A DNA stretch of 64,000 nt from assembly GCF_000969905.1 (NCBI RefSeq), contig NZ_CP009520.1, positions 186,001 through 250,000 on the forward strand, read 5' to 3'. This DNA is from Methanosarcina vacuolata Z-761. Its GTDB lineage: Archaea > Halobacteriota > Methanosarcinia > Methanosarcinales > Methanosarcinaceae. The translations under genes were made by a program, and so were the position numbers. Within the stretch, counting starts at the first letter, position 1. The number at the start of each line of letters is the position of its first letter. Positions 1 to 64,000 of the stretch are shown in pieces. Below the pieces are notes generated by a model. The model saw nothing but the letters and a program-made list of their open reading frames with translations. It was not told where the DNA came from and made no database searches.

Positions 1-105
1 TACTTTTACCCATACAATTTGAAGAGGATACTCAAAAAACATTTATTGCATGTTACAAATAAAACAGCATTTATAGTGTGAATTTGAAGGCTGCACATCC
101 GCTTA

Positions 106-1026
106 TTATTCTTTCACTGCATGAACAAATGACATTAGACTGCACACTTCCTTGTCTTTATTTGCTCCATGAAAATACATTTTCTTGTAACCGTCAGCAG
201 TAACATTAGTAATTTGAGAAAATCCCCTTTCTGAAAGGAAAGTCTTCACTGTTCCCTCCTTAATCCCGAATTTAAAAGGCTCTCCTCGCTTTGCCGCATA
301 CTCTCTCATATTCTTTCCCACATCCAGCATGCAGCTCCCATCAATTACGGATTCCGGAAAGTAATCTAAAAGAATAGTACTGCCTTTTCCTGAATTCTTT
401 ACAATAAAAGCCAGAGTTTTGTCAACAGCTTTGGGAGGAATATACATAACAAGTCCTTCCATGATAAAGAGAGTTTTCAGCAGCTTATTGTATCCCTGTG
501 CTAGCAGCCGTTCACCAAATTCTTCGGTCTCAAAATTAACAGGAACATACACAACATAATCTGGCATAAAACCGAATATCTCTTTAATTTTTTCAATTTT
601 TGCTTTCTGAGTATTCGGATGGTCTACTTCAAACACTTTGATTTTCTCTTTTATGCCTTCAATCCGGTATGCTCTGGTGTCATATCCCGCGCCCAGAATA
701 ACCAATTGCTCAAGCATTCCTTCATCTATTGATTTCTTAATAAAATCATCAAAATATCTGACTCTAGCTCTAACAGAATTGGTGAATCCTGGTAAAATAC
801 GCTCAAAATATTCGTGTGATGCCTTTGCTTTTTGAGGATCACTGAATGGTTCGAGTGTCTCTGGGCTGATAAAATATATGGCATAAGGATCATAACAGAT
901 ACGTTCGTTTTCTGGCTTTTGGGACTCTAAGGCTCTGTGAAGTGCAATTCCCTCAGCCATTTTACTGGATTTTCTTTCCTGAATGTTTATTCCACTTGAA
1001 TTTATGAAATTTTTAGATTCCTGCAT
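106..1026 (-). CDS. class I SAM-dependent O-methyltransferase, leucine carboxyl methyltransferase-like
   Basis: The 306-residue protein fits the LCM/TIGR00027 methyltransferase family. The SAM-binding loop reads LVILGAGYDTRAYR, followed by an acidic strand end (VFEVDHP) expected to bind the ribose. FIMEGLVMYIP matches the conserved post-motif region of the family. I chose the ATG at 1026 rather than an in-frame TTG nine bases upstream, because a GAAGGT site lies nine bases before the ATG. It lies 78 to 87 bases downstream of a TetR-type regulator on the same strand, so the two are probably co-transcribed. The family methylates carboxyl or hydroxyl groups of proteins or small secondary metabolites; the substrate here cannot be read from the sequence. 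Family assignment is solid, function open. Confidence 0.85.
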   Translation of the reverse strand: MQESKNFINSSGINIQERKSSKMAEGIALHRALESQKPENERICYDPYAIYFISPETLEPFSDPQKAKASHEYFERILPGFTNSVRARVRYFDDFIKKSIDEGMLEQLVILGAGYDTRAYRIEGIKEKIKVFEVDHPNTQKAKIEKIKEIFGFMPDYVVYVPVNFETEEFGERLLAQGYNKLLKTLFIMEGLVMYIPPKAVDKTLAFIVKNSGKGSTILLDYFPESVIDGSCMLDVGKNMREYAAKRGEPFKFGIKEGTVKTFLSERGFSQITNVTADGYKKMYFHGANKDKEVCSLMSFVHAVKE

Positions 1027-1113
1027 TTGATTCAACCTTCATTTGTTTTCACTAAAAAATAAACAATACAGTAATAAATTTCATGAAGCCTGCTTTTTTA
1101 CTTGTTCGCCTCA

Positions 1114-1788
1114 TCATTTTTCATTTTTTTCTTCTCTTCCTGTGTTCATAAGCAAACGGTGCATGAAACCTGTAACATCCTCATAAAATCGGTATTGACC
1201 TATCCCTTGTTTTTCCAGTACTGTTTTGAAATCAGAGCGCATTTCTGTGATACCTTTCAAAATCATAGTTAAGAGAATGGTCACTTCCACAGGATTCATA
1301 TTACGTCGGATTAATCCTTCATCGATTCCTGATTTTATTGCATTACACGTTATGTCAAAAGTTTCCTGACGCAGGTTGAGAATCTCCTTTGCTATTTCGT
1401 TTACATCTTCAACATCCTCGATGGCGAACCTTCCTGAACGAAAATAAAGGTATGCCCGATTATAATCCGGGTACTTATTGACGAACTCAAAGTATACTGC
1501 TCCAATCGCATCCAGTATTTCGACACCGTTTTTGCAATTTTTAATTTCTTCCTCGATCATGGCATTTAGGATTCTTGCTCCTCGCAGGACTATTGAAAAG
1601 AAAAGTGACTCCTTGTCTTTGAAGTAGAGGTAAAGTGCTGCTTTACTTAGCTCAACTTCGTTAGCAACGTCGTCCATCGAAACATTATCAAAACCTCTGG
1701 AGAAGAACAGTTTTTCAGCTGCATCTAGGATGTAGTTGCGTCTTCGCTCTTTTTCTTGTTTTTTCATTTCCTTTATTGACAATCTCAT
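1114..1788 (-). CDS. TetR/AcrR family transcriptional regulator
   Basis: The N-terminal ~60 residues form a TetR DNA-binding domain: ILDAAEKLFFSRGFDNVSM, then DDVANEVELSKAALYLYFKDK, which is the classic helix-turn-helix with the aromatic YLYF end. The C-terminal ~150 residues are an all-helical ligand domain without close motifs. The protein (224 residues) is of normal family length. A GTG one codon upstream of the chosen ATG is an alternative start. The next gene on the same strand is an O-methyltransferase, which it probably controls together with itself. Two direct copies of AGTCACAAT lie upstream at 1819-1827 and 1838-1846, next to a TATA-like box, and are candidate binding sites. TetR regulators are less typical of methanogens, so acquisition by transfer is possible but not shown. 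Confidence 0.9.
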   Translation of the reverse strand: MRLSIKEMKKQEKERRRNYILDAAEKLFFSRGFDNVSMDDVANEVELSKAALYLYFKDKESLFFSIVLRGARILNAMIEEEIKNCKNGVEILDAIGAVYFEFVNKYPDYNRAYLYFRSGRFAIEDVEDVNEIAKEILNLRQETFDITCNAIKSGIDEGLIRRNMNPVEVTILLTMILKGITEMRSDFKTVLEKQGIGQYRFYEDVTGFMHRLLMNTGREEKNEK

Positions 1789-1818
1789 CACTGAATCTCA
1801 TTCGTTTTAATTACTTAA

Positions 1819-1857
1819 AGTCACAATTATTACCTATAGTCACAATACAATATAAAA
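1819..1857 (-). promoter_or_regulatory. candidate promoter and operator of the TetR gene
   Basis: AGTCACAAT occurs twice as a direct repeat (1819-1827, 1838-1846), 19 bases apart. On the minus strand these repeats follow directly after a TTTATATT-like box A at about 1849-1857. Sites between TATA box and start codon would suit repression by the TetR protein encoded downstream. Inferred from position only. Confidence 0.4.
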
Positions 1858-1954
1858 GTTTTGTTTCCGTTGCAAAAAATCTCAGGATAGGCATGTAAAT
1901 CTATGGACAATAACCAAAAGTTAAAATATTCAAGAAGATTTGTCAATATAAAAC

Positions 1955-2231
1955 CTAGATTCGGCAGGTCAACATAAGGAATTTGAAGATTTTTCTTGAT
2001 AATCGTTTTTGAACATTTGATAAGTACATATTAAATTTAAAGATGGTTAACGTGTGGCTCAACTCCAATGACACATATAAACACTGGATCGTTTTTCCAT
2101 TAAAGTTTAGTATGGTAGATTATATTTGGATCATATGTAAACCTCACAACTGCACACAATTAGGAAGCACCATTTCAAAATCGCCATCATCAAAAATTAT
2201 CGAAAATGAAATGTCGACCTGCCGAATCTAG
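1955..2231. mobile_element. MITE-like element with 21-bp terminal inverted repeats
   Basis: A 277-base segment is bounded by inverted repeats with one mismatch. The left end is 1955-1975 (begins CTAGATTCGGCAGGTC) and the right end is 2211-2231, its reverse complement. The outermost CTAG is itself palindromic, so it could be either part of the repeat or a 4-base target duplication. The inside is AT-rich with only a 62-codon open frame and no recognisable transposase, so it would be non-autonomous. No second copy is present in this window. The rest of the gene-free gap 1792-2628 holds a 77-codon minus-strand frame (2280-2513) that I cannot match to a family. Confidence 0.6.
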
Positions 2232-2628
2232 TGTATCGATTCCAAAGTATATCAGAAATGAATTTTTATGAAATTCACCCTAAAATACGAACTTTATCAT
2301 ATTTAGTTCGTATGAGCTTTTCATGAATAATGGACTTGTAACCTTTGATGGAACGAAGGTTCTCACAGCAGCAGATACGATCGATTTGTTAATTTCATTC
2401 CAATGAAGTTCAGGCCTATTTTTGAAGTTAATATAATTACAGGTCTTTGGTACGTGGAGACAGTATCCAGAATTTACTGAAAATTCAAAGTCAAATTTTT
2501 GTATATTGAGCATAATTTAGTACTCTTGTTATTGGATTTTCAAACAAGAAACTTATTAAAATTTCTAATTTTATAGGTAAATTGGAACACTGCCCCAAAT
2601 TACCTTAAAACCTTCACTTGTTCTTGGT

Positions 2629-3768
2629 TTACTCTGAAAGCTTCAGGTACTTCTCCCTGAACTCGGGATTCCTCATAAGGCAGCACTTTGCATTATATGC
2701 AGGGTCTTTCCTGATCTTTTTCCAGACATCCTTTATCCTGTCCCTATGGACGTTCCCATAGGGGATTGGGATACAGGCACAGGGCAGAATATTCCCTTCC
2801 GGGGTAATATGGAGCCATTTTCGGCCTGCCATACAGCCTGTGGTCTTCATAACCTGCGGGATAGGGAAGATTCTGGGACCTTCTTTCTCCCTGGCTCCGG
2901 ATACGAAATTCTCAAATTTTCTCAGGTCCTTTGGAGTCATGATTTCAGAGGCGTGGTCCATCCACCTGCCCGTAGGAACTATTTCGTAGAAGGAGAGTTC
3001 ATGGACTCCAAGCTCGGATGCAAGAACATACAGTTCTTCAAGCTCATTCACATTGTCCCTGGAAAGTACTACATATATATTCACAAGCAGTCCTGCCTTA
3101 AGGCCGTTTTTGACGGCTTCTACCGCACTATTAAAAACTCCTTTCCTGCCTCTTACATAATCGTGTTTATCTTCATACGGGCTGTCAAAACTGACGGTAA
3201 GAGAATAAAGGCCTGCCTCTTTCAGTCTTCTGGCTCGCTCTTCGGTCAGCCCCACCCCTGAGGTAAACATGCCTGTAATGGCTTTTTCAGGGTCTACATA
3301 TCTTATCAGGTCTTCAAGTCCAGGATAGGTTAGAGGTTCCCCTCCGTCAAAAATAACAAAAGTTGTGCCCATTTCGAGCACCTGGTCGATCGTAGATTTT
3401 ACAATATCAGAGGCAAGCTTTTTCCTATTTTTCGTGTCAGGCAAGGCACAGTGAATACAGTTGTTAGGGCATTCTTCGGTGATAGAAATAGTTACCTGGT
3501 CCGGAATCATTTTTCCCAGAATAAAAGAAAGCTGGCTTTTTACCAGGCGATCAAAGCCCTTACTTGGCACCGGGGGCATCCAGGTTGAACAGATGAGCCT
3601 GTCGGCTTCGACCTTTGCAGGCTTTTCGCCTTCAAAAATTGAGAGGTTTTTCTCAAGAGTTTTTCTCATAAGGATGGACGCAGCCCCGCTGGTTTTCATC
3701 CTCATGTGTCCGTCTTCGATCTCGGCATAAACTCTAAAAAGAGGGCTTTTATAGAAATCGTATTGCAT
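2629..3768 (-). CDS. radical SAM protein with C-terminal SPASM-like cysteines
   Basis: The protein (379 residues) carries a radical SAM [4Fe-4S] motif in the CX3CX2C form at C100, C104 and C107 (ECPNNCIHC). It also has the GGE-type SAM contact (FDGGEPL) and family strands such as SLTVSFDS. The C-terminal ~60 residues contain further cysteines (TTGCMAG, ILPCACIP, KCCLM) in a SPASM-like arrangement that would bind auxiliary clusters. An AGGA site precedes the ATG. It is the last gene of a minus-strand set after a UbiA prenyltransferase and a geranylgeranyl-reductase-like flavoprotein, with a gap of 70 bases. That suggests a role in making or modifying an isoprenoid product such as a quinone-like carrier or lipid. 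The product is not determinable. Confidence 0.85.
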   Translation of the reverse strand: MQYDFYKSPLFRVYAEIEDGHMRMKTSGAASILMRKTLEKNLSIFEGEKPAKVEADRLICSTWMPPVPSKGFDRLVKSQLSFILGKMIPDQVTISITEECPNNCIHCALPDTKNRKKLASDIVKSTIDQVLEMGTTFVIFDGGEPLTYPGLEDLIRYVDPEKAITGMFTSGVGLTEERARRLKEAGLYSLTVSFDSPYEDKHDYVRGRKGVFNSAVEAVKNGLKAGLLVNIYVVLSRDNVNELEELYVLASELGVHELSFYEIVPTGRWMDHASEIMTPKDLRKFENFVSGAREKEGPRIFPIPQVMKTTGCMAGRKWLHITPEGNILPCACIPIPYGNVHRDRIKDVWKKIRKDPAYNAKCCLMRNPEFREKYLKLSE

Positions 3769-3838
3769 ATTGTTCCTGCACCTGACATTTGATAATGTCC
3801 ATATCGGTTCGTTCTCTTTTGCTCTTTTAAATTTCAGT

Positions 3839-4996
3839 TTATTTATTCCTGAGGAGTGCCCTGAACTTTAAGATCGCAGAGGGTTTTTTCTTTAGCATGA
3901 ACGCAAAAACCTGCATAGCCTGCTCAACTGAACTTCCATGAATAAACGAGAGGTCCTCCTTTTCGAAGACCGTAGTCATCTCATCAATTTCCCTGTCCGT
4001 CATTTTTCTTAGAGTCTCAAGCCCTATTCGGCCCAGGTAGTGTTCGGCCAGAAACTCTTTTTCCCAGTTCTTCCGGTAAGCCAACAGGGCAGATTTTGAG
4101 ACATCTCCTTTGCTTATGGCGTCTGCAGCGACATCTCCACATATCTGGCCTGCCCTCATTGCATAACCTATTCCCGACTGACCTGCTGCCCCGCCAACGA
4201 CCATTATCCCGTCGGTTATGTAGTCACCTGGAATGGTCACAATAGGGTCTCCTCCTGACAGTTTTCTTACAACTTCAAGCTCGTCGAGCCCTTTAAGCTT
4301 TTTGAAATTTTCAACCCAGGCATTAAGGTAAGGCGTTGCATCAGTTCCGCACCGGCGCACATAGGCTCCGATTGCGGCATTATCTCCTCCTCTTGGAGAG
4401 TATGTAGTTTTCCAGCCTGGGGCATGATTCCCTACATAATACTCAAACATCTCTGGTTTCCCAAGTCCGGGACTTTTAATATCCAGTTCAATTCCCCAGG
4501 CAATATCTTCGGGATGTTTCATTGTTTTCAGGCCCACAAGGGAAGCCATTTTTGAATTTATGCCGTCGGAGATAATAACCAGTTTTGAGGTAAATACTCC
4601 GGCAGAAGTGTTGACAGTAAATTTATCTCCTTCCTTCTGAATATTCTGTACTTTCACTCCTGTTCGAATATCTACGCCGGTTTTCATTATTTTCTTTGCA
4701 TAAAACTTGTCGAAAGCCGTTTTATCAATAGCGTATCCAGTAGTTTCAACTTCGACTGCCCTTCCTGACGGGGAAATAATCTTCATGCCTTTGAGATAAT
4801 GCAGGACATAAGAAGGGTCTACCTTTTCTCCGCATTTATCGAGCATCCCCTTAAAAAAAGAGTTTGCAGGATGGGGAAGATGCCCTATTTCTTCTTTTTT
4901 TTCCAGCAAAAGGACCGCTGCTCCTTTCTCACAGGCGTTCCTTGCAGCCATCAGTCCTGCAGGAGATGCCCCTATTACGATAATATCCGCGTCCAT
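3839..4996 (-). CDS. geranylgeranyl reductase family flavoprotein
   Basis: This is an FAD-dependent reductase of the digeranylgeranylglycerophospholipid/geranylgeranyl reductase family. The dinucleotide-binding fold starts at the N-terminus (DADIIVIGASPAGLMAA) with the acidic end LLLEKK. A second FAD motif, GIMVVGGAAGQSGIGYAMRAG, lies in the C-terminal third. I place the start at the ATG at 4996, 16 bases after the end of the UbiA gene, because it puts the Rossmann motif right at the N-terminus; a 16-residue longer frame overlaps UbiA. Enzymes of this family saturate isoprenoid double bonds of archaeal lipids or of the methanophenazine side chain. Next to a prenyltransferase it probably reduces the chain attached by that enzyme. 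Which lipid is acted on is an inference. Confidence 0.85.
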   Translation of the reverse strand: MDADIIVIGASPAGLMAARNACEKGAAVLLLEKKEEIGHLPHPANSFFKGMLDKCGEKVDPSYVLHYLKGMKIISPSGRAVEVETTGYAIDKTAFDKFYAKKIMKTGVDIRTGVKVQNIQKEGDKFTVNTSAGVFTSKLVIISDGINSKMASLVGLKTMKHPEDIAWGIELDIKSPGLGKPEMFEYYVGNHAPGWKTTYSPRGGDNAAIGAYVRRCGTDATPYLNAWVENFKKLKGLDELEVVRKLSGGDPIVTIPGDYITDGIMVVGGAAGQSGIGYAMRAGQICGDVAADAISKGDVSKSALLAYRKNWEKEFLAEHYLGRIGLETLRKMTDREIDEMTTVFEKEDLSFIHGSSVEQAMQVFAFMLKKKPSAILKFRALLRNK

Positions 4997-5012
4997 TTTT
5001 TTTCTACCTGTT

Positions 5013-5954
5013 TTACCAGAGAATGGAGGTGTAGCCCCCTGCATAAATGCACAGCACTACGTCAAAAATCATTGATCCAAACATAATTGCCCTATAATTT
5101 GAACCATTAAGAAAGAGCCTGCCACCTCTCTCCGGGGTAGGATGTTTGATAAAATCGAGACACTGAGTAAGCATCCAGAGTCCTGAAGTAAGAGCTCCTG
5201 CAAAGTATACAGGTCCAAGACGAGCCGACCAGCCTATGATTAGTGAAGCGATGACTCCTACAATCCACCAGAAAGTAACGAATCTGGCAGTGAAAGGGAT
5301 TCCAAAGGTTACGGGCATCGTTGGAGCACCTTTCATTCTGTCCCCTTCCACATCTCTGGAAACTCCTCCGAGGGTAAAAGCCCAGTCCGTAACGCAAATC
5401 ATTAGCCCGAAACAAATAGCTGGTAAAGGAAGGATTACCCCATCGCTGCCTTTCAGGATTCCTGCAGGGTCAAAGGCAAGCCAGATACCCACGGGTACGA
5501 GTCCGTAAGAAATACCTACTGGCAAAAAACTGAGGAAAGTATTCCTTTTTGCAAAAATTGAATATATTGTGATAACTGAAGCCGCAATAATAAGGGTTAC
5601 GAGAGACTCAGGGTTCAGGTAAGTGGCTGCTGCTCCCGCAATTACTAATAAAAAGATGGTATAAGCAAGCGCAGAACTTTTTGACACTCTCGAAGAGGGT
5701 AAGGGACGGCCAGGCAGGTTGATCGTGTCAATGTCTATATCACAGCAGTCATTGAAAACGTATGAGCTTGTAATGGCTGCAAAGCCACCTATTACCGCGA
5801 TAATAAAGGGAATAAGCTCAGGAAGTCCTCCGGTCGCCAGGTAGGAAGCAAGGATTGCGCTTGAGGCAGGCAGGGTAAGGTCCATGTAGTAGAGTTCGGG
5901 TCTCAACAGCCGCAGATAAGGACTAAGCTCACCGATTCTTGCTGTAAGGGACAA
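5013..5954 (-). CDS. UbiA-family membrane prenyltransferase
   Basis: An integral membrane protein with about eight to nine hydrophobic segments and both Asp-rich motifs of the UbiA superfamily: FNDCCDIDIDTINLPGRPLP in the first half and SRDVEGDRMKG in the second. These bind the Mg-diphosphate of the prenyl donor. I favour the TTG at 5954, which has an AGGTGA site five bases upstream; a GTG three codons earlier overlaps that site. The superfamily includes digeranylgeranylglyceryl-phosphate synthase and quinone or phenazine prenyltransferases. It is the first gene of an apparent operon with a geranylgeranyl reductase homologue and a radical SAM protein. The set could make methanophenazine or modify ether lipids; the sequence alone does not decide. 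Confidence 0.85.
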   Translation of the reverse strand: MSLTARIGELSPYLRLLRPELYYMDLTLPASSAILASYLATGGLPELIPFIIAVIGGFAAITSSYVFNDCCDIDIDTINLPGRPLPSSRVSKSSALAYTIFLLVIAGAAATYLNPESLVTLIIAASVITIYSIFAKRNTFLSFLPVGISYGLVPVGIWLAFDPAGILKGSDGVILPLPAICFGLMICVTDWAFTLGGVSRDVEGDRMKGAPTMPVTFGIPFTARFVTFWWIVGVIASLIIGWSARLGPVYFAGALTSGLWMLTQCLDFIKHPTPERGGRLFLNGSNYRAIMFGSMIFDVVLCIYAGGYTSILW

Positions 5955-6185
5955 TAGTTTCACCTATACTTTTCTGGTTTGTACGAAAGTTTTTGTATAG
6001 AGCTTTGTATTTCAGCTCTTTTCCTGTTTAGAGGATTCTTTGCAGGTAATTCTATAAAGGTTTGCACCTCAAAAAAGTTTTCTTTTTATCTCTTTTGAGG
6101 CACATTTTGATTGCCAGTAGATTTAAGGATTTCAAGGGATCAGGAACTAAAAGTATCCGGTACTCTTAATCGGCTACCCAAAATT

Positions 6186-6241
6186 TATTTTTTTCCAATT
6201 TTTCCTGTATATTTATTCTTTTTTCCAATCTTTCCTGTATA
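6186..6241. repeat. short duplication over the 3' end of tgtA
   Basis: A run of the type TTTTTTCCAATYTTTCCTGTATA occurs twice in tandem, once inside the last codons of tgtA and once just downstream. Read on the minus strand, the last codons (YRKDWKKE, stop) are followed by a near copy encoding YRKNWKK. This looks like a small tandem duplication of the gene's 3' end. Confidence 0.6.
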
Positions 6242-7685
6242 CCAGTTTTGCCCTTTTTGTTATTTCTTCAATTAGAGGGTGCTTGAATTCCTCCTCGCAA
6301 ATAAAAGTAAACTCGGCTTCAGGGTTCAGGTCCATCAGTTTAAGAGTGTTTGAAAGAGCTGTATTGAGTGATTCGTAATCCGGGAATTTTGGAACTTCAG
6401 CATTGAAAGGATACACTTCTTCCATTTCGGTAGGAAACGCTCCAAAAGGTGCTTTGAAAGTAAGAATCTGGTCGTAATCTTTCTCTCCTTTTATTGGCCC
6501 TGTCCTAATAATTACCGAGCCTTGCAGGCTGAACCTATCCAGCCGTTTTCCAAAACGCATGACTTCGGGGCGGGAGGAGGACTCAGGTCCGCAGTAGAAG
6601 AAGGTGCCTTTTGTAGCCGGATCAAGCTGTTCAAGCCAGGAAGAGTGAGTGTAAAGCTTCTTCAGTCCATCCAGAAGTTTTGGATGGGCACGACAGCGCT
6701 GCTCCACAAGTTCGAGCAATTTCCCATCTTTTATGCACTGCTTAATCAGCCGGATTTCAGCAAAGGTCGCGTAAAGGTTGTGCCTTCCAAGAAGCTCTTC
6801 CCTGTTGTCGGCTTTTTTCAATTCTTCTGCCGTGTACTTTGAACAGACCGGACAGGAACAGGGCAGATAGTTCAGCTTTTCAACGTGGTAAGTTCCATTC
6901 ACAGTAATATAGCGCCCGTCCTTGGCGTAAAGAGCATAGGCTGCCGAATCAAAAAGGTCACAGCCCATTGCTACTGCAAGGGCAAACATCATTGGGTGGC
7001 CTGCTCCAAAAAGATGGACCGGAGAAGCTGGAGAGAGCCCTTTTTTAGACGCAGCAATCACATCAACAAGTTCCGCATAACGGTAGGCTTCCATGAGCGG
7101 GACAACTGCTCCAAGCGGGTAAACTTCAAAATTAAGGTCTTTCAGGTGGGAAGCAGCTTTTTCCCTCAATTCAGGATATGTTGAACCCTGAACTGGCCCT
7201 GCAAGAAGCTGCTCGCCCTGGATAAACTTGCGTGCCGCTTCAAGGCGTTCAGCTGTGATTGCAAGTTCTTCTTCAGCCCGTCGGTAGTGGACATCAGGGG
7301 GCGTAGGGATATCCAGCGGAACAATAATGTCGCTTCCTATCTTTTGCTGGAACCCGAGAATTTCCTCATTCGTAACTTCGACGGACCCATATACAGAAAG
7401 CTGGAAAGAACCCGAATCCGTCATAATGGGACCATCAAAACCCAGAAGTCCATGCAGCCCTTTTTCCAGGGCGACACTTTTCAGTTCTTCCTTGCGGTAA
7501 ATAATGTAAGAATTAGTAATCAGAATCTCTGCCCCGAAGTTTCGCATTTCTTTCGGGGGAATAAGCTGAATATTTGGATTAATCACAGGCATAACGGTAG
7601 GCGTCTCAATAGTCCCATGGGGAGTCCTGAGCCTTCCTATCCTTCCGCCTGCATCCTTGTCGAGTATTTCAAATATTGCTGACAT
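6213..7685 (-). CDS. tgtA: archaeosine tRNA-guanine transglycosylase (arcTGT)
   Basis: The enzyme replaces guanine-15 of archaeal tRNAs with preQ0 on the way to archaeosine. At 490 residues it has the catalytic TIM barrel: DSGSFQLSVYGSVEV contains the conserved Asp-Ser-Gly-Ser-Phe-Gln region, and PLDIPTPPD follows. The zinc site is in CSCPVCSKYTAEELKK with a downstream His. A C-terminal extension of about 130 residues fits the extra domains of the archaeal enzyme, although the terminal PUA domain of full-length single-chain arcTGTs is not evident. In Methanosarcina the PUA-bearing paralogue is encoded elsewhere, to my recollection. The gene stands alone between a prenyltransferase operon and a PK-C-like gene. 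Confidence 0.92.
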   Translation of the reverse strand: MSAIFEILDKDAGGRIGRLRTPHGTIETPTVMPVINPNIQLIPPKEMRNFGAEILITNSYIIYRKEELKSVALEKGLHGLLGFDGPIMTDSGSFQLSVYGSVEVTNEEILGFQQKIGSDIIVPLDIPTPPDVHYRRAEEELAITAERLEAARKFIQGEQLLAGPVQGSTYPELREKAASHLKDLNFEVYPLGAVVPLMEAYRYAELVDVIAASKKGLSPASPVHLFGAGHPMMFALAVAMGCDLFDSAAYALYAKDGRYITVNGTYHVEKLNYLPCSCPVCSKYTAEELKKADNREELLGRHNLYATFAEIRLIKQCIKDGKLLELVEQRCRAHPKLLDGLKKLYTHSSWLEQLDPATKGTFFYCGPESSSRPEVMRFGKRLDRFSLQGSVIIRTGPIKGEKDYDQILTFKAPFGAFPTEMEEVYPFNAEVPKFPDYESLNTALSNTLKLMDLNPEAEFTFICEEEFKHPLIEEITKRAKLVYRKDWKKE

Positions 7686-7884
7686 GCCGGCGTTATAGAT
7701 GTCTCTCAGATATATTTATCTTTGGGGAATAGCGAGAAGCCAGGGTAATTCTAGTAAATCACCTGAGCTTCCTCATCGATCTCAAATGAAGAGCTGAATC
7801 ACCTGTATCAAGGATTTATGTTTCCCCTGTTTTTTCTTGTTTTTTCCTTGTTTTTTCTTTTCTTTTTCTTTTCTTTTTCTCATC

Positions 7885-8472
7885 TTAATCTTCTTTAGCT
7901 CGCGGCATGGCAATAATCTCACGAACCTGAAGAGAGAAGAAATCTCCGCTGTGGGCTGGCCTGAGTACTAGGGCTACGTCTGCACCATGCCTTGTGCCTC
8001 CTATCGCTATGATCTCTGTGTTGTCGGAAACCGGGATATGGCCTGAGTCGGCTGCCATAACTGCGACCTCAATGGCTACCTTGAAGCCTTTTCCGAAGAG
8101 AGATCTGAGGGTGTCCGAAACGACTTCTACTCTGGAAAATCCCCCGAATTTTTTTGTGATTGAGCGCTCGACTCCTGAGAATATATGTGATTGAGTTGTT
8201 ATTACCGCCCCAAGGTCTTCAAGTTTCTTTTTGTATTCCTCTTCTACTTCCCATTCGCCTTTCTTATTCTGCCCGTACTGGTGGCTTATTCCAATAACTT
8301 TTATGCCGCTGCCCTTTACAGCCTCTGCCATTTTTAGTGCGGTTTTTCCGCTGGTGCTTGCCACCACAATATGGGATATTTGAAGTTCTGCCGCTCTTGT
8401 CGCTGCTGCTGTAATAACGGCGTCTGTATTTGACTCTCCTACACTGTCAAAATAGAGAATAGATTTTTCCAT
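7885..8472 (-). CDS. pyruvate kinase C-terminal-domain-like protein
   Basis: A 195-residue cytoplasmic protein resembling the alpha/beta C-terminal domain of pyruvate kinase as a free-standing unit, a family common in archaea. Visible features are VITAAATRAAELQISHIVVASTSGKTALKMAEA near the N-terminus (the 'tags and stress' strand-helix region seen in PK C-domains) and IIAIGGTRHGADVALVLRPA near the end. No kinase barrel is present, so it cannot be a pyruvate kinase. Function unknown; binding of an allosteric phosphate-type ligand is conceivable. It is transcribed alone, with 35-base tandem repeats directly upstream. Confidence 0.75.
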   Translation of the reverse strand: MEKSILYFDSVGESNTDAVITAAATRAAELQISHIVVASTSGKTALKMAEAVKGSGIKVIGISHQYGQNKKGEWEVEEEYKKKLEDLGAVITTQSHIFSGVERSITKKFGGFSRVEVVSDTLRSLFGKGFKVAIEVAVMAADSGHIPVSDNTEIIAIGGTRHGADVALVLRPAHSGDFFSLQVREIIAMPRAKED

Positions 8473-8498
8473 GATTTTTCTCTTCCTGTGTTCGAATT

Positions 8499-8610
8499 TT
8501 TCTTTCGATTAGCTCTTTTACTGTATCCGGATGTTTCTTTCGATTAGCTCTTTTACTGTATCCGGATGTTTCTTTCGATTAGCTCTCTTCCTGTGTCCGG
8601 ATGTTTTTTA
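8499..8610. repeat. 35-bp tandem repeat, about three copies
   Basis: The unit starts TTTCTTTCGATTAGCTC and ends ATCCGGATG; two copies are identical and the third carries a few changes. Further decayed pieces (TTCGGATGTTTCTTTCCATG) continue to about 8670. It lies in the gap 8473-8994 between two divergent genes. The rest of that gap is AT-rich; I see no convincing gene in it. Confidence 0.85.
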
Positions 8611-8994
8611 TATGAAATGTTTTCCCATATTCGGATGTTTCTTTCCATGAACTCTTTTACTGTTTTCTTTTACTGTTTTTCTTGTGTATTATGTTTTTTT
8701 CGTTTGCGTTTTTTATCGAATCAGGTTTCTGTTAAGTTTTAAAGTTGAAAGTGAAGATTTGAATTTATTATCTTTCTTTATCAGAGTTATTTTTCTCTAT
8801 CAGGAGAAAAGATATATATTAAAAAGATTCTCTTTTTATCAAAAAGAGAGTTCGGTGGTCAGAGCCTCGGGTTCATTGTATATTTCTTATTATATGCGTT
8901 CAGGGGTTAACGTAGATCGGACTGCTGAGAATCTTGTTTATCTAGGATTAGCTCAGATATAATCATAGGGGTTGTATTTCTCTGAGGTGGTTAC

Positions 8995-9741
8995 TTGTCA
9001 AATACAGATTATGACAACAACGACGTGAAGATTATTACCAAACCTGTGCAGTCAAAAAATCCTGTTTTGATTGAAGGTTTTCCCGGAATCGGACTTGTGG
9101 GGAATATTGCAAGTCAACATATGATAGAAGAATTGAAAATGGAATACATTGGCTCTATTGAATCAAGGTATTTCCCCTCGATTGCAGTACTTTACGAGGG
9201 GCTTATAAATATGCCTGTGAGGATTTATGAAAGCGTGGAACATAACCTGATTGTTGTAATTTCCGATATCCCAATCAGTCACACTGTCTCCTACGATGTT
9301 AGTAATGCTCTGGTGGACTGGGCTGAGTCTATTAACGTAAGAGAAATTGCTTCCATTGCAGGAATTGCCATAATGGACGGAGGGCATAAAGTCTTTGGGG
9401 CAGCCACCACCCCGGAGATGCTGAATAAAATTAAGGAAAAAGTAGAAGTTTTCCAGATGGGAACTATCTCCGGGATTTCAGGTAGTGTAATGGCTGAATG
9501 TCTGCTGCGTGGAATTCCTGCATTTAGCCTGCTTGGTGCTACCAGGACCCAGAACCCTGACCCAAGAGCTGCTTCTGCTGTTGTCGAAGTTTTAAACGAG
9601 CTATATGGGCTTTCAATAAGTACAGTTCGGCTTATAGAGCAAGCTGAACGCATAGAGGTCGAACTCCAGAGGCTTGCTGAAGATGTTCAGACTTCAGAGC
9701 AGAAAGGAGAAGTAAAGAAGGAGTTCCCAATGTACGGGTGA
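8995..9741 (+). CDS. PAC2 family protein (proteasome assembly chaperone-like)
   Basis: A 248-residue protein of the archaeal PAC2/COG2047 type. The N-terminal NPVLIEGFPGIGLVGNIASQ is the family signature; ISGISGSVMAECLLRGIP and the ATRTQNPDPRAASAVVEVLN region are also typical. The start is TTG at 8995, placed by a strong GAGGTGG at 8984-8990. The C-terminal ~40 residues form a charged helix (AERIEVELQRLAEDVQ) suited to coiled-coil pairing. Homologues help assemble eukaryotic proteasome alpha rings; the archaeal members' role is not settled. It is followed after four bases by a DUF473-like gene, so the two form an operon. Confidence 0.85.
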   Translation: MSNTDYDNNDVKIITKPVQSKNPVLIEGFPGIGLVGNIASQHMIEELKMEYIGSIESRYFPSIAVLYEGLINMPVRIYESVEHNLIVVISDIPISHTVSYDVSNALVDWAESINVREIASIAGIAIMDGGHKVFGAATTPEMLNKIKEKVEVFQMGTISGISGSVMAECLLRGIPAFSLLGATRTQNPDPRAASAVVEVLNELYGLSISTVRLIEQAERIEVELQRLAEDVQTSEQKGEVKKEFPMYG

Positions 9742-9745
9742 TCCC

Positions 9746-10135
9746 ATGGAGTACATCGCGTTAACAGGAATTGCTGATTCTCTTATCGAGGTCTTGAAGA
9801 AACACAATCTCAGGACTCTTGAGATTCGGAGTCCTCAAAACTTCGTAGGAGTACTCGGGCTCAATGCAGGAGATAGCGTTCTCCTGACCTCCACCAGCCT
9901 TCAGGATCTCACGAATGGGACTCAGGGTCTCATAGCAAAGGTTGTACAGAAGCAGATCTCGGTTCATTCCATTGTCAGTTCGAACGATTTCTACATTGAA
10001 GAACGAGAAGCTATGTCAGCCCGTATCCAGCTTCAGTGCAGGTGTATGGCAAGGGTAAGAAATGTTATTTCAAGCGAGCTTGGGAAACCAGTCCTGGTAG
10101 ACGCCAGGGAAATTTCTTGCTATGAAGCCAGATAA
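9746..10135 (+). CDS. DUF473-like conserved archaeal protein
   Basis: A 129-residue soluble protein whose length and character fit the archaeal DUF473 family. It begins MEYIALTGIADSLIEVLKKH and contains a mid-protein loop GDSVLLTSTSLQDLTNGTQGL. There are no catalytic motifs that I recognise; the two nearby cysteines (LQCRCMAR) could bind metal or form a disulfide. It starts four bases after the PAC2 gene ends and ends about 340 bases from the convergent thermosome gene. Co-transcription with PAC2 is likely. The family name is recognised from overall similarity and is less certain than the ORF itself. Confidence 0.7.
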   Translation: MEYIALTGIADSLIEVLKKHNLRTLEIRSPQNFVGVLGLNAGDSVLLTSTSLQDLTNGTQGLIAKVVQKQISVHSIVSSNDFYIEEREAMSARIQLQCRCMARVRNVISSELGKPVLVDAREISCYEAR

Positions 10136-10143
10136 CAATTTTC

Positions 10144-10246
10144 GGCTCTTCGTTGTTTTGTGTGGCTATCCTCATAATGTCCCCATAAAAACCAATGCGG
10201 CCTTGAATTGAAAATCATCTTATCCATAGGGAATGGCGAAGAACCC
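10144..10246. repeat. dispersed ~104-bp repeat, copy 1
   Basis: The segment from GGCTCTTCGTTGTTTTG to GGGAATGGCGAAGAACCC recurs at 45857-45960 with roughly four fifths of bases conserved, including CCTCATAATGTC and TAAAAACCAATGCGG. Its ends are imperfect inverted repeats of the form GGNTCTTCG/CGAAGANCC, as in a MITE or a structured RNA. It lies between two convergent genes; the remainder of 10136-10474 is AT-rich without a gene. Confidence 0.75.
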
Positions 10247-10474
10247 AATTCACCTTTCACTTTAGCAATTCAGTATCATTCAGTATATAAACTCAAAAAC
10301 GTCTTTTTTGAATTTTTTAGATTTTTTTGGTTTTGGAAACCCTGAAGTTATGATTTGTTTCCTAAATGATTTAAAAAAGATTTGAAAACTCTTCTAAATA
10401 ACTGTCCTGAAATTAAAAAAGAAAGTTTCAGGAATGCTGAAAATTTTCGGCACTCCTGGATTTATACTTCAAAT

Positions 10475-12109
10475 TTACATCATATCTTCAGGCATTCCGC
10501 CGCCTGGCATTGCTCCCGGACCACCCATTTTGGCTGGACTGGACGAGGCAATTACATCATCGATTCTGAGAATCATAATTGCGGCTTCGGTGGCTGCATT
10601 GATTGCCTGGGTCTTGATCCTGAGAGGTTCGACAACGTTATTTTCGAACATGTCCTCGATCTTGCCGGTGTAAACATTGAGTCCGGCACGCTTGTTTCCT
10701 TTCTCGTGCTGGGAGCGCATTTCTACAAGCATATCGATTGGGTCAAGTCCTGCATTTTCTGCAAGGGTACTGGGAATAATCTCGAGAGACTCGGCGAATT
10801 TCATTACAGCAAGCTGCTCCCTGCCTTTAAGGGTTGCTGCGTATTCCTTGAGCCTGAGGGACAGTTCTATTTCTGGAGAGCCGCCACCCACAACGATCTT
10901 CTGGTCTTCGAGAGCAACGCCCACTACTCTGAGAGCGTCTTCGAGTGCTCTTTCAATTCCTTCCACGACATGCTCGGTTCCGCCGCGCAGAAGAATTGAG
11001 GTAGCTTTGCTGTCCTTGCAACCTGTAACGAATGTCATCCTTGAGCCTGTAACGTCTTTTTCCTCTACAAGCCCTGCATAGCCAAGGTCAGATTCCTCAA
11101 TTTCGTCAAGGCTGGTGATAATTTTTGCGTCAGTTGCACGGGAAAGTTTATCCATGTCGCTCTTCTTCACCCTGCGCATGCCAAAGATCCCTGCTTTTGT
11201 CAGGTAATACTGAGCAAGGTCATCGATTCCTTTCTGGCAGAAGACAACGTTTGCGCCTGTCCTGATTACCTTGTCCACAATTTCCTTGAGCATTGCTTCT
11301 TCCTGGTCTAAGAAGAGCTGCATCTGGTCAGGAGTGGTGATCTTTATTTCGGCTTTAGTCTCGGTTTTCTTGAGCTCAATTGGTACGCTTAAGAGCAGGA
11401 CTTTTGCGTTCTCCACTACTTCTGGCATGGCTGGGTGGACACGTTCTTTGTCGACAATTACACCCTCAACAATCTCAGAGTCCTTGATGCTTCCGCCGGG
11501 TCTCTTCTCGACTTTGATATCCTCGATGTCCACAGTGATTTTTCCATCTTCGCTTTTCTCAGCAACCGACTTAACGGCCTCGACTGCAAGCCTGGAAAGA
11601 TGTTCCTTGTTAGCCTCTGCACCCTTTCCTGTTATGGCTGTGGATGCGAGTTTTTCTAGAGTTTCGGTATCTTCAGGAGATGCACTGATAGTGATTGTCT
11701 CTAATATCTTTGTAGCCTGATCTGATGCAAGCCTGTAGCCACTTGCAATGACTGTTGGGTGGACTCCGCTTTCCAGCAGGTCTTCTGCTTTTGTCAAGAA
11801 TTCCCCTGCAAGTACGGCTGCGGTGGTGGTCCCATCTCCGACTTCTGCATCCTGGGTCTTGGCTACTTCTACGATCATCTTTGCACCTGGGTGCTCGATG
11901 TCCATTTCTTTGAGGATTGTTGCTCCGTCATTGGTGATAACAACATCACCCATGGAGTCTACAAGCATCTTGTCCATACCCTTGGGTCCAAGAGTGGTTC
12001 TTACTGCTTCAGCAACTGCCTTTGCGGCCATAATATTGTTGTGCTGGGCATCGGAACCATGAGTTCTCTTGCTGCCTTCTCTTAAAATAAAGATCGGTTG
12101 TGCTGCCAA
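10475..12109 (-). CDS. thermosome subunit (group II chaperonin)
   Basis: A 544-residue ATP-dependent protein-folding subunit forming eight- or nine-fold double rings. Seen directly: the N-terminal [37 protein letters not shown], the ATP-binding [15 protein letters not shown], the central [15 protein letters not shown], and a Gly/Met-rich tail ending GGMPEDMM that is typical of the family. The start is TTG at 12109 with GGAGAT eight bases upstream. Methanosarcina species encode several paralogues (alpha, beta, gamma and extra copies); I cannot assign which one this is from sequence memory alone. Transcribed alone, convergent with the PAC2-DUF473 operon. Confidence 0.95.
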
Positions 12110-12273
12110 GCTTTAATCTCCTTTTAATGATATGAATTTCTATGAATTTTTATTAGTTGTATTCCTGAGCACGTTACCTTTGTGCGTATTTCCTATTCTT
12201 AATGCAAGCACTTCTATATAAGAATTTCTCCGGAGCGTAATATCTCAATTTAAAAAAAGGGTCTCCTGAATCT

Positions 12274-12314
12274 CTTAATACCTTTTTCGGTTCTTCTTCC
12301 AGGTGTATTAAGAG
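12274..12314. other. inverted repeat in the thermosome upstream gap
   Basis: CTCTTAATAC and GTATTAAGAG form a perfect 10-bp stem around a pyrimidine-rich loop. It is not followed by a clear T run, so I do not call it a terminator. The surrounding gap 12110-12750 also holds a weak 71-codon minus-strand frame (12174-12389) and several AT-rich promoter-like stretches, but no supportable gene. Confidence 0.45.
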
Positions 12315-12750
12315 TCTATCCAAAAAGTCAATAATGGCTTTTGTAATAGTTATAATAGGTTTATAATATCGTGTATTCTTTCCTATCATGCGTATTGCCG
12401 ATTGTTAAGGTTTTGTAGGTCAAGCGCTCTTCGAATAGTATCTAAGCTCCATGTTTTTAATAAAGAGCAATTATTTATAAGCGGGGATATATTATTAATC
12501 TATTATATTAAGCCATTATATTACACATTTCAATTTTTGATACTTTTGTATAATTTCAACTCACAAAAGTATAATTATAATAATCTAGCAAAATGGCTAC
12601 TATCCAGTGATTGTTGTCCCAATTTGACAGGGGGTCGGAATGTCAGTTATATTAATCTTCTATACTCAATTTTTATGTTAATCAGTTTTATATTCTTGAA
12701 TCAGTATGTTCAGTTGAATCAAATGAACAAGTTCGTCCAGGGGGTATGGA

Positions 12751-13089
12751 ATGAATCTCAAATTGATAGTTTCTCTACTGTTGATGTGTTTAGTTTTTTC
12801 TCTTGGATCTGCTCAAGCACAGATGTGGAGGAATAGTTGTGAGCCTGTGAAGGTATCTGGTATTACACTTGATACGTTTGAGTGCATGAAGAAAAAGCTT
12901 CAAGACTACGGCATTGACGTTCCACCGGGAAACAAAGGAGAACTTTCGGGAAAAGGGATTATTGGAAGTTTTGAATGGGATGGAAAATCTGATCTTACTC
13001 TCATAATTACGAAAAAACCTTTTTTTATTAGCTGTAGAACAGCAGATCGGGAAATAACAAAATTCATAGATGAATGCAAAATTTTGTGA
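12751..13089 (+). CDS. small secreted hypothetical protein
   Basis: This 112-residue product has a clear N-terminal signal peptide: MNLK, a hydrophobic stretch LIVSLLLMCLVFSLGSA, and a probable cleavage after AQA. A GGGGG-type ribosome site precedes the ATG by a few bases. The mature ~88 residues contain four cysteines (NSCEP, FECMKK, ISCRT, DECKIL), which could form two disulfides outside the cell. I do not recognise a family. It sits alone in a gene-poor stretch between the thermosome and a DUF2795 gene. Signal peptide, ribosome site and paired cysteines support a real gene. Confidence 0.65.
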   Translation: MNLKLIVSLLLMCLVFSLGSAQAQMWRNSCEPVKVSGITLDTFECMKKKLQDYGIDVPPGNKGELSGKGIIGSFEWDGKSDLTLIITKKPFFISCRTADREITKFIDECKIL

Positions 13090-13400
13090 GAAATAGCTTG
13101 ATTTAAATGTGTGGGCGAGAAGAAACTGGTGCCATGAAAATTTAATTGTGAAACATTAAAGGGCATAGGTACTCATAGCAAACCTATATTATCAAGTTCC
13201 TTGAGTAAAGAAATTCTGCGTTTATTCAGGTGGTTCATAACTTAATTTTCACGACACTAGATACTTTTTATTAGTTTTTGATTTTTGATCTTTCTAATTA
13301 GTGCCATCATTTTTCCTATTGATTATGAATTCTTTCTGATGGAATATTGGGTATCAATCAGAGAAACAAGGGTATGTAAAATTTCAACTTATTGTTATAT

Positions 13401-13528
13401 TTAGTAAGACTGTTCTGTTTAGTAAGACTGTTCCGTTTAGTAAGACTGTTCTGTTTAGTAAGACTGTTCTGTTTAGTAAGACTGTTCTGTTTAGTAAGAC
13501 TGTTCTGTTTAGTAAGACTGTTCTGTTT
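13401..13528. repeat. 18-bp tandem repeat, seven copies
   Basis: The unit AGTAAGACTGTTCTGTTT repeats seven times head to tail with a single T-to-C change in the second copy. There are no spacers, so it is not CRISPR. It lies in the gap 13090-13881 upstream of the DUF2795 gene; the rest of that gap is AT-rich without a convincing gene. Confidence 0.95.
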
Positions 13529-13881
13529 TTATATGTACATCTAAAAAGTAGGAGATTTTTTGGAAATATACTATTTGTTGAGTAAATATATGATAACGTT
13601 GACTGAATAACCTCAACATTTAATTTATATCGGTTTCTTATTTATATTTCTCTAGATATTATATTAGATAAATACAATCTCCTTGTTGATACAATTTGAA
13701 ATCACCTTCATTGGCGCGTAAAAGAATTATAAATCAAACAGATGTATATGTAAAATTGTATCAAATTTATCAAAATGTTGAAAGTGGACAAACTCCACAA
13801 ATTCCACAGAAAACAGACCGATATACGTCTACAGAAAAATACGTCCACAGAAAACAAACCAATATACGGGGGAAAAATCAA

Positions 13882-14283
13882 ATGCAGGAAAGTGCTACTG
13901 AAGTACATAATGCGATTCAGAAAGCTTTACAAGCTTTTCAAGATATGAAATATCCTGTTACGAAATGGCAACTTATTGATAAAGCTAAAAGTCTTAATGC
14001 CCGTAACGAAGTAATACAAGCTATTGAAAACATTCCAGACAAGGAATACCACAGCTCTTCGGATGTTCTCCAGGAATTCAAAGGTATTCAGAATGTTATG
14101 CAAGCTTTTAGAGATGTAAAGTTCCCTGCAACAAGGAATCAACTCGTAGAGGAAGCTAAAAAACTTAATGCTCGTAGTGAAGTGATAAACATTCTCGAGT
14201 CTTGTTCAGACCGGGAATACACAAACTTTTCCGATGTCATCAAGGAATGTAAAGGTAAAGGTGAATTGGCAAAGCCGCGGTAA
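13882..14283 (+). CDS. protein of two DUF2795-like repeats
   Basis: The protein consists almost entirely of two copies of a ~55-residue helical unit: MKYPVTKWQLIDKAKSLNAR with DKEYHSSSDVLQEFKG, then VKFPATRNQLVEEAKKLNAR with DREYTNFSDVIKECKG. The pattern (F/Y)PxTxxxLxxxAK...xxEYxxxxDVxxxxxG is that of DUF2795. I start at the ATG at 13882, behind a GGGGGA site, giving 133 residues; a longer frame from 13696 adds 62 low-complexity residues without domain character and is probably not translated. Such proteins are small, soluble and of unknown role, and are often multi-copy in Methanosarcina. The gene is alone and ends before a strong hairpin. Confidence 0.75.
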   Translation: MQESATEVHNAIQKALQAFQDMKYPVTKWQLIDKAKSLNARNEVIQAIENIPDKEYHSSSDVLQEFKGIQNVMQAFRDVKFPATRNQLVEEAKKLNARSEVINILESCSDREYTNFSDVIKECKGKGELAKPR

Positions 14284-14302
14284 ATACAATACCTTAATTT
14301 AT

Positions 14303-14356
14303 GGATGAGCTCATCAAGGTGGTTCAATCCAGATTGAGATGTCTATGAGTTCATCC
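14303..14356 (+). terminator. hairpin after the DUF2795 gene
   Basis: GGATGAGCTCAT (14303-14314) pairs with ATGAGTTCATCC (14345-14356) over 12 bp with one G-U pair, and an inner TCAAT/ATTGA pair extends the structure. It lies 20 bases after the stop codon. No long T run follows, so it may instead protect the 3' end. Confidence 0.5.
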
Positions 14357-15190
14357 AAAACTAATTTTATTTCCAAATCCTGGCTGGTCTGGGAATAAGA
14401 AGTGCTTGTGAAAATAGTCTGGCTTACATAAAAGAACAGTCTGCTGGTAGCTTCCATAAAGTAAAATCTTAAAAAATTGATTGAAGGGATTCTGAGGTTC
14501 TCCCTTCGTGTTTTTCTTCACAGATTTTGTGCAAAGGACTCTCAGTGCTTTTTTATACTTAATCGTGTTGTGAAGTCAGCAGGGGAATGAGCTCGGGAAG
14601 CGTGAATTAAAGGGAAAATTCGGTTTACAAAATTCGGTTTACAAAATTCGGTTTACAAAAATCCGATCACATCTACAAGTTCCTGAAAACGATAAGTACT
14701 GAAATGCATGTATATTTTTTCCTTATGGTTGGCAACGTGCCTGTTTTTCAGATTTTCTCAATAACTCACGGACACGACCAATATTCTTAGGCGCCATATC
14801 CACAGGCCTTACTGAACTTTTGAACGCCGCCAGTTACAAGCCTATCCAAAAAAATACTTATCTGGCCCATATCAAAATCAAGTTTGTTTTTAAATCAAAA
14901 AAAATTCAGAAATATTTTAATGAGCCGAAGCTTTTTATTTCTCTATGATACGAGATGAAATGAAGCGATTTTAAGTTTTTAGATCAGCTCTATTTATATT
15001 CGGTTAAGATACAATCTATAAGAAATATGTTATTTTTATTTCCACTTCTGTAAACCTATAAATGTAAATCGAGATGCATAAAAATGTAAATCGAGATGCA
15101 TAGATAATTGCAATAGTTATTTTGACTTTGGCATATTCCTTAACCAAATACAAATGGATAGAATTGAAATAACAACATAAGGGAGAAAGT
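14357..15190. other. long gene-free gap with short repeats and a possible coding remnant
   Basis: Three copies of AAAATTCGGTTTAC lie in tandem at about 14614-14660, and TAAATGTAAATCGAGATGCATA is duplicated around 15055-15105 in part. On the minus strand near 14740-14830 a short stretch reads as protein (…RPVDMAPKNIGRVRELLRK…, then a stop) with frame breaks upstream, which suggests a decayed gene I cannot name. No intact gene is seen. Confidence 0.4.
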
Positions 15191-16672
15191 ATGTCATCAA
15201 AATTGATTGTTCCAGTAGAAACATTTATGTCAACTAAAGGAATAGAACGCTACGTATTTCTGGATAATGAATATTTTACCATCGCTTTTTATGCTTCTGG
15301 CTCAAAATCAGTTTCTTTCTCTAATTCTCATCCAATGTGTAAGGGCAGCTTCCATATTAATATCTTAAATGATGGTGGAAGTTTCTCCTGGACAATCGCT
15401 TATAAAAAACAAGTACTTATAAAGCACTTTGCCGAGATTAATCATTTACTGGGTAATTTATTGAATTCTGACTTAAATAATATGATGTCTACTCAATCAA
15501 TAATCACCCATGATTATGCATTATCATATGGGTTTTATGACTGTGGGAGCAGGTCGATTGAGGTTCATTTGACCAACCATGATCGTTCCTATGTTTACCT
15601 CACCAAAAATTATTCAGAATGGATGAAAGACCTCTCCAGTGAAGAACCTAAGTTTTTGGAAAGACCATTAAACGTATTAGCTTTGCCTGGAGCTCATGAT
15701 GCAGGAATGTTTGAAATCTTCAATCCCGGGTCCATACTTAAAAATAAAGATTTCTTAAATCGAATCCACTCACATTTTAAAGACTCTCTTATGAGTAAAT
15801 CTATGAATTTTTCTGATATTACTGATTATCTTGAGCGAATCATAATTAACATAGCTTGTACGCAAAAAGATGATATTAACACCATGCTTGATCTGGGAAT
15901 CAGGTATTTCGATTTTCGTCCGGGATATTGTTACGGATCTCTTAAGAGCATTCCAGAATTTAAGGGCAAAATTCTCCACCAGCATGGGTTTGTTCCAGGT
16001 TATTCTTACTATGGTTTCTTGTGCGACATATTAAAATGGCTCTCAGAGCATCCCAGTGAAATTGTTGTCGTTAATCTCAACTTCCAGGGCTTTGAAGAAT
16101 CTTCGATGAAACCCAACGCTGACTACCTTATGAGGTTATTATCAGATTCTCAGGTGGCTACTAACACTCTTAATATAGCTATTGGGAATAAGACCGACTT
16201 AAGTGTGATGATTAAACAATTGCTAAATGAAAACAAGCGTTTGATTTTCCTGAACCAGATAGAAGCAAGCTCTAATACGCATAAGTATGAGGCATGTAAG
16301 TACGATTCCTATAATGACAATTATGCGACTACAAACGTGAAGAAAATTCTTACTGTATTGAACCAAATGCGTTTTTATCCGCCAGAAGGTCAAGATTACA
16401 CGGTACTGCAACTTCAAGGTACTGCAACTGCAGATGTAATTGCATGCTCAACATCAGTACTTGATGCAATTGGCCCGTTTAGCAGTGATGCAATGTCTCC
16501 TTTGATGTCAACTAAAGCTGCTTTTGATTACTCAACATATCCCTGGATTATAAATAATGTGCCAGAGAAGTTTTCGCCTAACACTTTATTAGTATTCCTC
16601 AATGACTTTGTTGATAATGCACTTGTCAAGCACTCAATTGATATCACACTCAAGCGGATTTTAGCCTCGTGA
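15191..16672 (+). CDS. PI-PLC X-domain-like phosphodiesterase
   Basis: Residues ~155-480 show the phosphatidylinositol-specific phospholipase C catalytic X-domain pattern. LALPGAHDAGMF carries the first catalytic His (H169), LGIRYFDFRPG has the metal/acid cluster, and ILHQHGF has the second His (H265). HPSEIVVVNLNFQGF is the following family strand. The first ~150 residues form a separate beta-rich domain I do not recognise. There is no signal peptide, so the protein is cytoplasmic unless exported otherwise. GGGAGAAAGT precedes the ATG. Homologues in bacteria act on phosphoinositides or cleave GPI-type anchors; Methanosarcina makes archaetidylinositol lipids, a plausible but unproven substrate. 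It sits in a repeat-rich, gene-poor stretch and may have been acquired. Confidence 0.75.
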   Translation: MSSKLIVPVETFMSTKGIERYVFLDNEYFTIAFYASGSKSVSFSNSHPMCKGSFHINILNDGGSFSWTIAYKKQVLIKHFAEINHLLGNLLNSDLNNMMSTQSIITHDYALSYGFYDCGSRSIEVHLTNHDRSYVYLTKNYSEWMKDLSSEEPKFLERPLNVLALPGAHDAGMFEIFNPGSILKNKDFLNRIHSHFKDSLMSKSMNFSDITDYLERIIINIACTQKDDINTMLDLGIRYFDFRPGYCYGSLKSIPEFKGKILHQHGFVPGYSYYGFLCDILKWLSEHPSEIVVVNLNFQGFEESSMKPNADYLMRLLSDSQVATNTLNIAIGNKTDLSVMIKQLLNENKRLIFLNQIEASSNTHKYEACKYDSYNDNYATTNVKKILTVLNQMRFYPPEGQDYTVLQLQGTATADVIACSTSVLDAIGPFSSDAMSPLMSTKAAFDYSTYPWIINNVPEKFSPNTLLVFLNDFVDNALVKHSIDITLKRILAS

Positions 16673-16848
16673 CTATAGGTACACCAAATCAACTTGGTGA
16701 ATTCGAGTCCGAGCTAACTGCTTCCCTGTTTGGAGTTGTACCTGCTGTGTTAATTGGTGGAATTGGTTCAATAGTTATTGCAGTTCTATGGATGAAGCTG
16801 TTTCCAGAGCTTTTGCATGCAAGTAAATTGGGATATTCAACTGACTAA
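16669..16848 (+). pseudogene. 3' remnant of an MFS exporter (EntS/MFS_3-like)
   Basis: An open frame of 59 codons, overlapping the phosphodiesterase stop codon, encodes TIGTPNQLGEFESELTASLF followed by VPAVLIGGIGSIVIAVLWMK and LFPELL. This is the typical last transmembrane helix and tail of MFS exporters of the enterobactin-exporter type (G-x-VPAV-x-GG-x-G…W…FP-x-L). A full transporter has about 400 residues; the preceding ~350 are missing and upstream DNA in this frame is not MFS-like. It is therefore a truncated remnant, probably left by recombination at the end of the phosphodiesterase gene. Confidence 0.7.
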
Positions 16849-17188
16849 TACTTCGTATTCCAAAATACGCTCACAAACCTGAAATTTTAAATAAATTCAT
16901 TGGTCAATGATTTTTCAGGTTGTATCCGTGAGTTATTGATCAATTCCAAAAAAGAGAGTACATTCTCCACGTTTGAAAAAATAGAAATGTATCCTTTGCT
17001 TACGTTTTTCAATAACTCATACCCATTACTATTTTTCATTCAATAAAGTATTCATTTTGAAATCGATAAACTATTTTAAAATACATAAAAAGAGTTTTAG
17101 TGAGATCTCCTGTACGAACCGTTATCGTATAGTAATCGTTAGTGAGATCTCACATACTAATTGTTAGTGAGTTTTCATTTACCAATGC
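16849..17188. other. gene-free gap with TTAGTGAG repeats
   Basis: The motif TTAGTGAGATCTC occurs twice (about 17096 and 17139) and a shortened TTAGTGAG once more near 17163, just downstream of the flavoenzyme gene's 3' end. No coding potential is visible. Confidence 0.5.
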
Positions 17189-20100
17189 TTAATGCGTCTT
17201 TATGTACTCAATCATGCGCGGAGTCAGCAGAGGAATAAGCTCCGGAAGCATATTCGGCATCAAATTATCCATAGCCTTTGGCATAAGGTCAGGAAGCTGC
17301 TCTCTCATGTAGTCAGGCATAGGAACTTTCTTTTCTACAGCTTTGAGCATATCAGGCATGACTTTCGGCATAACCATCGGCATGAGCCTGGGCATCATAA
17401 TCGGCATCATTGGTTTCATCATGGCATCCATGCCAGGCACATATTTGACCATCTTCATCATTGCCTGAAGTGGTGCTGGCATCGCTGCCATCATCTGGGG
17501 CATGAGTTCAACCATCAGGTTGGTCATATTCTCAGGCTGCATGAGGTCGATCATCTTTTCAAAGGGGACCCACGATTCTAGGGTATAGGAGGTTGAGTCA
17601 GGGATATTGTATCCAAGGCTTCTGCCCACAAGAGCTCCCAGATCCTGAGCCTGGATATTGAGGTTGCCTTCCTTTGCTGCTACACGGAACTGGAAAATAC
17701 AGCAAGGGCAAAGCGCTGCAATAATATCGGCTTTAACATCAAGGGCTTCCTGGAGTCTCATATCTCCCAGTTTGTATGCAACCGGCGGTTCGGCTATAAG
17801 GCTTACAACCGAGCCACAGCAGTGGGCTCTTTCCCGGTTGTACTCAAGTTCCCTGAACTTTATTCCAGGTATAGCTTTGAGCAGTTCTCTGGGCGGTTCG
17901 TATATTTCGCCTCCTGCTCTCCCAAGGTGACAGGAATCATGCCACGCTACCACTTTATCTAGAGGCTGTTTAAACTTTGGCTTGAGGACATCGAGATGAT
18001 CCACGAGCACTTCAGAGTAATGTTTTGCCTCAAGCCCATACTCGATACCCAGCTTTTTCGCCCACTGAGGATAGACCGTATGCCACATGAGCCAGCAGGC
18101 AGGGCAGGAAGTGATTACGGTTTTTACGCCCTTCTTTTTCATGTTTGAGACATTCATTCTCATTATTTTTTCAAAAACGTCCCATCTTCCGGCAACAAGC
18201 ATAGGAATTCCGCAGCAGGCTTCCTTGTCTAAAAGACTTGTAAACTCTACTCCTGCATCATCAAGCATACGGACAGCCCCTATAGCAACGTCATTTTCAA
18301 CAAAGGAGGCTGTACAGCCCGCAAAATAGGCGTATTCGGCTTTATCCTTAATCTTTGCCCTGATATCCTCTGGAACCCATTTATCACGGTCTTTTCTGTA
18401 GTTTGCCCAGATATTTCTTTCTTTTAAGAGGCTTGCTGCCATAATCTCAAAAGGCGGGAAGGTCATCTTCTTCTTTTCCTGGACAAGTTTTCCCCGCATG
18501 GTCATCCAGGCATGTTCGATTGGCATGTCAAGCTCGCAGCGGGAATCGCACATCTGGCAGGTAGTACAAGCAAGGAAAGTATTTGTCTGTCTCTGGTCAA
18601 GTTTTTCCCGGCCTGCCAGGTATTCCTTGATAAAAAACCATTTTCCACGAGGTGACTGCGACTCCCAGCCTCTGCCATAATATTGGTCGCACTCGCTCAC
18701 GCAGTACCCGCACTGAGAACAGGAATAGGCAAGCTCTGCGACTTCTGCAGGGATCTCTTTCTCGTCTTTGAAAGAAACCTTGCCAATTCCGGACATGTTT
18801 CCGGCTATTCTGCCAAATGGTTCAAAGGCAGAGCCCATTGATACTGCAGTGTTCAGAAGCCCTTTTCCCTCCAGGGTTTCAGGGTTCATGATACCGTTAG
18901 GATCAATTTCTTTTCTCAGGGCCTCTATTTCAGCAATTCTTTCACCAAAGACACTTTTTCTCTTTGAAGCGAAGAAAAGCCCTGAAGAATAAGCCCTTCC
19001 ACCATTTTCTTCTGCAATTTTCAAAATGCTCAGGGAAAGAGCAAAAGCTGTATTAAAGAGCACGGAGCGCTCCGAATGGCGCATGAAACAGAGTAAAACC
19101 ACATACCCATCGCTTATAACCATGCCTTCGGTAAGCACAGGCAATTTTATTTTCTTCCCGATTTCTTCAAAAGCACTGTCCATTTTCTCAAGAGGCACCA
19201 GGACTTCTGCCGGGATAAACGAAGGACCCAACCTCTTTACTTTCATGGACTTGAACCATTCATCGGTCTCGTATTTTGCAATTTCTTCCGGAAGGATTGT
19301 CCCACCTGCACCTTCGATTGCTTCCCTCAGACCGGAGACGTCTCTTGAGGCAGGGTACATGAAAGTTGAAACGTAAGATACCGGCAACACTGGTCTGTCT
19401 TTATCCACTATTTCTTCATAGTGGAGTTTCCTGGGCGCTTTATTTTTCATATCCGCCCATTCGGGGTTCAGGAAGGAAATTGACCAGAGAGGGATATTTT
19501 TTCTTTTTATCTCTTCTACTGCCTTTTTCAGGGCTGAAGCGCTTGGGAAACTGACAGAAACAGCTTTTCTCTCTTCGAACTTCTGGACTTTCAGGGTTAT
19601 CTCAGTAATAATCCCTATGGTTCCCATTGTCCCGATTAACTTTTTCAGTTCAGGGCCTGAAAACTCCCGGATCTCTCCTGTGGGAAGCACAACTCTGGCT
19701 TTTTCCATACTCTCGTGGCCCCAGCCAAACTCATAACTTCCATAACCGGCTCCGCTCTGGGACAACCATCCTCCAACTGTCGAAGAAGGAGCGCTTGAAG
19801 GAATTGCTTGTAATGAAAGCTCTTTTTCTTTTAGTTTCCTTTCCAGCTTTTCCCAGATTATACCACTCTGCACAACCGCTTTCTGCCCTTCGGTATCGAT
19901 GCTTATGATATTATTCAGTGGTGTAACATCGGCAACGATCCCTCCTTTTGTTGGAATTACCCCTCCGTATCCTGAAGAGGCTCCCGCGCGGGGTACAACC
20001 GGAATCTTATGCCTGTTTGCGAATTTAAGTAGCTTTACTGCGTCTTCTTCGGTCCGGATTTTTACGACGGCTGCAGGGTTAGTATCCCCAATTACCTTCT

Positions 20101-20236
20101 TAACAAGTGGAGGTAAAGCTCCCATATCGTGGTTGTAATAGTGGCGTTCCCGTTTGTCAAGATTGACATATTCCCCAAAGAGTTCGGAGATTTCTTTTTT
20201 CTGAGCTTCTGAAAGTTCCGCTACGCGACTGGTCAT
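17189..20236 (-). CDS. fused FAD-linked oxidase / iron-sulfur (GlcD-GlcF-like) oxidoreductase with Met-rich tail
   Basis: This 1015-residue protein joins several parts. There is a PCMH-type FAD domain (~55-230, VVPRAGASSGYGGV and SSTVGGWLSQSGAGYGS) and an FAD-oxidase C-terminal domain (~230-460). A two-cluster ferredoxin segment follows (CSQCGYCVSEC ~504, CTTCQMCDSRC ~557). Two CCG modules as in GlcF and HdrB come next (EACCGIPML ~674, SCPACW ~710, HDSCHLG ~767, AHCCGS ~805). The fusion resembles D-lactate or 2-hydroxyacid dehydrogenases of archaea, which pass electrons from an organic acid through clusters to a carrier. The last ~105 residues are unusual: more than 25 methionines in MPxxMPxxM-like spacing. 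No export signal is seen. It lies 200 bases downstream of a NapH-like ferredoxin gene on the same strand. Substrate unknown. Confidence 0.85.
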   Translation of the reverse strand: MTSRVAELSEAQKKEISELFGEYVNLDKRERHYYNHDMGALPPLVKKVIGDTNPAAVVKIRTEEDAVKLLKFANRHKIPVVPRAGASSGYGGVIPTKGGIVADVTPLNNIISIDTEGQKAVVQSGIIWEKLERKLKEKELSLQAIPSSAPSSTVGGWLSQSGAGYGSYEFGWGHESMEKARVVLPTGEIREFSGPELKKLIGTMGTIGIITEITLKVQKFEERKAVSVSFPSASALKKAVEEIKRKNIPLWSISFLNPEWADMKNKAPRKLHYEEIVDKDRPVLPVSYVSTFMYPASRDVSGLREAIEGAGGTILPEEIAKYETDEWFKSMKVKRLGPSFIPAEVLVPLEKMDSAFEEIGKKIKLPVLTEGMVISDGYVVLLCFMRHSERSVLFNTAFALSLSILKIAEENGGRAYSSGLFFASKRKSVFGERIAEIEALRKEIDPNGIMNPETLEGKGLLNTAVSMGSAFEPFGRIAGNMSGIGKVSFKDEKEIPAEVAELAYSCSQCGYCVSECDQYYGRGWESQSPRGKWFFIKEYLAGREKLDQRQTNTFLACTTCQMCDSRCELDMPIEHAWMTMRGKLVQEKKKMTFPPFEIMAASLLKERNIWANYRKDRDKWVPEDIRAKIKDKAEYAYFAGCTASFVENDVAIGAVRMLDDAGVEFTSLLDKEACCGIPMLVAGRWDVFEKIMRMNVSNMKKKGVKTVITSCPACWLMWHTVYPQWAKKLGIEYGLEAKHYSEVLVDHLDVLKPKFKQPLDKVVAWHDSCHLGRAGGEIYEPPRELLKAIPGIKFRELEYNRERAHCCGSVVSLIAEPPVAYKLGDMRLQEALDVKADIIAALCPCCIFQFRVAAKEGNLNIQAQDLGALVGRSLGYNIPDSTSYTLESWVPFEKMIDLMQPENMTNLMVELMPQMMAAMPAPLQAMMKMVKYVPGMDAMMKPMMPIMMPRLMPMVMPKVMPDMLKAVEKKVPMPDYMREQLPDLMPKAMDNLMPNMLPELIPLLTPRMIEYIKTH

Positions 20237-20436
20237 GTTTTTTCTCCTAATCTAGCTAATTTGTAGACACTTTCCAGTATGCACATTTTGTCATGTTAAA
20301 GTCAAACTCCGGAAGTCTTTCCGGCTCCCCTATTTTTTACTATATAAGTGGTGATAATAATACTTATTATATTTGTCCAGGGTCATTCCGTTTTTTCTAT
20401 TTATATCGTACCAATAAAATTAATCACCATAGAACT

Positions 20437-21054
20437 TCAAAATTGCAGGGCGTCTTTAGGGCAGACGTCCACACAGCGCCCACATTTGATACAGTCTGGG
20501 TTTGCAGCATCCTGAGTGATTTTGAGCTGCATGGGACAGACTTTTTCACATTTCTTACAGTTAATACATTTTTCCTTTTCGAGTTTAAGAGGATACTTTT
20601 TACCACCAAGCAGGCGTTGAGCTGTCCCCATAGGACAGAAGGAACACCAGGTTCTTGGGCTCAGGTAACTGCCCAGAAGGGTTGCGATTGCAGTTGTTAC
20701 CAGGCACATCATTACAAACACCATGCCGATTTTCTCAAAAGTATTGAGGCTTCCAATAGTGTTTGATATCCTGTATCCCATAAAGCCCATTAGCAGGAAA
20801 AATATTGGCAGGCGGATCGACAGGGACCGCAGAGTGGGGGGTATCTTCTTTTTCCTTGAAATCTTGCTGACCCAGAAATCAACAAAACTTCCCCTGGGAC
20901 AGAGATTTCCGCAGAACCACCGGCCTCTGAAAGGACTAATCAGAAAGAGCGCTGCAAAAACCAGTAGCAAGAAGTATCCGAGTACAGGATACCAGAGCCC
21001 TCCTATGGAAACGATAAGAACTATAATTCCCAGGTAGGGCGTTATTTTAAGCAA
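20437..21054 (-). CDS. NapH-like membrane-bound 4Fe-4S protein
   Basis: A 205-residue membrane ferredoxin. About four transmembrane helices carry two cysteine pairs in the NapH/CcoG style: RWFCGNLCPRGSF after helix 2 and SPRTWCSFCPMGTAQ after helix 4. The C-terminus is a soluble 2[4Fe-4S] ferredoxin: CINCKKCEKVCP and CIKCGRCVDVCP. Such proteins move electrons between a membrane carrier and soluble partners. It starts six bases downstream of an HTH regulator gene and is followed 200 bases later by the large iron-sulfur flavoenzyme, a likely electron-transfer partner. Regulation by the adjacent HTH protein is likely. Confidence 0.85.
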   Translation of the reverse strand: MLKITPYLGIIVLIVSIGGLWYPVLGYFLLLVFAALFLISPFRGRWFCGNLCPRGSFVDFWVSKISRKKKIPPTLRSLSIRLPIFFLLMGFMGYRISNTIGSLNTFEKIGMVFVMMCLVTTAIATLLGSYLSPRTWCSFCPMGTAQRLLGGKKYPLKLEKEKCINCKKCEKVCPMQLKITQDAANPDCIKCGRCVDVCPKDALQF

Positions 21055-21060
21055 AGTGAA

Positions 21061-21420
21061 TCAACCTCCGTTTTCCCATTTGTCAAGTTCCTGTCCGAGC
21101 CTTTCAGCCCAGGAATTCACCACGGTCATGATGATATTTTTTATTTTAGCCCTTGCGTTGACCTTATACTTGAAAATGTAGCCTCCTCCATCCAGATTCT
21201 GCTGCGACCTTTGCAGAATTTCTTTTTCGTGTAGTTTTTTGACGGAGCGCTGGATTGTGGAAATATCCAATTTCAAGACTTTTGAGAGAAACTCAGTGTC
21301 AACCCACTGCTCTTTCTCATTTAAAAAGTACTTCATAACCTTAAGGTCAGCCTTTGTAAGGTTAAGGGCGCACTTGATCACGTCTTCGATTTTGAACTCT
21401 TTACAGGCAAAGTCTATCAT
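21061..21420 (-). CDS. winged-helix transcriptional regulator (MarR/TrmB-like)
   Basis: A 119-residue protein with a single winged-helix domain: LTKADLKVMKYFL, then WVDTEFLSKVLKLDISTIQRSVKKLHEKEILQR as recognition helices, and the wing NLDGGGYIFKYKV. The C-terminal ~35 residues form a helix suited to dimerisation (IIMTVVNSWAERLGQELDKW). Small regulators of this build are common in archaea. It leads an apparent operon with a NapH-like ferredoxin and probably the downstream flavoenzyme. Palindromic ACAGTACTGT and related AGTACTGT copies lie directly upstream and are good candidates for autoregulatory binding sites. Confidence 0.85.
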   Translation of the reverse strand: MIDFACKEFKIEDVIKCALNLTKADLKVMKYFLNEKEQWVDTEFLSKVLKLDISTIQRSVKKLHEKEILQRSQQNLDGGGYIFKYKVNARAKIKNIIMTVVNSWAERLGQELDKWENGG

Positions 21421-21440
21421 TTCAATCCCTCTAAAGCACT

Positions 21441-21520
21441 ACAGTACTGTAATATTACCACAGCCGTATATATACGATACCAAGTACTGTATTGTACAGC
21501 CAAAAATGAGAAGTACTGTG
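21441..21520. promoter_or_regulatory. AGTACTGT operator-like cluster
   Basis: Three copies of AGTACTGT occur at 21443-21450 (within the perfect palindrome ACAGTACTGT), 21483-21490 and 21512-21519. A half-site TGTACAG lies at about 21493. They surround TATATATAC-rich sequence that would serve as the promoter of the HTH regulator gene. The arrangement suits cooperative binding by a dimeric winged-helix protein. The rest of the gap to 22004 has no gene. Confidence 0.55.
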
Positions 21521-21814
21521 ATTTTTAACGTGTTTTTAACCTTGCTGCCTTGCAGAAAAATAAAAATAGTCTGCACATAAAAAGGAGAGTGCAATTAAAG
21601 CCTCTTCGGCGTGTCTTTATAAAATGAGATATTTGTCTAGGGACTTCGATATCTTATTCATTCGCGACATTTACGGAAACATTTTTATACTTCCTTATTT
21701 AATTTGCGAACTGCGGTTTAATGAGCAGATTAAACTTTAAGGCTTTCTTTTTCACAGGAAAACCCTATTCTCATAGTGTTCAGCTCATTAAAATCCACAA
21801 ACACTCAATAAAAG

Positions 21815-21845
21815 ACCGGCAGGTTTCTCCTTTTTCCCTGCCGGT
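21815..21845 (-). terminator. terminator hairpin downstream of sufB
   Basis: ACCGGCAGG and CCTGCCGGT form a perfect 9-bp GC-rich stem with a 13-base loop. Read on the minus strand it is followed by CTTTTATT. It is about 160 bases after the sufB stop. Confidence 0.7.
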
Positions 21846-22004
21846 TTCACACACCCGGTTCCAGAATATTCTGGTTCGGAGAAGTTGTATCCAGATTTAG
21901 TTTTTCTAGACCCCTTATTTCCCCTTATCCGATATCACTGTTCAAGCTTTATTATCTTAAATTATGTCTGTTTTGGATTCTGTTCGGATTCTATTCGTTC
22001 ATAA

Positions 22005-23228
22005 TTACATTCCAAAGGCTGTCTGTGTAATCGTGTTTTCGATTTCTTTTTTCAGTTCCTCCGGAATTCCCCTTATTCCTACGTCCAGGAACCCGCGTAC
22101 AATCATGCCTACAGCTTCATCTTCGGTAAGGCCTCTGGCCATAAGATACTCTACCTGGTCTTTAGCAATTTTTCCAACTGCGGCTTCGTGAGTAAGTTCT
22201 ATATCATCTACGTTTGCTTCAAGGATGGGGATTGCAAGCTGGCTTCCTTTATCGGTAAGGACAAGCCCTTTGCATTCAAGGTGCCCTTTTGCTCCCTTTG
22301 CATTGCCTATCATTTCTCCTCTTGCAATTATTCTTCCGCCGATTGTAATAGTCCTCGATATAAGCTCAGCCTTCGTGCCAGGCGCATTGAATATCGCCTT
22401 GCTTCCGAGATCCAGTTCAGAGCCTGGATGGGCAATGGCTATAGTATTTAACCTGGTTACTGCTCCTTCTCCCTCAAGTTTGACAGTTGGATACGTCTGG
22501 ACAGAACGAACAGGTTTCAGGCAGATATAATTGCTTACGTAAGTTCCACCTTCTTCCACAGTAACTACCGTCCTTGGCCTGACTCCTATCTGCTCGGCCC
22601 AGTTGTGGATCATTGTGAAATTCAGAGTAGCGCCTTTTTTCACGTACATTTCGGAAATTCCCAGGTGCAGACCTTCTTCTACTCCCTTTTTAGCTGTGCA
22701 GCCTGTAATTATGTCAAGGCTGGCGCCTTCCTCGACGATTATGATATTATGTACGGTCTGATACGCCTTTTTACTGTTCAGCATAAGGCAAGTCTGGACA
22801 GGCATTGAGGATTTCTTGCCAGCAGGTACCCGGATAAAGTATCCGTCCGCATTTTCAAGGTAAGTTTTTGCGGTGTATTTGTCGGTGTCAACAGACACAA
22901 GTTTCCATGAGTAATCTTTAAGCCAGTCATATTTTTCCAGGGCTTTCTGGGTGGACATAAGTTCTACATTTTCATCTTTCAGGGAAGAATGCGATACTGC
23001 ATTATCAAGCACCAGCAGACTGCCAGATCGGCCTTCTTCGCTAGGCACGACTCCTACCTGGAGCAGGGTTCTTTTGCTTTCTTCGTCAAGGGTCTGGAGG
23101 TCTTCTATAGGCTTGCTAATCCGGGAACCTTCCTCAAATTTTTCCAGCTCTATATCTTCTCCAAAAGCTGCCTTTTTCTCGACTGCGCTTTCAGCGCGCT
23201 TTTTCAGGTTCACTTCATCAGTCTGCAT
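22005..23228 (-). CDS. sufB: Fe-S cluster assembly scaffold SufB/SufD-like
   Basis: The protein (407 residues) has the right-handed beta-helix character of SufB/SufD: VHNIIIVEEGASLDIITGCT, LHLGISEMYVKKGATLNFTM, GVRPRTVVTVEEGGTYVSN, and the C-terminal ILEANVDDIELTHEAAVGKI with conserved acidic/His residues. EYLMARGLTEDEAVGMIVRG is the family's end signature. I start at the ATG at 23228, behind GAGGAG. It overlaps the end of sufC by 19 bases, so translation is coupled. With SufC it forms the minimal SufBC scaffold thought to be the ancestral archaeal iron-sulfur assembly system. Confidence 0.93.
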   Translation of the reverse strand: MQTDEVNLKKRAESAVEKKAAFGEDIELEKFEEGSRISKPIEDLQTLDEESKRTLLQVGVVPSEEGRSGSLLVLDNAVSHSSLKDENVELMSTQKALEKYDWLKDYSWKLVSVDTDKYTAKTYLENADGYFIRVPAGKKSSMPVQTCLMLNSKKAYQTVHNIIIVEEGASLDIITGCTAKKGVEEGLHLGISEMYVKKGATLNFTMIHNWAEQIGVRPRTVVTVEEGGTYVSNYICLKPVRSVQTYPTVKLEGEGAVTRLNTIAIAHPGSELDLGSKAIFNAPGTKAELISRTITIGGRIIARGEMIGNAKGAKGHLECKGLVLTDKGSQLAIPILEANVDDIELTHEAAVGKIAKDQVEYLMARGLTEDEAVGMIVRGFLDVGIRGIPEELKKEIENTITQTAFGM

Positions 23229-23959
23229 TTTATACACTCCTCATACCCTCTGCTCTTTATTTCTTCCAGCATTTTCAGGGGATTTCCTGAACACATAACC
23301 GTTCCATTGCAAAGGATGTACCCTCTATCTGCATTTACATAATCCAGAATCTGGCCGGTATGGGTAATTATAAGGGCAGATTTACCTTTCTTGCAGCCTT
23401 CCCCAGGACAGTTCAGTCCTTCTTCAAGTAGTTCCTTTATTGTTATCCCTACCTGTTCTATGCTTACGAGGTCCACTCCGGATTCCGGCTCGTCAAGCAG
23501 GTAAAGGCTTGGGTTCTGGGTTGCAAGCTGAAGAAGTTCTGAACGTTTGATTTCTCCTCCCGAAAAGCCCACATTCACATCTCTGTCCATAAAGCGCTTC
23601 ATATCCAGATCCTCAACAAGGGCCTCCGGATTTTTAGTTCCTTTCGATAACACCTTTACAAGATCCCTCAATTTAATTCCGGACATATCTGGAGGGCGCT
23701 GCATCATAATTCCCAGGCCAAGGCGGGCTCGTTCATCTACCGGCATCCCGGTAATATCTTTTCCTTTAAACAGAATTCTGCCTTTTATAACTCTGTATTC
23801 GCTGAAGCCCATGATCGTTCTCATCAGAGCTGACTTTCCGGCTCCATTTGGCCCAAAAAGCACATTGGTATATCCTTTTTTGACTTCGAGGTTCACGTCA
23901 TGAAGCAAAATTTTTCCGTTTACCTCTACAGTCAGATCCTCTATTTTTAGCATCAACAT
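23210..23959 (-). CDS. sufC: Fe-S cluster assembly ATPase SufC
   Basis: An ABC-type ATPase of 249 residues. Walker A is GPNGAGKSAL, the signature is FSGGEIKRSELLQ, Walker B is LYLLDEPESGVD, and the switch His is LIITHTGQIL. GVDLVSIEQV after the D-loop is typical of SufC rather than transport ABCs. A CPGEGCKKG insertion and a C-terminal ECIKCRLMK add cysteine pairs not seen in bacterial SufC, possibly binding metal or clusters. It is the first gene of the sufCB operon. Its upstream gap (23960-24441) contains AT-rich promoter sequence and nothing else I can name. Confidence 0.95.
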   Translation of the reverse strand: MLMLKIEDLTVEVNGKILLHDVNLEVKKGYTNVLFGPNGAGKSALMRTIMGFSEYRVIKGRILFKGKDITGMPVDERARLGLGIMMQRPPDMSGIKLRDLVKVLSKGTKNPEALVEDLDMKRFMDRDVNVGFSGGEIKRSELLQLATQNPSLYLLDEPESGVDLVSIEQVGITIKELLEEGLNCPGEGCKKGKSALIITHTGQILDYVNADRGYILCNGTVMCSGNPLKMLEEIKSRGYEECIKCRLMK

Positions 23960-24441
23960 TTTCTCCCTTTATTTCATTTTTAATATGGTTCCCCTCTACT
24001 TTTGTTCATTTAAATGAAATAATACTTGAAAGTAAATTTATTTAAACTTCACTTTAAATGGCTGGAAAAACGTCAAGAGCCGGACAATTTCAGCATATTT
24101 TCCCACCTTCCGTTATTTCCCACCAAATCCTGTATTCTTTTTAGAGGACATTCTATTTCTAACTATAGATTCTTTATTAATTTTCTGTAACTTATATTCT
24201 TTAAAATTAAAATGTTAAAATCCAGAATTTTTATAAAATCTATTTCAAATACAGGGTTATAAAGTAAAATTTTTAGAATAGAAGTTTTTAATTTGTTTAG
24301 GATATCTGGCTTTGCAGAAATCGATCTAAATAGCTCTGACTGGATCTGAAAATGAATGTGTAAAAGTATATCAGGTAATTCAGTTTAAACAATTGAATAT
24401 TCTTTATTTACTAGGATTTCTACATAACCGAATATTTTAAT

Positions 24442-25104
24442 TTATTCCAGGTCCATGCGCAGACCGACTTCGATTTCGACAAATTCTGCTGGAAAAATCT
24501 CTTTTATTTTTTCTCTATGAGCGGTACAATGCCCTGCTGCTATGAGTTCCATCCCTCTCAGCCTTTCAAACTCCTTGCTATCGTGAAGCCCCCCAATAAT
24601 TCCCTTTACTTTTCCGTAACGGTTGGCAGTATCCAGAATTGCGGCAAGCCCAGGGTGAGCACAGCCTGTAAGTACATAAGATCCGTTTCCCGTATCCAGA
24701 ATAAGAGCCTGCTCCTTTACCTTGTCTCCAAGTTCCCCTGTACTCCTGATGCCACGAGAGATTTCTACAGGATCTTTTATTTCGATAAGAGTTGCCCTGT
24801 TCTTAATTTCTCTTTTAAGATTCTCCGAAAAAGAAGCAGGAACATAGACCTCAAGCCCGGGATTTGCCTGAAGGACCTCCGGAAGGCCTCCTATATGATC
24901 CCAGTGCTGGTGAGAGAGAATTATTTTTCCGATGCCGGCTGGGTCAATGTTGAGCCTCTTCATGTGTTCCAGGAGGAGAGGGCCATCCCATCCGGTGTCA
25001 AAAAGAAGGATTTCGCGATTTGTTTCAATAAGAGCTGCAAAACCCCAGCTTTCTGTAAAACCCTGACCGGCTTTGTTGTCATAAATGACAGTAAGCCTGA
25101 ACAT
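24442..25104 (-). CDS. metallo-beta-lactamase-fold hydrolase
   Basis: A 220-residue MBL-fold enzyme. The dinuclear metal motif is LSHQHWDHIGG (HxHxDH), with an upstream Asp (LFDTGWDG) and downstream His residues in YVLTGCAHPGL and GGLHDSKEF. The pattern DNKAGQGFTESWGFAALIET is that of the archaeal subgroup related to dihydropterin/beta-ribofuranosylaminobenzene phosphate synthase (MptA-adjacent COG1237), which is linked to methanopterin-type cofactors. That specific activity is not proven for this member. It begins 9 bases after the nrpRI stop on the same strand, so is probably co-transcribed with it. Confidence 0.85.
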   Translation of the reverse strand: MFRLTVIYDNKAGQGFTESWGFAALIETNREILLFDTGWDGPLLLEHMKRLNIDPAGIGKIILSHQHWDHIGGLPEVLQANPGLEVYVPASFSENLKREIKNRATLIEIKDPVEISRGIRSTGELGDKVKEQALILDTGNGSYVLTGCAHPGLAAILDTANRYGKVKGIIGGLHDSKEFERLRGMELIAAGHCTAHREKIKEIFPAEFVEIEVGLRMDLE

Positions 25105-25113
25105 TGGGATTCC

Positions 25114-26085
25114 TCAGATTTCTGTCATGGTTTTATATTCCATAACAGTAGAAACAGGATTTGTCTTCATTTTAATTCCGGTCTCTTCAAGGGCGCAGAT
25201 GCCATTAATGCCTCCTACTATTGCAATCCCGTACTTTCCGGTTTCAACGGGGGCTCCAAATAAAGTTTCATCAATTTCTCCCGGAGGGAAATAACCCGCA
25301 AGGCCGACTTTTTCTACTGTTTTGAGAACTTCTCTAGCTCTGTCATAAGCTGAACAATTAATCTGCCGCATATTGGCAAGGATTTTACCTTCCCCTTTTT
25401 CAAGCACGTCAAGGACAGAAGTGGTCTTTCTGCTCATGAAAATTTGTATAGGATCAATTGAGGTTCCACTGTAGGAAATCAAATCTGAAAACCGTGCAGG
25501 TTTTTGATTTTCTATCTGAAGAATTCCGCCGTAAGCAGGTTCCACAGGGATGCCAGCTTTTAGAAGGAGACCATCAAAAGCGACGCTGCAAACCGTAGCT
25601 ATTCCTATTTTTCCAGGGGGTAGGGAAATCAGTTCTTCATCTTCTTCAATAATCTTTACTCTAGGGCTTATCATATACCCTTCGTGTGCAGTATATGATA
25701 CCACCTCAATAACAGTCTCTAAATCGTCCTTATCAAAGTATGATATATTTACAGGAACTACTCCATCATTGGTTTCAGGATTATACGTGGTTCTAAACGC
25801 CATTTCTTCTATCCGGGATATTACAAAACCAAACCGGTCTGCGATGAGGGCGTCGCTCATCTCCCTCTCTCCAAGCTCGGTAAGTGTACGACCTGCATAT
25901 CCGTGTTTGCTTGTAAATCCTCTTTCATCCAGGATCCTAAGATGGTAACGGACCGCTCGCTCTCCTATATCATAGCCCCGGTTATTAAGTTCATCAGCTA
26001 TTGCCCGGGCACCTATAGGTTTGTCACTTTCGTGAATTACCCTCATAATTTCAATGAGTTTTCGCTCAATTTGCGGATCCATCAT
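25114..26085 (-). CDS. nrpRI: nitrogen regulatory repressor NrpRI
   Basis: NrpR represses nif and glnA promoters in methanogens and is relieved by 2-oxoglutarate. Here an N-terminal winged helix (KPIGARAIADELNNRGYDIGERAVRYHLRILDERG) is joined to a single NrpR/DUF128 effector domain with PPGKIGIATVCSVAFDGLL and GLAGYFPPGEIDETLFGAP. One effector domain plus the DNA-binding domain is the NrpRI form; in Methanosarcina the second domain is made by a separate gene, NrpRII. I take the ATG at 26085, with GGTG six bases upstream. The downstream MBL-fold gene probably shares its mRNA. Confidence 0.9.
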   Translation of the reverse strand: MMDPQIERKLIEIMRVIHESDKPIGARAIADELNNRGYDIGERAVRYHLRILDERGFTSKHGYAGRTLTELGEREMSDALIADRFGFVISRIEEMAFRTTYNPETNDGVVPVNISYFDKDDLETVIEVVSYTAHEGYMISPRVKIIEEDEELISLPPGKIGIATVCSVAFDGLLLKAGIPVEPAYGGILQIENQKPARFSDLISYSGTSIDPIQIFMSRKTTSVLDVLEKGEGKILANMRQINCSAYDRAREVLKTVEKVGLAGYFPPGEIDETLFGAPVETGKYGIAIVGGINGICALEETGIKMKTNPVSTVMEYKTMTEI

Positions 26086-26326
26086 GTTTAACACCGTTAT
26101 ACTTTACGAGAAAAATGAATTGCCTTTGATTTTGGCATGAAAGTTCTTCCAAGTACTTTCATTTCTTTGTGCCTGTGATTAGAAGAATTTCATGTGCGTT
26201 TGGCAAGATTCTATAATTTTTATCTAAGCTCTGAGTAAAGCCTGTTCTCTCCTGGCTTCCCCAAAACCGATTTAGTTCTTATTTATATTCAATTATAGTA
26301 AATCTTTTCGTAGTAATATATTTTAT

Positions 26327-26348
26327 CTCCCGAGTCCCGGCTCGGGAG
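26327..26348. other. GC-rich hairpin
   Basis: CTCCCGAG and CTCGGGAG form a perfect 8-bp stem around TCCCGG, followed by further GC-rich inverted pieces (GAGCCCTTTTCG, AGAGGGCT). It stands out in AT-rich DNA of the gap 26095-26612. Whether it terminates transcription of the zinc-ribbon gene is unclear. Confidence 0.5.
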
Positions 26349-26442
26349 GACGGAGCCCTTTTCGCTTCGCTCAAGAGGGCTGAATTATGGGTAACATAAA
26401 TTGTTTTTCAATTTGCTGAAAAGGGCTGATTTACCTGCAGCC

Positions 26443-26545
26443 TTTTTGAAAAGGCAACTGCAAACCTTTTTTGAAAAGGCTTGATCGCAAATCTTTTTTG
26501 AAAAGGTTTGATCGAAAACGTTGTTACGGTTTGATCAACCGGCGC
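26443..26545. repeat. dispersed palindromic repeat (TTTTTTGAAAAGG type), copy 1
   Basis: CCTTTTTGAAAAGG-like palindromes occur three times in tandem with linkers TTGATCGCAAAT and TTTGATCGAAAACG. The same units occur in inverted orientation at 38552-38635. Each can fold into a short hairpin. They lie downstream of the zinc-ribbon gene. Confidence 0.8.
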
Positions 26546-26612
26546 AACTATAGAATTAGGGGGGGTTAAGTTACGCTGGGTTATATGAAGGTGGTTGTGT
26601 TTAGTTATATCC

Positions 26613-27119
26613 TCATACAATTTTTATAATTCCTGGTTGGGGGGAATAAAGTTCTCCTGTTTCCAGGAGGTTTTTGAGGATTGTCTCGAATTTTTCCTGA
26701 GTTATTCCTTTTTCGAGGGCTTTCTGTCGAAGTTCTTCTTTTTCTATTTTTCCGCCGGCGGTGTCCAGAATATCGATAAGAATTGATTTTGGATCTTTTT
26801 TTATAGGGGGCGAATTGGAAAGGCTTTTTTCTGGGAATTTAAGTTTTTTTACTGGGGTTTCAGTTATGGAGGTTAAAGGGTTAGATTCTTTGGGCGATAA
26901 GGTTGGTGAAAAGTTTTCGTTGGCTTTTCCGGAGATTTCAGCTTGAAGGTGAGTTCGAAAAAGCACGGCGTCTTCGAGATCTTCGGAAAAGTGGAATACC
27001 CTGAGTTTTCGGGTTTGCAGGAGAGCGCCGCAATGCTGACATTTCAGGGTTTTTTTTCCTGTTTCTGTGATCTGGGCATGCTGTCGGCATTTGGGGCACA
27101 CAATCACTGAATAGCGCAA
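26613..27119 (-). CDS. zinc-ribbon / winged-helix hypothetical protein
   Basis: A 168-residue protein with an N-terminal zinc ribbon (IVCPKCRQHAQITE, then LKCQHCGALLQ: two CxxC pairs). After a charged, Ser/Pro-rich linker it ends with a small winged-helix-like domain (DPKSILIDILDTAGGKIEKEELRQKALEKGI, then ILKNLLETGELYSPQPGIIKI). The C-terminal part resembles helix-turn-helix ends of archaeal replication and processing proteins such as MCM. The TTG at 27119 is the longest start; no strong ribosome site is visible, so the start is uncertain. It lies 33 bases downstream of a cis-prenyltransferase gene. Specific function unknown; nucleic-acid binding is likely. Confidence 0.7.
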   Translation of the reverse strand: MRYSVIVCPKCRQHAQITETGKKTLKCQHCGALLQTRKLRVFHFSEDLEDAVLFRTHLQAEISGKANENFSPTLSPKESNPLTSITETPVKKLKFPEKSLSNSPPIKKDPKSILIDILDTAGGKIEKEELRQKALEKGITQEKFETILKNLLETGELYSPQPGIIKIV

Positions 27120-27152
27120 ATTTTTGTGCTTTTGTCCAAATTCCAGCTCAGC

Positions 27153-27827
27153 TCACCTTCCGTATCTTCTCTTTCTTTTCTGAAAGTCCCTCATAGCCCT
27201 TAGCAGATCGACCTTTCGTACATCTCTCCAGTTAACATCTGTAAAATAAAGTTCTGAATAGACTGACTGCCATACCAGGAAGTCCGAAAGGTTCTGCCCT
27301 CCCGAACGGATCATGATATCAGGCTCGTGGTGGACGAGGAGATGAGATTCGATCATTTTTTCGTCCACCTCTTCAGGCCTGACAGTTCCTTCTTTAACTT
27401 CGGCAAGGATAGTCAGTACAGCCTTCGTAATTTCATCTCTTCCCCCAAATCCCAGTGAGACATAAACAAGAAAATCGTTTCCAGGAGCAGTGTTATTTAC
27501 CTCTCCGTCAACGCCATAGATTCTATAACCTGTACAGGCAGGAAGGTTAGAAAAGACCTTTTCCAGCTTTGCTTTGAGAGTTGATGAGACTTCAGCTTTT
27601 AAAGCCGGGTCAGTATTCAGGATGTCTACATAGACGCTCACAATTTTGACCTTGAATTTTCTAAAAATATTAAGTGTGGATATGAGCCTATCGATTCCTT
27701 CGGGGTCAAAAAGGTCAGTTTCCTTGAGTATGATTGCTACATGCCTGGGAATATTTGAAAATTCCCTGGCTATTTGCCAGGTCAGGTACCTCTCATAGAC
27801 CGGATATGCAAAAGAAAGTAAATCCAT
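27153..27827 (-). CDS. cis-prenyltransferase-like subunit, probably the non-catalytic partner
   Basis: The C-terminal half matches region V of undecaprenyl/dehydrodolichyl diphosphate synthases: MIRSGGQNLSDFLVWQSVYS, then ELYFTDVNWRDV. The N-terminal active-site region that normally reads MDGNxR is instead HVAIILKETDLFDPEG, lacking the catalytic Asp-Gly-Asn-Arg. That pattern resembles the NgBR/Nus1-type subunit of heteromeric enzymes, which keeps the C-terminal RxG motif but not the catalytic residues. I recall a heteromeric cis-prenyltransferase described for M. mazei, one of whose genes lies close to nrpRI as here. Product: polyprenyl carrier lipid for glycosylation, together with a catalytic subunit encoded elsewhere. 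A GAGGAT site precedes the ATG. Confidence 0.8.
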   Translation of the reverse strand: MDLLSFAYPVYERYLTWQIAREFSNIPRHVAIILKETDLFDPEGIDRLISTLNIFRKFKVKIVSVYVDILNTDPALKAEVSSTLKAKLEKVFSNLPACTGYRIYGVDGEVNNTAPGNDFLVYVSLGFGGRDEITKAVLTILAEVKEGTVRPEEVDEKMIESHLLVHHEPDIMIRSGGQNLSDFLVWQSVYSELYFTDVNWRDVRKVDLLRAMRDFQKRKRRYGR

Positions 27828-27980
27828 CTGATTAATATCCTCCCTGACAAGCTAAAGCAATCCACTATTTCATCTTTTCTATTGTTAATCTCAACTTCAT
27901 AATTCTTTCCAGGCATGTTCCGAATGATCTTTTCCGGATGACAGCTTTTTCAGATTTATTATGTCTATCATTGGGTTTGT

Positions 27981-29165
27981 TTACTTTGCAGTGGATACGA
28001 TCTTGATTACATCGCCGTTTTTCAGTTCGTGCTTTTCCCCAAGCCTGAGCCTTGTCCTTGCATCTACGGCATATAAAAATCGATCCCCAATTTCAGTATG
28101 GATCTGGTAAGCAAGATCATGACAGGTAGAGCCCCTTTTCATAAGGTAGGCATCAGGAAGGACATTCCCACTTTTATCGGACCATTTTCCTTCATCTTCT
28201 ACGGGGTATACAACAATAAGGTCCAGAAGCTCGAAGACAGTTCTGTTTATGCACTCCTGGACGCCTGTACCGCCAAGCCTCTCAATCACTTTATGAATAG
28301 CTTCGAGCCCTTTTTTCTGAGCTTTTGTAAGGTTTTCACCAAGCACCTCGAATTTCCTGTCTCCGGGACTGTATTTAATAAGCTCATTTTTTGCTGCAGA
28401 TTTAAGTGCCAGTTCGGCTGCTGCGCTTACAGGGACTACTATTCTATCAAGGTCTTTAAGCCTGTCCAGGTTTTCTCTTGAGGCGACGTCGGCTTTATTT
28501 GCGGCGATAAGCAGAGGCTTGCTGATCTCTCTCATTGCATCGCAGAGCCGGATCATATCTTCTTCGCTCCATTTAATGTGGTCCAGTCTTGCAAGCCCTG
28601 TTTCTATCAAAGCTGCATTCACATGGGATTCTCTTATTCCTGCTCCGGCAAGCTGTTCTGCAATTACTGCTTCTAGCTTGAGCCCTTCGGCCTGGATTTT
28701 TCTGGCAAGCTTGACCCAGTTTCTTTCCAGAATGCCATAAAGCCACATTGTGATTTCCCTATTCAGGAAAGCTACGTCTTCAAGAGGGTCATGATCTCCG
28801 ATATCTACAGGGTTGCCCTCGGCGTCAGTCCCGCCTGAGGCGTCTACTACATGAACAATTGCCTGAGCCTGCCTGAGTTCATCCAGAAAAGTATTTCCAA
28901 GTCCCCTCCCTTTGTACGCATCAGGGACAAGTCCGGCAACGTCAATTATATCAATCGGGACGAGCCTTACCCCATCCACGCACTTTCCGCATCTCTTTTC
29001 CTTTTCTTTGCAGGGGCATTCAACCCGCACATAAGTAACTCCGTGATTAGCATTAATAGTTGTAAAAGGATAATTTGCAATTTCAACGTCTGCAAGTGTG
29101 GCAGCTTTGAAAAAAGTGGATTTTCCCGCATTGGGTTTTCCTGCAAGTCCTATAGTCATTGACAT
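27981..29165 (-). CDS. OBG/YchF-type GTPase with C-terminal TGS domain
   Basis: The 394-residue protein has the complete G-domain: G1 GLAGKPNAGKSTFFKAAT, G3 DVAGLVPDAYKGRGLGN (the YchF/OBG form), G4 AANKAD and a G5-like VVPVSAAAE. The G1 loop is followed by an insert with CPCKEKEKRCGKC, a four-cysteine cluster characteristic of the archaeal branch. The C-terminal ~80 residues form a TGS domain (VYPVEDEGKWSDKSGNVLPD through LKNGDVIKIV). These proteins bind ribosomes or translation factors. It is transcribed alone, about 150 bases upstream of the cis-prenyltransferase gene. Confidence 0.9.
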   Translation of the reverse strand: MSMTIGLAGKPNAGKSTFFKAATLADVEIANYPFTTINANHGVTYVRVECPCKEKEKRCGKCVDGVRLVPIDIIDVAGLVPDAYKGRGLGNTFLDELRQAQAIVHVVDASGGTDAEGNPVDIGDHDPLEDVAFLNREITMWLYGILERNWVKLARKIQAEGLKLEAVIAEQLAGAGIRESHVNAALIETGLARLDHIKWSEEDMIRLCDAMREISKPLLIAANKADVASRENLDRLKDLDRIVVPVSAAAELALKSAAKNELIKYSPGDRKFEVLGENLTKAQKKGLEAIHKVIERLGGTGVQECINRTVFELLDLIVVYPVEDEGKWSDKSGNVLPDAYLMKRGSTCHDLAYQIHTEIGDRFLYAVDARTRLRLGEKHELKNGDVIKIVSTAK

Positions 29166-29479
29166 AAATTATAAAAACGAACTTGTTGCATTTAATCTTT
29201 ATTGGTAGTGATGTCGGAGAAACGGGATTTTTTTCCCCAACTTTCAGGCCAGGGTTAGAGCTACAAATTAGAGGTTAAGCTCTTGGGTAGTGTGCCAATT
29301 TTTCTGTACAATCAGAAATCTAAATAAGTTACTGGGTAGAAAATTCCAACTCGGAAGATCAATTTTGTTCATAGTACTCAAAAGCTGACTTCAAATTTAC
29401 AGCAAATTTGAGACACTGTCGTCTCTTTGAGGAATAAAGTTTATATCCTTGAATGTGCTTATCAGTGTTGCTTGCTTGT
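29166..29479. other. gap upstream of tRNA-Arg with box A
   Basis: TTTATATCC at about 29439-29447 is a box A for the tRNA gene. GAGAC/GTCTC (about 29411-29425) forms a short hairpin. Nothing else is recognisable. Confidence 0.45.
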
Positions 29480-29551
29480 GTCCCGATAGGGTAGTGGATA
29501 TCCTTGAGGCCTGCGGAGCCTTAGACCTGAGTTCAAGTCTCAGTCGGGACG
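29480..29551 (+). tRNA. tRNA-Arg (anticodon GCG)
   Basis: A full cloverleaf can be drawn. The acceptor stem GTCCCGA pairs with TCGGGAC (29544-29550) and is followed by discriminator G. The D arm is GGGT/ATCC with a GG-containing loop. The anticodon arm GAGGC-CTGCGGA-GCCTT has anticodon GCG after U33 and a T-A pair extending the stem. The T arm is CTGAG-TTCAAGT-CTCAG. CCA is not encoded. It reads CGC/CGU. A T-rich run follows. Confidence 0.88.
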
Positions 29552-29967
29552 TAAATTTTTTGATTTTCTATTTTTTTTATTTGATCTTTTTCCTTCAGTT
29601 TTTTACCGGATTTCATTTTTACTCTTCTTGATTCCTTCTTTGCTTCGGTTCCGTTCGGTTTTTTTACCGGATTTTATTTTTACTCTTCTTGATTCCTTCT
29701 TTGCTTTGTTTCCGTTCGTATTTTCCTCGATTTGTCACTTTCTTCTGTTTTTCTCCCTACTTTGTGCCCTTCTCTTTCTTGTCTATGATTTTTTTCCTTT
29801 CTACGCTTCGCTTCTTGTCTATGATTTACTTCCTGCTTTGATTTGTTTCCTGTCTTCTGCTTCTTTGTTCCACGAATTACATTTTTGTTTTTGCTTTTTT
29901 CTGTCAGATCAAAAAGATAATGAATATGATCTGAACTTATACTATTAAATGAAAAAGAGGGATATTT
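29552..29967. other. pyrimidine-rich gap downstream of tRNA-Arg
   Basis: The stretch is extremely T-rich on the plus strand, with a tandem duplication: a segment of the form TTTTACCGGATTTYATTTTTACTC plus the following TTCTTGATTCCTTCTTTGCT appears twice (about 29598-29708). A run of oligo-T just after the tRNA is its probable terminator. The open frames here are low-complexity F/L/S products, not genes. Confidence 0.6.
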
Positions 29968-30381
29968 ATGAAGAGAAATAGTCTGATTTTACTTATGGGG
30001 TTAATATTCTTATTTGCCTCAGGTTGTACTGAGAGCAATGAATCGGTGCCTGACGATTCTAATTCTTCGGTACCTGAAGCCGAGTCTGCCTTACAGTCGG
30101 AAAATAACACGACTTCAAAACTCGGAGAAGACCACATTGTCCGTCTTGAAAAGTATGGTGTGGTACGGCCTTCTGAACTGGAACTCTCAAAAGGGGATAC
30201 TGTTTCCTGGTGGAGCGACAAGAGACAGGGTAATTACGTGCTTGTTAGTGAGGAAAAGCTGTTCCCTGATGAAAAACTTTCATACAGGGTACCTTTCACG
30301 TATACCTTTAATGAAATCGGAACCTACCATTTTATTGTCAAGGATCTTCCTGGAATGAACGCTACGATAAGGGTGAACTGA
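29968..30381 (+). CDS. cupredoxin-like lipoprotein with a degenerate copper site
   Basis: The protein (137 residues) begins with a lipoprotein signal (LILLMGLIFLFASGC, lipobox LFASGC), then a Ser/Asn/Glu-rich linker. It ends with a ~75-residue cupredoxin-like domain: LELSKGDTVSWWSD, a mid strand, and GTYHFIVKDLPGMNATIRV. In blue-copper proteins the last motif reads GxYxxxCxxHxGM; here the Cys position is Val and the His position is Leu, leaving only the Met. So a membrane-anchored extracellular protein that probably does not bind copper in the classic way. It stands alone after tRNA-Arg; a T-rich stretch lies upstream. Confidence 0.75.
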   Translation: MKRNSLILLMGLIFLFASGCTESNESVPDDSNSSVPEAESALQSENNTTSKLGEDHIVRLEKYGVVRPSELELSKGDTVSWWSDKRQGNYVLVSEEKLFPDEKLSYRVPFTYTFNEIGTYHFIVKDLPGMNATIRVN

Positions 30382-30531
30382 AATTTCTGCTTCCTTGCCC
30401 TGTATTCTTTATTGAATCTTTTTTCCACAAGGAGGGAGGTACTTCTCCTAAACCTTTCTCCTAAACCTGGCTTTTTTCTTGCTTTTTTCTTTTTACTCCA
30501 AACTGGCTGAAGGTTCAGGATTGAAATATTT

Positions 30532-30635
30532 ATAGAAATTTGGAAAACTTGTAGAAATTTGGAAAACTTATAGAAATTTGGAAAACTTATAAAAATTTGG
30601 AAAACTTATAAAAATTTGGAAAACTTATAAAAATT
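30532..30635. repeat. 19-bp tandem repeat next to an Msr gene
   Basis: The unit TAGAAATTTGGAAAACTTA repeats about five times with drift to TAAAAATTTGGAAAACTTA. It ends at the stop codon of the Msr regulator at 30637. No spacers, so not CRISPR. Confidence 0.95.
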
Positions 30636-30636
30636 T

Positions 30637-31425
30637 TCACACTTTGGTTATAGGTCTTGCTATCCTTTTGTAGTGATTGAAAAGATCTTTTCCCCATTTA
30701 AGCGCACTTTCATCAAAACTTACCAGGTTATGATTATAGTAAATTCCACTGTTACAGAAGAGGGAGAGCGCCATGAACTTTTCCGTGACTATGCTTGAAG
30801 CAATTTTCATATTATTATTATTGCAGACATAGAGTTTGGTATGTTTCAGGTTCAGGAAATGTTCAAGTTCCTTCTTGTAGTCATTGAGCATTCTATCATA
30901 AACGTATTCTGTAAACACCAGGGTTATGTCCGTGCCCTTTGCGGCAAGTTCTATGCACAGGGACGGATAGATGGGCAGGAAAAAGGAAGATGAAATCCTC
31001 ACTTTATCGGATTCGGACAGGTGTTTTACAACTTCTTTTGGATATTCAAACACATGGTTTCGGTCAGGGTTTACTTCAATATAGTTTCCAAGCTTTCCGA
31101 TCTCATCGAGAAACTCAGGAGGAATTGATGTCATATCCTGATTTATCCAGTAATCGTGGTTTTTATCAAAGACGTTGAATGTTTCAAGAATTGTTTTCAT
31201 CTTCGGAACCAGAATCTCTCCGATACTGGAAAGTTTATAGAGCCTGTTACTCTCAACAATAAGGTCCTGCTTCATCAGTATCTTTATCTGGGTCATTATT
31301 GGGCTCGAACGGACATCAAGCGTATTTTTGATTTCTTCGATGTTCTTTGGTCCGTCCAGAAGCAGTAAAAGTAGGTTTTTCCTTTTTTCTGAAAGAAAGA
31401 GAACATCCAGTAGTGATGAATCCAT
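30637..31425 (-). CDS. Msr-type methanol regulon transcriptional regulator
   Basis: A 262-residue member of the Methanosarcina-specific regulators. N-terminal winged helix: LLDVLFLSEKRKNLLLLLLD, then IEEIKNTLDVRSSPIMTQIK and LIVESNRLYKLSSIGEILV. The C-terminal half is the FilR1/DUF1724-type ligand domain (SFFLPIYPSLCIELAAKGTDI, MALSLFCNSGIYYNHNLVSFD, ALKWGKDLFNHYKRIAR). The ATG at 31425 has GAGGGA upstream and matches the MDSSL starts of its paralogues. Known Msr proteins control mtaCB isozymes, generally as activators working in pairs. A second one lies 575 bases upstream and mtaCB 8 kb away, so regulation of the local methanol operon is likely. Confidence 0.88.
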   Translation of the reverse strand: MDSSLLDVLFLSEKRKNLLLLLLDGPKNIEEIKNTLDVRSSPIMTQIKILMKQDLIVESNRLYKLSSIGEILVPKMKTILETFNVFDKNHDYWINQDMTSIPPEFLDEIGKLGNYIEVNPDRNHVFEYPKEVVKHLSESDKVRISSSFFLPIYPSLCIELAAKGTDITLVFTEYVYDRMLNDYKKELEHFLNLKHTKLYVCNNNNMKIASSIVTEKFMALSLFCNSGIYYNHNLVSFDESALKWGKDLFNHYKRIARPITKV

Positions 31426-31640
31426 CTGATTCCCTCTCTTAGGTCTCATCCTATTATATGTGACATCATATATATCTCTATACTAAAATATTCTGAACTT
31501 TCTGTCTTTATCCTTGCCATTGTAGTTTTTCATAGGATAAAGAATCTTCAGGTGTGGGGTTTTTGGTTTCCTTTGGGGTTTATACTTGAAGGTTTTTGAG
31601 ATTTATACCTTGTATATAAAGAAAATTACCATTTTTTGTG

Positions 31641-31846
31641 TCATGATATCATAATTTCATGTATCATAACATTATAATTTCGTGTATCACAACATTATAA
31701 TTTCGTGTATTATAACATTATAATTTCATGTATCACAACATCATAATTTCATGTATCACAACATCATAATTTCATGTATCACAACATCATAATTTCATGT
31801 ATCACAACATCATAATTTTATGTATCATAATATCATCATAATATTA
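31641..31846. repeat. 23-bp AT-rich tandem repeat between two Msr genes
   Basis: The unit CATCATAATTTCATGTATCAC (+AA) repeats about eight times, with variants CATTATAATTTCGTGTAT. It occupies most of the 31426-31999 gap, upstream of the Msr gene ending at 30637. Each unit contains an ATRATA-type box-A-like core. No unique spacers, so not CRISPR. Confidence 0.95.
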
Positions 31847-31999
31847 CTTGTAAATATAATTACTTTTTATTACTTTTTGATAAGTTCTCTAAAAACTTCT
31901 ATGCGGTAATCCTTTTAGACTGCATCTGTTATTATTTCTTTATACAGTAGTCCATTTGGAAGTAGATAGAGATTATATAGGTTATAAGTCTGTATCTTT

Positions 32000-32785
32000 T
32001 CATATCTTGTTTACCTGTCTGGAAAGCCTTTTGAAATAATCGAACAGTTCCTGACCCCATGAAAGGGCGCTGGGTTCGGAGCTTATAATGAACTGCTGGT
32101 CGAATTTCCCTTTTTTATCAAAAAGGCCCAGCATCATTGTCCTATCAGTCACGGTAATCTCAGTAAGCTTTATTCCTTCTTTGGAAACATACAGGCTTAC
32201 ATTATCCATGCCCATTAATTCATTTATCATATTTGAGTGTTCGTTTGATAGATGGTCCCAGACAGATTGATTAAAATTCAGGGAAAGTTCGGCATCTTTT
32301 CTGCCAAGCTCAACGTACAGGGGGAGATAAGCGGGGTTGAAATAGGACGCAAAAGTCGAAGCATGCCTTGCATTGGCCATGCTGTCTATTATTTCTTGAG
32401 ACGGTTCATATATATGGTTAAGGTCTGGCTCTATAAATGTACAGTCTCCCAGTTCGGATATACGTTCCAGCAGGTGGCGGGGAATTCCGTTCAGATCGTG
32501 ACCTGTCCAGTATGAGTTGTTTTTCTCAATTACATCAAGAGCACTTATCAGGGGTTTTATCTTCTTGATTATGAACTCTCCCAGGACTGTGAGTTTATAC
32601 ATTTTGTCTTCCTGGACAATAAGATCATGATCTATCAGTTTCTTTATCTGGGGAAGGATCGAGGTGGCTGTAACATCCAGTGTGGTCTTGATTTCGTCAA
32701 TATTTTTTGAGCCGCTATCCAGCAATATAAGAAGGTTTTTTCTCTTATCGGAGCGGAAAACAAGATCAATAAGTGAAGAATCCAT
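32000..32785 (-). CDS. Msr-type methanol regulon transcriptional regulator
   Basis: A paralogue of the neighbouring regulator (261 residues). Winged helix: LIDLVFRSDKRKNLLILLDS, IDEIKTTLDVTATSILPQIK, LIVQEDKMYKLTVLGEFII. Effector domain: FASYFNPAYLPLYVELGRKD, MMLGLFDKKGKFDQQFIISS, ALSWGQELFDYFKRLSRQ. Both halves align without gaps to the gene at 30637, so the pair is a tandem duplication that has diverged. In M. acetivorans such a pair (MsrD/MsrE, as I recall) is needed for mtaCB2 expression; the genomic position here is the same. It is encoded downstream of two hydantoinase-type genes on the same strand but 155 bases away. Confidence 0.88.
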   Translation of the reverse strand: MDSSLIDLVFRSDKRKNLLILLDSGSKNIDEIKTTLDVTATSILPQIKKLIDHDLIVQEDKMYKLTVLGEFIIKKIKPLISALDVIEKNNSYWTGHDLNGIPRHLLERISELGDCTFIEPDLNHIYEPSQEIIDSMANARHASTFASYFNPAYLPLYVELGRKDAELSLNFNQSVWDHLSNEHSNMINELMGMDNVSLYVSKEGIKLTEITVTDRTMMLGLFDKKGKFDQQFIISSEPSALSWGQELFDYFKRLSRQVNKI

Positions 32786-32940
32786 GTTCTCTTACTTCCT
32801 GTTATTCAGTAACTTGCAGTTGTAGTCGATCTTTCTTTCCAGCAGGCTGGTTCTCTGACTTTTCGTTTTCAAATTGAGCATTTCTCCGGCTTTTATATCA
32901 ACTTTTATATATAAAAAATATCATATATATAATTTTATCT

Positions 32941-34869
32941 CTAATTTGTTAAAATCTCAGGGTTACAGACTCCTACAAAAGTCATTTTTGTCTCCATTGG
33001 CGTATGTTTCCAGCCAGGTGGAGAAAGGTATTCCAGACTTGTGCTTATTTTTATTGACCCTTCTGGAAGTCCAAAATCTTTCATTGAATCCAGAATAAGT
33101 TCTTCACCGGTTTTATGGGAATATTCTATCGCCATACCATATTGCTCGAATTTCTTCCTTCCTTCAGGGGTAAATACCAGGAAATTTTGGTCCGGATTTT
33201 CCATTGAAGATGGTCTTATAATTATCTCAATTCTTTTAATTCCTTTTCCTACTAGAGCTCCAACTGCATTTCCTACGCTGGCCTGGTCAGGAACTATAAC
33301 CTCTGCGTCTATGAGACCCTTAATCTCTTCATAATAAGCCTTTACAGGGCCTCCGAGCAGGACTATGGGAATATTAAATTTGTACTGGACAGGAACGTCT
33401 TCCTCCAGCATTTTCTTTATCCCTTCTTTTCCCCTGCCTTCCATGATAAAAGACATAAGGCTGTAAACCATATTTTTTGCAATCTGCTGCTTTATCTTTT
33501 TGCAAAAAGCATGAACTCCCATTTGAGTAAAACGCGAAAGTTTTTTGGCTCCAATCTGGGCAGCTTCCACATCCCATTCGGTATATTCCCCAAGTACGTG
33601 CAGGGCATCAGTCGGTGTGAAGCCTATAGCCTGGATTGCACGCTGCTGAATCAATGAATCAAGGACTTCTGGAGAGGGGAACCGCTTCATTTTATTTAAA
33701 ATTCCGTAGATCGAAAGAGGCTCGTCTTTTACAATCTCAAGTAACTTTTTTTCGCTTTCTGTAGGACTAATAGGGGCTACTCCAGTACTAACAAAAAATT
33801 TTGTGGGCTGAGTATGTTCACTGAGCATGGTTCTCAGGGGAACAGGGTTCTTCTCAAGTTTCTCTTTAAAGTTTGGGTACCGTACAGCAGCAACGCAGAG
33901 AGGCATAACCCTTTTCGGACCTATCCTTATGCATTTCTTAAACCACACATGGCTATCTCCCCCGTTTGCTGAACTCTCCATTCTTATTGCTTTTACGCGG
34001 GTTTGCCAGCCTCCTACAACTGCTCCTTTCTCACAAAGCTCAGGAACTCCATTTTTTATTATGGAGACATCCGTACTTGTCCCTCCCACATCAATTACGG
34101 CACATGTGTCCAGTCCTGAGAGGTAAGAAGCTCCCTTAATACTTGCAGCAGGGCCTGAGAATATGGTTTCAATGGGACGCAGTTTTGCGCCTTTTATATC
34201 TATAACCGAGCCGTCACATTTCAGCATAAGGATTTTTGCATCAAGGTTTCTTTTCTTTATTTCGGCAGTGATGGAATGGATAAACTGGTAGGTTATCGGA
34301 ATTAGCTGGGCGTTTAAAACGGCTGTGGCTGCCCGTTCGTAAGCTCCTAGCTCCTGAGATAGTTCATATCCGCAGACCACAGGATGCCCTGTCAATTTAA
34401 GGACTATCTCCTTTACTTTAAGCTCATGTTCCGGGTTTCTTGTGCTGAAGTACGAAGATACTGCAAACGCGGAGACTTTCTTTTTCAGGCTTACTGCAAA
34501 TTGTTCTACGGCAGCAAGGTCCAGAGGCTGCAGTTCATCTCCATTGCTGTCATGTCCTCCTTTTACAATAATACAGTAGTCTGCTGGAAGTTTTTTTGGG
34601 ACGGTATAGTTCCCTACCAGAATCAGACCAACAGGATACCCTGTTTTTTCGAGAATGGTATTTGTTGACAGGGTTGTGGAAACCGATACCAGCTTTACTT
34701 TGCTGAGATACTCCGGATTCAGTTTATCAATTGCATTTCGAATTCCGGCCATAAGGTCCGGATAGGTAGTAATTGCCTTGCTGGTATCAAGGATCCGGCT
34801 ATCCGAATCTCTTAATATTACAGCATCGGTGTAGGTTCCGCCTGCGTCAATACCCAGACTATATTGCAT
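32941..34869 (-). CDS. hydantoinase/oxoprolinase-family ASKHA protein
   Basis: The protein (642 residues) starts directly with the ASKHA phosphate-1 loop, SLGIDAGGTYTDAVILRDS, as in the HyuA N-terminal domain. Further motifs are SVSTTLSTNTILE, AFAVSSYFSTRNPEHE, IFSGPAASIKGA, the second phosphate loop DTCAVIDVGGTSTDVSI, SANGGDSHVW, and TPTDALHVLGEYTEWD. It has no HyuB partner and no amidohydrolase-type metal site, so it is not a standard hydantoinase. A paralogue lies immediately upstream. Both are embedded among methanol regulators and methyltransferases. A role as ATPase in corrinoid or methyltransferase maintenance is plausible, by analogy with ASKHA corrinoid activators, but is inference. 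Confidence 0.8.
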   Translation of the reverse strand: MQYSLGIDAGGTYTDAVILRDSDSRILDTSKAITTYPDLMAGIRNAIDKLNPEYLSKVKLVSVSTTLSTNTILEKTGYPVGLILVGNYTVPKKLPADYCIIVKGGHDSNGDELQPLDLAAVEQFAVSLKKKVSAFAVSSYFSTRNPEHELKVKEIVLKLTGHPVVCGYELSQELGAYERAATAVLNAQLIPITYQFIHSITAEIKKRNLDAKILMLKCDGSVIDIKGAKLRPIETIFSGPAASIKGASYLSGLDTCAVIDVGGTSTDVSIIKNGVPELCEKGAVVGGWQTRVKAIRMESSANGGDSHVWFKKCIRIGPKRVMPLCVAAVRYPNFKEKLEKNPVPLRTMLSEHTQPTKFFVSTGVAPISPTESEKKLLEIVKDEPLSIYGILNKMKRFPSPEVLDSLIQQRAIQAIGFTPTDALHVLGEYTEWDVEAAQIGAKKLSRFTQMGVHAFCKKIKQQIAKNMVYSLMSFIMEGRGKEGIKKMLEEDVPVQYKFNIPIVLLGGPVKAYYEEIKGLIDAEVIVPDQASVGNAVGALVGKGIKRIEIIIRPSSMENPDQNFLVFTPEGRKKFEQYGMAIEYSHKTGEELILDSMKDFGLPEGSIKISTSLEYLSPPGWKHTPMETKMTFVGVCNPEILTN

Positions 34870-35022
34870 GTCAAAACAGCCCCATTTTTACTTTATATTA
34901 CAAATTAAGGTCCTTTTTTAGCTGTATACATCTTTTTTATCCGGATTTATAAAATTATTCTCAAGATATATATCTCTGTTTATAATATCCGGCTGCTGAT
35001 ATCCTAATTTATCCTTATCCTC

Positions 35023-37029
35023 TCAAGCTGTAATCGTAGTTTTTGGGATTCCTATTCCTACGAAAACAAGTTTTGTTTCCAGGGGCACATCAGTCCAGCC
35101 GCTCGGAGCTAGATGCTTCCGGCTTACGTCTATTTTTATGTTCTCCTTTTGAAGTCCTGCACTCACCATGTAGTCCATAACAAGCTGTCTTCCAAGCTTT
35201 TCTGCGAATTCAACGGCTTCACTATAGCTTTCAAATTTCTTTCTTTCAGATGGGGAAAAGACAATGAACTCGTTTTTAGTCTGATACGGCAAGGTATCTT
35301 CTGCAGTACACTTCTCATGAGCTTCGTTATCTATATTCTTAGCCTCTCCTTCAAAAGACTTGATAACTTTTGTTTTTATAAGAATCTCTACCCTTTTAAT
35401 TCCTTTCCCGACAAGAGCTCCGACAGCATTTCCAACCTCAGCGTGCTCTGGAACTATAAAGTCAGCATTAATCAGGTTTTTGAGATCCTCAACATATGCC
35501 TTTACAGGTCCTCCTAGAAGCACCACAGGAATTTCAACTCTGAAACGGGTAAAGTTTCTTCCGAGAAGAACCCTGTCGATCTCGTTTCTAGGCATTCCTT
35601 CTATAAGATAAGCAATAAGATCTTCGGCAATATTTCGCGCAACCCTGCGTTTTGCTTCCGCGCTGAAATTTTCTGGGCTCTGCTTAACTATCCTTCCAAG
35701 CATGGAAGCTCCGATTGTTGCAGCCTCTACATCCCATTCAGTATATTCTCCGAGCACATGAAGGGCATCGGTAGGCGTAAAACCTATTGCCTGGATTAAC
35801 CTTTTCTGGACTAATGAGTCCAGAATGGACGGTGATGGACGTTTTTTCAGGGCTATGAGCAGGTCACCGAAGGAAACAGGCTCTTTTCCGATGTGCCTGT
35901 ATATTTCCCTCTCTCCTGCCTTCAATTCGATAGGCTTGAAGCCGGTCCTGACATAAAATTTTGTTACCTGAATACTCTCGCAGAGATACCCTTTTGCAAC
36001 TCTGTTCGATTTCAGTTTTTCCCTGAAACCGGGATATATAACCGAAGCCCGGCAGAGTGGAATTACCCGACGAGGGCCGATATAAGTTCTGTCGCCTTTT
36101 ACCCAGATATGGCTGTCTCCTCCTGTTGCAGAGGTTTCCATACGAATTGCTTTTACGCGGGTTTGCCAGCCTCCGACAACGGCACCCATATTGCTGAGTT
36201 GGGGAAGCCCGTTCTCCATCATGGCTACATCCGTGCTCGTGCCGCCAACGTCGATCATAGCACAGGTCTCGAGCTTGCTCAGATGAGATGCCCCAACAAG
36301 GCTTGCGGCAGGCCCTGAAAATATTGTCTCAATGGGCTTTTCCAGGGCTTCTTCTATTCCCACCACTGATCCGTCACATTTCAGCATCAGCAGGTTAGCA
36401 TTTATACCCCGGATTTCGAACTCCTTAACTATTGCCTGGATAAACTTGTGAGTGATAGGAATTAACTGGGCGTTAAGAAACGCAGTTATAGCCCTTTCAT
36501 AGGCTCCAAGGTCCTGTGAAAGTTCGTGCCCGCAAACCACAGGGTGCCCTGTAAGTCCCTTTACTGCTTTTTTGACCGCAAGCTCATGTTCCGGATTGCG
36601 GTTACTGAAATATGAAGAAACTGCAAAAGCCGAAACCTTATCTTTTACCTTGAGGGCAAATTCTTCTACTGAGTCAAGGTCAAGAGCCTTCAGTTCTTCT
36701 CCGTCACTGTTATGCCCACCAGAGACCGCCACCCAGTAGTCCGTAGGAAGTTTCTCAGGAATCACATAATCCCCTACCATGATTAGCCCTACCGGAAACC
36801 CAGTGCTTTCCAATATGGTATTCGTAGACAGGGTTGTAGATACAGATACCAGTTTAATGTCTTTAAGATGCTCCGGGTTCAGCGTATCAATAGCGTTTTT
36901 CATTCCAGGTAGGGGATCGGGGTATGTAGTTAGCGCTTTACTGGATTCTATCACAGATCCATCTGAATCTCTAATGATAGCGACATCAGTATAAGTGCCT
37001 CCTGCATCGATTCCAAGACTGAAGTGCAT
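35023..37029 (-). CDS. hydantoinase/oxoprolinase-family ASKHA protein, paralogue
   Basis: At 668 residues this is a close paralogue of the gene at 32941: SLGIDAGGTYTDVAIIRDSD, SVSTTLSTNTILE, IFSGPAASLVGA, CAMIDVGGTSTDVAM, SATGGDSHIW and TPTDALHVLGEYTEWD align position by position. It differs by a ~25-residue acidic insertion near residue 590 (KNIDNEAHEKCTAEDT). The gene ends 153 bases before its paralogue on the same strand. Keeping two full-length copies with all ATPase motifs intact suggests they either act on different targets or form a hetero-oligomer. Six 16-bp repeats lie just upstream (37085-37186). Confidence 0.8.
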   Translation of the reverse strand: MHFSLGIDAGGTYTDVAIIRDSDGSVIESSKALTTYPDPLPGMKNAIDTLNPEHLKDIKLVSVSTTLSTNTILESTGFPVGLIMVGDYVIPEKLPTDYWVAVSGGHNSDGEELKALDLDSVEEFALKVKDKVSAFAVSSYFSNRNPEHELAVKKAVKGLTGHPVVCGHELSQDLGAYERAITAFLNAQLIPITHKFIQAIVKEFEIRGINANLLMLKCDGSVVGIEEALEKPIETIFSGPAASLVGASHLSKLETCAMIDVGGTSTDVAMMENGLPQLSNMGAVVGGWQTRVKAIRMETSATGGDSHIWVKGDRTYIGPRRVIPLCRASVIYPGFREKLKSNRVAKGYLCESIQVTKFYVRTGFKPIELKAGEREIYRHIGKEPVSFGDLLIALKKRPSPSILDSLVQKRLIQAIGFTPTDALHVLGEYTEWDVEAATIGASMLGRIVKQSPENFSAEAKRRVARNIAEDLIAYLIEGMPRNEIDRVLLGRNFTRFRVEIPVVLLGGPVKAYVEDLKNLINADFIVPEHAEVGNAVGALVGKGIKRVEILIKTKVIKSFEGEAKNIDNEAHEKCTAEDTLPYQTKNEFIVFSPSERKKFESYSEAVEFAEKLGRQLVMDYMVSAGLQKENIKIDVSRKHLAPSGWTDVPLETKLVFVGIGIPKTTITA

Positions 37030-37084
37030 TTTTAACCTCTTTTGAAAGTTATATATAACTTCCAGGATTTTCAGACAATTTTTT

Positions 37085-37186
37085 AATTTAGACCACTTTA
37101 AATTCAGACCACTTTTAATTCAGACCACTTTTAGTTCAGGCCATTTTTAGTTCAGGCCATTTTTAATTCAGACCACTTTTAAATTC
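37085..37186. repeat. 16-bp tandem repeat, about six copies
   Basis: The unit CAGACCACTTTTAATT alternates with CAGGCCATTTTTAGTT. It is directly upstream of the second ASKHA gene, in the gap 37030-37483, where I see no gene. Confidence 0.9.
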
Positions 37187-37483
37187 GGGTAATTAAGCTT
37201 TCTTTAGCAAGCGATAAGATTCAGAGCTCTCTAAATTAGGTGTCAATTTATACCCATATACGTAAAACCTGGATATCTGTTAAATCTTGTAGTAGCTAAA
37301 TAGATACCCACTAGAATTAAAGCGATGGGTTTGCTGTTTTCCTAACTTTCGGTTTTCATATTGGTTTTTTCACACCATTATTACCATATTATTTTATTTT
37401 TTCTATGTTTTATTTGGCATGAAAGTGCTCTTAAACACTTTCATTTTTTGGACATGTTTTTGAAGAATATCATGTATGTTTTG

Positions 37484-38503
37484 TTAAAATAAACTTGCCT
37501 TTTCCCCTTTCTTCTCATTAGAGGGTCTACTTTTGCTTTTGAAATTCTGGTTCTTTCCTGGTACGGGCTCGATCTTTATCAGTATGTATGTGTCTTCTGT
37601 AAAAGCTGCTTTCAGCCTCTCTTCTACGAGATTTGCTATCTCTGCAGCTTCCAGGACACTCAGGGAGTTATTCACATTAACAATGGCGTTGATTGCTATA
37701 CCCTTTCCTATCCTGCGAGTTTTAAGTTCTCCTGAACCCGTGACGTTTTCGGTTTTGTTTATAATCTCTCTGATTCTGAGGTTATTCTCCTCATCAAGGG
37801 AAGCTTCTATCAGCTCATTTGCAATCCTGTAGAGAAGTCTTCCTGAAGTTCCAAGGAGATAGAGGCTTAAAAGAAGAGCAGCGAAAGAATCAGCTATATC
37901 AAAGCTTTTTCCAGGCAGAAATGTGCATCCTATCCCTGAAATAACAATGCAGGATATTAATACGTCTTTTATTGGAATTATTAACAAGCGTTTTACTGGA
38001 ATAATTGATAAGTCTTTTACAGGGATATGGGCTTTTGAAAAATCCTCTTTAGCCTGCAATTCAGGATTTTCTGTTAGAACAGCCATAATATTTCTGAATA
38101 TAAAGGCTGAGATTGCTGCATAAAGTGCAATAATTTCAGGAGTTTCGGGCTCTTTGCCCTGCAAAAACATGAGCATTTCCCCAGAACTCAGGGAAATCAT
38201 ATGAAAACTTGCAAAAAGAAGAATAAAAGCTTCTGCTCCCATGCAGAGGGTTGTGATTTTTCCATGTCCGTAGTTATGGCTTTCATCTCCAGGTTTACTT
38301 CCAATAGAAAAATCCAGGAGTTTTATACATTCATTGGCGAATTCGGAGAAGGAGCGAACTGCATCGGCAAGAAGCAAAGTACTATTTCCCAAAATCCCGG
38401 CTAGCAGCTTGAAAAGTGTCAGTATCAAACTCAAAGCAAGCCCTGTATAGGATCTATTGCGGATTTTGTTATGGGTTTTGTCAAGCTTTTTATCCGCTTG
38501 CAT
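37484..38503 (-). CDS. cation diffusion facilitator (CDF) family metal transporter
   Basis: Membrane protein with the CDF layout: about six helices, the helix-2 region LLLADAVRSFSEFANECIKL, the loop SHNYGHGKITTL (the conserved HPYGHGR-type signature), SFDIADSFAALLLSLYLLG in helix 5, and a ~90-residue cytoplasmic C-terminal domain. CDF proteins export Zn, Mn, Co or Ni in exchange for protons. The helix-2 signature is unusual (D-x-x-R where DSxH is common), so metal choice is unclear. I start at the ATG at 38503 (340 residues) because GGTGA lies seven bases upstream. A frame 60 codons longer runs through a dispersed palindromic repeat and is probably not translated. The gene sits beside zinc-dependent methanol enzymes. 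Confidence 0.8.
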   Translation of the reverse strand: MQADKKLDKTHNKIRNRSYTGLALSLILTLFKLLAGILGNSTLLLADAVRSFSEFANECIKLLDFSIGSKPGDESHNYGHGKITTLCMGAEAFILLFASFHMISLSSGEMLMFLQGKEPETPEIIALYAAISAFIFRNIMAVLTENPELQAKEDFSKAHIPVKDLSIIPVKRLLIIPIKDVLISCIVISGIGCTFLPGKSFDIADSFAALLLSLYLLGTSGRLLYRIANELIEASLDEENNLRIREIINKTENVTGSGELKTRRIGKGIAINAIVNVNNSLSVLEAAEIANLVEERLKAAFTEDTYILIKIEPVPGKNQNFKSKSRPSNEKKGEKASLF

Positions 38504-38551
38504 TCGAAGTTCACCGTTAATTAGTTTTTCCAATCTTCTTTCTAGCTCAAA

Positions 38552-38635
38552 CGTTGCCTCGTTTTCGATCAAACATTTTTTGAAAAGGTTTTCAATCAAA
38601 CGTTTTTTGAAAAGGTTTGTGCCACAACTGTTGCA
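38552..38635. repeat. dispersed palindromic repeat (TTTTTTGAAAAGG type), copy 2
   Basis: CGTTTTCGATCAAAC followed by two TTTTTTGAAAAGG units. It is the reverse orientation of the repeat at 26443-26545. A related hairpin AAGCCTTTT-TTT-AAAAGGCTT lies at 38705-38725. Confidence 0.8.
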
Positions 38636-38850
38636 CCGTTTAATCACGCTGATAGGGTTCGGAGATAAGATACTCAACTTCAATTATTGCTGAGGTTTTT
38701 GCCCAAGCCTTTTTTTAAAAGGCTTACGGTAAAAACAAAAACGAAAACGATTTTTTAAATTGAATAAGCCCTCGAGTGCCTGTGTTTTTATAACGCGGTC
38801 ACAATACAGAGTTTAGCCACTCATTCAATACTATTGGGAGGATTGGTAAA

Positions 38851-38869
38851 CACAGGTTTAATACCTGTG
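38851..38869. terminator. hairpin downstream of the mtaCB-yaaH operon
   Basis: CACAGGT and ACCTGTG form a perfect 7-bp stem with a 5-base loop, about 140 bases after the yaaH-type gene ends. It may close the methanol operon; it lacks a long T run on the minus strand. The remainder of the 38504-39006 gap is repeats and AT-rich DNA. Confidence 0.4.
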
Positions 38870-39006
38870 CTTACCTGAAGAGTCGTTTTTAGCTGTTTTT
38901 CTGTTTTTTCCTGCAATTTTAGAATTTTATATGTTTATTGAGGTTGGTGCAGGTCTTTTACCAGGTACTCGAGAGTTTTACTCAATGAATGCTGATTATT
39001 TTACTA

Positions 39007-39591
39007 TTAGAGTGGGATTACGGTTTTTCCGTGGACCTCGTTCATTACCATGCCAAGAGCTGTATAAAGAGCTCCAAGACCCATAACAAGTCCTACATAG
39101 CCAGCTACTATAAGCAACCCTGTACTGCCGGTTGCGTTTACAACAGCAAGCAACATAAATAGCAAAAATAATGTAACAAAGACAAACTGAAGTGCACGGA
39201 CTCCTATTCTCATAGTAGCGACCAGCATAACAAAGGTATATACACCCCAGATAAAGAGATACGCGGCCATAGCAGTTCCGGACGAAGCCTCAGCCCAGCC
39301 GATTGCAGGCATAACAAGCAATCCGGCCAGTGAGAACCAGAACAGGCCGAAAGCAGAGAATGCAGTCCCTGCAAAAATATCTCCTTTTTTCCAGGACATA
39401 ATTCCTGCAAAAACCTGGGCAAATCCACCCAGAAATATTGCCATGGAGACAATCATCGATTCCACAGGATATATCCCTATGTAGCTTAGACTTAACAGAA
39501 CTGCGGCAAGGCCAAGGCCGGTAAAGCCCAGAGGGGCAGCATTTGCAGTCTTGTCAACTATTACAGTAGCAGTTCCTACGTTTTCGCTCAT
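39007..39591 (-). CDS. GPR1/FUN34/YaaH (AceTr) family membrane protein
   Basis: A 194-residue protein with six transmembrane helices and the family's N-terminal NPxG-like signature in the form NAAPLGFTGLGLAAVLLSL. IFLGGFAQVFAGIMSWKKGD, FGLFWFSLAGL and GALYTALGMVMNEV also match. Family members transport acetate/succinate or related small anions. The ATG at 39591 is used, with AGGTGA upstream; a 6-residue longer frame lacks a site. It starts 52 bases after mtaB, so it is very likely the third gene of the methanol operon. Why a methanol operon should carry it is unclear: it might admit acetate or methanol, or sense flux. Confidence 0.88.
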   Translation of the reverse strand: MSENVGTATVIVDKTANAAPLGFTGLGLAAVLLSLSYIGIYPVESMIVSMAIFLGGFAQVFAGIMSWKKGDIFAGTAFSAFGLFWFSLAGLLVMPAIGWAEASSGTAMAAYLFIWGVYTFVMLVATMRIGVRALQFVFVTLFLLFMLLAVVNATGSTGLLIVAGYVGLVMGLGALYTALGMVMNEVHGKTVIPL

Positions 39592-39643
39592 AGTTTCACC
39601 TGAAGCCATAATTTTAAAAAAGTTAAAAAAAGAAGTTTAGGGC

Positions 39644-41029
39644 TTAGAGCCCGTAGTTTTCTGGTTTGAAAACTGCAACTTCTTGCTTGAACTTGGTCAG
39701 GTTGTCGCTCATGAACTTGTCAGCATCGTCAGTGAGGGCTTCGAGGTCGGCCTTAACCTTTGCAAGAGCATTGGTTTCGAATCTTGTAAGTCTGAGCTTG
39801 CCGGAGTTGACACCTTCTTCGACGATGTTGCAACATTCGATTGCTGCGTTCTTTGCACGGAGGTAGTTGTTCTCTCCGTCCTTTGCGATTGCCTGTCCTA
39901 CCTTGTAAGCGTTGTCGTAGGCAATCACATAGCCCTGTGGGTCTCTGTATTTGTCAGAGAGCACGAGGATGTCCCTGAGGTCCTTTGCTTTGCCAGTCTT
40001 AAGGGCAACGTTCATCATGGAACAGTCGTATGCAAGGGTCTCGGACCAGCACTGAACAGTTGTACCGCCGAATTCACCGTGGTACTCAACGGACTCGTTG
40101 GACCAGAGGTCACAGCACTGCATGACAATGTTACCCATCAGGTCAGAGTGGGCACAGGTTGAGGTCTTACCTTCCTGAGCTATCGGGACACCTGCAATGG
40201 ATTTTACAATGCTGTTTTCATAACCACAGTCCTTTCCAGGGCCTACTGCACCGGCTTCATATGCACAGAGGGATCTTGCTGCAGAGATTGCCCTTGCAAC
40301 AATTGCAGTTGTGTGGGCAAGGTTCTTGTCAAGCAGACCGCCTGCAATGAACATTGCAGTGTTTGCCTGGGCACAGTCTGTGTCACCTGAGGCTACAGTT
40401 CCTGTCTTCTTTGCAACGTCTGCAATGTCGGACCAGACCATTTCCATGTCCATGCTGCCAAGTACACCAATTCCGAAGAGGATACCTGCAGTGTCGTTTC
40501 TCAGAATAGAATAGTCGAAGACTTCCTTACCACCCATTGACTCAACTGCGAGCAGGTCTGCACCATTGTTGGCAGCTTCTTCAAAGGCTTCCATAAAGGT
40601 GCTGTACTTGTCTCCTCTGAGCTGGAGGTAGTCACGGTCTTCACGAATGTCACCAATTGTGTGGCGAAGTGCACACTTTATGCCGTATTCGTCATGGTAT
40701 TCTTCCATGATGGTCTTCTGGGCATGTGCAACAGCTCCTCCCCAGGAGGGATTGTTGGACATCTGCTGAACGTGTTCAGTTTCAAGTACAACAGAGGGAG
40801 CTCCTATCTGGACCATCCTTGCCATAATGTCAGTGGTGATCCTTTCATACTCTTTTATGAGTTTTTCTTTGGATGCGCCGGCTCCAGGCCTTGGGGCATA
40901 GTTTACTTCGGGAGTCGTGTAACCGGCACCAATTTCAAGGCCAAGCCCTGCTTTTACAGGGAATTTTGATTGCCCGAAAATCAGTTCATCTGCGTTAGCG
41001 TAAGCCATTGAAGTGTATTTTTTTACCAT
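39644..41029 (-). CDS. mtaB: methanol:corrinoid methyltransferase
   Basis: MtaB cleaves the C-O bond of methanol and methylates the Co(I) corrinoid on MtaC. The 461-residue length and the whole sequence match the family. The zinc ligands known from M. barkeri (Glu164, Cys220, Cys269) correspond here to E163 (AVESMG), C219 (GDTDCAQANT) and C268 (PGKDCGYEN), offset by one. The gene starts 13 bases after mtaC on the same strand, the normal mtaCB order, and is followed by a YaaH-type gene. Compact codon use with few rare codons fits a highly expressed catabolic gene. It acts in the cytoplasm in the first step of methylotrophic methanogenesis. Confidence 0.97.
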   Translation of the reverse strand: MVKKYTSMAYANADELIFGQSKFPVKAGLGLEIGAGYTTPEVNYAPRPGAGASKEKLIKEYERITTDIMARMVQIGAPSVVLETEHVQQMSNNPSWGGAVAHAQKTIMEEYHDEYGIKCALRHTIGDIREDRDYLQLRGDKYSTFMEAFEEAANNGADLLAVESMGGKEVFDYSILRNDTAGILFGIGVLGSMDMEMVWSDIADVAKKTGTVASGDTDCAQANTAMFIAGGLLDKNLAHTTAIVARAISAARSLCAYEAGAVGPGKDCGYENSIVKSIAGVPIAQEGKTSTCAHSDLMGNIVMQCCDLWSNESVEYHGEFGGTTVQCWSETLAYDCSMMNVALKTGKAKDLRDILVLSDKYRDPQGYVIAYDNAYKVGQAIAKDGENNYLRAKNAAIECCNIVEEGVNSGKLRLTRFETNALAKVKADLEALTDDADKFMSDNLTKFKQEVAVFKPENYGL

Positions 41030-41042
41030 TTTTGCTCCCTCC

Positions 41043-41819
41043 TCAGTGTTTGTGGAATTCCTCTCTTAATGCTGTGATATCTGTAGTACCTGCAACGATT
41101 GCGTCAGCAATCTTGGGGGCATCAGCAGCTTCTTCACCATAAACTCCAAGTTCATACTGAGACACGAAGTCCTGGTTCACAGCACCGCCACCACATGCGA
41201 ATGGGATCTTTATTCCCTTTTCAAGGAGTTTGTCATTAACTTCCTTGAATGCATACATGGTGGTTGTCATAAGAGCAGTACCTGTGAGCATTATTGGCTT
41301 CTCTTTTTCGACTGCAGCGATTACTTCGTCTACAGGAACATCTCTTCCAAGGTCAATTACCTCGTAGCCATTTGCTCTCAGAAGGGCAGCAACAATGTTC
41401 TTTCCGATGTCATGGACGTCTCCTTCTGCAACATGGCAGACAACCTTGCCCTTTGGCTCGGGAACTTCGGTGGTCTGGCTCTTACAGAAGTCGATACCTG
41501 CCAGCATGGCATCAGCGGACATCATAACGTTCGGGAGGAAAATGATACCATCGTCGTAGAGCTGGGTTACAACTCCCATTCCTACCATCAGGGCATCATC
41601 GATAAGGGCGATTGGCTTCTTGCCTGCATCGATAGCAGCCTGGAGTGCGTCAACTACGTCATCCTCTTCTCCCTCATAGATTGCTTTTGCAACAGGATAG
41701 ATGAGTTCGTCTTTTGGATAAAGCTCTTCTGCAGCTTCATCAGGGGTCATTTCCTTTTCGAGGGCGACGTTGTAGCGTACTAATATGCCGTCGATATCTT
41801 CCAGTTTCAAATCCAACAT
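41043..41819 (-). CDS. mtaC: methanol-specific corrinoid protein
   Basis: MtaC (258 residues) carries the corrinoid that shuttles methyl groups from MtaB to MtaA. It has an N-terminal helical cap domain and a Rossmann-like corrinoid domain with the DxHxxG motif AEGDVHDIGKNI; H136 is the lower axial cobalt ligand, same number as in M. barkeri. MLTGTALMTTTMY and PFACGGGAVN complete the binding fold. A strong GGAGGT lies seven bases before the ATG. It leads the mtaC-mtaB-yaaH operon; the 1.26-kb gap upstream suggests a long leader, as described for mtaCB transcripts. Confidence 0.97.
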   Translation of the reverse strand: MLDLKLEDIDGILVRYNVALEKEMTPDEAAEELYPKDELIYPVAKAIYEGEEDDVVDALQAAIDAGKKPIALIDDALMVGMGVVTQLYDDGIIFLPNVMMSADAMLAGIDFCKSQTTEVPEPKGKVVCHVAEGDVHDIGKNIVAALLRANGYEVIDLGRDVPVDEVIAAVEKEKPIMLTGTALMTTTMYAFKEVNDKLLEKGIKIPFACGGGAVNQDFVSQYELGVYGEEAADAPKIADAIVAGTTDITALREEFHKH

Positions 41820-43077
41820 ATTTTAACCTCCATTTAGCAAAAGAGTCTCGGATTGCTCAGATCGTTGACTCTGCAAGTCACATCTCCCTGAAATGTTTAA
41901 GCGTTTTTTACCAAACGCTTCTTGAATATAATGGCAGGGAATTCGAAAACCTCCAGATCGAATTCCTTCCATTGAGAGGGATTGGATAACTTTGAGTGGT
42001 GTACTGTTCATTCAGAAGCTGGAGTTCAGTCCTTTCTCTTGTTTTTCAAGCTTTCTGAAAATAACTTTTGAGTTACTTCCCGTTTTTTATCCCGTTTTTA
42101 AGCTTTTTTCAGAAAGCTTTTAAGCTGCCAGGTTCAGATATCTTTTATTTTCTATTTCCTGGCCCTTATGGATTTTTTTCCAGTTAATTCTGATAAGTGT
42201 ACTCCCTAGTATTCCGGGATGCACTTGCAGATCACAGTTAGATTTTATTGCATATACCTTCACCTATGTTAATTTTTGAATCGCTATAATTTTATAATTC
42301 TCATCTCAATTTTCTCTGCAAATGATTTTGTAAAAAAGAAGTATTTTTTTGCTCTCTTTGATCTAAACAACGAGATCAAAATTTATGGGTCGATTATTTT
42401 CAATTTCAAAGCGATTTTATTGCAGAGGGTGAAGATACGGAAGTTTTTATTTTGAGCGAGGAGGTTATCAAGTAGATTTGTTTTTTATTGTAGATTTGAA
42501 ACAGGCAAAATATGGTGATCAAAGTATATTTTTGAAAGTACACAAGTGAAATGAATCTCCTGTTTAGTTCTCCTCAGTAATTACCTGATCTCTTACTTTC
42601 GATGGGAACTTGCGCAAGAGTTTCCATAACTCCGATCTTTTAATTCTCTGGAGTTTATTCATATTTGTTTTTTGCCGTTTTTCAACTCTTTTTTAAACAG
42701 AGGCAAACTATTTTCCGGGAAGGTTATTCTATCTCTGTCTTTAATTTTTTAATAAGCAGGCGTCTTTATGACTGTTTTAAATTCTGCTGTTTATCCGGGG
42801 CCAGTTTTCTCTAGATGGCTGAAAGAGTACCTTACCTCTCTATCCAAGAGGTTATCTTCCGGACAGGGGCGATGACCATTTTATAATATATAAACTTTTT
42901 GTGTGTCAGGTCAAGGCTGTCCTGAACCGGAAACATTTTTCCTTCTTCTTTACTTTCCTCCATGCCGCAACGTCCTAAATCGGAAATTTTCACGCCGGAA
43001 ACATTCTTCCTCCTGGAATTCCCTTCTCCCTGCCAGGTTGAATTATGGATTATTCCTGCTCTAAGTTCTAAGAAGAT
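41820..43077 (-). promoter_or_regulatory. long upstream region of mtaCB (promoter and probable leader)
   Basis: The 1.26 kb between mtaC and the TBP gene holds no gene. One good archaeal promoter core on the minus strand is TTTATATA (42887-42894), preceded by a purine-rich AAAAAG; others, such as TTATAAAATTATA near 42290, are weaker. Known mtaCB operons have long 5' untranslated leaders and are controlled by Msr proteins. Pyrimidine-rich inverted pieces occur at 42050-42120 (AAGCTTTCTGAAAA and TTTTTTCAGAAAGCTTTT), which could pair as a strong hairpin in the leader. Confidence 0.45.
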
Positions 43078-43632
43078 TCAATAAATAAGCCCTAAGTTAT
43101 CAAACTCTGTCTTTATGACCTGCAGGCCCTTCTCGCAATCCTCCGGAGATTTGCCTCCTGTGATCACCAGTTTGCCAGAGCTGAATATGAGCACTACTAC
43201 CTTGGGAGACTCAAGCCTGTAAACAAGTCCTGGAAATACCTCTGGCTCATATTCTACGTTCTCCATACCAAAGGCTATGACAATTGTATTCAGGTTCAGG
43301 TTCGTTTCCAAATCAGCAGTCGCTACAATGTTTTGAATATAAACCTCAGGTTCTGAATTTATTTTCTCGCAGCCAATGGACTTGAGTATTTTAGCCAGAT
43401 TGATTATGGCCATTTTAGCGTTCTCGACCGTCTTAGCCCCGGTACATACCACTTTTCCGGAGGTGAAAATCAGAAAAGCAGCCTTTGGGTTCTCAGTTCT
43501 GTAGACCAGGCCAGGGAACTTAGCTTTGTTATATTCTGCTCCCTCCAGTCCGGCCTCTATCTTCAGCAGGTCGAAATCTTCCGCCAGAGTGGTGGATGCC
43601 ACCACATTCTCTATAGTTATTGCGTATTCCAT
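43078..43632 (-). CDS. tbp: TATA-box binding protein, divergent paralogue
   Basis: A 184-residue TBP with its two-fold repeat: [49 protein letters not shown], then [58 protein letters not shown]. Both DNA-contact stirrups keep the Phe/Val pattern. Compared with the housekeeping Methanosarcina TBP as I remember it, the first repeat is noticeably divergent ([28 protein letters not shown] region). Methanosarcina has several TBPs, of which one is essential. This copy lies upstream of mtaCB in the methanol region and could favour a subset of promoters. It ends near the start of the mtaC leader. Confidence 0.93.
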
Positions 43633-44654
43633 ACAACATATATCTTAAATGTTCTATAGAAGCCATTGTCGGTTTAAGTCACAAATGGTTAAAAACTGGG
43701 GTCTGTACGGGAGAATCAGTTAATGCAAATATTATGAAAATAGCAAAATTGGTTATCTACCAGTAATACACGGTTGATTTTTCATAATCAAGTTTCCAAT
43801 GTAAGAATTATTCATTTTCATGTGTTAAAACGGGTCTGCTGTAACAATCGAGTTGCAGAGCTAAAGGCTTAGAAACAGCATAAAAAATATTCCAAAAAAG
43901 ATGACGGCTTTTGTGGACTATTAAGGAAAAATTCTAAATTTTGGAGGAAAGTTGTCTTTCTTTCAGGCATCTGCTTATTGTCATCCACAGCTTTAATAAG
44001 TTCGTTTTTGGGCATGGCGTTACCGCAGAAAATACCGCTACTCTTGATTGAGATTTTCTTCATTTTTTAAGGGCTTCCATTTTAGGGATTGTGCGCAGAG
44101 GTTACACTTCCCTTTACAAGATTTTCCTGATGCCTGAAAGAAAGCTTAATGTGGTTTATGTGGTTTGGTGGTTTATTGGTTGGGTAGTTTATGTGATTGA
44201 GTGGCTTATGTGGTTGGGTGGTTTATTTGATAGGGTGGTTTGTGTTATTGAATGGTTTATTTGATAGGGTTTTTTATGTGGTTGTGTCGTTTGTGTGATA
44301 GGGTGGGTTGTGTTATTGAGTGGCTTATGTGGTTGGGTGGTTTATTTGATAGGGTGGTTTGTGTTATTGAATGGTTTATGTGGTTGGGTGGTTTATTTGA
44401 TAGGGTGGTTTGTGTTATTGAGTGGTTTATTTGATAGGGTTTTTTATGTGGTTGTGTCGTTTGTGTGATTGAGTGGTTTATGTGGTTGGGTAGTTTATCT
44501 GATAGGGTTGTTTATGTGGTTGGGTCGTTTATGTGGTTTGGTGATCTATGTAGTCAGGGTTTAGCTCTTCTGCCTTATTTTTTATGCTTTCCAGAATCTA
44601 CTCGGAAACAGAAATCCCTGTTTTGATAGAGACCTCCTGTGAAGCGATTTCAAA
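43633..44654. other. gene-poor gap between TBP and a CobW gene
   Basis: The first half has AT-rich DNA and a weak 64-codon minus-strand frame (43869-44063) without similarity that I know. The second half (44157-44547) is a GT-rich degenerate repeat, listed separately. I see no certain gene. Confidence 0.5.
44157..44547 (+). repeat. GT-rich degenerate tandem repeat, ~390 bp, almost no C
   Basis: Units such as TTTATGTGGTTGGGTGG, TTTATTTGATAGGGTGG and TTTGTGTTATTGAGTGG repeat in mixed order over ~390 bases. The plus strand carries almost no cytosine. A 60-codon open frame here merely translates the repeat. The strand asymmetry and G runs could form unusual structures. Confidence 0.9.
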
Positions 44655-45326
44655 TTAGGACGAATAGGCCGAAACTCCCGACATTTGAATCGAGTTTTCT
44701 CTGCCCAGGGCTATTTTTCTCCCACTGGTTTCTTCCAGCAGTCCGAGCAATTTGTCTAAATTTTCTCCTCCCTGTCGGGCTGAAAAATGAATCATTCTTG
44801 CTCTGGGGTTTAATTTGCGCAGGAACAGGCAGATTTCCAGGAGTTCTTCACGGTTGTTTATAAGTTCAACTTTATTGATGCCCAGGATATCGGCCTCGCC
44901 TATCTGATTTTTCATGAAATTATGCAGCTCTCCTGTCTCCTTACTCAGGCGGGCAGCGTCCACAAGATTCAATATCGGGGCAAAAGTTATTCCCGGGATT
45001 CCCATATTTTCAATATTTCTTTTTATTTGTCCAGGGGGAGTTATTCCTGCGGGTTCTATTATAATAGTGTCCGGATTGTAAGATTCAATGATATTTCTCA
45101 AGGTGTATTCCATGCTGGTTTTCAGGGGACAGTAGACACAGTCACTTGTAATTTCCCTGGTTTCAACTTCCCCTTCCGAGATCGTATCTCCATCGATCCC
45201 TATTTCTCCGATCTCGTTAACGATAACTGCCACTTTCTGTCCCTGTTTTCCCAAATGTTCAACAAGTTTTCTTATCAGTGTGGTTTTCCCGCTTCCCGAG
45301 AATCCTCCGATTAACATACATTTCAT
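44655..45326 (-). CDS. CobW/COG0523-type GTPase, short form
   Basis: A 223-residue G3E-family metallochaperone GTPase. P-loop GGFSGSGKTTLIRKL, switch region EIGEIGIDGD, metal-site segment SDCVYCPLK at C63-C66, Walker-like IIEPAGITPP and NKVE. The canonical family motif is CxCC; here it is CxxC (one Cys fewer), which should alter metal affinity. The C-terminal CobW domain and His-rich tail are absent, giving a minimal G domain. It lies in the methanol region close to a longer His-tailed paralogue and to a RamA homologue. A role in zinc or cobalt delivery to Mta proteins, or in corrinoid handling, is plausible. Confidence 0.85.
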   Translation of the reverse strand: MKCMLIGGFSGSGKTTLIRKLVEHLGKQGQKVAVIVNEIGEIGIDGDTISEGEVETREITSDCVYCPLKTSMEYTLRNIIESYNPDTIIIEPAGITPPGQIKRNIENMGIPGITFAPILNLVDAARLSKETGELHNFMKNQIGEADILGINKVELINNREELLEICLFLRKLNPRARMIHFSARQGGENLDKLLGLLEETSGRKIALGRENSIQMSGVSAYSS

Positions 45327-45732
45327 GCCTTTACACCTTCCATAAGTTAAGCAAGAGTCCGAATAACTCTCTGGGTAGTGATAATGTCTCTATAGGGTGG
45401 CGAAAGTGGGGAGACATTGCCACAAGTGTTTAAGAACGTTTTTTCGGGGTTATCTCCAGAGAGTGTTATTCTTTTTGACTCTATAATTAAAGATTCTCTC
45501 AATTGTATATAGCTTAACCGACACTGTTTTTTTATTGAGGTCCAATATTTTCTCCTTTTAAAAATAAGCTTTTCCTCAAATTTCATACTTGCCTGAATTT
45601 TCCAACACATTGTATTTTCGATATTCCAGGGGGATAACAAAATTCCGCAGGCTAGAAAAAAGAAGTCATCAAATATTGAAGGGTATTGAAAATTTGAAGG
45701 CTTGACTTGCATATTTAATATATACAATCCAG

Positions 45733-45798
45733 AGTCTTGAGTATCTAGATTCCTGAGTATCCAGATTCCTGAGTATCCAGATTCCTGAATATCCAGAG
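45733..45798. repeat. 16-bp tandem repeat, four copies
   Basis: The unit GATTCCTGAGTATCCA repeats four times with small changes. It is upstream of the short CobW gene, in the gap 45327-46349 that otherwise contains the dispersed repeat at 45857 and a doubtful 126-codon minus-strand frame (45347-45727). Confidence 0.9.
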
Positions 45799-45856
45799 GT
45801 TTGAAGAGCTTGACCCTGCTTACAGTTCAATGGCATTTATAATATTCTATGATCAA

Positions 45857-45960
45857 GGTTTTTCGTTGTTTTGTGTAGATATCCTCATAATGTCTTTATA
45901 AAAACCAATGCGGTCTCGAATTGAAAGGTATTTTCTCCACAGGGAATGACAAAGAGCCCA
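45857..45960. repeat. dispersed ~104-bp repeat, copy 2
   Basis: It matches 10144-10246: GTTTTTCGTTGTTTTGTGT, then ATCCTCATAATGTC, TAAAAACCAATGCGG, and AGGGAATGACAAAGAGCCC at the end. Ends are imperfect inverted repeats. Both copies lie in intergenic DNA in the same orientation. Confidence 0.75.
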
Positions 45961-46349
45961 AATCAATAAAAGAGCTCTCTTTTCAATATACTTTAAATAT
46001 GATCTCCACAATATACATTATATATTATCAGAAATTAAATATAATCCTCACAATATTTATTTAGTTCTGGTTGAAAATTATTCCACGTTTTTAAGACGAG
46101 AGAGTTCTATCAATTGATACACGGATATATGTCTCTGAGCAGGACCCGAATAAGCAAGAATAAAATCTTAATTGCTTTTAATATTGATTAACGTGATATG
46201 TATCGTTGATATGAAACGCTTTTTATTTCATCATCTCTTGACTAAAGGCTGAAACTATGCTGCCTCCATGATCGTGGTGGTTTTTAGGGCAAATTCTGGC
46301 GAATTTGTTCCGGTTTAGACAATATATGAGTAATTGGAAGCTGATAAAC

Positions 46350-47123
46350 ATGAGTTCACTTATAGACCTGATTTTTTTCTCTGAAAAAAGAAAAAATCTT
46401 CTTGTTCAGTTAGCTAATGGGCCGATGGATATTAACGAGATAAAAGAAGTTCTTAATGTAAACTCCTGTGCTCTAATGCCTCAAATTAAAAAACTGAAAG
46501 ATATGGATATGATAGTGCAGAAGGGAAGTATCTACCAACTTTCGGATATAGGAACAGTAATTGTTGAGAGAATGCTCCCTCTTAAAGCTGTTCTTGACGT
46601 TTTTGATGGAAACAAGGACTACTGGTCAAAGCATGACAGGTCTCCTATTCCCGAACACCTGATTAAGAAAATTGATATGCTGGAAAAATGTAACCTGGAC
46701 GAGCCTGATCTTGACCACCTTTTCGAGTTTCCAGGGTATTTGCGTGACAAGCTAAATGATTCAAAAACTATAAAATCCTTTTACTCTTATTTCTGTCCTG
46801 ATTGCCCATCGATCCATGCTGCCTGTGCGGAAAACGGGGCCGAAGTACACCTTATGCTCGATGAAAAAGTGTATAACAGATTTAAAAACGACTTCACCGA
46901 AGAATTTAATGTATTGCTTGAAAATAAAGTATCGCTTTATATATACTCCGGCAAAATAAGGCCTTCTTCCTTCATGGTTACTGATAATTTCTTTATGCTG
47001 AAACTCTTCGGAAAAGAAGGAGAATTCGATCACCGGAAGATCACGAGTTTTACTCCAGGTGCCCTGGAGTGGGGTAATGAACTGGCCCAGTATTATATAG
47101 ACCGTTCCACGAAGATCAATTAA
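46350..47123 (+). CDS. Msr-type methanol regulon transcriptional regulator
   Basis: A 257-residue Msr protein: LIDLIFFSEKRKNLLVQLAN, INEIKEVLNVNSCALMPQIK and MIVQKGSIYQLSDIGTVIV form the winged helix; FYSYFCPDCPSIHAACAENG, FMLKLFGKEGEFDHRKITSF and ALEWGNELAQYYIDRST form the FilR1-type effector domain. I start at the ATG at 46350, aligning with the MDSSL/MKTSL starts of the paralogues; an in-frame ATG 15 codons earlier adds residues not found in them. It is the only plus-strand gene in the methanol block, between two CobW genes. Position matches MsrC of M. acetivorans as I recall. Extra cysteines (FCPDCPS) in the effector domain are unlike the other three copies and could sense redox or bind metal. 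Confidence 0.87.
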   Translation: MSSLIDLIFFSEKRKNLLVQLANGPMDINEIKEVLNVNSCALMPQIKKLKDMDMIVQKGSIYQLSDIGTVIVERMLPLKAVLDVFDGNKDYWSKHDRSPIPEHLIKKIDMLEKCNLDEPDLDHLFEFPGYLRDKLNDSKTIKSFYSYFCPDCPSIHAACAENGAEVHLMLDEKVYNRFKNDFTEEFNVLLENKVSLYIYSGKIRPSSFMVTDNFFMLKLFGKEGEFDHRKITSFTPGALEWGNELAQYYIDRSTKIN

Positions 47124-47208
47124 AAAATTAAGGCTAATTCAAAGATCAGTTAAAACCGGAGATCAGTTAAAACCGGAGATCAATTAAAAAATGTGAGGAA
47201 AAATTTCT

Positions 47209-48552
47209 TTACTCACGAATTTCTTCTTCCTTATTACCATGCTTATGTTTTTCATGGTTTTCATGTTCATGTTCATGATGTTCATGTTCATGGTTTTCAT
47301 GTTCATGTTCATGATGTTCATGTTCATGGTTTTCATGTTCATGTTCATGATGTTCATGTTCATGGTTTTCATGTTCATGTTCATGATGTTCATGTTCATG
47401 GTTTTCATGTTCATGTTCATGATGTTCATGTTCATGGTTTTCATGTTCATGGTGCTCATGTTCGTGGTTATGTTCATGCTCGATTTTGTTTACTTTTATT
47501 TGTTTTCTCTCAAAGACCTCATGTACCGAATTTTTTACAGCAGCTTTAACAGCTTCCTTGTCAACGTTTGAGACCGCGGAAAGTATCTTGAGGGTAGGGG
47601 CGGCTCCTTCCTTTGATTTGATCACATCTTCCTGCGGCTCTTCATAATATACTGTAACGCTCTGTTTCACGGTTTCTGACCCATTGTCCAGGAAAAGCTT
47701 AATGTGCCCTATAAATTCGGGATTTAGTTGCAGCACCTTCGCTTTTATCGTGTTCATCAGTTCGGTTGTTAATTCCCTGGCAGCCTCAGTACTTAGACTT
47801 CCGTTTTCAACTGCAAATTCTGCAGAATAACTGCCTACTTTTGAGGCTTCAATTGAACTTTCGGTCTCCTCCGGTGCGGAAGGTTCAGCTTTAGAAGGTT
47901 TTTCTTCTTCTGTTATCTCAGCTCCAGGCGCTTCTCTGGATAGTTCTTCAAGATCCGGAAGCACTAACCGCATAAAATTCTCAAAGCTCTCGCCCGTGTC
48001 TTTTCCCGAAAGCAGGACTATTTTGGATTTCGGGTTCAGTTGCTGAACCGAGGCTTCAAGTATTGGAATCCGAATAGGTTCTATCAGGTCTATCTTATTT
48101 ATCCCGAGAATTTCCGCATCAATAATCTGCCTCATGGCAAATTCTTTTACTTCTTTCATCAGGTGCTTGAAACGGCTGCCATCAATCAGGGTCACAAGAG
48201 GAGCGATTTTTACCTGCTCGCCAAGGTTCATGAGTTCGATTTCTTTCTTTATTATATTCGGGAAAGCTATACCTGTGGGTTCGATCATGAGGATGTCAGG
48301 CTTGTATTCATTTGCAAGATAAGTAACTGTTACCCTTAACCCTACTTTCAGAGAACAGCAGATGCACCCACTCGTGATTTCCTTCGTATCGAACCCGAAC
48401 TTTTTTATCACATCCCCGTCAATTCCGACTTCCCCGATCTCGTTCACTATAATGGCAACTTTTTTTCCTTTCTCTGCCAGGTATTTGCCCATATTGATAA
48501 TAGTGGTGGTTTTCCCGCTTCCCAGAAATCCCCCCACCACAATGACCTGCAC
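47209..48552 (-). CDS. CobW/COG0523-type GTPase with long His-rich tail
   Basis: This 447-residue metallochaperone has GGFLGSGKTTTIINM as P-loop, EIGEVGIDGD, the canonical metal motif CICC at C63-C66, IEPTGIAFPN and NKID. After a Glu/Ser-rich linker and a second domain (~245-355, corresponding to the CobW C-terminal domain) comes a ~90-residue tail. It is made of six copies of a 12-residue HEHEHENHEHEH-type unit, over 40 histidines in all. Such tails store or buffer Zn, Co or Ni. The gene is 108 bases downstream of the RamA homologue on the same strand. It probably supplies zinc to MtaA/MtaB or cobalt for corrinoid; the choice is inference. Confidence 0.9.
   Translation of the reverse strand: MQVIVVGGFLGSGKTTTIINMGKYLAEKGKKVAIIVNEIGEVGIDGDVIKKFGFDTKEITSGCICCSLKVGLRVTVTYLANEYKPDILMIEPTGIAFPNIIKKEIELMNLGEQVKIAPLVTLIDGSRFKHLMKEVKEFAMRQIIDAEILGINKIDLIEPIRIPILEASVQQLNPKSKIVLLSGKDTGESFENFMRLVLPDLEELSREAPGAEITEEEKPSKAEPSAPEETESSIEASKVGSYSAEFAVENGSLSTEAARELTTELMNTIKAKVLQLNPEFIGHIKLFLDNGSETVKQSVTVYYEEPQEDVIKSKEGAAPTLKILSAVSNVDKEAVKAAVKNSVHEVFERKQIKVNKIEHEHNHEHEHHEHENHEHEHHEHEHENHEHEHHEHEHENHEHEHHEHEHENHEHEHHEHEHENHEHEHHEHEHENHEKHKHGNKEEEIRE
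47257..47457. repeat. 36-bp coding tandem repeat (His tail)
   Basis: The 36-base unit of CAT/TTC triplets (GGTTTTCATGTTCATGTTCA plus TGATGTTCATGTTCAT) repeats at least five times almost perfectly inside the 3' end of the CobW gene. Near-identity at synonymous positions points to recent expansion. All six frames are open over it, so other-frame ORFs here are artefacts. Confidence 0.95.
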
Positions 48553-48660
48553 GTTTTTTCCTCCCTTCGTACCTTCTTGCCTATTGATTATTGCCTATTG
48601 ATTATTGCCTATTGATTATTTTTCCTTTATTTGTTTTTAATCTCAATAAGCTTACCCGTT

Positions 48661-50280
48661 TTACTTTCCTGCGACTGTTAGATTTTCCCATTTAAATCTA
48701 TCATCAGGGCAGGCGTGCAGACAGCGCTGGCAATTTGCACCATCACAGAGGTCAGTCCTTATTTTTACGGTTCCGTTTTCTTCCATTCTCAGGGCTCCGT
48801 TAGGGCAGACCTTTACGCACTTATGGCAGCCTTCACATCCCTCGATTACCATAGTAAGGTAAGTCCCGACTTTTTCCAGTACTTCAAGCCCTTCTTCTCC
48901 AAGTTCGGGAATATCCCTTTCAACCTGGCGGTCAATTTTGAGAATAGAAGAAGGTTCACCAATTATGGGCAGTTTTTTCTTTTTCAGGAATTTCTGAAGC
49001 ATCTTAAAGGCCATACCCTCGTTCCAGTAAGCAAGCTCCAGCATATAAGCCTCCTTAAACGCATCGGAGGTTGCAAACATTACATGGGTGCCCACTATTT
49101 CCTTTGCAATTGTCTGCAGTTCCCAGAGCCTGTCTTCAGAAAGCAGGATTTCCCTGGCAACGGTTAGGGAGGTATTTCCTATCTGGGAAACATAATTCGC
49201 ATTGTAAGGGATCATTCCCACCTTATGGGCTTTTGCAGCGTCCATATAAGTACCCGCAGCGCCTGACATGTGAGCGGTCTGAAGTTCTTCCATGTCTATG
49301 CCTGCAGATGCACAGAGTGTAATATGTCCTGCCCTGATTGCACCTATTGCTCTTCCTGCTTCAATAAGGTCCTTATTCGTGAATTTTATTCCGTCTTGAA
49401 GGTGGAGAACGCCATCTGGAGTTTGAATCTTTGGCAGCACAATTAATTTGTTTCTCATGCCTGCTTCTATAAGGGCAATAACTCCGGTACCAGTGATGCC
49501 TTTTGCAGTAAGTTCTCCCTTTTCTATGATTTCTCCTGTTTTTGGATTTACAAGGTCACCCCTGGTGGCTGTCATATCCCTGTCAAGTACGTAACACCGC
49601 AGATTTTCTCCTTCAAATTCCACATCAGAAATTGTATGAGGGGAAGCAATAGATCCGTATTCTATCTCCTGTCCCTCAAGAGCTGGGCCTGCAGCGGCTG
49701 AACCGGTATATATAACACCGTTTGCTTTAAGAGCCATTTCGGCATTTGTGCCGTAGTCCGTCGCAATAGCGATCTCATTACTCTCAATCATGCCAGCCTT
49801 TACAATAAGAGCAAGAGCATCGGCTCCAACTTCGTGTTTAATTGCCGGGGGCACAAATAGTTTGCAATTTGCAGCTTCTTCAAATCCCTCTATTTCAGCC
49901 AGGGGTATTATGCGAGCATCCCTGTTTTGCTCTTCTATGTGGTATTTTTGCTTTTTACGCTCTCCTGCGTATGCCAGGTCTTCGATTGGAATACCCTGAA
50001 AGATGGAAAGCTGAATTGGATTTCCGCAAATCGAAAATTTTTCCATTTCTGCCAGGTCCACTCCAAGTTCAGCAAGAATATTTTTTACCGCGGTTGCCGA
50101 GAGCCCGTGGGCCTTGTCAAGCCCGTAATGGATTGCAAAATCAAGATGGTCCATTACGTTTGCTCCGGGCAGGGGATTTCTCAGTGTTATAACGGTTTTC
50201 TTAATTTCACCGGTCTCCAGGTCAATTTTCTGGGCCCTAAAACCGCTGGTTCCGAGGTCAATTGCAACTCCTATTCTCAT
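48661..50280 (-). CDS. RamA-like reductive activator of corrinoid methyltransferases
   Basis: At 539 residues it matches M. barkeri RamA, the ATP-dependent iron-sulfur protein that reduces inactive Co(II) corrinoid to Co(I). N-terminal ASKHA ATPase fold: VAIDLGTSGFRAQKIDLETG, IATDYGTNAEMALK, GSAAAGPALEG, AHMSGAAGTYMDA (DUF4445). The C-terminus has two [4Fe-4S] motifs: CEGCHKCVKVCP and CDGANCQRCLHACP, the second in a CX4CX2CX3C spacing. It lies between mtaA and a CobW GTPase on the same strand and probably reactivates MtaC. M. acetivorans has several Ram paralogues; this would be the methanol-associated one. A GGAGG site precedes the ATG. Confidence 0.9.
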   Translation of the reverse strand: MRIGVAIDLGTSGFRAQKIDLETGEIKKTVITLRNPLPGANVMDHLDFAIHYGLDKAHGLSATAVKNILAELGVDLAEMEKFSICGNPIQLSIFQGIPIEDLAYAGERKKQKYHIEEQNRDARIIPLAEIEGFEEAANCKLFVPPAIKHEVGADALALIVKAGMIESNEIAIATDYGTNAEMALKANGVIYTGSAAAGPALEGQEIEYGSIASPHTISDVEFEGENLRCYVLDRDMTATRGDLVNPKTGEIIEKGELTAKGITGTGVIALIEAGMRNKLIVLPKIQTPDGVLHLQDGIKFTNKDLIEAGRAIGAIRAGHITLCASAGIDMEELQTAHMSGAAGTYMDAAKAHKVGMIPYNANYVSQIGNTSLTVAREILLSEDRLWELQTIAKEIVGTHVMFATSDAFKEAYMLELAYWNEGMAFKMLQKFLKKKKLPIIGEPSSILKIDRQVERDIPELGEEGLEVLEKVGTYLTMVIEGCEGCHKCVKVCPNGALRMEENGTVKIRTDLCDGANCQRCLHACPDDRFKWENLTVAGK

Positions 50281-50575
50281 ATCTTAACCTCCTCCAAAAA
50301 AAGTTTAAGATTTATTAGCCAGTACGTTTTAGACATATTCTGAGTTTAATATATTTAGATATGTATTATGTTGAATTAGATCTAAAGCTATTTAACTGAA
50401 TTGTTTATTCTAAACGACTCTCTTCAGTTCACAACCTGTCAGAGTCTGGCTCTAGAGTTTTCACTCCACCTGCTAAAACTAAAAAAATATGAAGTAGGAC
50501 ATAATTCCAGGTATTTTAAAATTCTTAGAGCTATGGAATGTGTCCTTAAAAAAATAAATAAATTTTTGTGCCTTT

Positions 50576-51595
50576 TCAGGCGTAGTACTCGTCTCTTGCT
50601 GCAACCATTGCTTTGATGTTTTCGAGAGGGGTCATGGGTGCAATCCCACAGCCAGGTGCGAGTACATCGATGCCGCCTTCCAGAGCTGCTTTTGCTTCAG
50701 CTTTTATCTTGTCAATAGGCCCGGGCAGCAGGGTAAAAGGACTGGAAACGTTTCCTACTAATCTTGCTCTGTCTCCAATGGCTTTCTTTCCTTCCGCTGC
50801 ATTACCGATCTTTTCTTCTACGCTGAGGCCTTCAAAACCGCAGTCTGCCATGTCACTGAGGATCGCGTTAACCTTACCACAGATGTGGAGTACGGTCACT
50901 GAGTTAACGCTGGCGGAGAACTTCTGTAACCTTGCCTGGAGGAACTGTCTGAAACTGTCAGGGCTCATGAGGTCAGGGGAAGCAACAGGGTCTGCAATGG
51001 CGATAACATCTGCACCGGCTTCAACCATTGCATTTGCGTAAGCGATTGCAGCTTCTGTGGCGATATCAAGGGCCTGTTCAAAGAGGTCAGTCTTTTTAAT
51101 GGACCATTTCATGAAGGATTTTACACTTACCAGGTCAGAAGCGACTGTAATAGGGCCTTCCATACCTCCAATAATTGGAACATCAGGACCTACTTTCTCC
51201 CTGACAATCTTAATGGCTTCGAGTACGGCTGGGATTCTACCCTTCTGCAGAAGGTCTGCGGGGACGGCTGCGCCATCGAGGCTTTTGGGGTAGGGGTGTT
51301 CTATGACAGAAGGCTGTCTGTTCTTGGTACCCATATTGATTTGACAGCCCATTGCTTCAACAAGCACGGTAAGACAGTAAGGAAGCCTTACAGCTTCAAG
51401 TCCGCTAAGTTCATAGTTGGCGATTGCCAGCTTTGCCATAAGCTCGGGATTGGTGTGAGCTTCAGGCCAGGCAGCTCCAACTTCATCCATAAGTTCTACA
51501 ATCCCGGTCTGGGTTACGGAGCAGACAGGTACTTTGTCAACGGGCTTGCCTTCAAGGGCAGCTAAGAGTCTCGTTTTAAGTGTAAATTCGCTCAT
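50576..51595 (-). CDS. mtaA: methylcobamide:CoM methyltransferase, methanol-specific
   Basis: MtaA moves the methyl group from MtaC to coenzyme M. The 339-residue uroporphyrinogen-decarboxylase-like barrel carries the zinc site H237-x-C239 (VLHICGK) and a third ligand Cys near 314 (LAPGCGIAP), close to His237, Cys239 and Cys316 of M. barkeri MtaA. GGMEGPITVASDLVSVKSFM is the family's substrate-pocket segment. I start at the ATG at 51595, with AAGGT before it; an ATG two codons earlier abuts that site. The gene has its own promoter, separated by 300 bases from the RamA homologue downstream. Essential for growth on methanol in related species. Confidence 0.95.
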   Translation of the reverse strand: MSEFTLKTRLLAALEGKPVDKVPVCSVTQTGIVELMDEVGAAWPEAHTNPELMAKLAIANYELSGLEAVRLPYCLTVLVEAMGCQINMGTKNRQPSVIEHPYPKSLDGAAVPADLLQKGRIPAVLEAIKIVREKVGPDVPIIGGMEGPITVASDLVSVKSFMKWSIKKTDLFEQALDIATEAAIAYANAMVEAGADVIAIADPVASPDLMSPDSFRQFLQARLQKFSASVNSVTVLHICGKVNAILSDMADCGFEGLSVEEKIGNAAEGKKAIGDRARLVGNVSSPFTLLPGPIDKIKAEAKAALEGGIDVLAPGCGIAPMTPLENIKAMVAARDEYYA

Positions 51596-52188
51596 AGTCA
51601 TACCTTTTTAAGTTATCTCAATTTATTTTTATTAGGATTTTATTGCCTATTTGACAATATTATTGTTTAGACCTTTTATATCCAAAAGGTTTCACGCCCC
51701 GGAATAAAAAATCCAGAGTTTTGAAACACAGTTAAAATCTCAGGTTTTGCCTGGGAACTCAAAAATAAATTCGAATCTCCCTTTCCACCTCACCCGAGTG
51801 GAGATGAAAACAAGGGTACTAAAAATAATTCTCAGGCTCCTTTGATTACATTAGAGTACGGGCATTTTTTTAGTTAACAACTTATAAAAGCTATTTGTCA
51901 AGAATATTTTTTTACCATATTTCTAATAAATAGGGTCATAAATTTCGACCTCGTTGTTCAGCTTTCTACGGTATCTGAGTTCTCCATTTTACGGTATCTG
52001 GGTTCTCTATTTTTCACTTTACTTTGTTAATGGATCAAGCCTGATCTGATAACGAATCAGATGTAATTTTTCTCTGCCTTATTTTCTCTTTTACTTTACT
52101 GCCTCTCTTACTTTGGATTTCGAGATGTTTTCGGAATCTATGTCAAGCTTCTTATTCTTGTATCACATTAAATCACAATGGGGATTCG
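51596..52188. other. divergent intergenic region between mtaA and the P-type ATPase
   Basis: Contains AT-rich promoter sequence for both genes, a near-duplicate CTACGGTATCTGAGTTCTC / TTACGGTATCTGGGTTCTC at about 51966-52008, and no gene. Confidence 0.5.
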
Positions 52189-55038
52189 ATGGGGAAGAAT
52201 CTGACTGGCGATAACAGCAAGATTTGTTCGCCCCAGGGGAACGAGCACAGTATTCCACTTTCGGTTTTTCTTCAAAAACTAGGGGTTGACGAAAACGGAC
52301 TCCGCGATCAGGAGGCTGCCAGTCGGCTCAAAGAATGCGGAGCGAATATTCTTGAGGAAACAGGAAAAGAGAGCATAATTAAAAAGTATCTCAGGCAGTT
52401 TCGGAATTTATTCTCGATCCTGTTAACTGTGGGATTTATTCTGTCTTTCATTGGAGAATACATTGATCCAGGGAAGGGAAACCTGTATATAGGAATTGCT
52501 CTTGCAGGCGTTGTAGTCATCAATGGGACCTTTACATTCATACAGGAGTACCAGGCTGAAAAAACAATGGAAAGCTTTCGTCAGCTTCTTCCGCCCCATG
52601 CCAGGACCCTGAGGGAAGGAAAGGTAAAGGAGATTCTGGCATCGGAGCTTGTGGTAGGAGACGTCATCCTTCTTGAGGAAGGAGATAAGGTTCCTGCCGA
52701 TGGGCGTTTGATTGAAATTAATACTCTGAAAGTGGATAACTCGGCTATTACTGGCGAATCCGAGCCTCAGCTTCGGTCCCTTGAATGCACTCATCCAAAT
52801 ATGCTGGAGTGCAGAAACATGGTTTTCTCAGGGACTCTGATACAGAGCGGGAATGGAAAAGCTGTTATCTTTGCCACTGGACAAAATACTCAGATCGGAA
52901 GCCTTGCAACACTCACACAACAGACTTCGGGCGTGGATACTCCCATTCGAAGAGAAATAAATTATTTCATAAAAGTCATATCTACAATTGCGATTTCCCT
53001 GGGAATAGTTTTCTTTATACTTGCTTCTCTTCTTCAGGATGTTTTTCTTACGAGCCTGATCTTTGCGATTGGAATTATTGTCGCCAATGTGCCTGAAGGA
53101 CTTTTGCCCACAGTCACTCTTGCCCTTAGCCTTGCGTCCAAGCGAATGGCTTCGCGGAATGCCCTTATAAAACAGCTTGAGTCCGTAGAAACTCTGGGCT
53201 CGACAACGGTTATCTGTACGGATAAGACCGGTACCCTGACTCAGAATAAGATGGCAGTAAACTCTATCATGATCGGTTTTGAATGTCTCGTTCTCGAAAA
53301 CCCTGCCAGCACTAAAAAAACAATCACAGAACAGGACATCAGCGAAAGTACAAACAAAGCGGATGTGGAAAAACTTGCAGATTCAGGGGCAGAAGAATTC
53401 TGTGCCCTAAAAAAACCTGTATGGGACCCTGAAAAATTGCCCTCTGTTTTCATAAGAGTTTCAGGGCTATGTAATAATGCAAAACTTCGCGAGTCTGCCC
53501 CGGGATATACCGGTGACCCAACCGAAGGCGCACTTCTCGTTTTTGCAAATGGCCTGGAGGATATCGGAAAGCTTAAACATGATTATCCGAGGCTGGAAGA
53601 ATTTCCTTTTGATTCGCTGACCAAAAGAATGGAAGTTATCTGCCGCACTCCGGAAGGAAAACTTGAAGTTTATCTCAAGGGCGCCCCGGAAGTAGTTGTG
53701 AAAATGTGCAGTTCATCCCTGGATTCAGGAGGGACCCGGAAGCTGGATGAAACTGAGCAACAGGAGCTTCTTAACCGGCACCTGAACCTTGCAAAAAAAG
53801 GAGAACGAATTATAGCCCTTGCGTACAGGCCGATAGAAGAACTAAGGGAATATACAGGGGACTTCATCTTCCTGGGATTTGTAGGAATTGTAGATCCTCC
53901 ACGCCCTGAAGCCAGAGAAGCTATAGCAAAGTGCCATACAGCCGGGATCAAGGTTGTCATGATCACAGGCGATCACTCTGTCACTGCAGAATCAATAGCA
54001 AAGGATGTGGGACTTGCAAACTCCGGAAACCTGGAGATTATTACCGGAAATGAACTGGCAACGCTATCACGCGCAGACCTTGCTTCAAGATTAAAAAATC
54101 CGAGCATTGTCTTTGCCCGCACTTCTCCTGTACAAAAACTGAAAATTGTAAAGCTCTTTCAGGCCGAAGGGGAGATAGTGACCATGACAGGAGACGGGGT
54201 AAATGATGCTCCTGCAATCAAGAATGCGGATATGGGCGTTGCTATGGGCAGCGGTACGGATGTGGCGCGCGAAGCTGCGGATATGGTACTCCTTGATGAC
54301 AATTTCGCTACGATTGTGAATGCTGTAGAAGAAGGCAGGACGGTTTTTGATAATATTAAAAAATTCATCGTATACATCCTTGCCAGCAATATTCCTGAGA
54401 TCCTGCCTTTCATAGCCTTCGTCCTCTTTGCCCTGCCCCTTCCCATGCCTGTACAGCTGATCCTGGCAATCGACCTGGGCACGGATATGCTGCCTGCGAT
54501 TGCCCTGGGAAAAGAAAAAGGGGAAGGAGATATTATGAAAAGACCTCCCAGAGCGAAAGAAGAAAAGCTTTTGACTCCTCCTCTGCTTTTTACAGCTTAC
54601 GCAATAAAGGGTCCTGTAGAAGCTATTGCAGGCTTTTTCTGTTATTTTGCCGTACTTTTTGAGGGGGGCTGGAGTTTTGGAGAGCAGCTTGCAAATAACA
54701 ATCCCCTTTATATGCAGTCAATAACCGCTTTCTTTTCAGCAGTGATTATATGCCAGATTGCTAATGTTTTTGCTTCCCGAACACGTTATCAATCAGTCTT
54801 CTCAATGGGTTTATTCAGCAACCGTACTGTCCTGGTAGGAATTGCAAGTGAACTCTTGATTCTGGCATTTATTATCTGGAATCCGTCGGCAAATCTTATT
54901 TTCAATACTTCTCCTCTTGACCTCAGATATTTGCTAATTGCTGTTCCTTTTGCGATATTATTGCTCGGAATCGATGAATTAAGAAAATATCTGTTGAGAA
55001 AGAATGTAATCTGGGTGACCAGATACCTTAAGTGGTAA
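52189..55038 (+). CDS. P-type cation-transporting ATPase, IIC (Na+/K+-ATPase)-like
   Basis: The protein (949 residues) has all P-type features: an N-terminal cation-ATPase domain, the actuator loop TGESEP, the phosphorylation site CTDKTGTLTQNKM, KGAPEVV in the nucleotide domain, and TGDGVNDAPAIKNADMGVAM in the hinge. Ten membrane helices are predictable. Helix 4 reads VPEGLLPTVTLALSLASKRM, which is the IIC (Na+/K+- and H+/K+-ATPase) form rather than the VPEGLP(A/V)V form of Ca pumps and bacterial IIA. Type IIC enzymes are known in Methanosarcina and are thought to help in Na+/K+ balance. Transport ions cannot be fixed by eye. Single gene; GGGG site before the ATG. Confidence 0.92.
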   Translation: MGKNLTGDNSKICSPQGNEHSIPLSVFLQKLGVDENGLRDQEAASRLKECGANILEETGKESIIKKYLRQFRNLFSILLTVGFILSFIGEYIDPGKGNLYIGIALAGVVVINGTFTFIQEYQAEKTMESFRQLLPPHARTLREGKVKEILASELVVGDVILLEEGDKVPADGRLIEINTLKVDNSAITGESEPQLRSLECTHPNMLECRNMVFSGTLIQSGNGKAVIFATGQNTQIGSLATLTQQTSGVDTPIRREINYFIKVISTIAISLGIVFFILASLLQDVFLTSLIFAIGIIVANVPEGLLPTVTLALSLASKRMASRNALIKQLESVETLGSTTVICTDKTGTLTQNKMAVNSIMIGFECLVLENPASTKKTITEQDISESTNKADVEKLADSGAEEFCALKKPVWDPEKLPSVFIRVSGLCNNAKLRESAPGYTGDPTEGALLVFANGLEDIGKLKHDYPRLEEFPFDSLTKRMEVICRTPEGKLEVYLKGAPEVVVKMCSSSLDSGGTRKLDETEQQELLNRHLNLAKKGERIIALAYRPIEELREYTGDFIFLGFVGIVDPPRPEAREAIAKCHTAGIKVVMITGDHSVTAESIAKDVGLANSGNLEIITGNELATLSRADLASRLKNPSIVFARTSPVQKLKIVKLFQAEGEIVTMTGDGVNDAPAIKNADMGVAMGSGTDVAREAADMVLLDDNFATIVNAVEEGRTVFDNIKKFIVYILASNIPEILPFIAFVLFALPLPMPVQLILAIDLGTDMLPAIALGKEKGEGDIMKRPPRAKEEKLLTPPLLFTAYAIKGPVEAIAGFFCYFAVLFEGGWSFGEQLANNNPLYMQSITAFFSAVIICQIANVFASRTRYQSVFSMGLFSNRTVLVGIASELLILAFIIWNPSANLIFNTSPLDLRYLLIAVPFAILLLGIDELRKYLLRKNVIWVTRYLKW

Positions 55039-55500
55039 ATCAAAGTTACAAAAAGCGGGATTTACAATGAAAATTGCAATGCTGGTCAAGGTAGCAAACA
55101 TAAGTGAGTCCCGATTTTTTCTTCATCTTTCAGATTACTTAATATATCATTCTTAATATATATTATCGATTATATAATGTATGAGCTCCGTAATCAGTAT
55201 CATTTTGCTAGTATTAAAGCGCCAAAATTAGTATTATTTTGTTAATGATTACTGTTTAAGCCTTTTTTTCCGTAAAAAACTCTAATATCTACTTATAATT
55301 GATATCGTGAATTTTGTTGACCTTTAATTTTTGATTTTAGAAAGATATTTTGTTATGAATGAATATAGAAAACTTTTATATAGATTCCAATTTAATTTCA
55401 TCTGTCAATTATTTTATTACATTATAAAGTTCTCTGCAGACCCACCCCGTGTCTCACCTCCGGTTTAGTTAACCCGAAGCCCCAGCACCGAGCTTAAAAT
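55039..55500. other. gap upstream of the sensor kinase
   Basis: AT-rich with several TATA-like stretches (TTAATATATATTATCG near 55155). The phrase AAAATTAGTATTATTTTG recurs in part around 55200-55245. No gene is seen. Confidence 0.4.
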
Positions 55501-58500
55501 ATGAACGTTAGTAGAAAGATCCTTGCTATTATCTATATCATCTTTGCTCTTCTCATTTCAGTTGTTATTTTTGCGTCTCAGAGCATTCTCGGTTCCACTT
55601 TTTCCGACTTGCAGGAAAAAGAGGCAGCTGACAACGTAGAAAATATAGAGAATATGATTAATCTTCAGGTCCTACAACTTGAGAAGATTAATTCTGCTCT
55701 CTCTTCAAGAGATGATGTCAGGAATTTAATACTTAATCCGGACCCTCAAAATCTCAGCAGTGGGACTTCACTCGGTGACATCTTTTCCGTCAGTGGATGT
55801 GATTTTATTTTTCTGGTAAATAATTCAGGGTATATTGTGTATTCTGAAATTTCGGGTCCTGAGCTCTCTACTCTTAATGCTTCTACTCTTGATGCTTCCT
55901 CTCTTAATTCTTCTACTCTTAATGCTTCCTCTCTTAATTCTTCTACTCTTGATGCTTCTTCTCTTAGTGCTTCCTCTCTTAGTGCTTCTTCTCTTAATGC
56001 TTCTACTCTTGATGCTTCTACTCTTGATGCTTCTTCTCTTAATGCTTCTACTCTTAGTGCTTCTACTCTTGATGCTTCTTCTCTTAATGCTTCTACTCTT
56101 AGTGCTTCTACTCTTGATGCTTCCGCTCTTCTCAAAGTCCGTCAAAGAATTAATGATGGCAGTTTACTCTGTACGGGGGCTGAAACTTCTTTAAAAGGTA
56201 TACTACTGTTTGAAAATGGTCTTGCAGTAATCTCCGGCCAGCCTGTGCTCACTTCGCCAGAAAATAACGAAGTCTCAGGGACAATCATTCTTGGAAAATA
56301 TCTTGATTCGAGCTTTATCGAATCCGTTCAGGAAAGTACAGGAAGTACATTTACAATTTCCAGTTTCAACAATGCGTCCTCGGATCTTATGCAGGCTTTT
56401 TTTGAAAACCCTGGTCCGAACTTCACATATGCGGTAACTGGAGAAAACGTTACCTGTTATTCTGTGCTTGAGGATTTTTCTGGAAGGCCAGCTATTGTAA
56501 TCCAGGCTGGCGCAGACAGCAGTATCTATGCCAGGGGTCAGAAGGCTCTCAGATACATAGTGTTTTTCCTTCTGTTCGCAGGCCTCATGATTGGGGCAAG
56601 TTGCAAGGTTCTTCTTGATAGGGAGGTGGTATCCCGAATAGTTGCAATTGATAATTTCGTGGAGAAAGTAAGACTGAATGAAAATTTCTCCGAGCGATTT
56701 TCTACGTATGGGAATGATGAGCTCTCAAGGCTGTCCGAAGGAATAAACCAGACCCTTGACCGCCTGAGAACTACTTCTGATGAATTTAAAGCCCAGGAAC
56801 ACGAAAAAAAGCTAATTCTTGATTCTCTCAGTGAACTGGTAGTCTTTATGGACTCCGACTTGAAGATAATCTGGCTAAATAAAGCAGCTCTTGATCACAT
56901 GGGCATGAAAATGGGTGACGTTATCGGGCGTCGTTATCAAGATATGTATATTTTATATAAAGAAAACCCGAGTAAGTCACCGGTACTGAAAGTACTGGAG
57001 TCCGGGAACGAAGAATTCGGGGAAGTAGTTACGCAGGATGGAAAAGTCTGGACAGTCACTGCGATTCCCATAAAGAACGAAGATGGCAGGATTACAGGGG
57101 TCCTGAAAACAGGGCTTGATATTACTGCACACAGGCGTTCGGAAGAAAAACTAATTCAGGCAAAACTGGAAGCTGAAGAAGCAAACAATTTCAAGAGCGA
57201 ATTTCTTGCAAATGTGAGCCATGAGTTGCGGACACCTTTGAATTCCATTATAGGTTTTTCAGATATTCTTATTGACAAAGTTTTTGGAGAACTTAACGAA
57301 AAGCAGTTCCGATACGTAAACAATATCTCAACCAGTGGGAAACATTTGCTGGTACTTATAAATGATATCCTCGATCTCTCAAAAGTAGAAGCCGGGAAAA
57401 TGGAACTTCACTACAGTGAATTTTCGATTGATTGCGTTTTTGAAGAAGTTAAAGCCGTTCTCTCCCCTCTTATACAGGTAAAATCTCTTGAAGCAACTTT
57501 TAATGTAGAATCCGACTGTACAACGCTTGAAGCCGACAGAGGCCGCATAATTCAGATTCTTTACAACCTCGTAAGTAATGCAATAAAATTTACCCCGAAT
57601 GGTGGGAAAGTCTCAGTATATTGCAAAGAAAGTGGAAACCGGGCGCTTATTTCAGTCATAGATACCGGTATAGGCATTTCTGCTGAAGACCAGGTAAAGC
57701 TTTTCAAGCCCTTTACCCAGCTCGATGCATCAACAACAAGGCAGTATTGCGGCACAGGACTTGGGCTTGCTCTTGTGAAGAAAATCGTGAACTTGCACCA
57801 GGGAGATATCTGGGTTGAGAGCGATCCTGGGAAAGGTAGTAACTTTACCTTTTCACTTCCTCTCAGGAAACCGCTGGAGCTCAGAAAAGCTGGGATTGAA
57901 GATGTAATCATAGAATTCGAAATGAATAAAGCAGAAGCCCTTTCAGTAAAAGAAAACGTTGAGGATTTGCAGGAAGAAGTAGAGCTGCCCGAAATCTGTT
58001 TCTCTGAAAAGGGAGATGTTAAGCAGGAACTTATTCTGGTAGTTGATGATGACAAAAGTTCCAGTGAACTTCTCTCCATTATCCTTAAGGACGCAGGATA
58101 TAGTGTGGCTCTCCTTTATAATGGAAAAAGAGTTTTAAAGGTTGCAAAGATCCTGAAACCCGATATTATCACCCTGGATGTTTTCCTGCCAGATACTAAT
58201 GGCTGGCTTGTCCTGAGGCAGCTAAAGAATGACCCCTGTACGGCTTCTATACCTGTACTTATTATCTCCATGACCAATAATAATGAGCTCGGAATTACCC
58301 TCGGAGCAACCTACTCTTTTGCAAAACCGGTAAAAAGAGTTGAACTGGTAAATTCTCTCCAGGAAATTACCGGAAAGTTCCGGTTTGAATATCCTAAAGT
58401 TCTTATAGTAGATGACGATGAAAATACTGTAGAACTGTTGAGTTCGATGATTGAGCCCGAGGGCTTTGAGGCTATAAAAGCTTACAGCGGGAGAGAAGGT

Positions 58501-58812
58501 CTTCAGAAGCTTTTCTCAGAGCAGCGTCCCGATATTCTGATTCTTGACCTCATGATGCCGGAAATTAGCGGATTTGATGTTATATCCAGCATGAGGGCCG
58601 ATGTACGCACGAAAGATATACCTCTTATTGTATGCACTTCTGGCGAGCTTACTGAGAAGAATCTCGAAGAACTGAACAGTGAGCTAAAAGGACATCTTAT
58701 TTCTATTCTGAAGAAAGGCACTTTTGGAAGAAAAGAGTTAATTAATATCATAAAACAATTAGCTATGCTGAAGAGGCGTAATGATGAAAAAAATCCTGAT
58801 TGTCGAAGATAA
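55501..58812 (+). CDS. hybrid sensor histidine kinase with pentapeptide-type repeat in the sensor domain
   Basis: An 1103-residue membrane kinase. TM1 is at ~7-28 and TM2 at ~351-371, enclosing a large extracellular CHASE4-like region. Residues ~122-212 of that region consist of 17 tandem pentapeptides of the form S(S/T)L(N/D/S)(A/S). After TM2: HAMP (~372-425), PAS (~437-545), HisKA with phospho-His at ~574 (ANVSHELRTPLNS), and an ATPase domain (NAIKFTPNGG, DTGIGI, GTGLGLALVKK). Two receiver domains follow, with Asp in TLDVFLPD (~893) and LILDLMMPE (~1016). A stand-alone receiver gene overlaps its 3' end. It responds to an outside signal; output is phosphorelay. The repeat is very unusual in such a sensor. 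Confidence 0.92.
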   Translation: MNVSRKILAIIYIIFALLISVVIFASQSILGSTFSDLQEKEAADNVENIENMINLQVLQLEKINSALSSRDDVRNLILNPDPQNLSSGTSLGDIFSVSGCDFIFLVNNSGYIVYSEISGPELSTLNASTLDASSLNSSTLNASSLNSSTLDASSLSASSLSASSLNASTLDASTLDASSLNASTLSASTLDASSLNASTLSASTLDASALLKVRQRINDGSLLCTGAETSLKGILLFENGLAVISGQPVLTSPENNEVSGTIILGKYLDSSFIESVQESTGSTFTISSFNNASSDLMQAFFENPGPNFTYAVTGENVTCYSVLEDFSGRPAIVIQAGADSSIYARGQKALRYIVFFLLFAGLMIGASCKVLLDREVVSRIVAIDNFVEKVRLNENFSERFSTYGNDELSRLSEGINQTLDRLRTTSDEFKAQEHEKKLILDSLSELVVFMDSDLKIIWLNKAALDHMGMKMGDVIGRRYQDMYILYKENPSKSPVLKVLESGNEEFGEVVTQDGKVWTVTAIPIKNEDGRITGVLKTGLDITAHRRSEEKLIQAKLEAEEANNFKSEFLANVSHELRTPLNSIIGFSDILIDKVFGELNEKQFRYVNNISTSGKHLLVLINDILDLSKVEAGKMELHYSEFSIDCVFEEVKAVLSPLIQVKSLEATFNVESDCTTLEADRGRIIQILYNLVSNAIKFTPNGGKVSVYCKESGNRALISVIDTGIGISAEDQVKLFKPFTQLDASTTRQYCGTGLGLALVKKIVNLHQGDIWVESDPGKGSNFTFSLPLRKPLELRKAGIEDVIIEFEMNKAEALSVKENVEDLQEEVELPEICFSEKGDVKQELILVVDDDKSSSELLSIILKDAGYSVALLYNGKRVLKVAKILKPDIITLDVFLPDTNGWLVLRQLKNDPCTASIPVLIISMTNNNELGITLGATYSFAKPVKRVELVNSLQEITGKFRFEYPKVLIVDDDENTVELLSSMIEPEGFEAIKAYSGREGLQKLFSEQRPDILILDLMMPEISGFDVISSMRADVRTKDIPLIVCTSGELTEKNLEELNSELKGHLISILKKGTFGRKELINIIKQLAMLKRRNDEKNPDCRR
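55864..56135. repeat. 15-bp coding tandem repeat (pentapeptide array)
   Basis: About 17-18 copies of a 15-base unit such as TCTACTCTTGATGCT or TCTTCTCTTAATGCT, in frame. Copies differ by single bases in a patchwork that suggests expansion by slippage or unequal exchange. All other frames are open over it too; they are artefacts of the repeat. Confidence 0.95.
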
Positions 58813-59152
58813 TCCCATGAACATGGAACTGATCCTGGACCTTCTGGAATTCTACGGACATAACATAACTAAAGCCGAGGATGGAGTAAAGGCCCTTGAA
58901 CGCCTTGCTGAAACAAAATTCGATATTATCCTGCTGGATATGCAACTTCCGAAGATGGACGGACTTGAGGTTCTCGACCGAATTAAGAAAAATCCTGCGA
59001 CTGCAGATATCCCTGTGATAGCGGTTACTGCCCATGCTATGAAAGGCAGTGAAGAACATTTCATAGAAATGGGCTGCGTGGACTATGTCTCCAAACCTAT
59101 AGATATTCACAAATTCAGGGCTCTGATAGATAAGTATCTGGGAGAGAACTAA
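58781..59152 (+). CDS. stand-alone response regulator receiver (CheY-like)
   Basis: The 123-residue single-domain receiver has ILIVEDNPMNMELILD (acidic pocket), the phospho-acceptor in IILLDMQLPKMDG, the conserved Thr/Ala in VIAVTAHAMKG and Lys in VSKPIDIHKF. The last resembles DivK/Cph2-type polar receivers. No output domain. The start overlaps the end of the hybrid kinase gene by 32 bases, so the two are co-translated and work in one phosphorelay. A second ATG one codon on is possible. GAGGCG precedes it. Confidence 0.92.
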   Translation: MMKKILIVEDNPMNMELILDLLEFYGHNITKAEDGVKALERLAETKFDIILLDMQLPKMDGLEVLDRIKKNPATADIPVIAVTAHAMKGSEEHFIEMGCVDYVSKPIDIHKFRALIDKYLGEN

Positions 59153-59172
59153 TCTTAACTTCAGAAGGGCAG

Positions 59173-59958
59173 TTATAGTTTTTCCAGTTGTGTGGACCTG
59201 TCCTTATAGTATAAAAAGAGTTCTTCGCACCATTTCAGTGCACTCTCGTCAAAACTCATCAGGCGTTGATGGTCAAACTTTCCCTTCTTGTCGAAAAGCA
59301 CAAGTGAGCAGAAACGCTCTGTTACTACGTCTTTCAGGGTTACGCTTTTTTCACAGATGTAAATCTCAACATTTTTTGATTCCAGAAGAAATTTCAGATC
59401 CGCATAATAATCTTTTTTCATCCTGTCAAAAACAGGTTCTGTCAGGATAAGATCTATTTCAGCCTCTTTTCTTACAAGTTCCAGGTACATTTCAACGTGA
59501 AGAGGGTTGAAATATGAGAGAAACATCTTGACGTGTTTTGATTCCAGAAGGTTGCTTCTGAAATCTTCAGGAATTTCAAAAAGCCGGTTAAGGTCGGGTT
59601 CAAGCATGAAATAGTTCCCTAATTCATCAATCCTGTTAAGGAGAGCCTCGGGAATTGCGGTAAAGTCATGGTTTGTCCAGTAATCGTAATTTTCTTCAAA
59701 AACCCTTACGGTATTTAGCAAAGGTTCCATCTTTTCAACTACTATCTCTCCTATCTCAGAGAGTTTGTAGGTGTTTCTATCGTCCTGTATTATCAGGCGT
59801 CCTTCTTTTAGTTTTTTGATCTGGGGCATTATCGATGTCGAGTTGACGTTGAGGGCTGTTTTTATTTCGTCTCCGGTCTTTGGCCCTTCTTCTAGCAGGA
59901 GTAATACATCTTTCCTTTTTTCTGAAAGAAACGCCAGATCAATAAGTGATGTTTTCAT
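59173..59958 (-). CDS. Msr-family transcriptional regulator
   Basis: A 261-residue Msr paralogue: LIDLAFLSEKRKDVLLLLEE, GDEIKTALNVNSTSIMPQIK, LIIQDDRNTYKLSEIGEIVV (winged helix); FLSYFNPLHVEMYLELVRKE, CSLVLFDKKGKFDHQRLMSF, ALKWCEELFLYYKDRST (FilR1-type effector domain). It is more than 7 kb from mtaA, separated by the P-type ATPase and sensor kinase, and convergent with the receiver gene; 20 bases separate their stop codons. It may control genes other than the methanol set. The cluster to its right is a candidate. The start ATG agrees with the paralogues. Confidence 0.87.
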   Translation of the reverse strand: MKTSLIDLAFLSEKRKDVLLLLEEGPKTGDEIKTALNVNSTSIMPQIKKLKEGRLIIQDDRNTYKLSEIGEIVVEKMEPLLNTVRVFEENYDYWTNHDFTAIPEALLNRIDELGNYFMLEPDLNRLFEIPEDFRSNLLESKHVKMFLSYFNPLHVEMYLELVRKEAEIDLILTEPVFDRMKKDYYADLKFLLESKNVEIYICEKSVTLKDVVTERFCSLVLFDKKGKFDHQRLMSFDESALKWCEELFLYYKDRSTQLEKL

Positions 59959-60140
59959 TTTGTTCCATCTCCCCGGGAAAGTTTTATATTTAGAAGAGAT
60001 ATTTCCCCTTTATTTCTTTTCAGAAAGCAGTCTGAGTTAGTAAAAAATTCTTTCTTCCTCCAGAAGAACTTTGAAGGAACTTCTTGCAACATTATTGCGC
60101 TACTTTTCAATTGATCCTTTATATTTTTTTCCAAAAAACC

Positions 60141-61013
60141 TTATTTTTTTCCCGTAGCCAATACATAACCCACATATTTTGAGGTTAATTTCTTTCGGAA
60201 TAAAATTTTTTTACTTTTTTCCAGTCTTTTGAACCTGTATCGGACCTTTTTGCTTAAGAAGTAGTACTTAGCCATTTTCGAGATCGTGTCTATAAGGTAC
60301 TTTATAAAGCTCCAGGTCCCTCCCATCGCTTCTGCCATGTATTTTGTTTCCTGAAGGTACCGGATAGGTTTGCACATTCTTACATTAACATCTTTCAGAC
60401 CTGCTCTTTCAAGTTCTTCTTTCCATTCTTCAGGCGACAGCAGGGAAAATGGAAGTCCTGTTATTTCTCCAATTATTTTTTCGGCTTGAGCAATTTCTTT
60501 GGCGGCTTTAGCAGGAATCTCCTTTTCTCTATACATTTCGTTAATCCCCACATAAGCCCCAAACCTCAGAACCCTTGCGAATTCTTTGAAAGCTGTTTCC
60601 CTATCTAAAAACTGGGACACAAACTCTGTTATCACGGCATCGAAAGCCCCTACTTCAAAGGGCAGGGCGTGAGCATCCCCTACTATGAATTTTGCTTTGT
60701 CCGAAACTCCCTGGTTTTTTGCCCTTTCTTTTGCTTCCTCAATCGAAAGTTTTGAAATATCAATTCCTACTACCTCACAGCCGATTTCTCTGGCAAGGTA
60801 ACAGGCAGAAAAACCGCTTCCACATCCAACCATCAGGACTTTTTTTGTAGAGTCAATCCTGCATAATTCAGCAAGTTTTCTGGTGGAGGTAAGGCCGCCT
60901 ACATGATAATAAGGTACTCCCAGATAACTCATAAAGTCATAATATCCCAGAGCTTCGGCTTGTTTAACTGAAAGTTTTTGTTCTCTGTGTGGAATGTTTC
61001 TCTCTGCCTGCAT
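60141..61013 (-). CDS. class I SAM-dependent methyltransferase
   Basis: The protein (290 residues) has a SAM-binding Rossmann domain: motif I KKVLMVGCGSGFSACYLARE, acidic strand EVVGIDISKLS, FIVGDAHALPFEVGAFDAVI (motifs II-III) and RVLRFGAYVGINEMYREKE after it. About 70 C-terminal residues rich in Lys/Arg and aromatic residues (SKMAKYYFLSKKVRYRFKRL) suggest contact with membrane or a lipid/quinone-type substrate. It begins 44 bases after the small subunit of the complex I-like cluster, on the same strand, so is probably in that operon. Substrate unknown; a methyl transfer to a membrane carrier is one possibility. Confidence 0.85.
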   Translation of the reverse strand: MQAERNIPHREQKLSVKQAEALGYYDFMSYLGVPYYHVGGLTSTRKLAELCRIDSTKKVLMVGCGSGFSACYLAREIGCEVVGIDISKLSIEEAKERAKNQGVSDKAKFIVGDAHALPFEVGAFDAVITEFVSQFLDRETAFKEFARVLRFGAYVGINEMYREKEIPAKAAKEIAQAEKIIGEITGLPFSLLSPEEWKEELERAGLKDVNVRMCKPIRYLQETKYMAEAMGGTWSFIKYLIDTISKMAKYYFLSKKVRYRFKRLEKSKKILFRKKLTSKYVGYVLATGKK

Positions 61014-61056
61014 ATCAAATCTGCCAGTTTCTCAAATAATTTAGCATTCCAAATGA

Positions 61057-61575
61057 TCAGTTCTCATTTTCCTTATTTTTTACCAGGGCAAAGATCCCGC
61101 GCAGGATTTCTTTTGGAGAGGGAGGGTTTCCAGGAATTTTTATATTCACAGGCAGGATTTTATCGACTCCGCCAAGTACGGCATAAGAGCCCTTATAAAT
61201 CCCTCCGTCACAGGCATCATCCCCGACTGCGACCACGAATTTAGGAAAGGGCATGGCTTCATAGGTTTTTAGAACGGCTTCGGCCATATTCAGAGTGACT
61301 GCACCTGTAACCAGCAGGACATCAGCATGCCTTGGGGAAGCCACAAAAGAGATCCCAAATCTCTCAACATCATAATGCGGGGCTCCGAGGTTTGAAACCT
61401 CAATTTCTGTTGAATTGTCGCTGCCTGAATCCAGTTCGCGGATTGCAAGGCTGTGCCCGAAAACCCTGTTGACTTTAGTTCTCAGTTTGGAGCCTAGAGA
61501 TTCAAGTTCACTATCTGAAAACTCAAATTTTTCCGTTACTTTCGGACGGAAGACGTATGTAAGTGGGTTTACCAT
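61057..61575 (-). CDS. complex I/group 4 hydrogenase-like small subunit without cluster ligands
   Basis: A 172-residue NuoB/HycG/EchC-type subunit. The family frame is clear: HSLAIRELDSGSDNSTEIEV (normally GSCNGCE), ADVLLVTGAVTLNMAEAV (VTGPVT..), FVVAVGDDACDGGIYKG (GDCAC.GG) and VNIKIPGNPPSPKEIL (IPGCPP). All four cysteines that bind the proximal [4Fe-4S]/N2 cluster are replaced (C to D, T, D and N). I start at the ATG at 61575, behind GAGGTGA; a 10-residue longer frame overlaps the upstream gene. It pairs with the large subunit encoded directly upstream, which has also lost its metal ligands. It cannot carry the usual electron path. Confidence 0.85.
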   Translation of the reverse strand: MVNPLTYVFRPKVTEKFEFSDSELESLGSKLRTKVNRVFGHSLAIRELDSGSDNSTEIEVSNLGAPHYDVERFGISFVASPRHADVLLVTGAVTLNMAEAVLKTYEAMPFPKFVVAVGDDACDGGIYKGSYAVLGGVDKILPVNIKIPGNPPSPKEILRGIFALVKNKENEN

Positions 61576-61585
61576 CCATTTCACC

Positions 61586-63277
61586 TCAGAGATCAGTTCC
61601 AGCATAGGAAAGGTTAAAGCTCTTATTTATCAGAGGAAAATCAGGAACAATATTCCCGAGCACTGCATGTTCTATGGCCTGCCAGTTGCAGAAGGAGGCT
61701 GTTCTCACCTTATAGCGGTCGATTAGCCCGCTTCTGACATAAACCCAGTGAAGGTTCTGTCCCCGTGCAGCTTCAACCATTGAAAGGGCATATCCATCTG
61801 GAATATTTGAAATTGAAAATTCGGTTGTCTCGGAAATGATTGCGCCTTCCAGGATTGACGCTATAAGTTTCTTTATCAGAGAAGCTGAGTTAAGAACTTC
61901 GGCAGCTTTAACCTCAAACCGAGAAAGGACATCGCCTGCCATTTTAATTGCTCTTTCCGGAGGCATATCTTTGTATATACAGTAGGGATGGTCAAGTCTG
62001 ACATCATATGTAGCTCCGGCCGCCCGAGCAATAGGGCCTGTAAGATTAAGCGGAGCTATCAATTTCTTTTTTAAAACTCCGGTTGTTGAAAATCTGTCAA
62101 TAAGTGACGAGGAAGTATAAACAGCGGTAATCGCGGATTCAAATTGTGGTACAAATATTTTCAAATAAAGGTCGAGTTTTGAAAGAGATTCGCCTGAAAT
62201 CTCCTTTTTTACTCCTCCTATATCTATAGTGCCTCTCATAAATCGGGAGCCTGTGAGAAACTCGTTTTGCCTGAAAATATTTTCACGGAGGATAAGGAAA
62301 GGCGTTGTCATTCTCGGAAATCCTATATCGGTAATCATGCCCGAGAGATCTCCCATATGCGAGTAAATGCGCTCGAGTTCCAGGAGAATAGCCCTTAAGT
62401 AGTTCGCTCTTTCCGGAATTTCAATTCCCGCAATTTTTTCTACGGCCGTACAGAAGGCAACGGCATTGGAAACGGTCTCATCCCCACTTATTGCCTCCGC
62501 AATAGGAATACAGGCAGAGGGGCTTTTTCCCTCGGCAAGCTTTTCGATTCCCCGGTGTTTATAAAAGAGCCGGATTTCGAGATTGAAGATTGGTTCTCCG
62601 ATGACACTGAACCTGAAATGTCCAGGCTCAATAATTCCTGCATGTACAGGCCCGACAGGGATCTGGTAAACGCCGTCTCCCTCTAGCTGTTTAAAAGGAT
62701 ATGCTTCCTCCGGGCTTTCAACAGTCTGGATTTTCCTGTTTTTAAAGGATTTAAGGAGAGGATGAAAGCCTTCAGGATAGGCCTCATGTAAAAAGAGTCT
62801 TCTTTTGTCAAAAGCATCTGTAAATTCTATACCAAATCCGTCCCGAATTTCCCGTTCATACCAGCATGCCGAAGGAAAAACCGTGGCAATAGATGTAGTT
62901 TCCTTTCTGACATGCCGCATAAACGCAAATACGTCAGTAGAACTGTTCATTCTGAAGATATAAAAGAGAGTAAAACCAGGTTTTCCTTCTAAATCCTGAA
63001 CGCAGAACAGACTTGTCAGGATAAAACCCTTCTCGGAAAGCGCAGGTACGGTTTTTAAAAACTCCTCTTCTGCCAGGGGGATATAGAATTCATTATTTTT
63101 TCCCTTTTCGATCTGCGGCTCTTTACCTGCAATGTCAATCATTAAATCTGTAGCGTGCCGGGTCGCCAGAACCGAAGGAGTCTCCAAAACTGCAGAATTA
63201 CCTGAAATCTGGTAATTCCCTCTTAATTTCGGGCCTGCCGGCATCAGGGAACTTACTGTGTCTTTGTTTGAACTCAT
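61586..63277 (-). CDS. complex I/group 4 hydrogenase-like large subunit, fused NuoC-NuoD type, without NiFe ligands
   Basis: A 563-residue fusion like HycE. The N-terminal third is a 30-kDa (NuoC) domain with CWYEREIRDGFGIEF and RRLFLHEAYPEGFHPL. The rest is a 49-kDa/hydrogenase large-subunit domain with VGPVHAGIIEPGHFRF, HRGIEKLAE and LLELERIYSHMGDLSG. The first NiFe motif, normally RxCGxC, reads AISGDET; the last, normally DPCxxC, reads SFNLSYAG at the C-terminus. No hydrogenase active site is possible. The start ATG at 63277 has GGGAGG nine bases upstream; a frame six codons longer begins at the stop of the antiporter gene. It fits the energy-converting hydrogenase-related (Ehr) type. Confidence 0.87.
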   Translation of the reverse strand: MSSNKDTVSSLMPAGPKLRGNYQISGNSAVLETPSVLATRHATDLMIDIAGKEPQIEKGKNNEFYIPLAEEEFLKTVPALSEKGFILTSLFCVQDLEGKPGFTLFYIFRMNSSTDVFAFMRHVRKETTSIATVFPSACWYEREIRDGFGIEFTDAFDKRRLFLHEAYPEGFHPLLKSFKNRKIQTVESPEEAYPFKQLEGDGVYQIPVGPVHAGIIEPGHFRFSVIGEPIFNLEIRLFYKHRGIEKLAEGKSPSACIPIAEAISGDETVSNAVAFCTAVEKIAGIEIPERANYLRAILLELERIYSHMGDLSGMITDIGFPRMTTPFLILRENIFRQNEFLTGSRFMRGTIDIGGVKKEISGESLSKLDLYLKIFVPQFESAITAVYTSSSLIDRFSTTGVLKKKLIAPLNLTGPIARAAGATYDVRLDHPYCIYKDMPPERAIKMAGDVLSRFEVKAAEVLNSASLIKKLIASILEGAIISETTEFSISNIPDGYALSMVEAARGQNLHWVYVRSGLIDRYKVRTASFCNWQAIEHAVLGNIVPDFPLINKSFNLSYAGTDL

Positions 63278-63295
63278 TTTCTTTTTGCCTCCCAT

Positions 63296-64000
63296 TCACA
63301 GGTATCCAAGTTCGTACACGATTATGTTCAACAGTTTTTCCAGAGGTTCCGGAAAGACAACTCCAAGGGCCAGAATCATAAAAAGAATGGACAATATTGG
63401 AAATTTCATGCCTCCTCGGACTGTATAGGGGATAATCGGAGTTTCCGTGCCTTCGGTTCCAGCATCTTTCGAGCTCTGGGTAAAGGCTTCGATTAAAAAT
63501 CTTGCAAATGCAGCCGACGCTATGACCAGGAGGAGGAGAACTGCAAAGACAAGCGGTTTCGAAAATCCGAAAGCTTCCAGCAGGATAAAAAATTTGGCCG
63601 AAAAAATCGGGAAAGGAGGCATGCCTATGATTGCAAAGCTACCAATAACAAAGCCCCAGCCTGCAACGGGCTGAAGTGAAAAAACATCTTTTATGTCCTT
63701 AATCAGGTTACTTTCGTATTGCCTGTGTAGAATGCCTGCCGAAAAAAAGAGTGAGGCTTTGGTCAGTGAGTGGGCAAGGATGTAAAAAAGTGTCCAGAAG
63801 AGAGCAAGAGGCGTTCCAATCCCTATTCCAAGGAGGAGAATGCCCATGTGTTCCACACTTGAAAATGCAATCAGCATCTTCAGGTTTTTCTGCAAAAGCA
63901 TATTCAGGACCGCAACTGTGATGGTAAGCAGGCCAAAACCCAGAAGGAACTGAGATATCATAGTCTCGGCCTGAGTCTGCCTGACAATTGCGTACATCCG
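63296..64000 (-). CDS. NuoM/N- or HyfF-type antiporter-like membrane subunit, partial
   Basis: The C-terminal ~235 residues of a proton-antiporter-like subunit (Proton_antipo_M). MLIAFSSVEHMGILLLGIGI and FYILAHSLTKASLFFSAGIL carry the conserved His/Lys of the channel, and FAIIGMPPFPIFSAKFFIL is the next family helix. The gene runs off the right edge, so its start is outside the window. It ends with TGA directly abutting an ATG frame of the large-subunit gene, so translation is coupled. Its intact channel residues contrast with the lost metal sites in the two following genes. Confidence 0.9.
   Translation of the reverse strand, partial: RMYAIVRQTQAETMISQFLLGFGLLTITVAVLNMLLQKNLKMLIAFSSVEHMGILLLGIGIGTPLALFWTLFYILAHSLTKASLFFSAGILHRQYESNLIKDIKDVFSLQPVAGWGFVIGSFAIIGMPPFPIFSAKFFILLEAFGFSKPLVFAVLLLLVIASAAFARFLIEAFTQSSKDAGTEGTETPIIPYTVRGGMKFPILSILFMILALGVVFPEPLEKLLNIIVYELGYL

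Follow-up and report, generated by a model that had tools for sequence, protein, structure and literature searches.

What role might a methionine- and proline-rich C-terminal tail have on an otherwise familiar-looking iron-sulfur flavoenzyme? The question is raised by a gene of Methanosarcina vacuolata Z-761 that lies within a stretch of 64,000 nucleotides, here termed the window.

The gene and its modules

The coordinates given for the open reading frame in an initial annotation of this DNA, 17189-20236, hold, with the proviso that they are to be read on the minus strand, from an ATG at 20236 down to 17189, the plus strand of the interval being interrupted by stops. The gene is present in a single copy in the 4.56 Mb source genome. 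Its product has the following layout.

17189-20236, minus strand: flavoenzyme of 1015 aa with FAD, two [4Fe-4S] and two CCG modules and a C-terminal Met/Pro tail
19661-20077, minus strand: FAD_binding_4 domain, residues 54-192 (Pfam E=1.1e-33; D-lactate dehydrogenase fold match)
18524-18724, minus strand: two-[4Fe-4S] ferredoxin module, residues 505-571 (Pfam 4Fe-4S dicluster and Cys pattern)
18086-18334, minus strand: first CCG module, C641, C674C675 and C711xxC714 (Cys pattern)
17684-17950, minus strand: second CCG module, C769, C806C807 and C843xxC846 (Cys pattern)
17192-17584, minus strand: conserved Met/Pro-rich tail, predicted helical, residues 885-1015 (alignment, composition, model)

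That the FAD, ferredoxin and two CCG modules are complete, as initially proposed, is borne out by Pfam matches together with four full Cys sets. Two of these sets are in the ferredoxin module (506/509/512/516 and 557/560/563/567), and each CCG module is complete with the spacing CX31-39CCX35-36CXXC, which we take to be the ligand set of a CCG (noncubane Fe-S) cluster. Pfam CCG is found in two stretches of the protein, as is characteristic of an HdrB-HdrD-type Fe-S protein.

The tail as a conserved domain

The last 130 residues include 30 Met (23%) and 20 Pro; Met makes up 2.9% of the first 885, and at this latter rate the binomial probability of at least 29 Met in 118 residues is 7e-19. MP dipeptides number 10 in the tail and one in the remainder of the protein. 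The tails of 23 relatives are 44-94% identical to it, and the Met/Pro-rich tail to which the initial annotation drew attention is real. The alignment of 24 tails is nearly gap-free and 31 of its 145 columns are invariant. In five within-genus comparisons tail dN/dS is 0.026-0.062, within the range of the catalytic modules, the ratios being rough because dS is high (0.57-1.86). An origin of the tail as a frame artefact is ruled out by the identity among the 23 relatives and the low dN/dS. On the strength of these alignments the tail is a conserved domain under purifying selection and no low-complexity accident, and is judged to have been long maintained by selection. Identity to a bacterial copy, dealt with below, is 60.8% in the tail, 61.9% in the CCG part and 40.2% in the FAD part; the tail thus evolves with the CCG module.

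Known domains were considered for its identity. The tail from the source genome has no match in Pfam-A or NCBIfam up to E 1, in PHROGs up to 0.1 or, by phmmer, among PDB sequences up to 1, and a tail profile (A3) gave weak rows alone against PDB, the best at 0.035. Searching 20 tails against Pfam gave scattered weak rows, the best at 0.0017, with every family matched by at most three of the 20. The M domain of SRP54 is pertinent here since, in likeness to the tail, it is Met-rich and helical; the 14 Pfam families to which any of the 20 tails gave a match at E up to 1 include no SRP family. With the tail-only model Foldseek returned zero PDB matches up to E 10 and two BFVD rows, both worse than E 5. 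Pfam, NCBIfam, PHROGs and PDB accordingly provided no convincing relative in sequence or fold, which is not to say that a missing match proves a new fold. The tail was not found in PLSDB plasmids at 0.01, none of 19 pattern matches in IMG/VR was confirmed, and at the level of titles and abstracts the open-licence PMC literature yielded no description of a Met/Pro tail. The initial remark that no electron-transfer flavoenzyme was known with such a tail agrees with this lack of a convincing domain, fold or literature match: to judge by these searches, a Met/Pro domain on an otherwise recognisable flavin/CCG enzyme is previously undescribed. The counter-possibility raised at the same time, that the domain is widespread and its role already established, holds for spread within the clade and not for the role, as no established one was found.

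Distribution, split and lost forms

Looking for the tail among archaea, as the initial annotation advised, recovers the conserved domain in 66 of 392 genomes of the source's phylum. Methanosarcinaceae account for 57 of these, two other families of the order for five, and distant archaea for four (G107, G137, G165 and G269). For 62 of the 66 genomes the frame that contains the tail is open over 1015-1070 codons, the four exceptions being G107 (split), G039 (two open frames), G004 (a 332-codon fragment) and G006 (a remnant with stops). Occurrence is sporadic in the class of G165, taken to be Archaeoglobi, where two of 59 genomes have it. Named collections contain at least 41 loci, 40 with archaeal titles and one with the title Eubacteriales (the bacterial MAG locus L073), and bacterial spread is under-sampled in this count because the scan of their contigs used a single-protein query.

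In a tree of the catalytic part, under the rooting used, the 24 tail-bearing enzymes form one clade (support 1.00) apart from six tail-less paralogues, which are 33-36% identical and end directly after the CCG part. The placement of the L073 sequence among those of archaea points to transfer. A DUF6951 protein is encoded immediately downstream of this copy (L073:8080-8439), which is flanked on both sides by genes that, by eye, are 2-oxoacid:ferredoxin oxidoreductase-like.

Attention is drawn to two of the exceptional loci.

L121:2977-6050: split enzyme in archaeon G107, with an ArsR-type regulator upstream
L125:7211-7540: tail remnants with stops in Methanosarcina G006, with NapH and the regulator gene intact upstream of them

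The G107 enzyme is encoded by two adjacent genes, one for FAD-ferredoxin (626 aa) and the other for CCG-CCG-tail (398 aa), and with the tail on the CCG gene it follows that the tail belongs with the CCG half. From the remnants in G006, the tailed enzyme is evidently lost there. The homologue in G037 is in two stretches with stops between. An in-frame TGA in distant homologues in G004 and G005 was also considered, and is merely the boundary of separate glcD and glcF genes that are in one frame.

Anatomy of the tail and its methionines

The structure prediction recommended for the tail gave ordered helices, AlphaFold modelling it as all-helical both in the full protein and in a tail-only model. 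The latter has pLDDT 87 and pTM 0.74, with the five models spanning pLDDT 57-87, and in the full-protein model the mean pLDDT of tail blocks is 72-89 from residue 891 onward. Two long helices are predicted.

17327-17431, minus strand: predicted long helix A, residues 936-970 (AlphaFold and Pro register)
17195-17314, minus strand: predicted long helix B, residues 975-1014 in the full model and 981-1014 in the tail-only model (AlphaFold and Pro register)

All five prolines between 945 and 961 in helix A (945/949/953/957/961) are in one strict four-residue register, and a second such register is shared by all seven at 974/982/986/994/998/1002/1006, of which P974 just precedes helix B. Both helices have the four-residue repeat hydrophobic, Met/Leu, Pro, variable, the residue preceding the register prolines being frequently Met or Leu and the variable one often polar (R950, K958, D962, D983, K987, N995, E999 and R1007). 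Across residues 936-1014 the hydrophobic periodicity is strongest at 88 degrees, corresponding to one repeat in about four residues, and two of 1000 shuffles reach this strength; helical moments at 100 degrees have no excess over shuffles (p 0.38 and 0.97). The best 19-residue hydropathy means of 20 tails, 0.68-1.65, reveal no membrane span, and inspection by eye of the remainder of the protein reveals no integral membrane helices. In 22 of 24 tails acidic residues outnumber basic ones, so that no positive patch suited to an anionic membrane is evident.

As to why methionine is used, 28 columns are Met-majority in 20 sequences, and of the 94 replacements in them 93 bring in L, I, F, A or V and the other G. 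Met is invariant in the 20 at 908, 927, 940, 973, 989 and 1008, several are replaced together in the tails of one family (f5, L085-L087), and the tails have almost no Cys or His. This hydrophobic-for-Met pattern favours a hydrophobic surface and disfavours metal, heme or oxidant scavenging; of the roles initially suggested for the methionines, a hydrophobic docking surface stays the best reading.

Comparison with known enzymes

The flavin part shares FAD_binding_4 with GlcD/D-lactate dehydrogenases (VAO-type FAD fold; LDHD, LctD), and its fold matches D-lactate dehydrogenases over 420 residues with Z 27.7 at 2.8 A. HxGDGNxH and EHGxG are His-containing metal/catalytic motifs of D-2-hydroxyacid dehydrogenases. 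HxGDGNxH and (S/G)EHGxG are missing in the tailed enzyme (P0001), yet present in GlcD of the same genome (L133) and in L132, the absence having been checked by alignment with LDHD and in the columns of 33 aligned homologues (a 34th, L100, is a fragment without the region). Hence the initial description as GlcD-type is apt for the fold and does not extend to the D-2-hydroxyacid dehydrogenase motifs. A canonical GlcD (HIGDGN, SEHGIG) and a tail-less GlcF-like gene are encoded elsewhere in that genome, and such pairs are seen at two loci.

L139:3988-6754: canonical GlcD (HIGDGN, SEHG) and tail-less GlcF pair
L137:4869-7537: canonical GlcD (HIGDGN, SEHG) and tail-less GlcF pair

Judged by an adjoining tRNA-ribosyltransferase gene and PMC11619418, the M. 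acetivorans counterpart of the GlcD in the source genome is MA4631, which has been studied as a D-lactate dehydrogenase and to which the L137 copy corresponds. An equation of the tailed enzyme with MA4631 was rejected, the latter being a separate 503-aa GlcD beside an archaeosine tRNA-ribosyltransferase gene. The FAD domain of the tailed enzyme is similar, too, to ADPS and DprE1, which share the fold and act on lipids.

For the CCG part the closest solved relative is mycobacterial EtfD, an ETF:menaquinone oxidoreductase (9ojn; phmmer 1.9e-17), with which VIA-align aligns 365 residues at Z 22.3 and 3.7 A, and a ferredoxin plus two CCG modules are common to both. According to PMC13083937, EtfD clusters carry ETF electrons to menaquinone via a membrane part with heme b, and the protein has five transmembrane helices, heme b and a disordered C-terminus of about 30 kDa. 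The tailed enzyme differs in having an FAD domain, in being without a membrane span, and in having a tail predicted to be ordered. HdrB chains match it at 1.2e-11 to 5.7e-05; HdrB/HdrD have in common with it the full Cys set in both CCG modules, and the difference is its fusion to an FAD domain and tail.

Also comparable are the hdrD-glcD pairs of Archaeoglobi and Verstraetearchaeota, for which oxidation or regeneration of CoM-SH/CoB-SH has been proposed, and which resemble the tailed enzyme in combining a GlcD-type flavoprotein with an HdrD-type protein; the accessible parts of the two sources mention no Met-rich tail (PMC6474303, PMC6783470). PF02249 (mcrA) is in 218 of the 392 genomes, and five of the 66 with a tail are outside this set, namely G067 (94% complete), G107, G137, G165 and G269. 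With mcrA not detected in these, the enzyme appears not to be tied to CoM/CoB or methane metabolism. A strict CoM/CoB link is weakened by the PF02249-negative status of the four tail-bearing archaea from outside the order and, from the other side, by Methanosarcina G014 and G020, where mcrA is present and the tail was not found.

Neighbouring genes

Two genes upstream of the tailed enzyme are relevant.

20437-21054, minus strand: NapH-like membrane ferredoxin
21061-21420, minus strand: winged-helix regulator (Lrs14/Sta1-like), upstream neighbour

With few exceptions this pair precedes the tailed enzyme in those Methanosarcina and Methanococcoides loci that have enough flank, and in Methanolobus, Methanohalophilus and other loci the enzyme is without it. 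G006 retains an intact NapH beside what is left of the enzyme, and NapH was also found in G007, G014, G020 and G035, in which the enzyme was not; conversely, at 1e-40 NapH was not found in tail-bearing G060, G063, G067, G069 and G071, of related families. The occurrence of each without the other means that there are no grounds here for supposing a fixed complex with NapH. This gene, which the initial annotation had read as a hint of membrane docking, is not a stable partner on these counts as well as on its non-adjacency in Methanolobus. No partner gene recurs beside the tailed enzyme across genera, the surroundings in Methanosarcina, Methanolobus, Methanohalophilus and other loci all differing (neighbour names such as pyruvate kinase, thermosome and PFOR-like were assigned by eye from sequence). 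Elsewhere in the window, a plus-strand open reading frame of 493 aa at 15191-16672 resembles, by eye, PI-PLC X domains, with no Pfam match at 0.01, and a 195-aa protein with two DUF2795 stretches, at 13696-14283 on the plus strand, is encoded close to the tailed enzyme at several loci of Methanosarcina.

Candidate roles for the tail

The best explanation, with a probability of roughly 0.38, is that the tail docks the CCG end of the enzyme onto the membrane or a hydrophobic partner. The protein would be a one-chain oxidoreductase with electrons passing, via two cubane clusters, between a flavin site and two Hdr-like CCG clusters. A separate all-helical tail would present a soft Met/Leu face, by which the CCG (electron-exit) end may dock onto a hydrophobic acceptor; the likeliest such acceptor is the cytoplasmic face of the membrane, where a lipid-soluble carrier (methanophenazine or menaquinone) would be reached. 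The tail would then take the role of the membrane helices or membrane subunit in the relatives EtfD and HdrDE. Its position at the putative electron-exit end is by analogy, because the CCG half has its closest structurally solved relative in EtfD, which feeds menaquinone.

Docking is favoured by conservation at the level of the CCG part, the linkage to the CCG half in G107 and the 93 of 94 hydrophobic replacements, and also by the Pro registers, the helical tail-only model and the kinship with EtfD. Docking specifically to membrane is disfavoured by the lack of a membrane span, the ordinary 100-degree moments and the failure of NapH as a conserved partner, and, for simple electrostatic binding, by the slightly acidic nature of most tails (22 of 24). 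An extended version is that the tail would be a new fold, a four-residue Met-Pro helical hairpin acting as a monotopic membrane module, which would connect an FAD/Hdr-type enzyme with the methanophenazine or menaquinone pool without need of a membrane subunit or heme. This version is considered unlikely.

Two rivals account for the same sequence facts as membrane docking. Ranking second after docking, and less likely than not, is a structural or oligomerisation domain, where the hairpin packs on the CCG modules or on its own copy and the Met/Leu face is protein core. The near gap-free family alignment with its 31 of 145 invariant columns, the predicted folding without a partner, and the pLDDT of 72-89 for tail blocks in the full model from residue 891 all suit it, and hydrophobic-for-hydrophobic replacement is typical of a buried core; however, the six paralogues at 33-36% identity stop after the CCG part and are tail-less. 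Decidedly unlikely is that the tail docks an ETF-like flavoprotein, a ferredoxin or another dehydrogenase as a soluble redox partner, with the membrane not being the acceptor. CCG proteins such as EtfD do receive electrons from ETF (PMC13083937), and the location of the L073 gene between 2-oxoacid:ferredoxin oxidoreductase-like genes (by eye) would fit, but the absence of any partner gene recurring alongside across genera does not.

That the tail binds a hydrophobic substrate or product of the flavin site, as would be an isoprenoid lipid or chain, is improbable: the resemblance of the FAD domain to ADPS and DprE1 and the absence of the D-2-hydroxyacid motifs are consistent with it, and against it the split enzyme keeps the tail on the CCG half, away from the FAD half. 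Cu(I) or heme binding, or oxidant scavenging, by the Met residues, as the initial annotation had envisaged, has a very slim chance despite 30 Met in 130 residues and six invariant Met columns in 20 sequences, since most Met columns accept Leu, Ile or Phe, with 93 of 94 replacements hydrophobic, family f5 (L085-L087) swaps several and His and Cys are scarce.

Implications

The orthologue at L138:7812-10862 is presumably the M. acetivorans gene, an assignment supported by the MA4631/MA4632 pair, and the genetic tractability of that organism makes a direct test possible. Should the tail prove to be a docking module for the membrane or a partner, Methanosarcina and related archaea would have an additional, unnoticed point of electron entry or exit at the membrane carrier pool, and the Met-Pro tetrad helix would be an addition to the means by which hydrophobic docking surfaces are known to be made.

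Follow-up and report, generated by a model that had tools for sequence, protein, structure and literature searches.

Which function can be kept by a relative of respiratory complex I whose two catalytic subunits carry none of the residues that bind metal? The question is raised by an operon at the right end of a 64,000-nucleotide stretch of DNA (hereafter the window) from Methanosarcina vacuolata Z-761 (GCF_000969905.1 NZ_CP009520.1:186001-250000). The initial annotation held that both catalytic subunits had lost every metal ligand and that this was not decay. Both claims are confirmed here and are strengthened by homologues from several phyla, by dN/dS and by phylogenetic trees. Two points go beyond it, namely that the complex is not specific to methanogens and that half-way forms with only one of the two metal sites exist. 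The loss of electron transfer is strongly supported, while a function in ion translocation is inferred.

The operon lies on the minus strand and codes for six proteins in the order B (644 aa), C (313 aa), E (232 aa), F (492 aa), G (569 aa) and I (182 aa), counted from the promoter side, which is the HyfB-C-E-F-G-I order. Only I, G and half of F are found inside the window, whose edge is passed by a further 4.3 kb of the operon in which E, C and B are intact. Searches with Pfam and NCBIfam profiles identify two proton-antiporter-type subunits (B and F), a NuoH-like subunit (C), a hydrogenase-4 membrane subunit (E), a fused NuoC-NuoD protein (G) and a NuoB-like protein (I). Note that B and F exceed the curated cut-offs of the NCBIfam "hydrogenase membrane subunit" models (NF006418, NF006427), and thus the membrane genes belong to a family already named as hydrogenase parts. 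The E. coli formate hydrogenlyase (7z0s) is the nearest solved relative for G, C and B, while no solved relative of the HyfE-like subunit was found by sequence. Coordinates are listed in the table below.

Features of the operon and of its surroundings (window numbering unless another sequence is indicated; loci designated L were retrieved in this study, L002 being the operon locus of the window's genome).
Feature	Position	Strand	Remarks
HyfI/NuoB-like small subunit (I)	61057-61605	-	PF01058, 89 bits; homologues starting MVNPL suggest a true start at Met11, about 61575
Codon 63, Asp at proximal-cluster ligand 1	61417-61419	-	Asp in 71 of 71 homologues
Codon 66, Thr at ligand 2	61408-61410	-	Thr, Ala, Pro or Val in homologues
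Codon 130, Asp at ligand 3	61216-61218	-	Asp, or Glu in two homologues
Codon 160, Asn at ligand 4	61126-61128	-	Asn in all but one homologue, which has Asp (70/71)
HyfG/HycE-like fused NuoC-NuoD large subunit (G)	61586-63295	-	PF00329 and PF00346; best solved relative HycE 7z0s_E, E 1.5e-65
Codons 270-273, SGDE at the NiFe L1 site	62477-62488	-	C-x-x-C in hydrogenases
Codons 563-566, SYAG at the NiFe L2 site	61598-61609	-	C-x-x-C in hydrogenases
HyfF-like antiporter subunit (F)	63296-64000	-	continues to 64774 in genome numbering; NF006427, 667 bits (cut-off 511)
Subunit E	64774-65472	-	beyond the window's edge
Subunit C	65469-66410	-	beyond the window's edge
Subunit B	66407-68341	-	beyond the window's edge
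SAM-dependent methyltransferase	60141-61013	-	downstream; variable neighbour, probably not a subunit
Sensor histidine kinase	55501-58812		tandem five-residue repeat in the sensing part
Type II P-type cation ATPase	52189-55038		best NCBIfam match Na,H/K antiporter type, below cut-off
DDE transposase	L002:8773-10443		about 430 bp upstream of B
Operon in genome G549	L144:7917-15075		G549 has the length of D. mccartyi 195
Second B-C-E-F operon, Altiarchaeales contig	L153:1473-6499		beside the full operon in L046
NiFe-keeping Chloroflexota-class operons	L135:8131-10789, L136:4619-7058		NuoI-NuoB fusion
Fused NuoI-like/NuoB-like protein	L075:6961-7788		cluster-keeping sister clade
Universal-stress-protein-like gene	L074:5501-5932, L075:6520-6951, L076:1792-2226		directly follows I in cluster-keeping sister operons

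Alignment of I and G to proteins of solved structure places the substitutions exactly. In the small subunit the NuoB motifs SCANGG and PGCPP become DDACDGG and PGNPP, and by comparison with the CNGC motif of group 4 hydrogenases its first two ligand positions are Asp63 and Thr66. In the large subunit the HycE motifs CGIC and DPCYSC become SGDE and NLSYAG, leaving Ser270, Glu273, Ser563 and Gly566 at the four NiFe cysteines. The ligands have not shifted elsewhere in the sequence. The only conserved cysteine of I is Cys132, which is found two residues after ligand 3 and is also present in relatives that keep the cluster, while the commonest cysteine of G is Cys536. The predicted structures are otherwise ordinary. 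The small subunit model matches NuoB chains (Z about 20, rmsd 1.5 A over 132 residues) and the large subunit model matches E. coli HycE 7z0s_E (Z 42, rmsd 2.1 A over 463 residues). Model confidence is moderate (mean pLDDT 82 and 78, respectively) and is low in the small-subunit loop around residue 63 and in residues 198-247 and 562-569 of the large subunit, the last of which covers the C-terminal former NiFe positions, so that the models say little about those sites. No ferredoxin (NuoI), NADH or F420 module is encoded in the operon.

The operon belongs to a conserved family. Searches of Methanosarcinaceae, of the window's phylum, of two other classes and of GTDB species genomes gave homologues in Methanosarcina, Methanoregula, Bathyarchaeota, Altiarchaeales, Woesearchaeota, a Thermoplasmatota MAG and Dehalococcoidia. 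Several are on single-contig bacterial genomes, so metagenome mis-binning cannot explain the bacterial copies. None of 71 distinct small subunits keeps a ligand cysteine (the window protein enters the tabulated counts twice), and the large subunit has S-E-S-G at the NiFe positions in all but two sequences, C-E-S-G and G-E-S-G, from one divergent genus. In every locus that has both genes I follows G directly (median gap of 10 bp), with no ferredoxin gene between them. The dN/dS values between the window genes and six or seven relatives are about 0.06-0.19 for all six genes, showing purifying selection.

The relatives of this clade include two half-way forms. Some Methanosarcinaceae and other Methanosarcinales genomes, and a Methanocella-type genome, carry the same B-C-E-F-G-I order with the NiFe ligands lost (S..N, S..G). 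These sister operons (L074, L075, L080-L084, L140, L152), whose large subunit showed 43-46% identity in its own search, keep CN(G/A)C, GxCA, PGCPP and a two-cluster NuoI-like subunit, separate or fused to I, so that electrons can still reach the proximal cluster. The mirror image is found in two Chloroflexota-class genomes (L135, L136), in which the large subunit has all four NiFe cysteines but the small subunit has acidic residues at most proximal-cluster positions (E-C-E-D and D-T-E-D) and is fused to a NuoI-like ferredoxin with one degenerate cluster motif. They code for a predicted hydrogenase with a broken electron wire. The clade with neither site is monophyletic in the small-subunit tree (100/99) and when ligand columns are masked in both subunits (99 and 99). 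A simple order of loss, NiFe first and cluster second, is not certain. L135 and L136 group with the window clade in the full small-subunit tree (90/79), but with ligand columns masked it is the NiFe-less clade that groups with it (85), and the large-subunit tree leaves a three-way split. Cluster loss may thus have happened twice.

The complex is a metal-free branch of the broad Ehr group. Ehr complexes (energy-converting hydrogenase-related; Coppi 2005; Marreiros 2013; PMC4378227, PMC6349859, PMC10284858, PMC7304191) are known to have a hydrogenase-4-like gene set with antiporter-like, NuoH-like, large and small subunits, to lack the NiFe cysteines and not to be hydrogenases. Additional loss of the proximal-cluster cysteines and of NuoI was not found described in the papers examined, among which Marreiros 2013 could not be included. 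Hyc and Hyf share fold and subunit types with the present complex, but have the NiFe site, the proximal cluster and the NuoI-type subunit. Fpo and Nuo share the fold of the NuoB/NuoCD arm and the membrane-arm residues, but keep the N2 cluster, a quinone or phenazine site and an electron-input module. Mrp Na+/H+ antiporters carry out redox-free ion transport with MrpA/MrpD-type subunits related to B and F (6z16 and 7qru), but have no NuoH, NuoCD or NuoB homologue, and no MnhG-type gene (PF03334) is detectable in the window's genome.

Residues that carry ions in complex I and Mrp are invariant across phyla: Glu140, Lys217, Lys248 and Glu400 in B; Glu133, Lys220, His335 and Lys339 in F, where Lys394 is near-invariant; Glu192, Asp199, Glu206, Glu212 and Glu217 in the NuoH-like C; and Glu171 and Glu189 in E. 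The TM7 lysine of B is kept although E. coli HycC has alanine at this position, while F has Asn251 at the TM8 lysine position. Most likely, although held with no more than moderate confidence, the complex is a redox-free secondary cation/proton translocator of the Mrp kind (Na+/H+ exchange driven by the existing ion gradient), whose former hydrogenase arm is a structural cap or gate. In this model the old proximal-cluster pocket has become an acidic site (D63, D129, D130, N160) that holds the arm shape and may bind protons or a cation to signal to the NuoH-like carboxylate channel. The direction of transport, the ions and the regulation are inferred, no biochemical data were found, and the modelled chains were folded alone and give no pocket geometry. 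Of the functions put forward in the initial annotation, a regulated antiporter fits best, while a complex-I-type quinone site is not supported because Gly271 aligns with the quinone-site tyrosine of NuoD, probably Tyr87 in T. thermophilus, in our reading of the alignment to 2fug_4. One Altiarchaeal contig carries, next to a superoxide dismutase gene, a second intact B-C-E-F operon with neither G nor I. This hints that the membrane part can serve alone, but it was seen in one MAG only. All nine Methanosarcina genomes positive for the Mrp marker PF03334 have the complex (9/9 against 10/22; Fisher p 0.005) and none has Mrp without it. The association is not corrected for phylogeny, which confounds it, and shows co-occurrence, not replacement of Mrp. 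The cytosolic arm is as conserved as the membrane arm, which is more than a passive cap needs, and may bind or convert something.

How electron transfer in complex I moves protons far away in the membrane is still argued over, and a conserved relative that kept the arm and the ion paths but dropped every redox centre is a natural experiment on which parts are needed for ion movement. A broader and more tentative proposal is that of a widespread family of complex-I-type machines without any redox centre. Ion movement would be coupled through the same carboxylate channel and peripheral arm as in complex I, but driven or gated by something other than electrons through an acidic switch in the former N2 pocket.

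Among the alternatives, the one that survives best, though it is unlikely, is that the arm still catalyses a reaction without metal, the large-subunit cavity binding an organic substrate or cofactor (flavin, nucleotide, thiol, CO2/bicarbonate) whose binding or chemistry drives the pump conformationally. The cavity-lining residues S270, G271, D272 and E273 and the C-terminal NLSYAG(T/N)D(L/M) are almost fixed, and the small subunit is more conserved (70% mean column identity) than the large one (58%). However, there is no cofactor-binding motif and no conserved partner enzyme gene, and no known complex-I relative works this way. It is more doubtful that the acidic pocket binds another metal (Mg, Mn, Ca, Zn) or an unusually ligated FeS cluster. 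Three of the four former ligands are D, D/E and N/D in nearly every homologue, D129 is next to them, and L135 and L136 also have D/E at most of these positions. Yet the variation at position 66 makes a four-ligand site unlikely, no cysteine pair is conserved nearby, and NuoI and the NiFe site are gone as well. An assembly or regulatory decoy that joins subunits of another complex I-like enzyme (Fpo, Ech, Nuo), without translocating ions itself, is improbable: host genomes do also carry Fpo and Ech or Nuo, but the complex is a complete six-subunit set with intact ion paths that is inherited as a unit across several phyla. Decay of a hydrogenase is refuted for the family by the dN/dS values and by substitutions fixed across phyla, although G is split in two in relatives L012/L039 and frame-disturbed near its 3' end in L024/L066, and part of the genus lacks the operon.

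The complex should not be called a hydrogenase, which bears on the annotation of Dehalococcoides, where hyc is counted among five hydrogenase types (PMC2930330) and DET1570 is called "hydrogenase, group 4, HycG subunit" (PMC5102406). Genome G549 has five PF01058 proteins. One matches the Hup position, two lie beside weaker large-subunit (Ech/Nuo-type) matches, one is a larger soluble-type protein, and the fifth is the metal-free one at 1,411,946, where DET1570 is expected. The only candidate for the Hyc hydrogenase is thus the present complex, which cannot make or use H2 at a metal site. The name is probably wrong, with the reservation that this identification is by elimination and position and not by accession.

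The surroundings of the operon do not identify a functional partner. Flanking genes (FilR1-like regulator, histidine kinases, P-type ATPase, RibD-like reductase, ABC transporter) are conserved only within Methanosarcinaceae, and no redox partner gene is conserved next to the operon across phyla. The P-type ATPase gene is found near the operon in most Methanosarcina and a homologue also lies near that of L060, an indication too weak to use. The methyltransferase gene is present near the operon in only some Methanosarcinaceae and is broken in L007/L048. In the window's genome the transposase gene, which possibly affects the operon's promoter, is found where relatives have the RibD-like gene. The repeat of the sensor histidine kinase (A/S-S/T-L-N/D/S-A/S) covers about residues 123-210.
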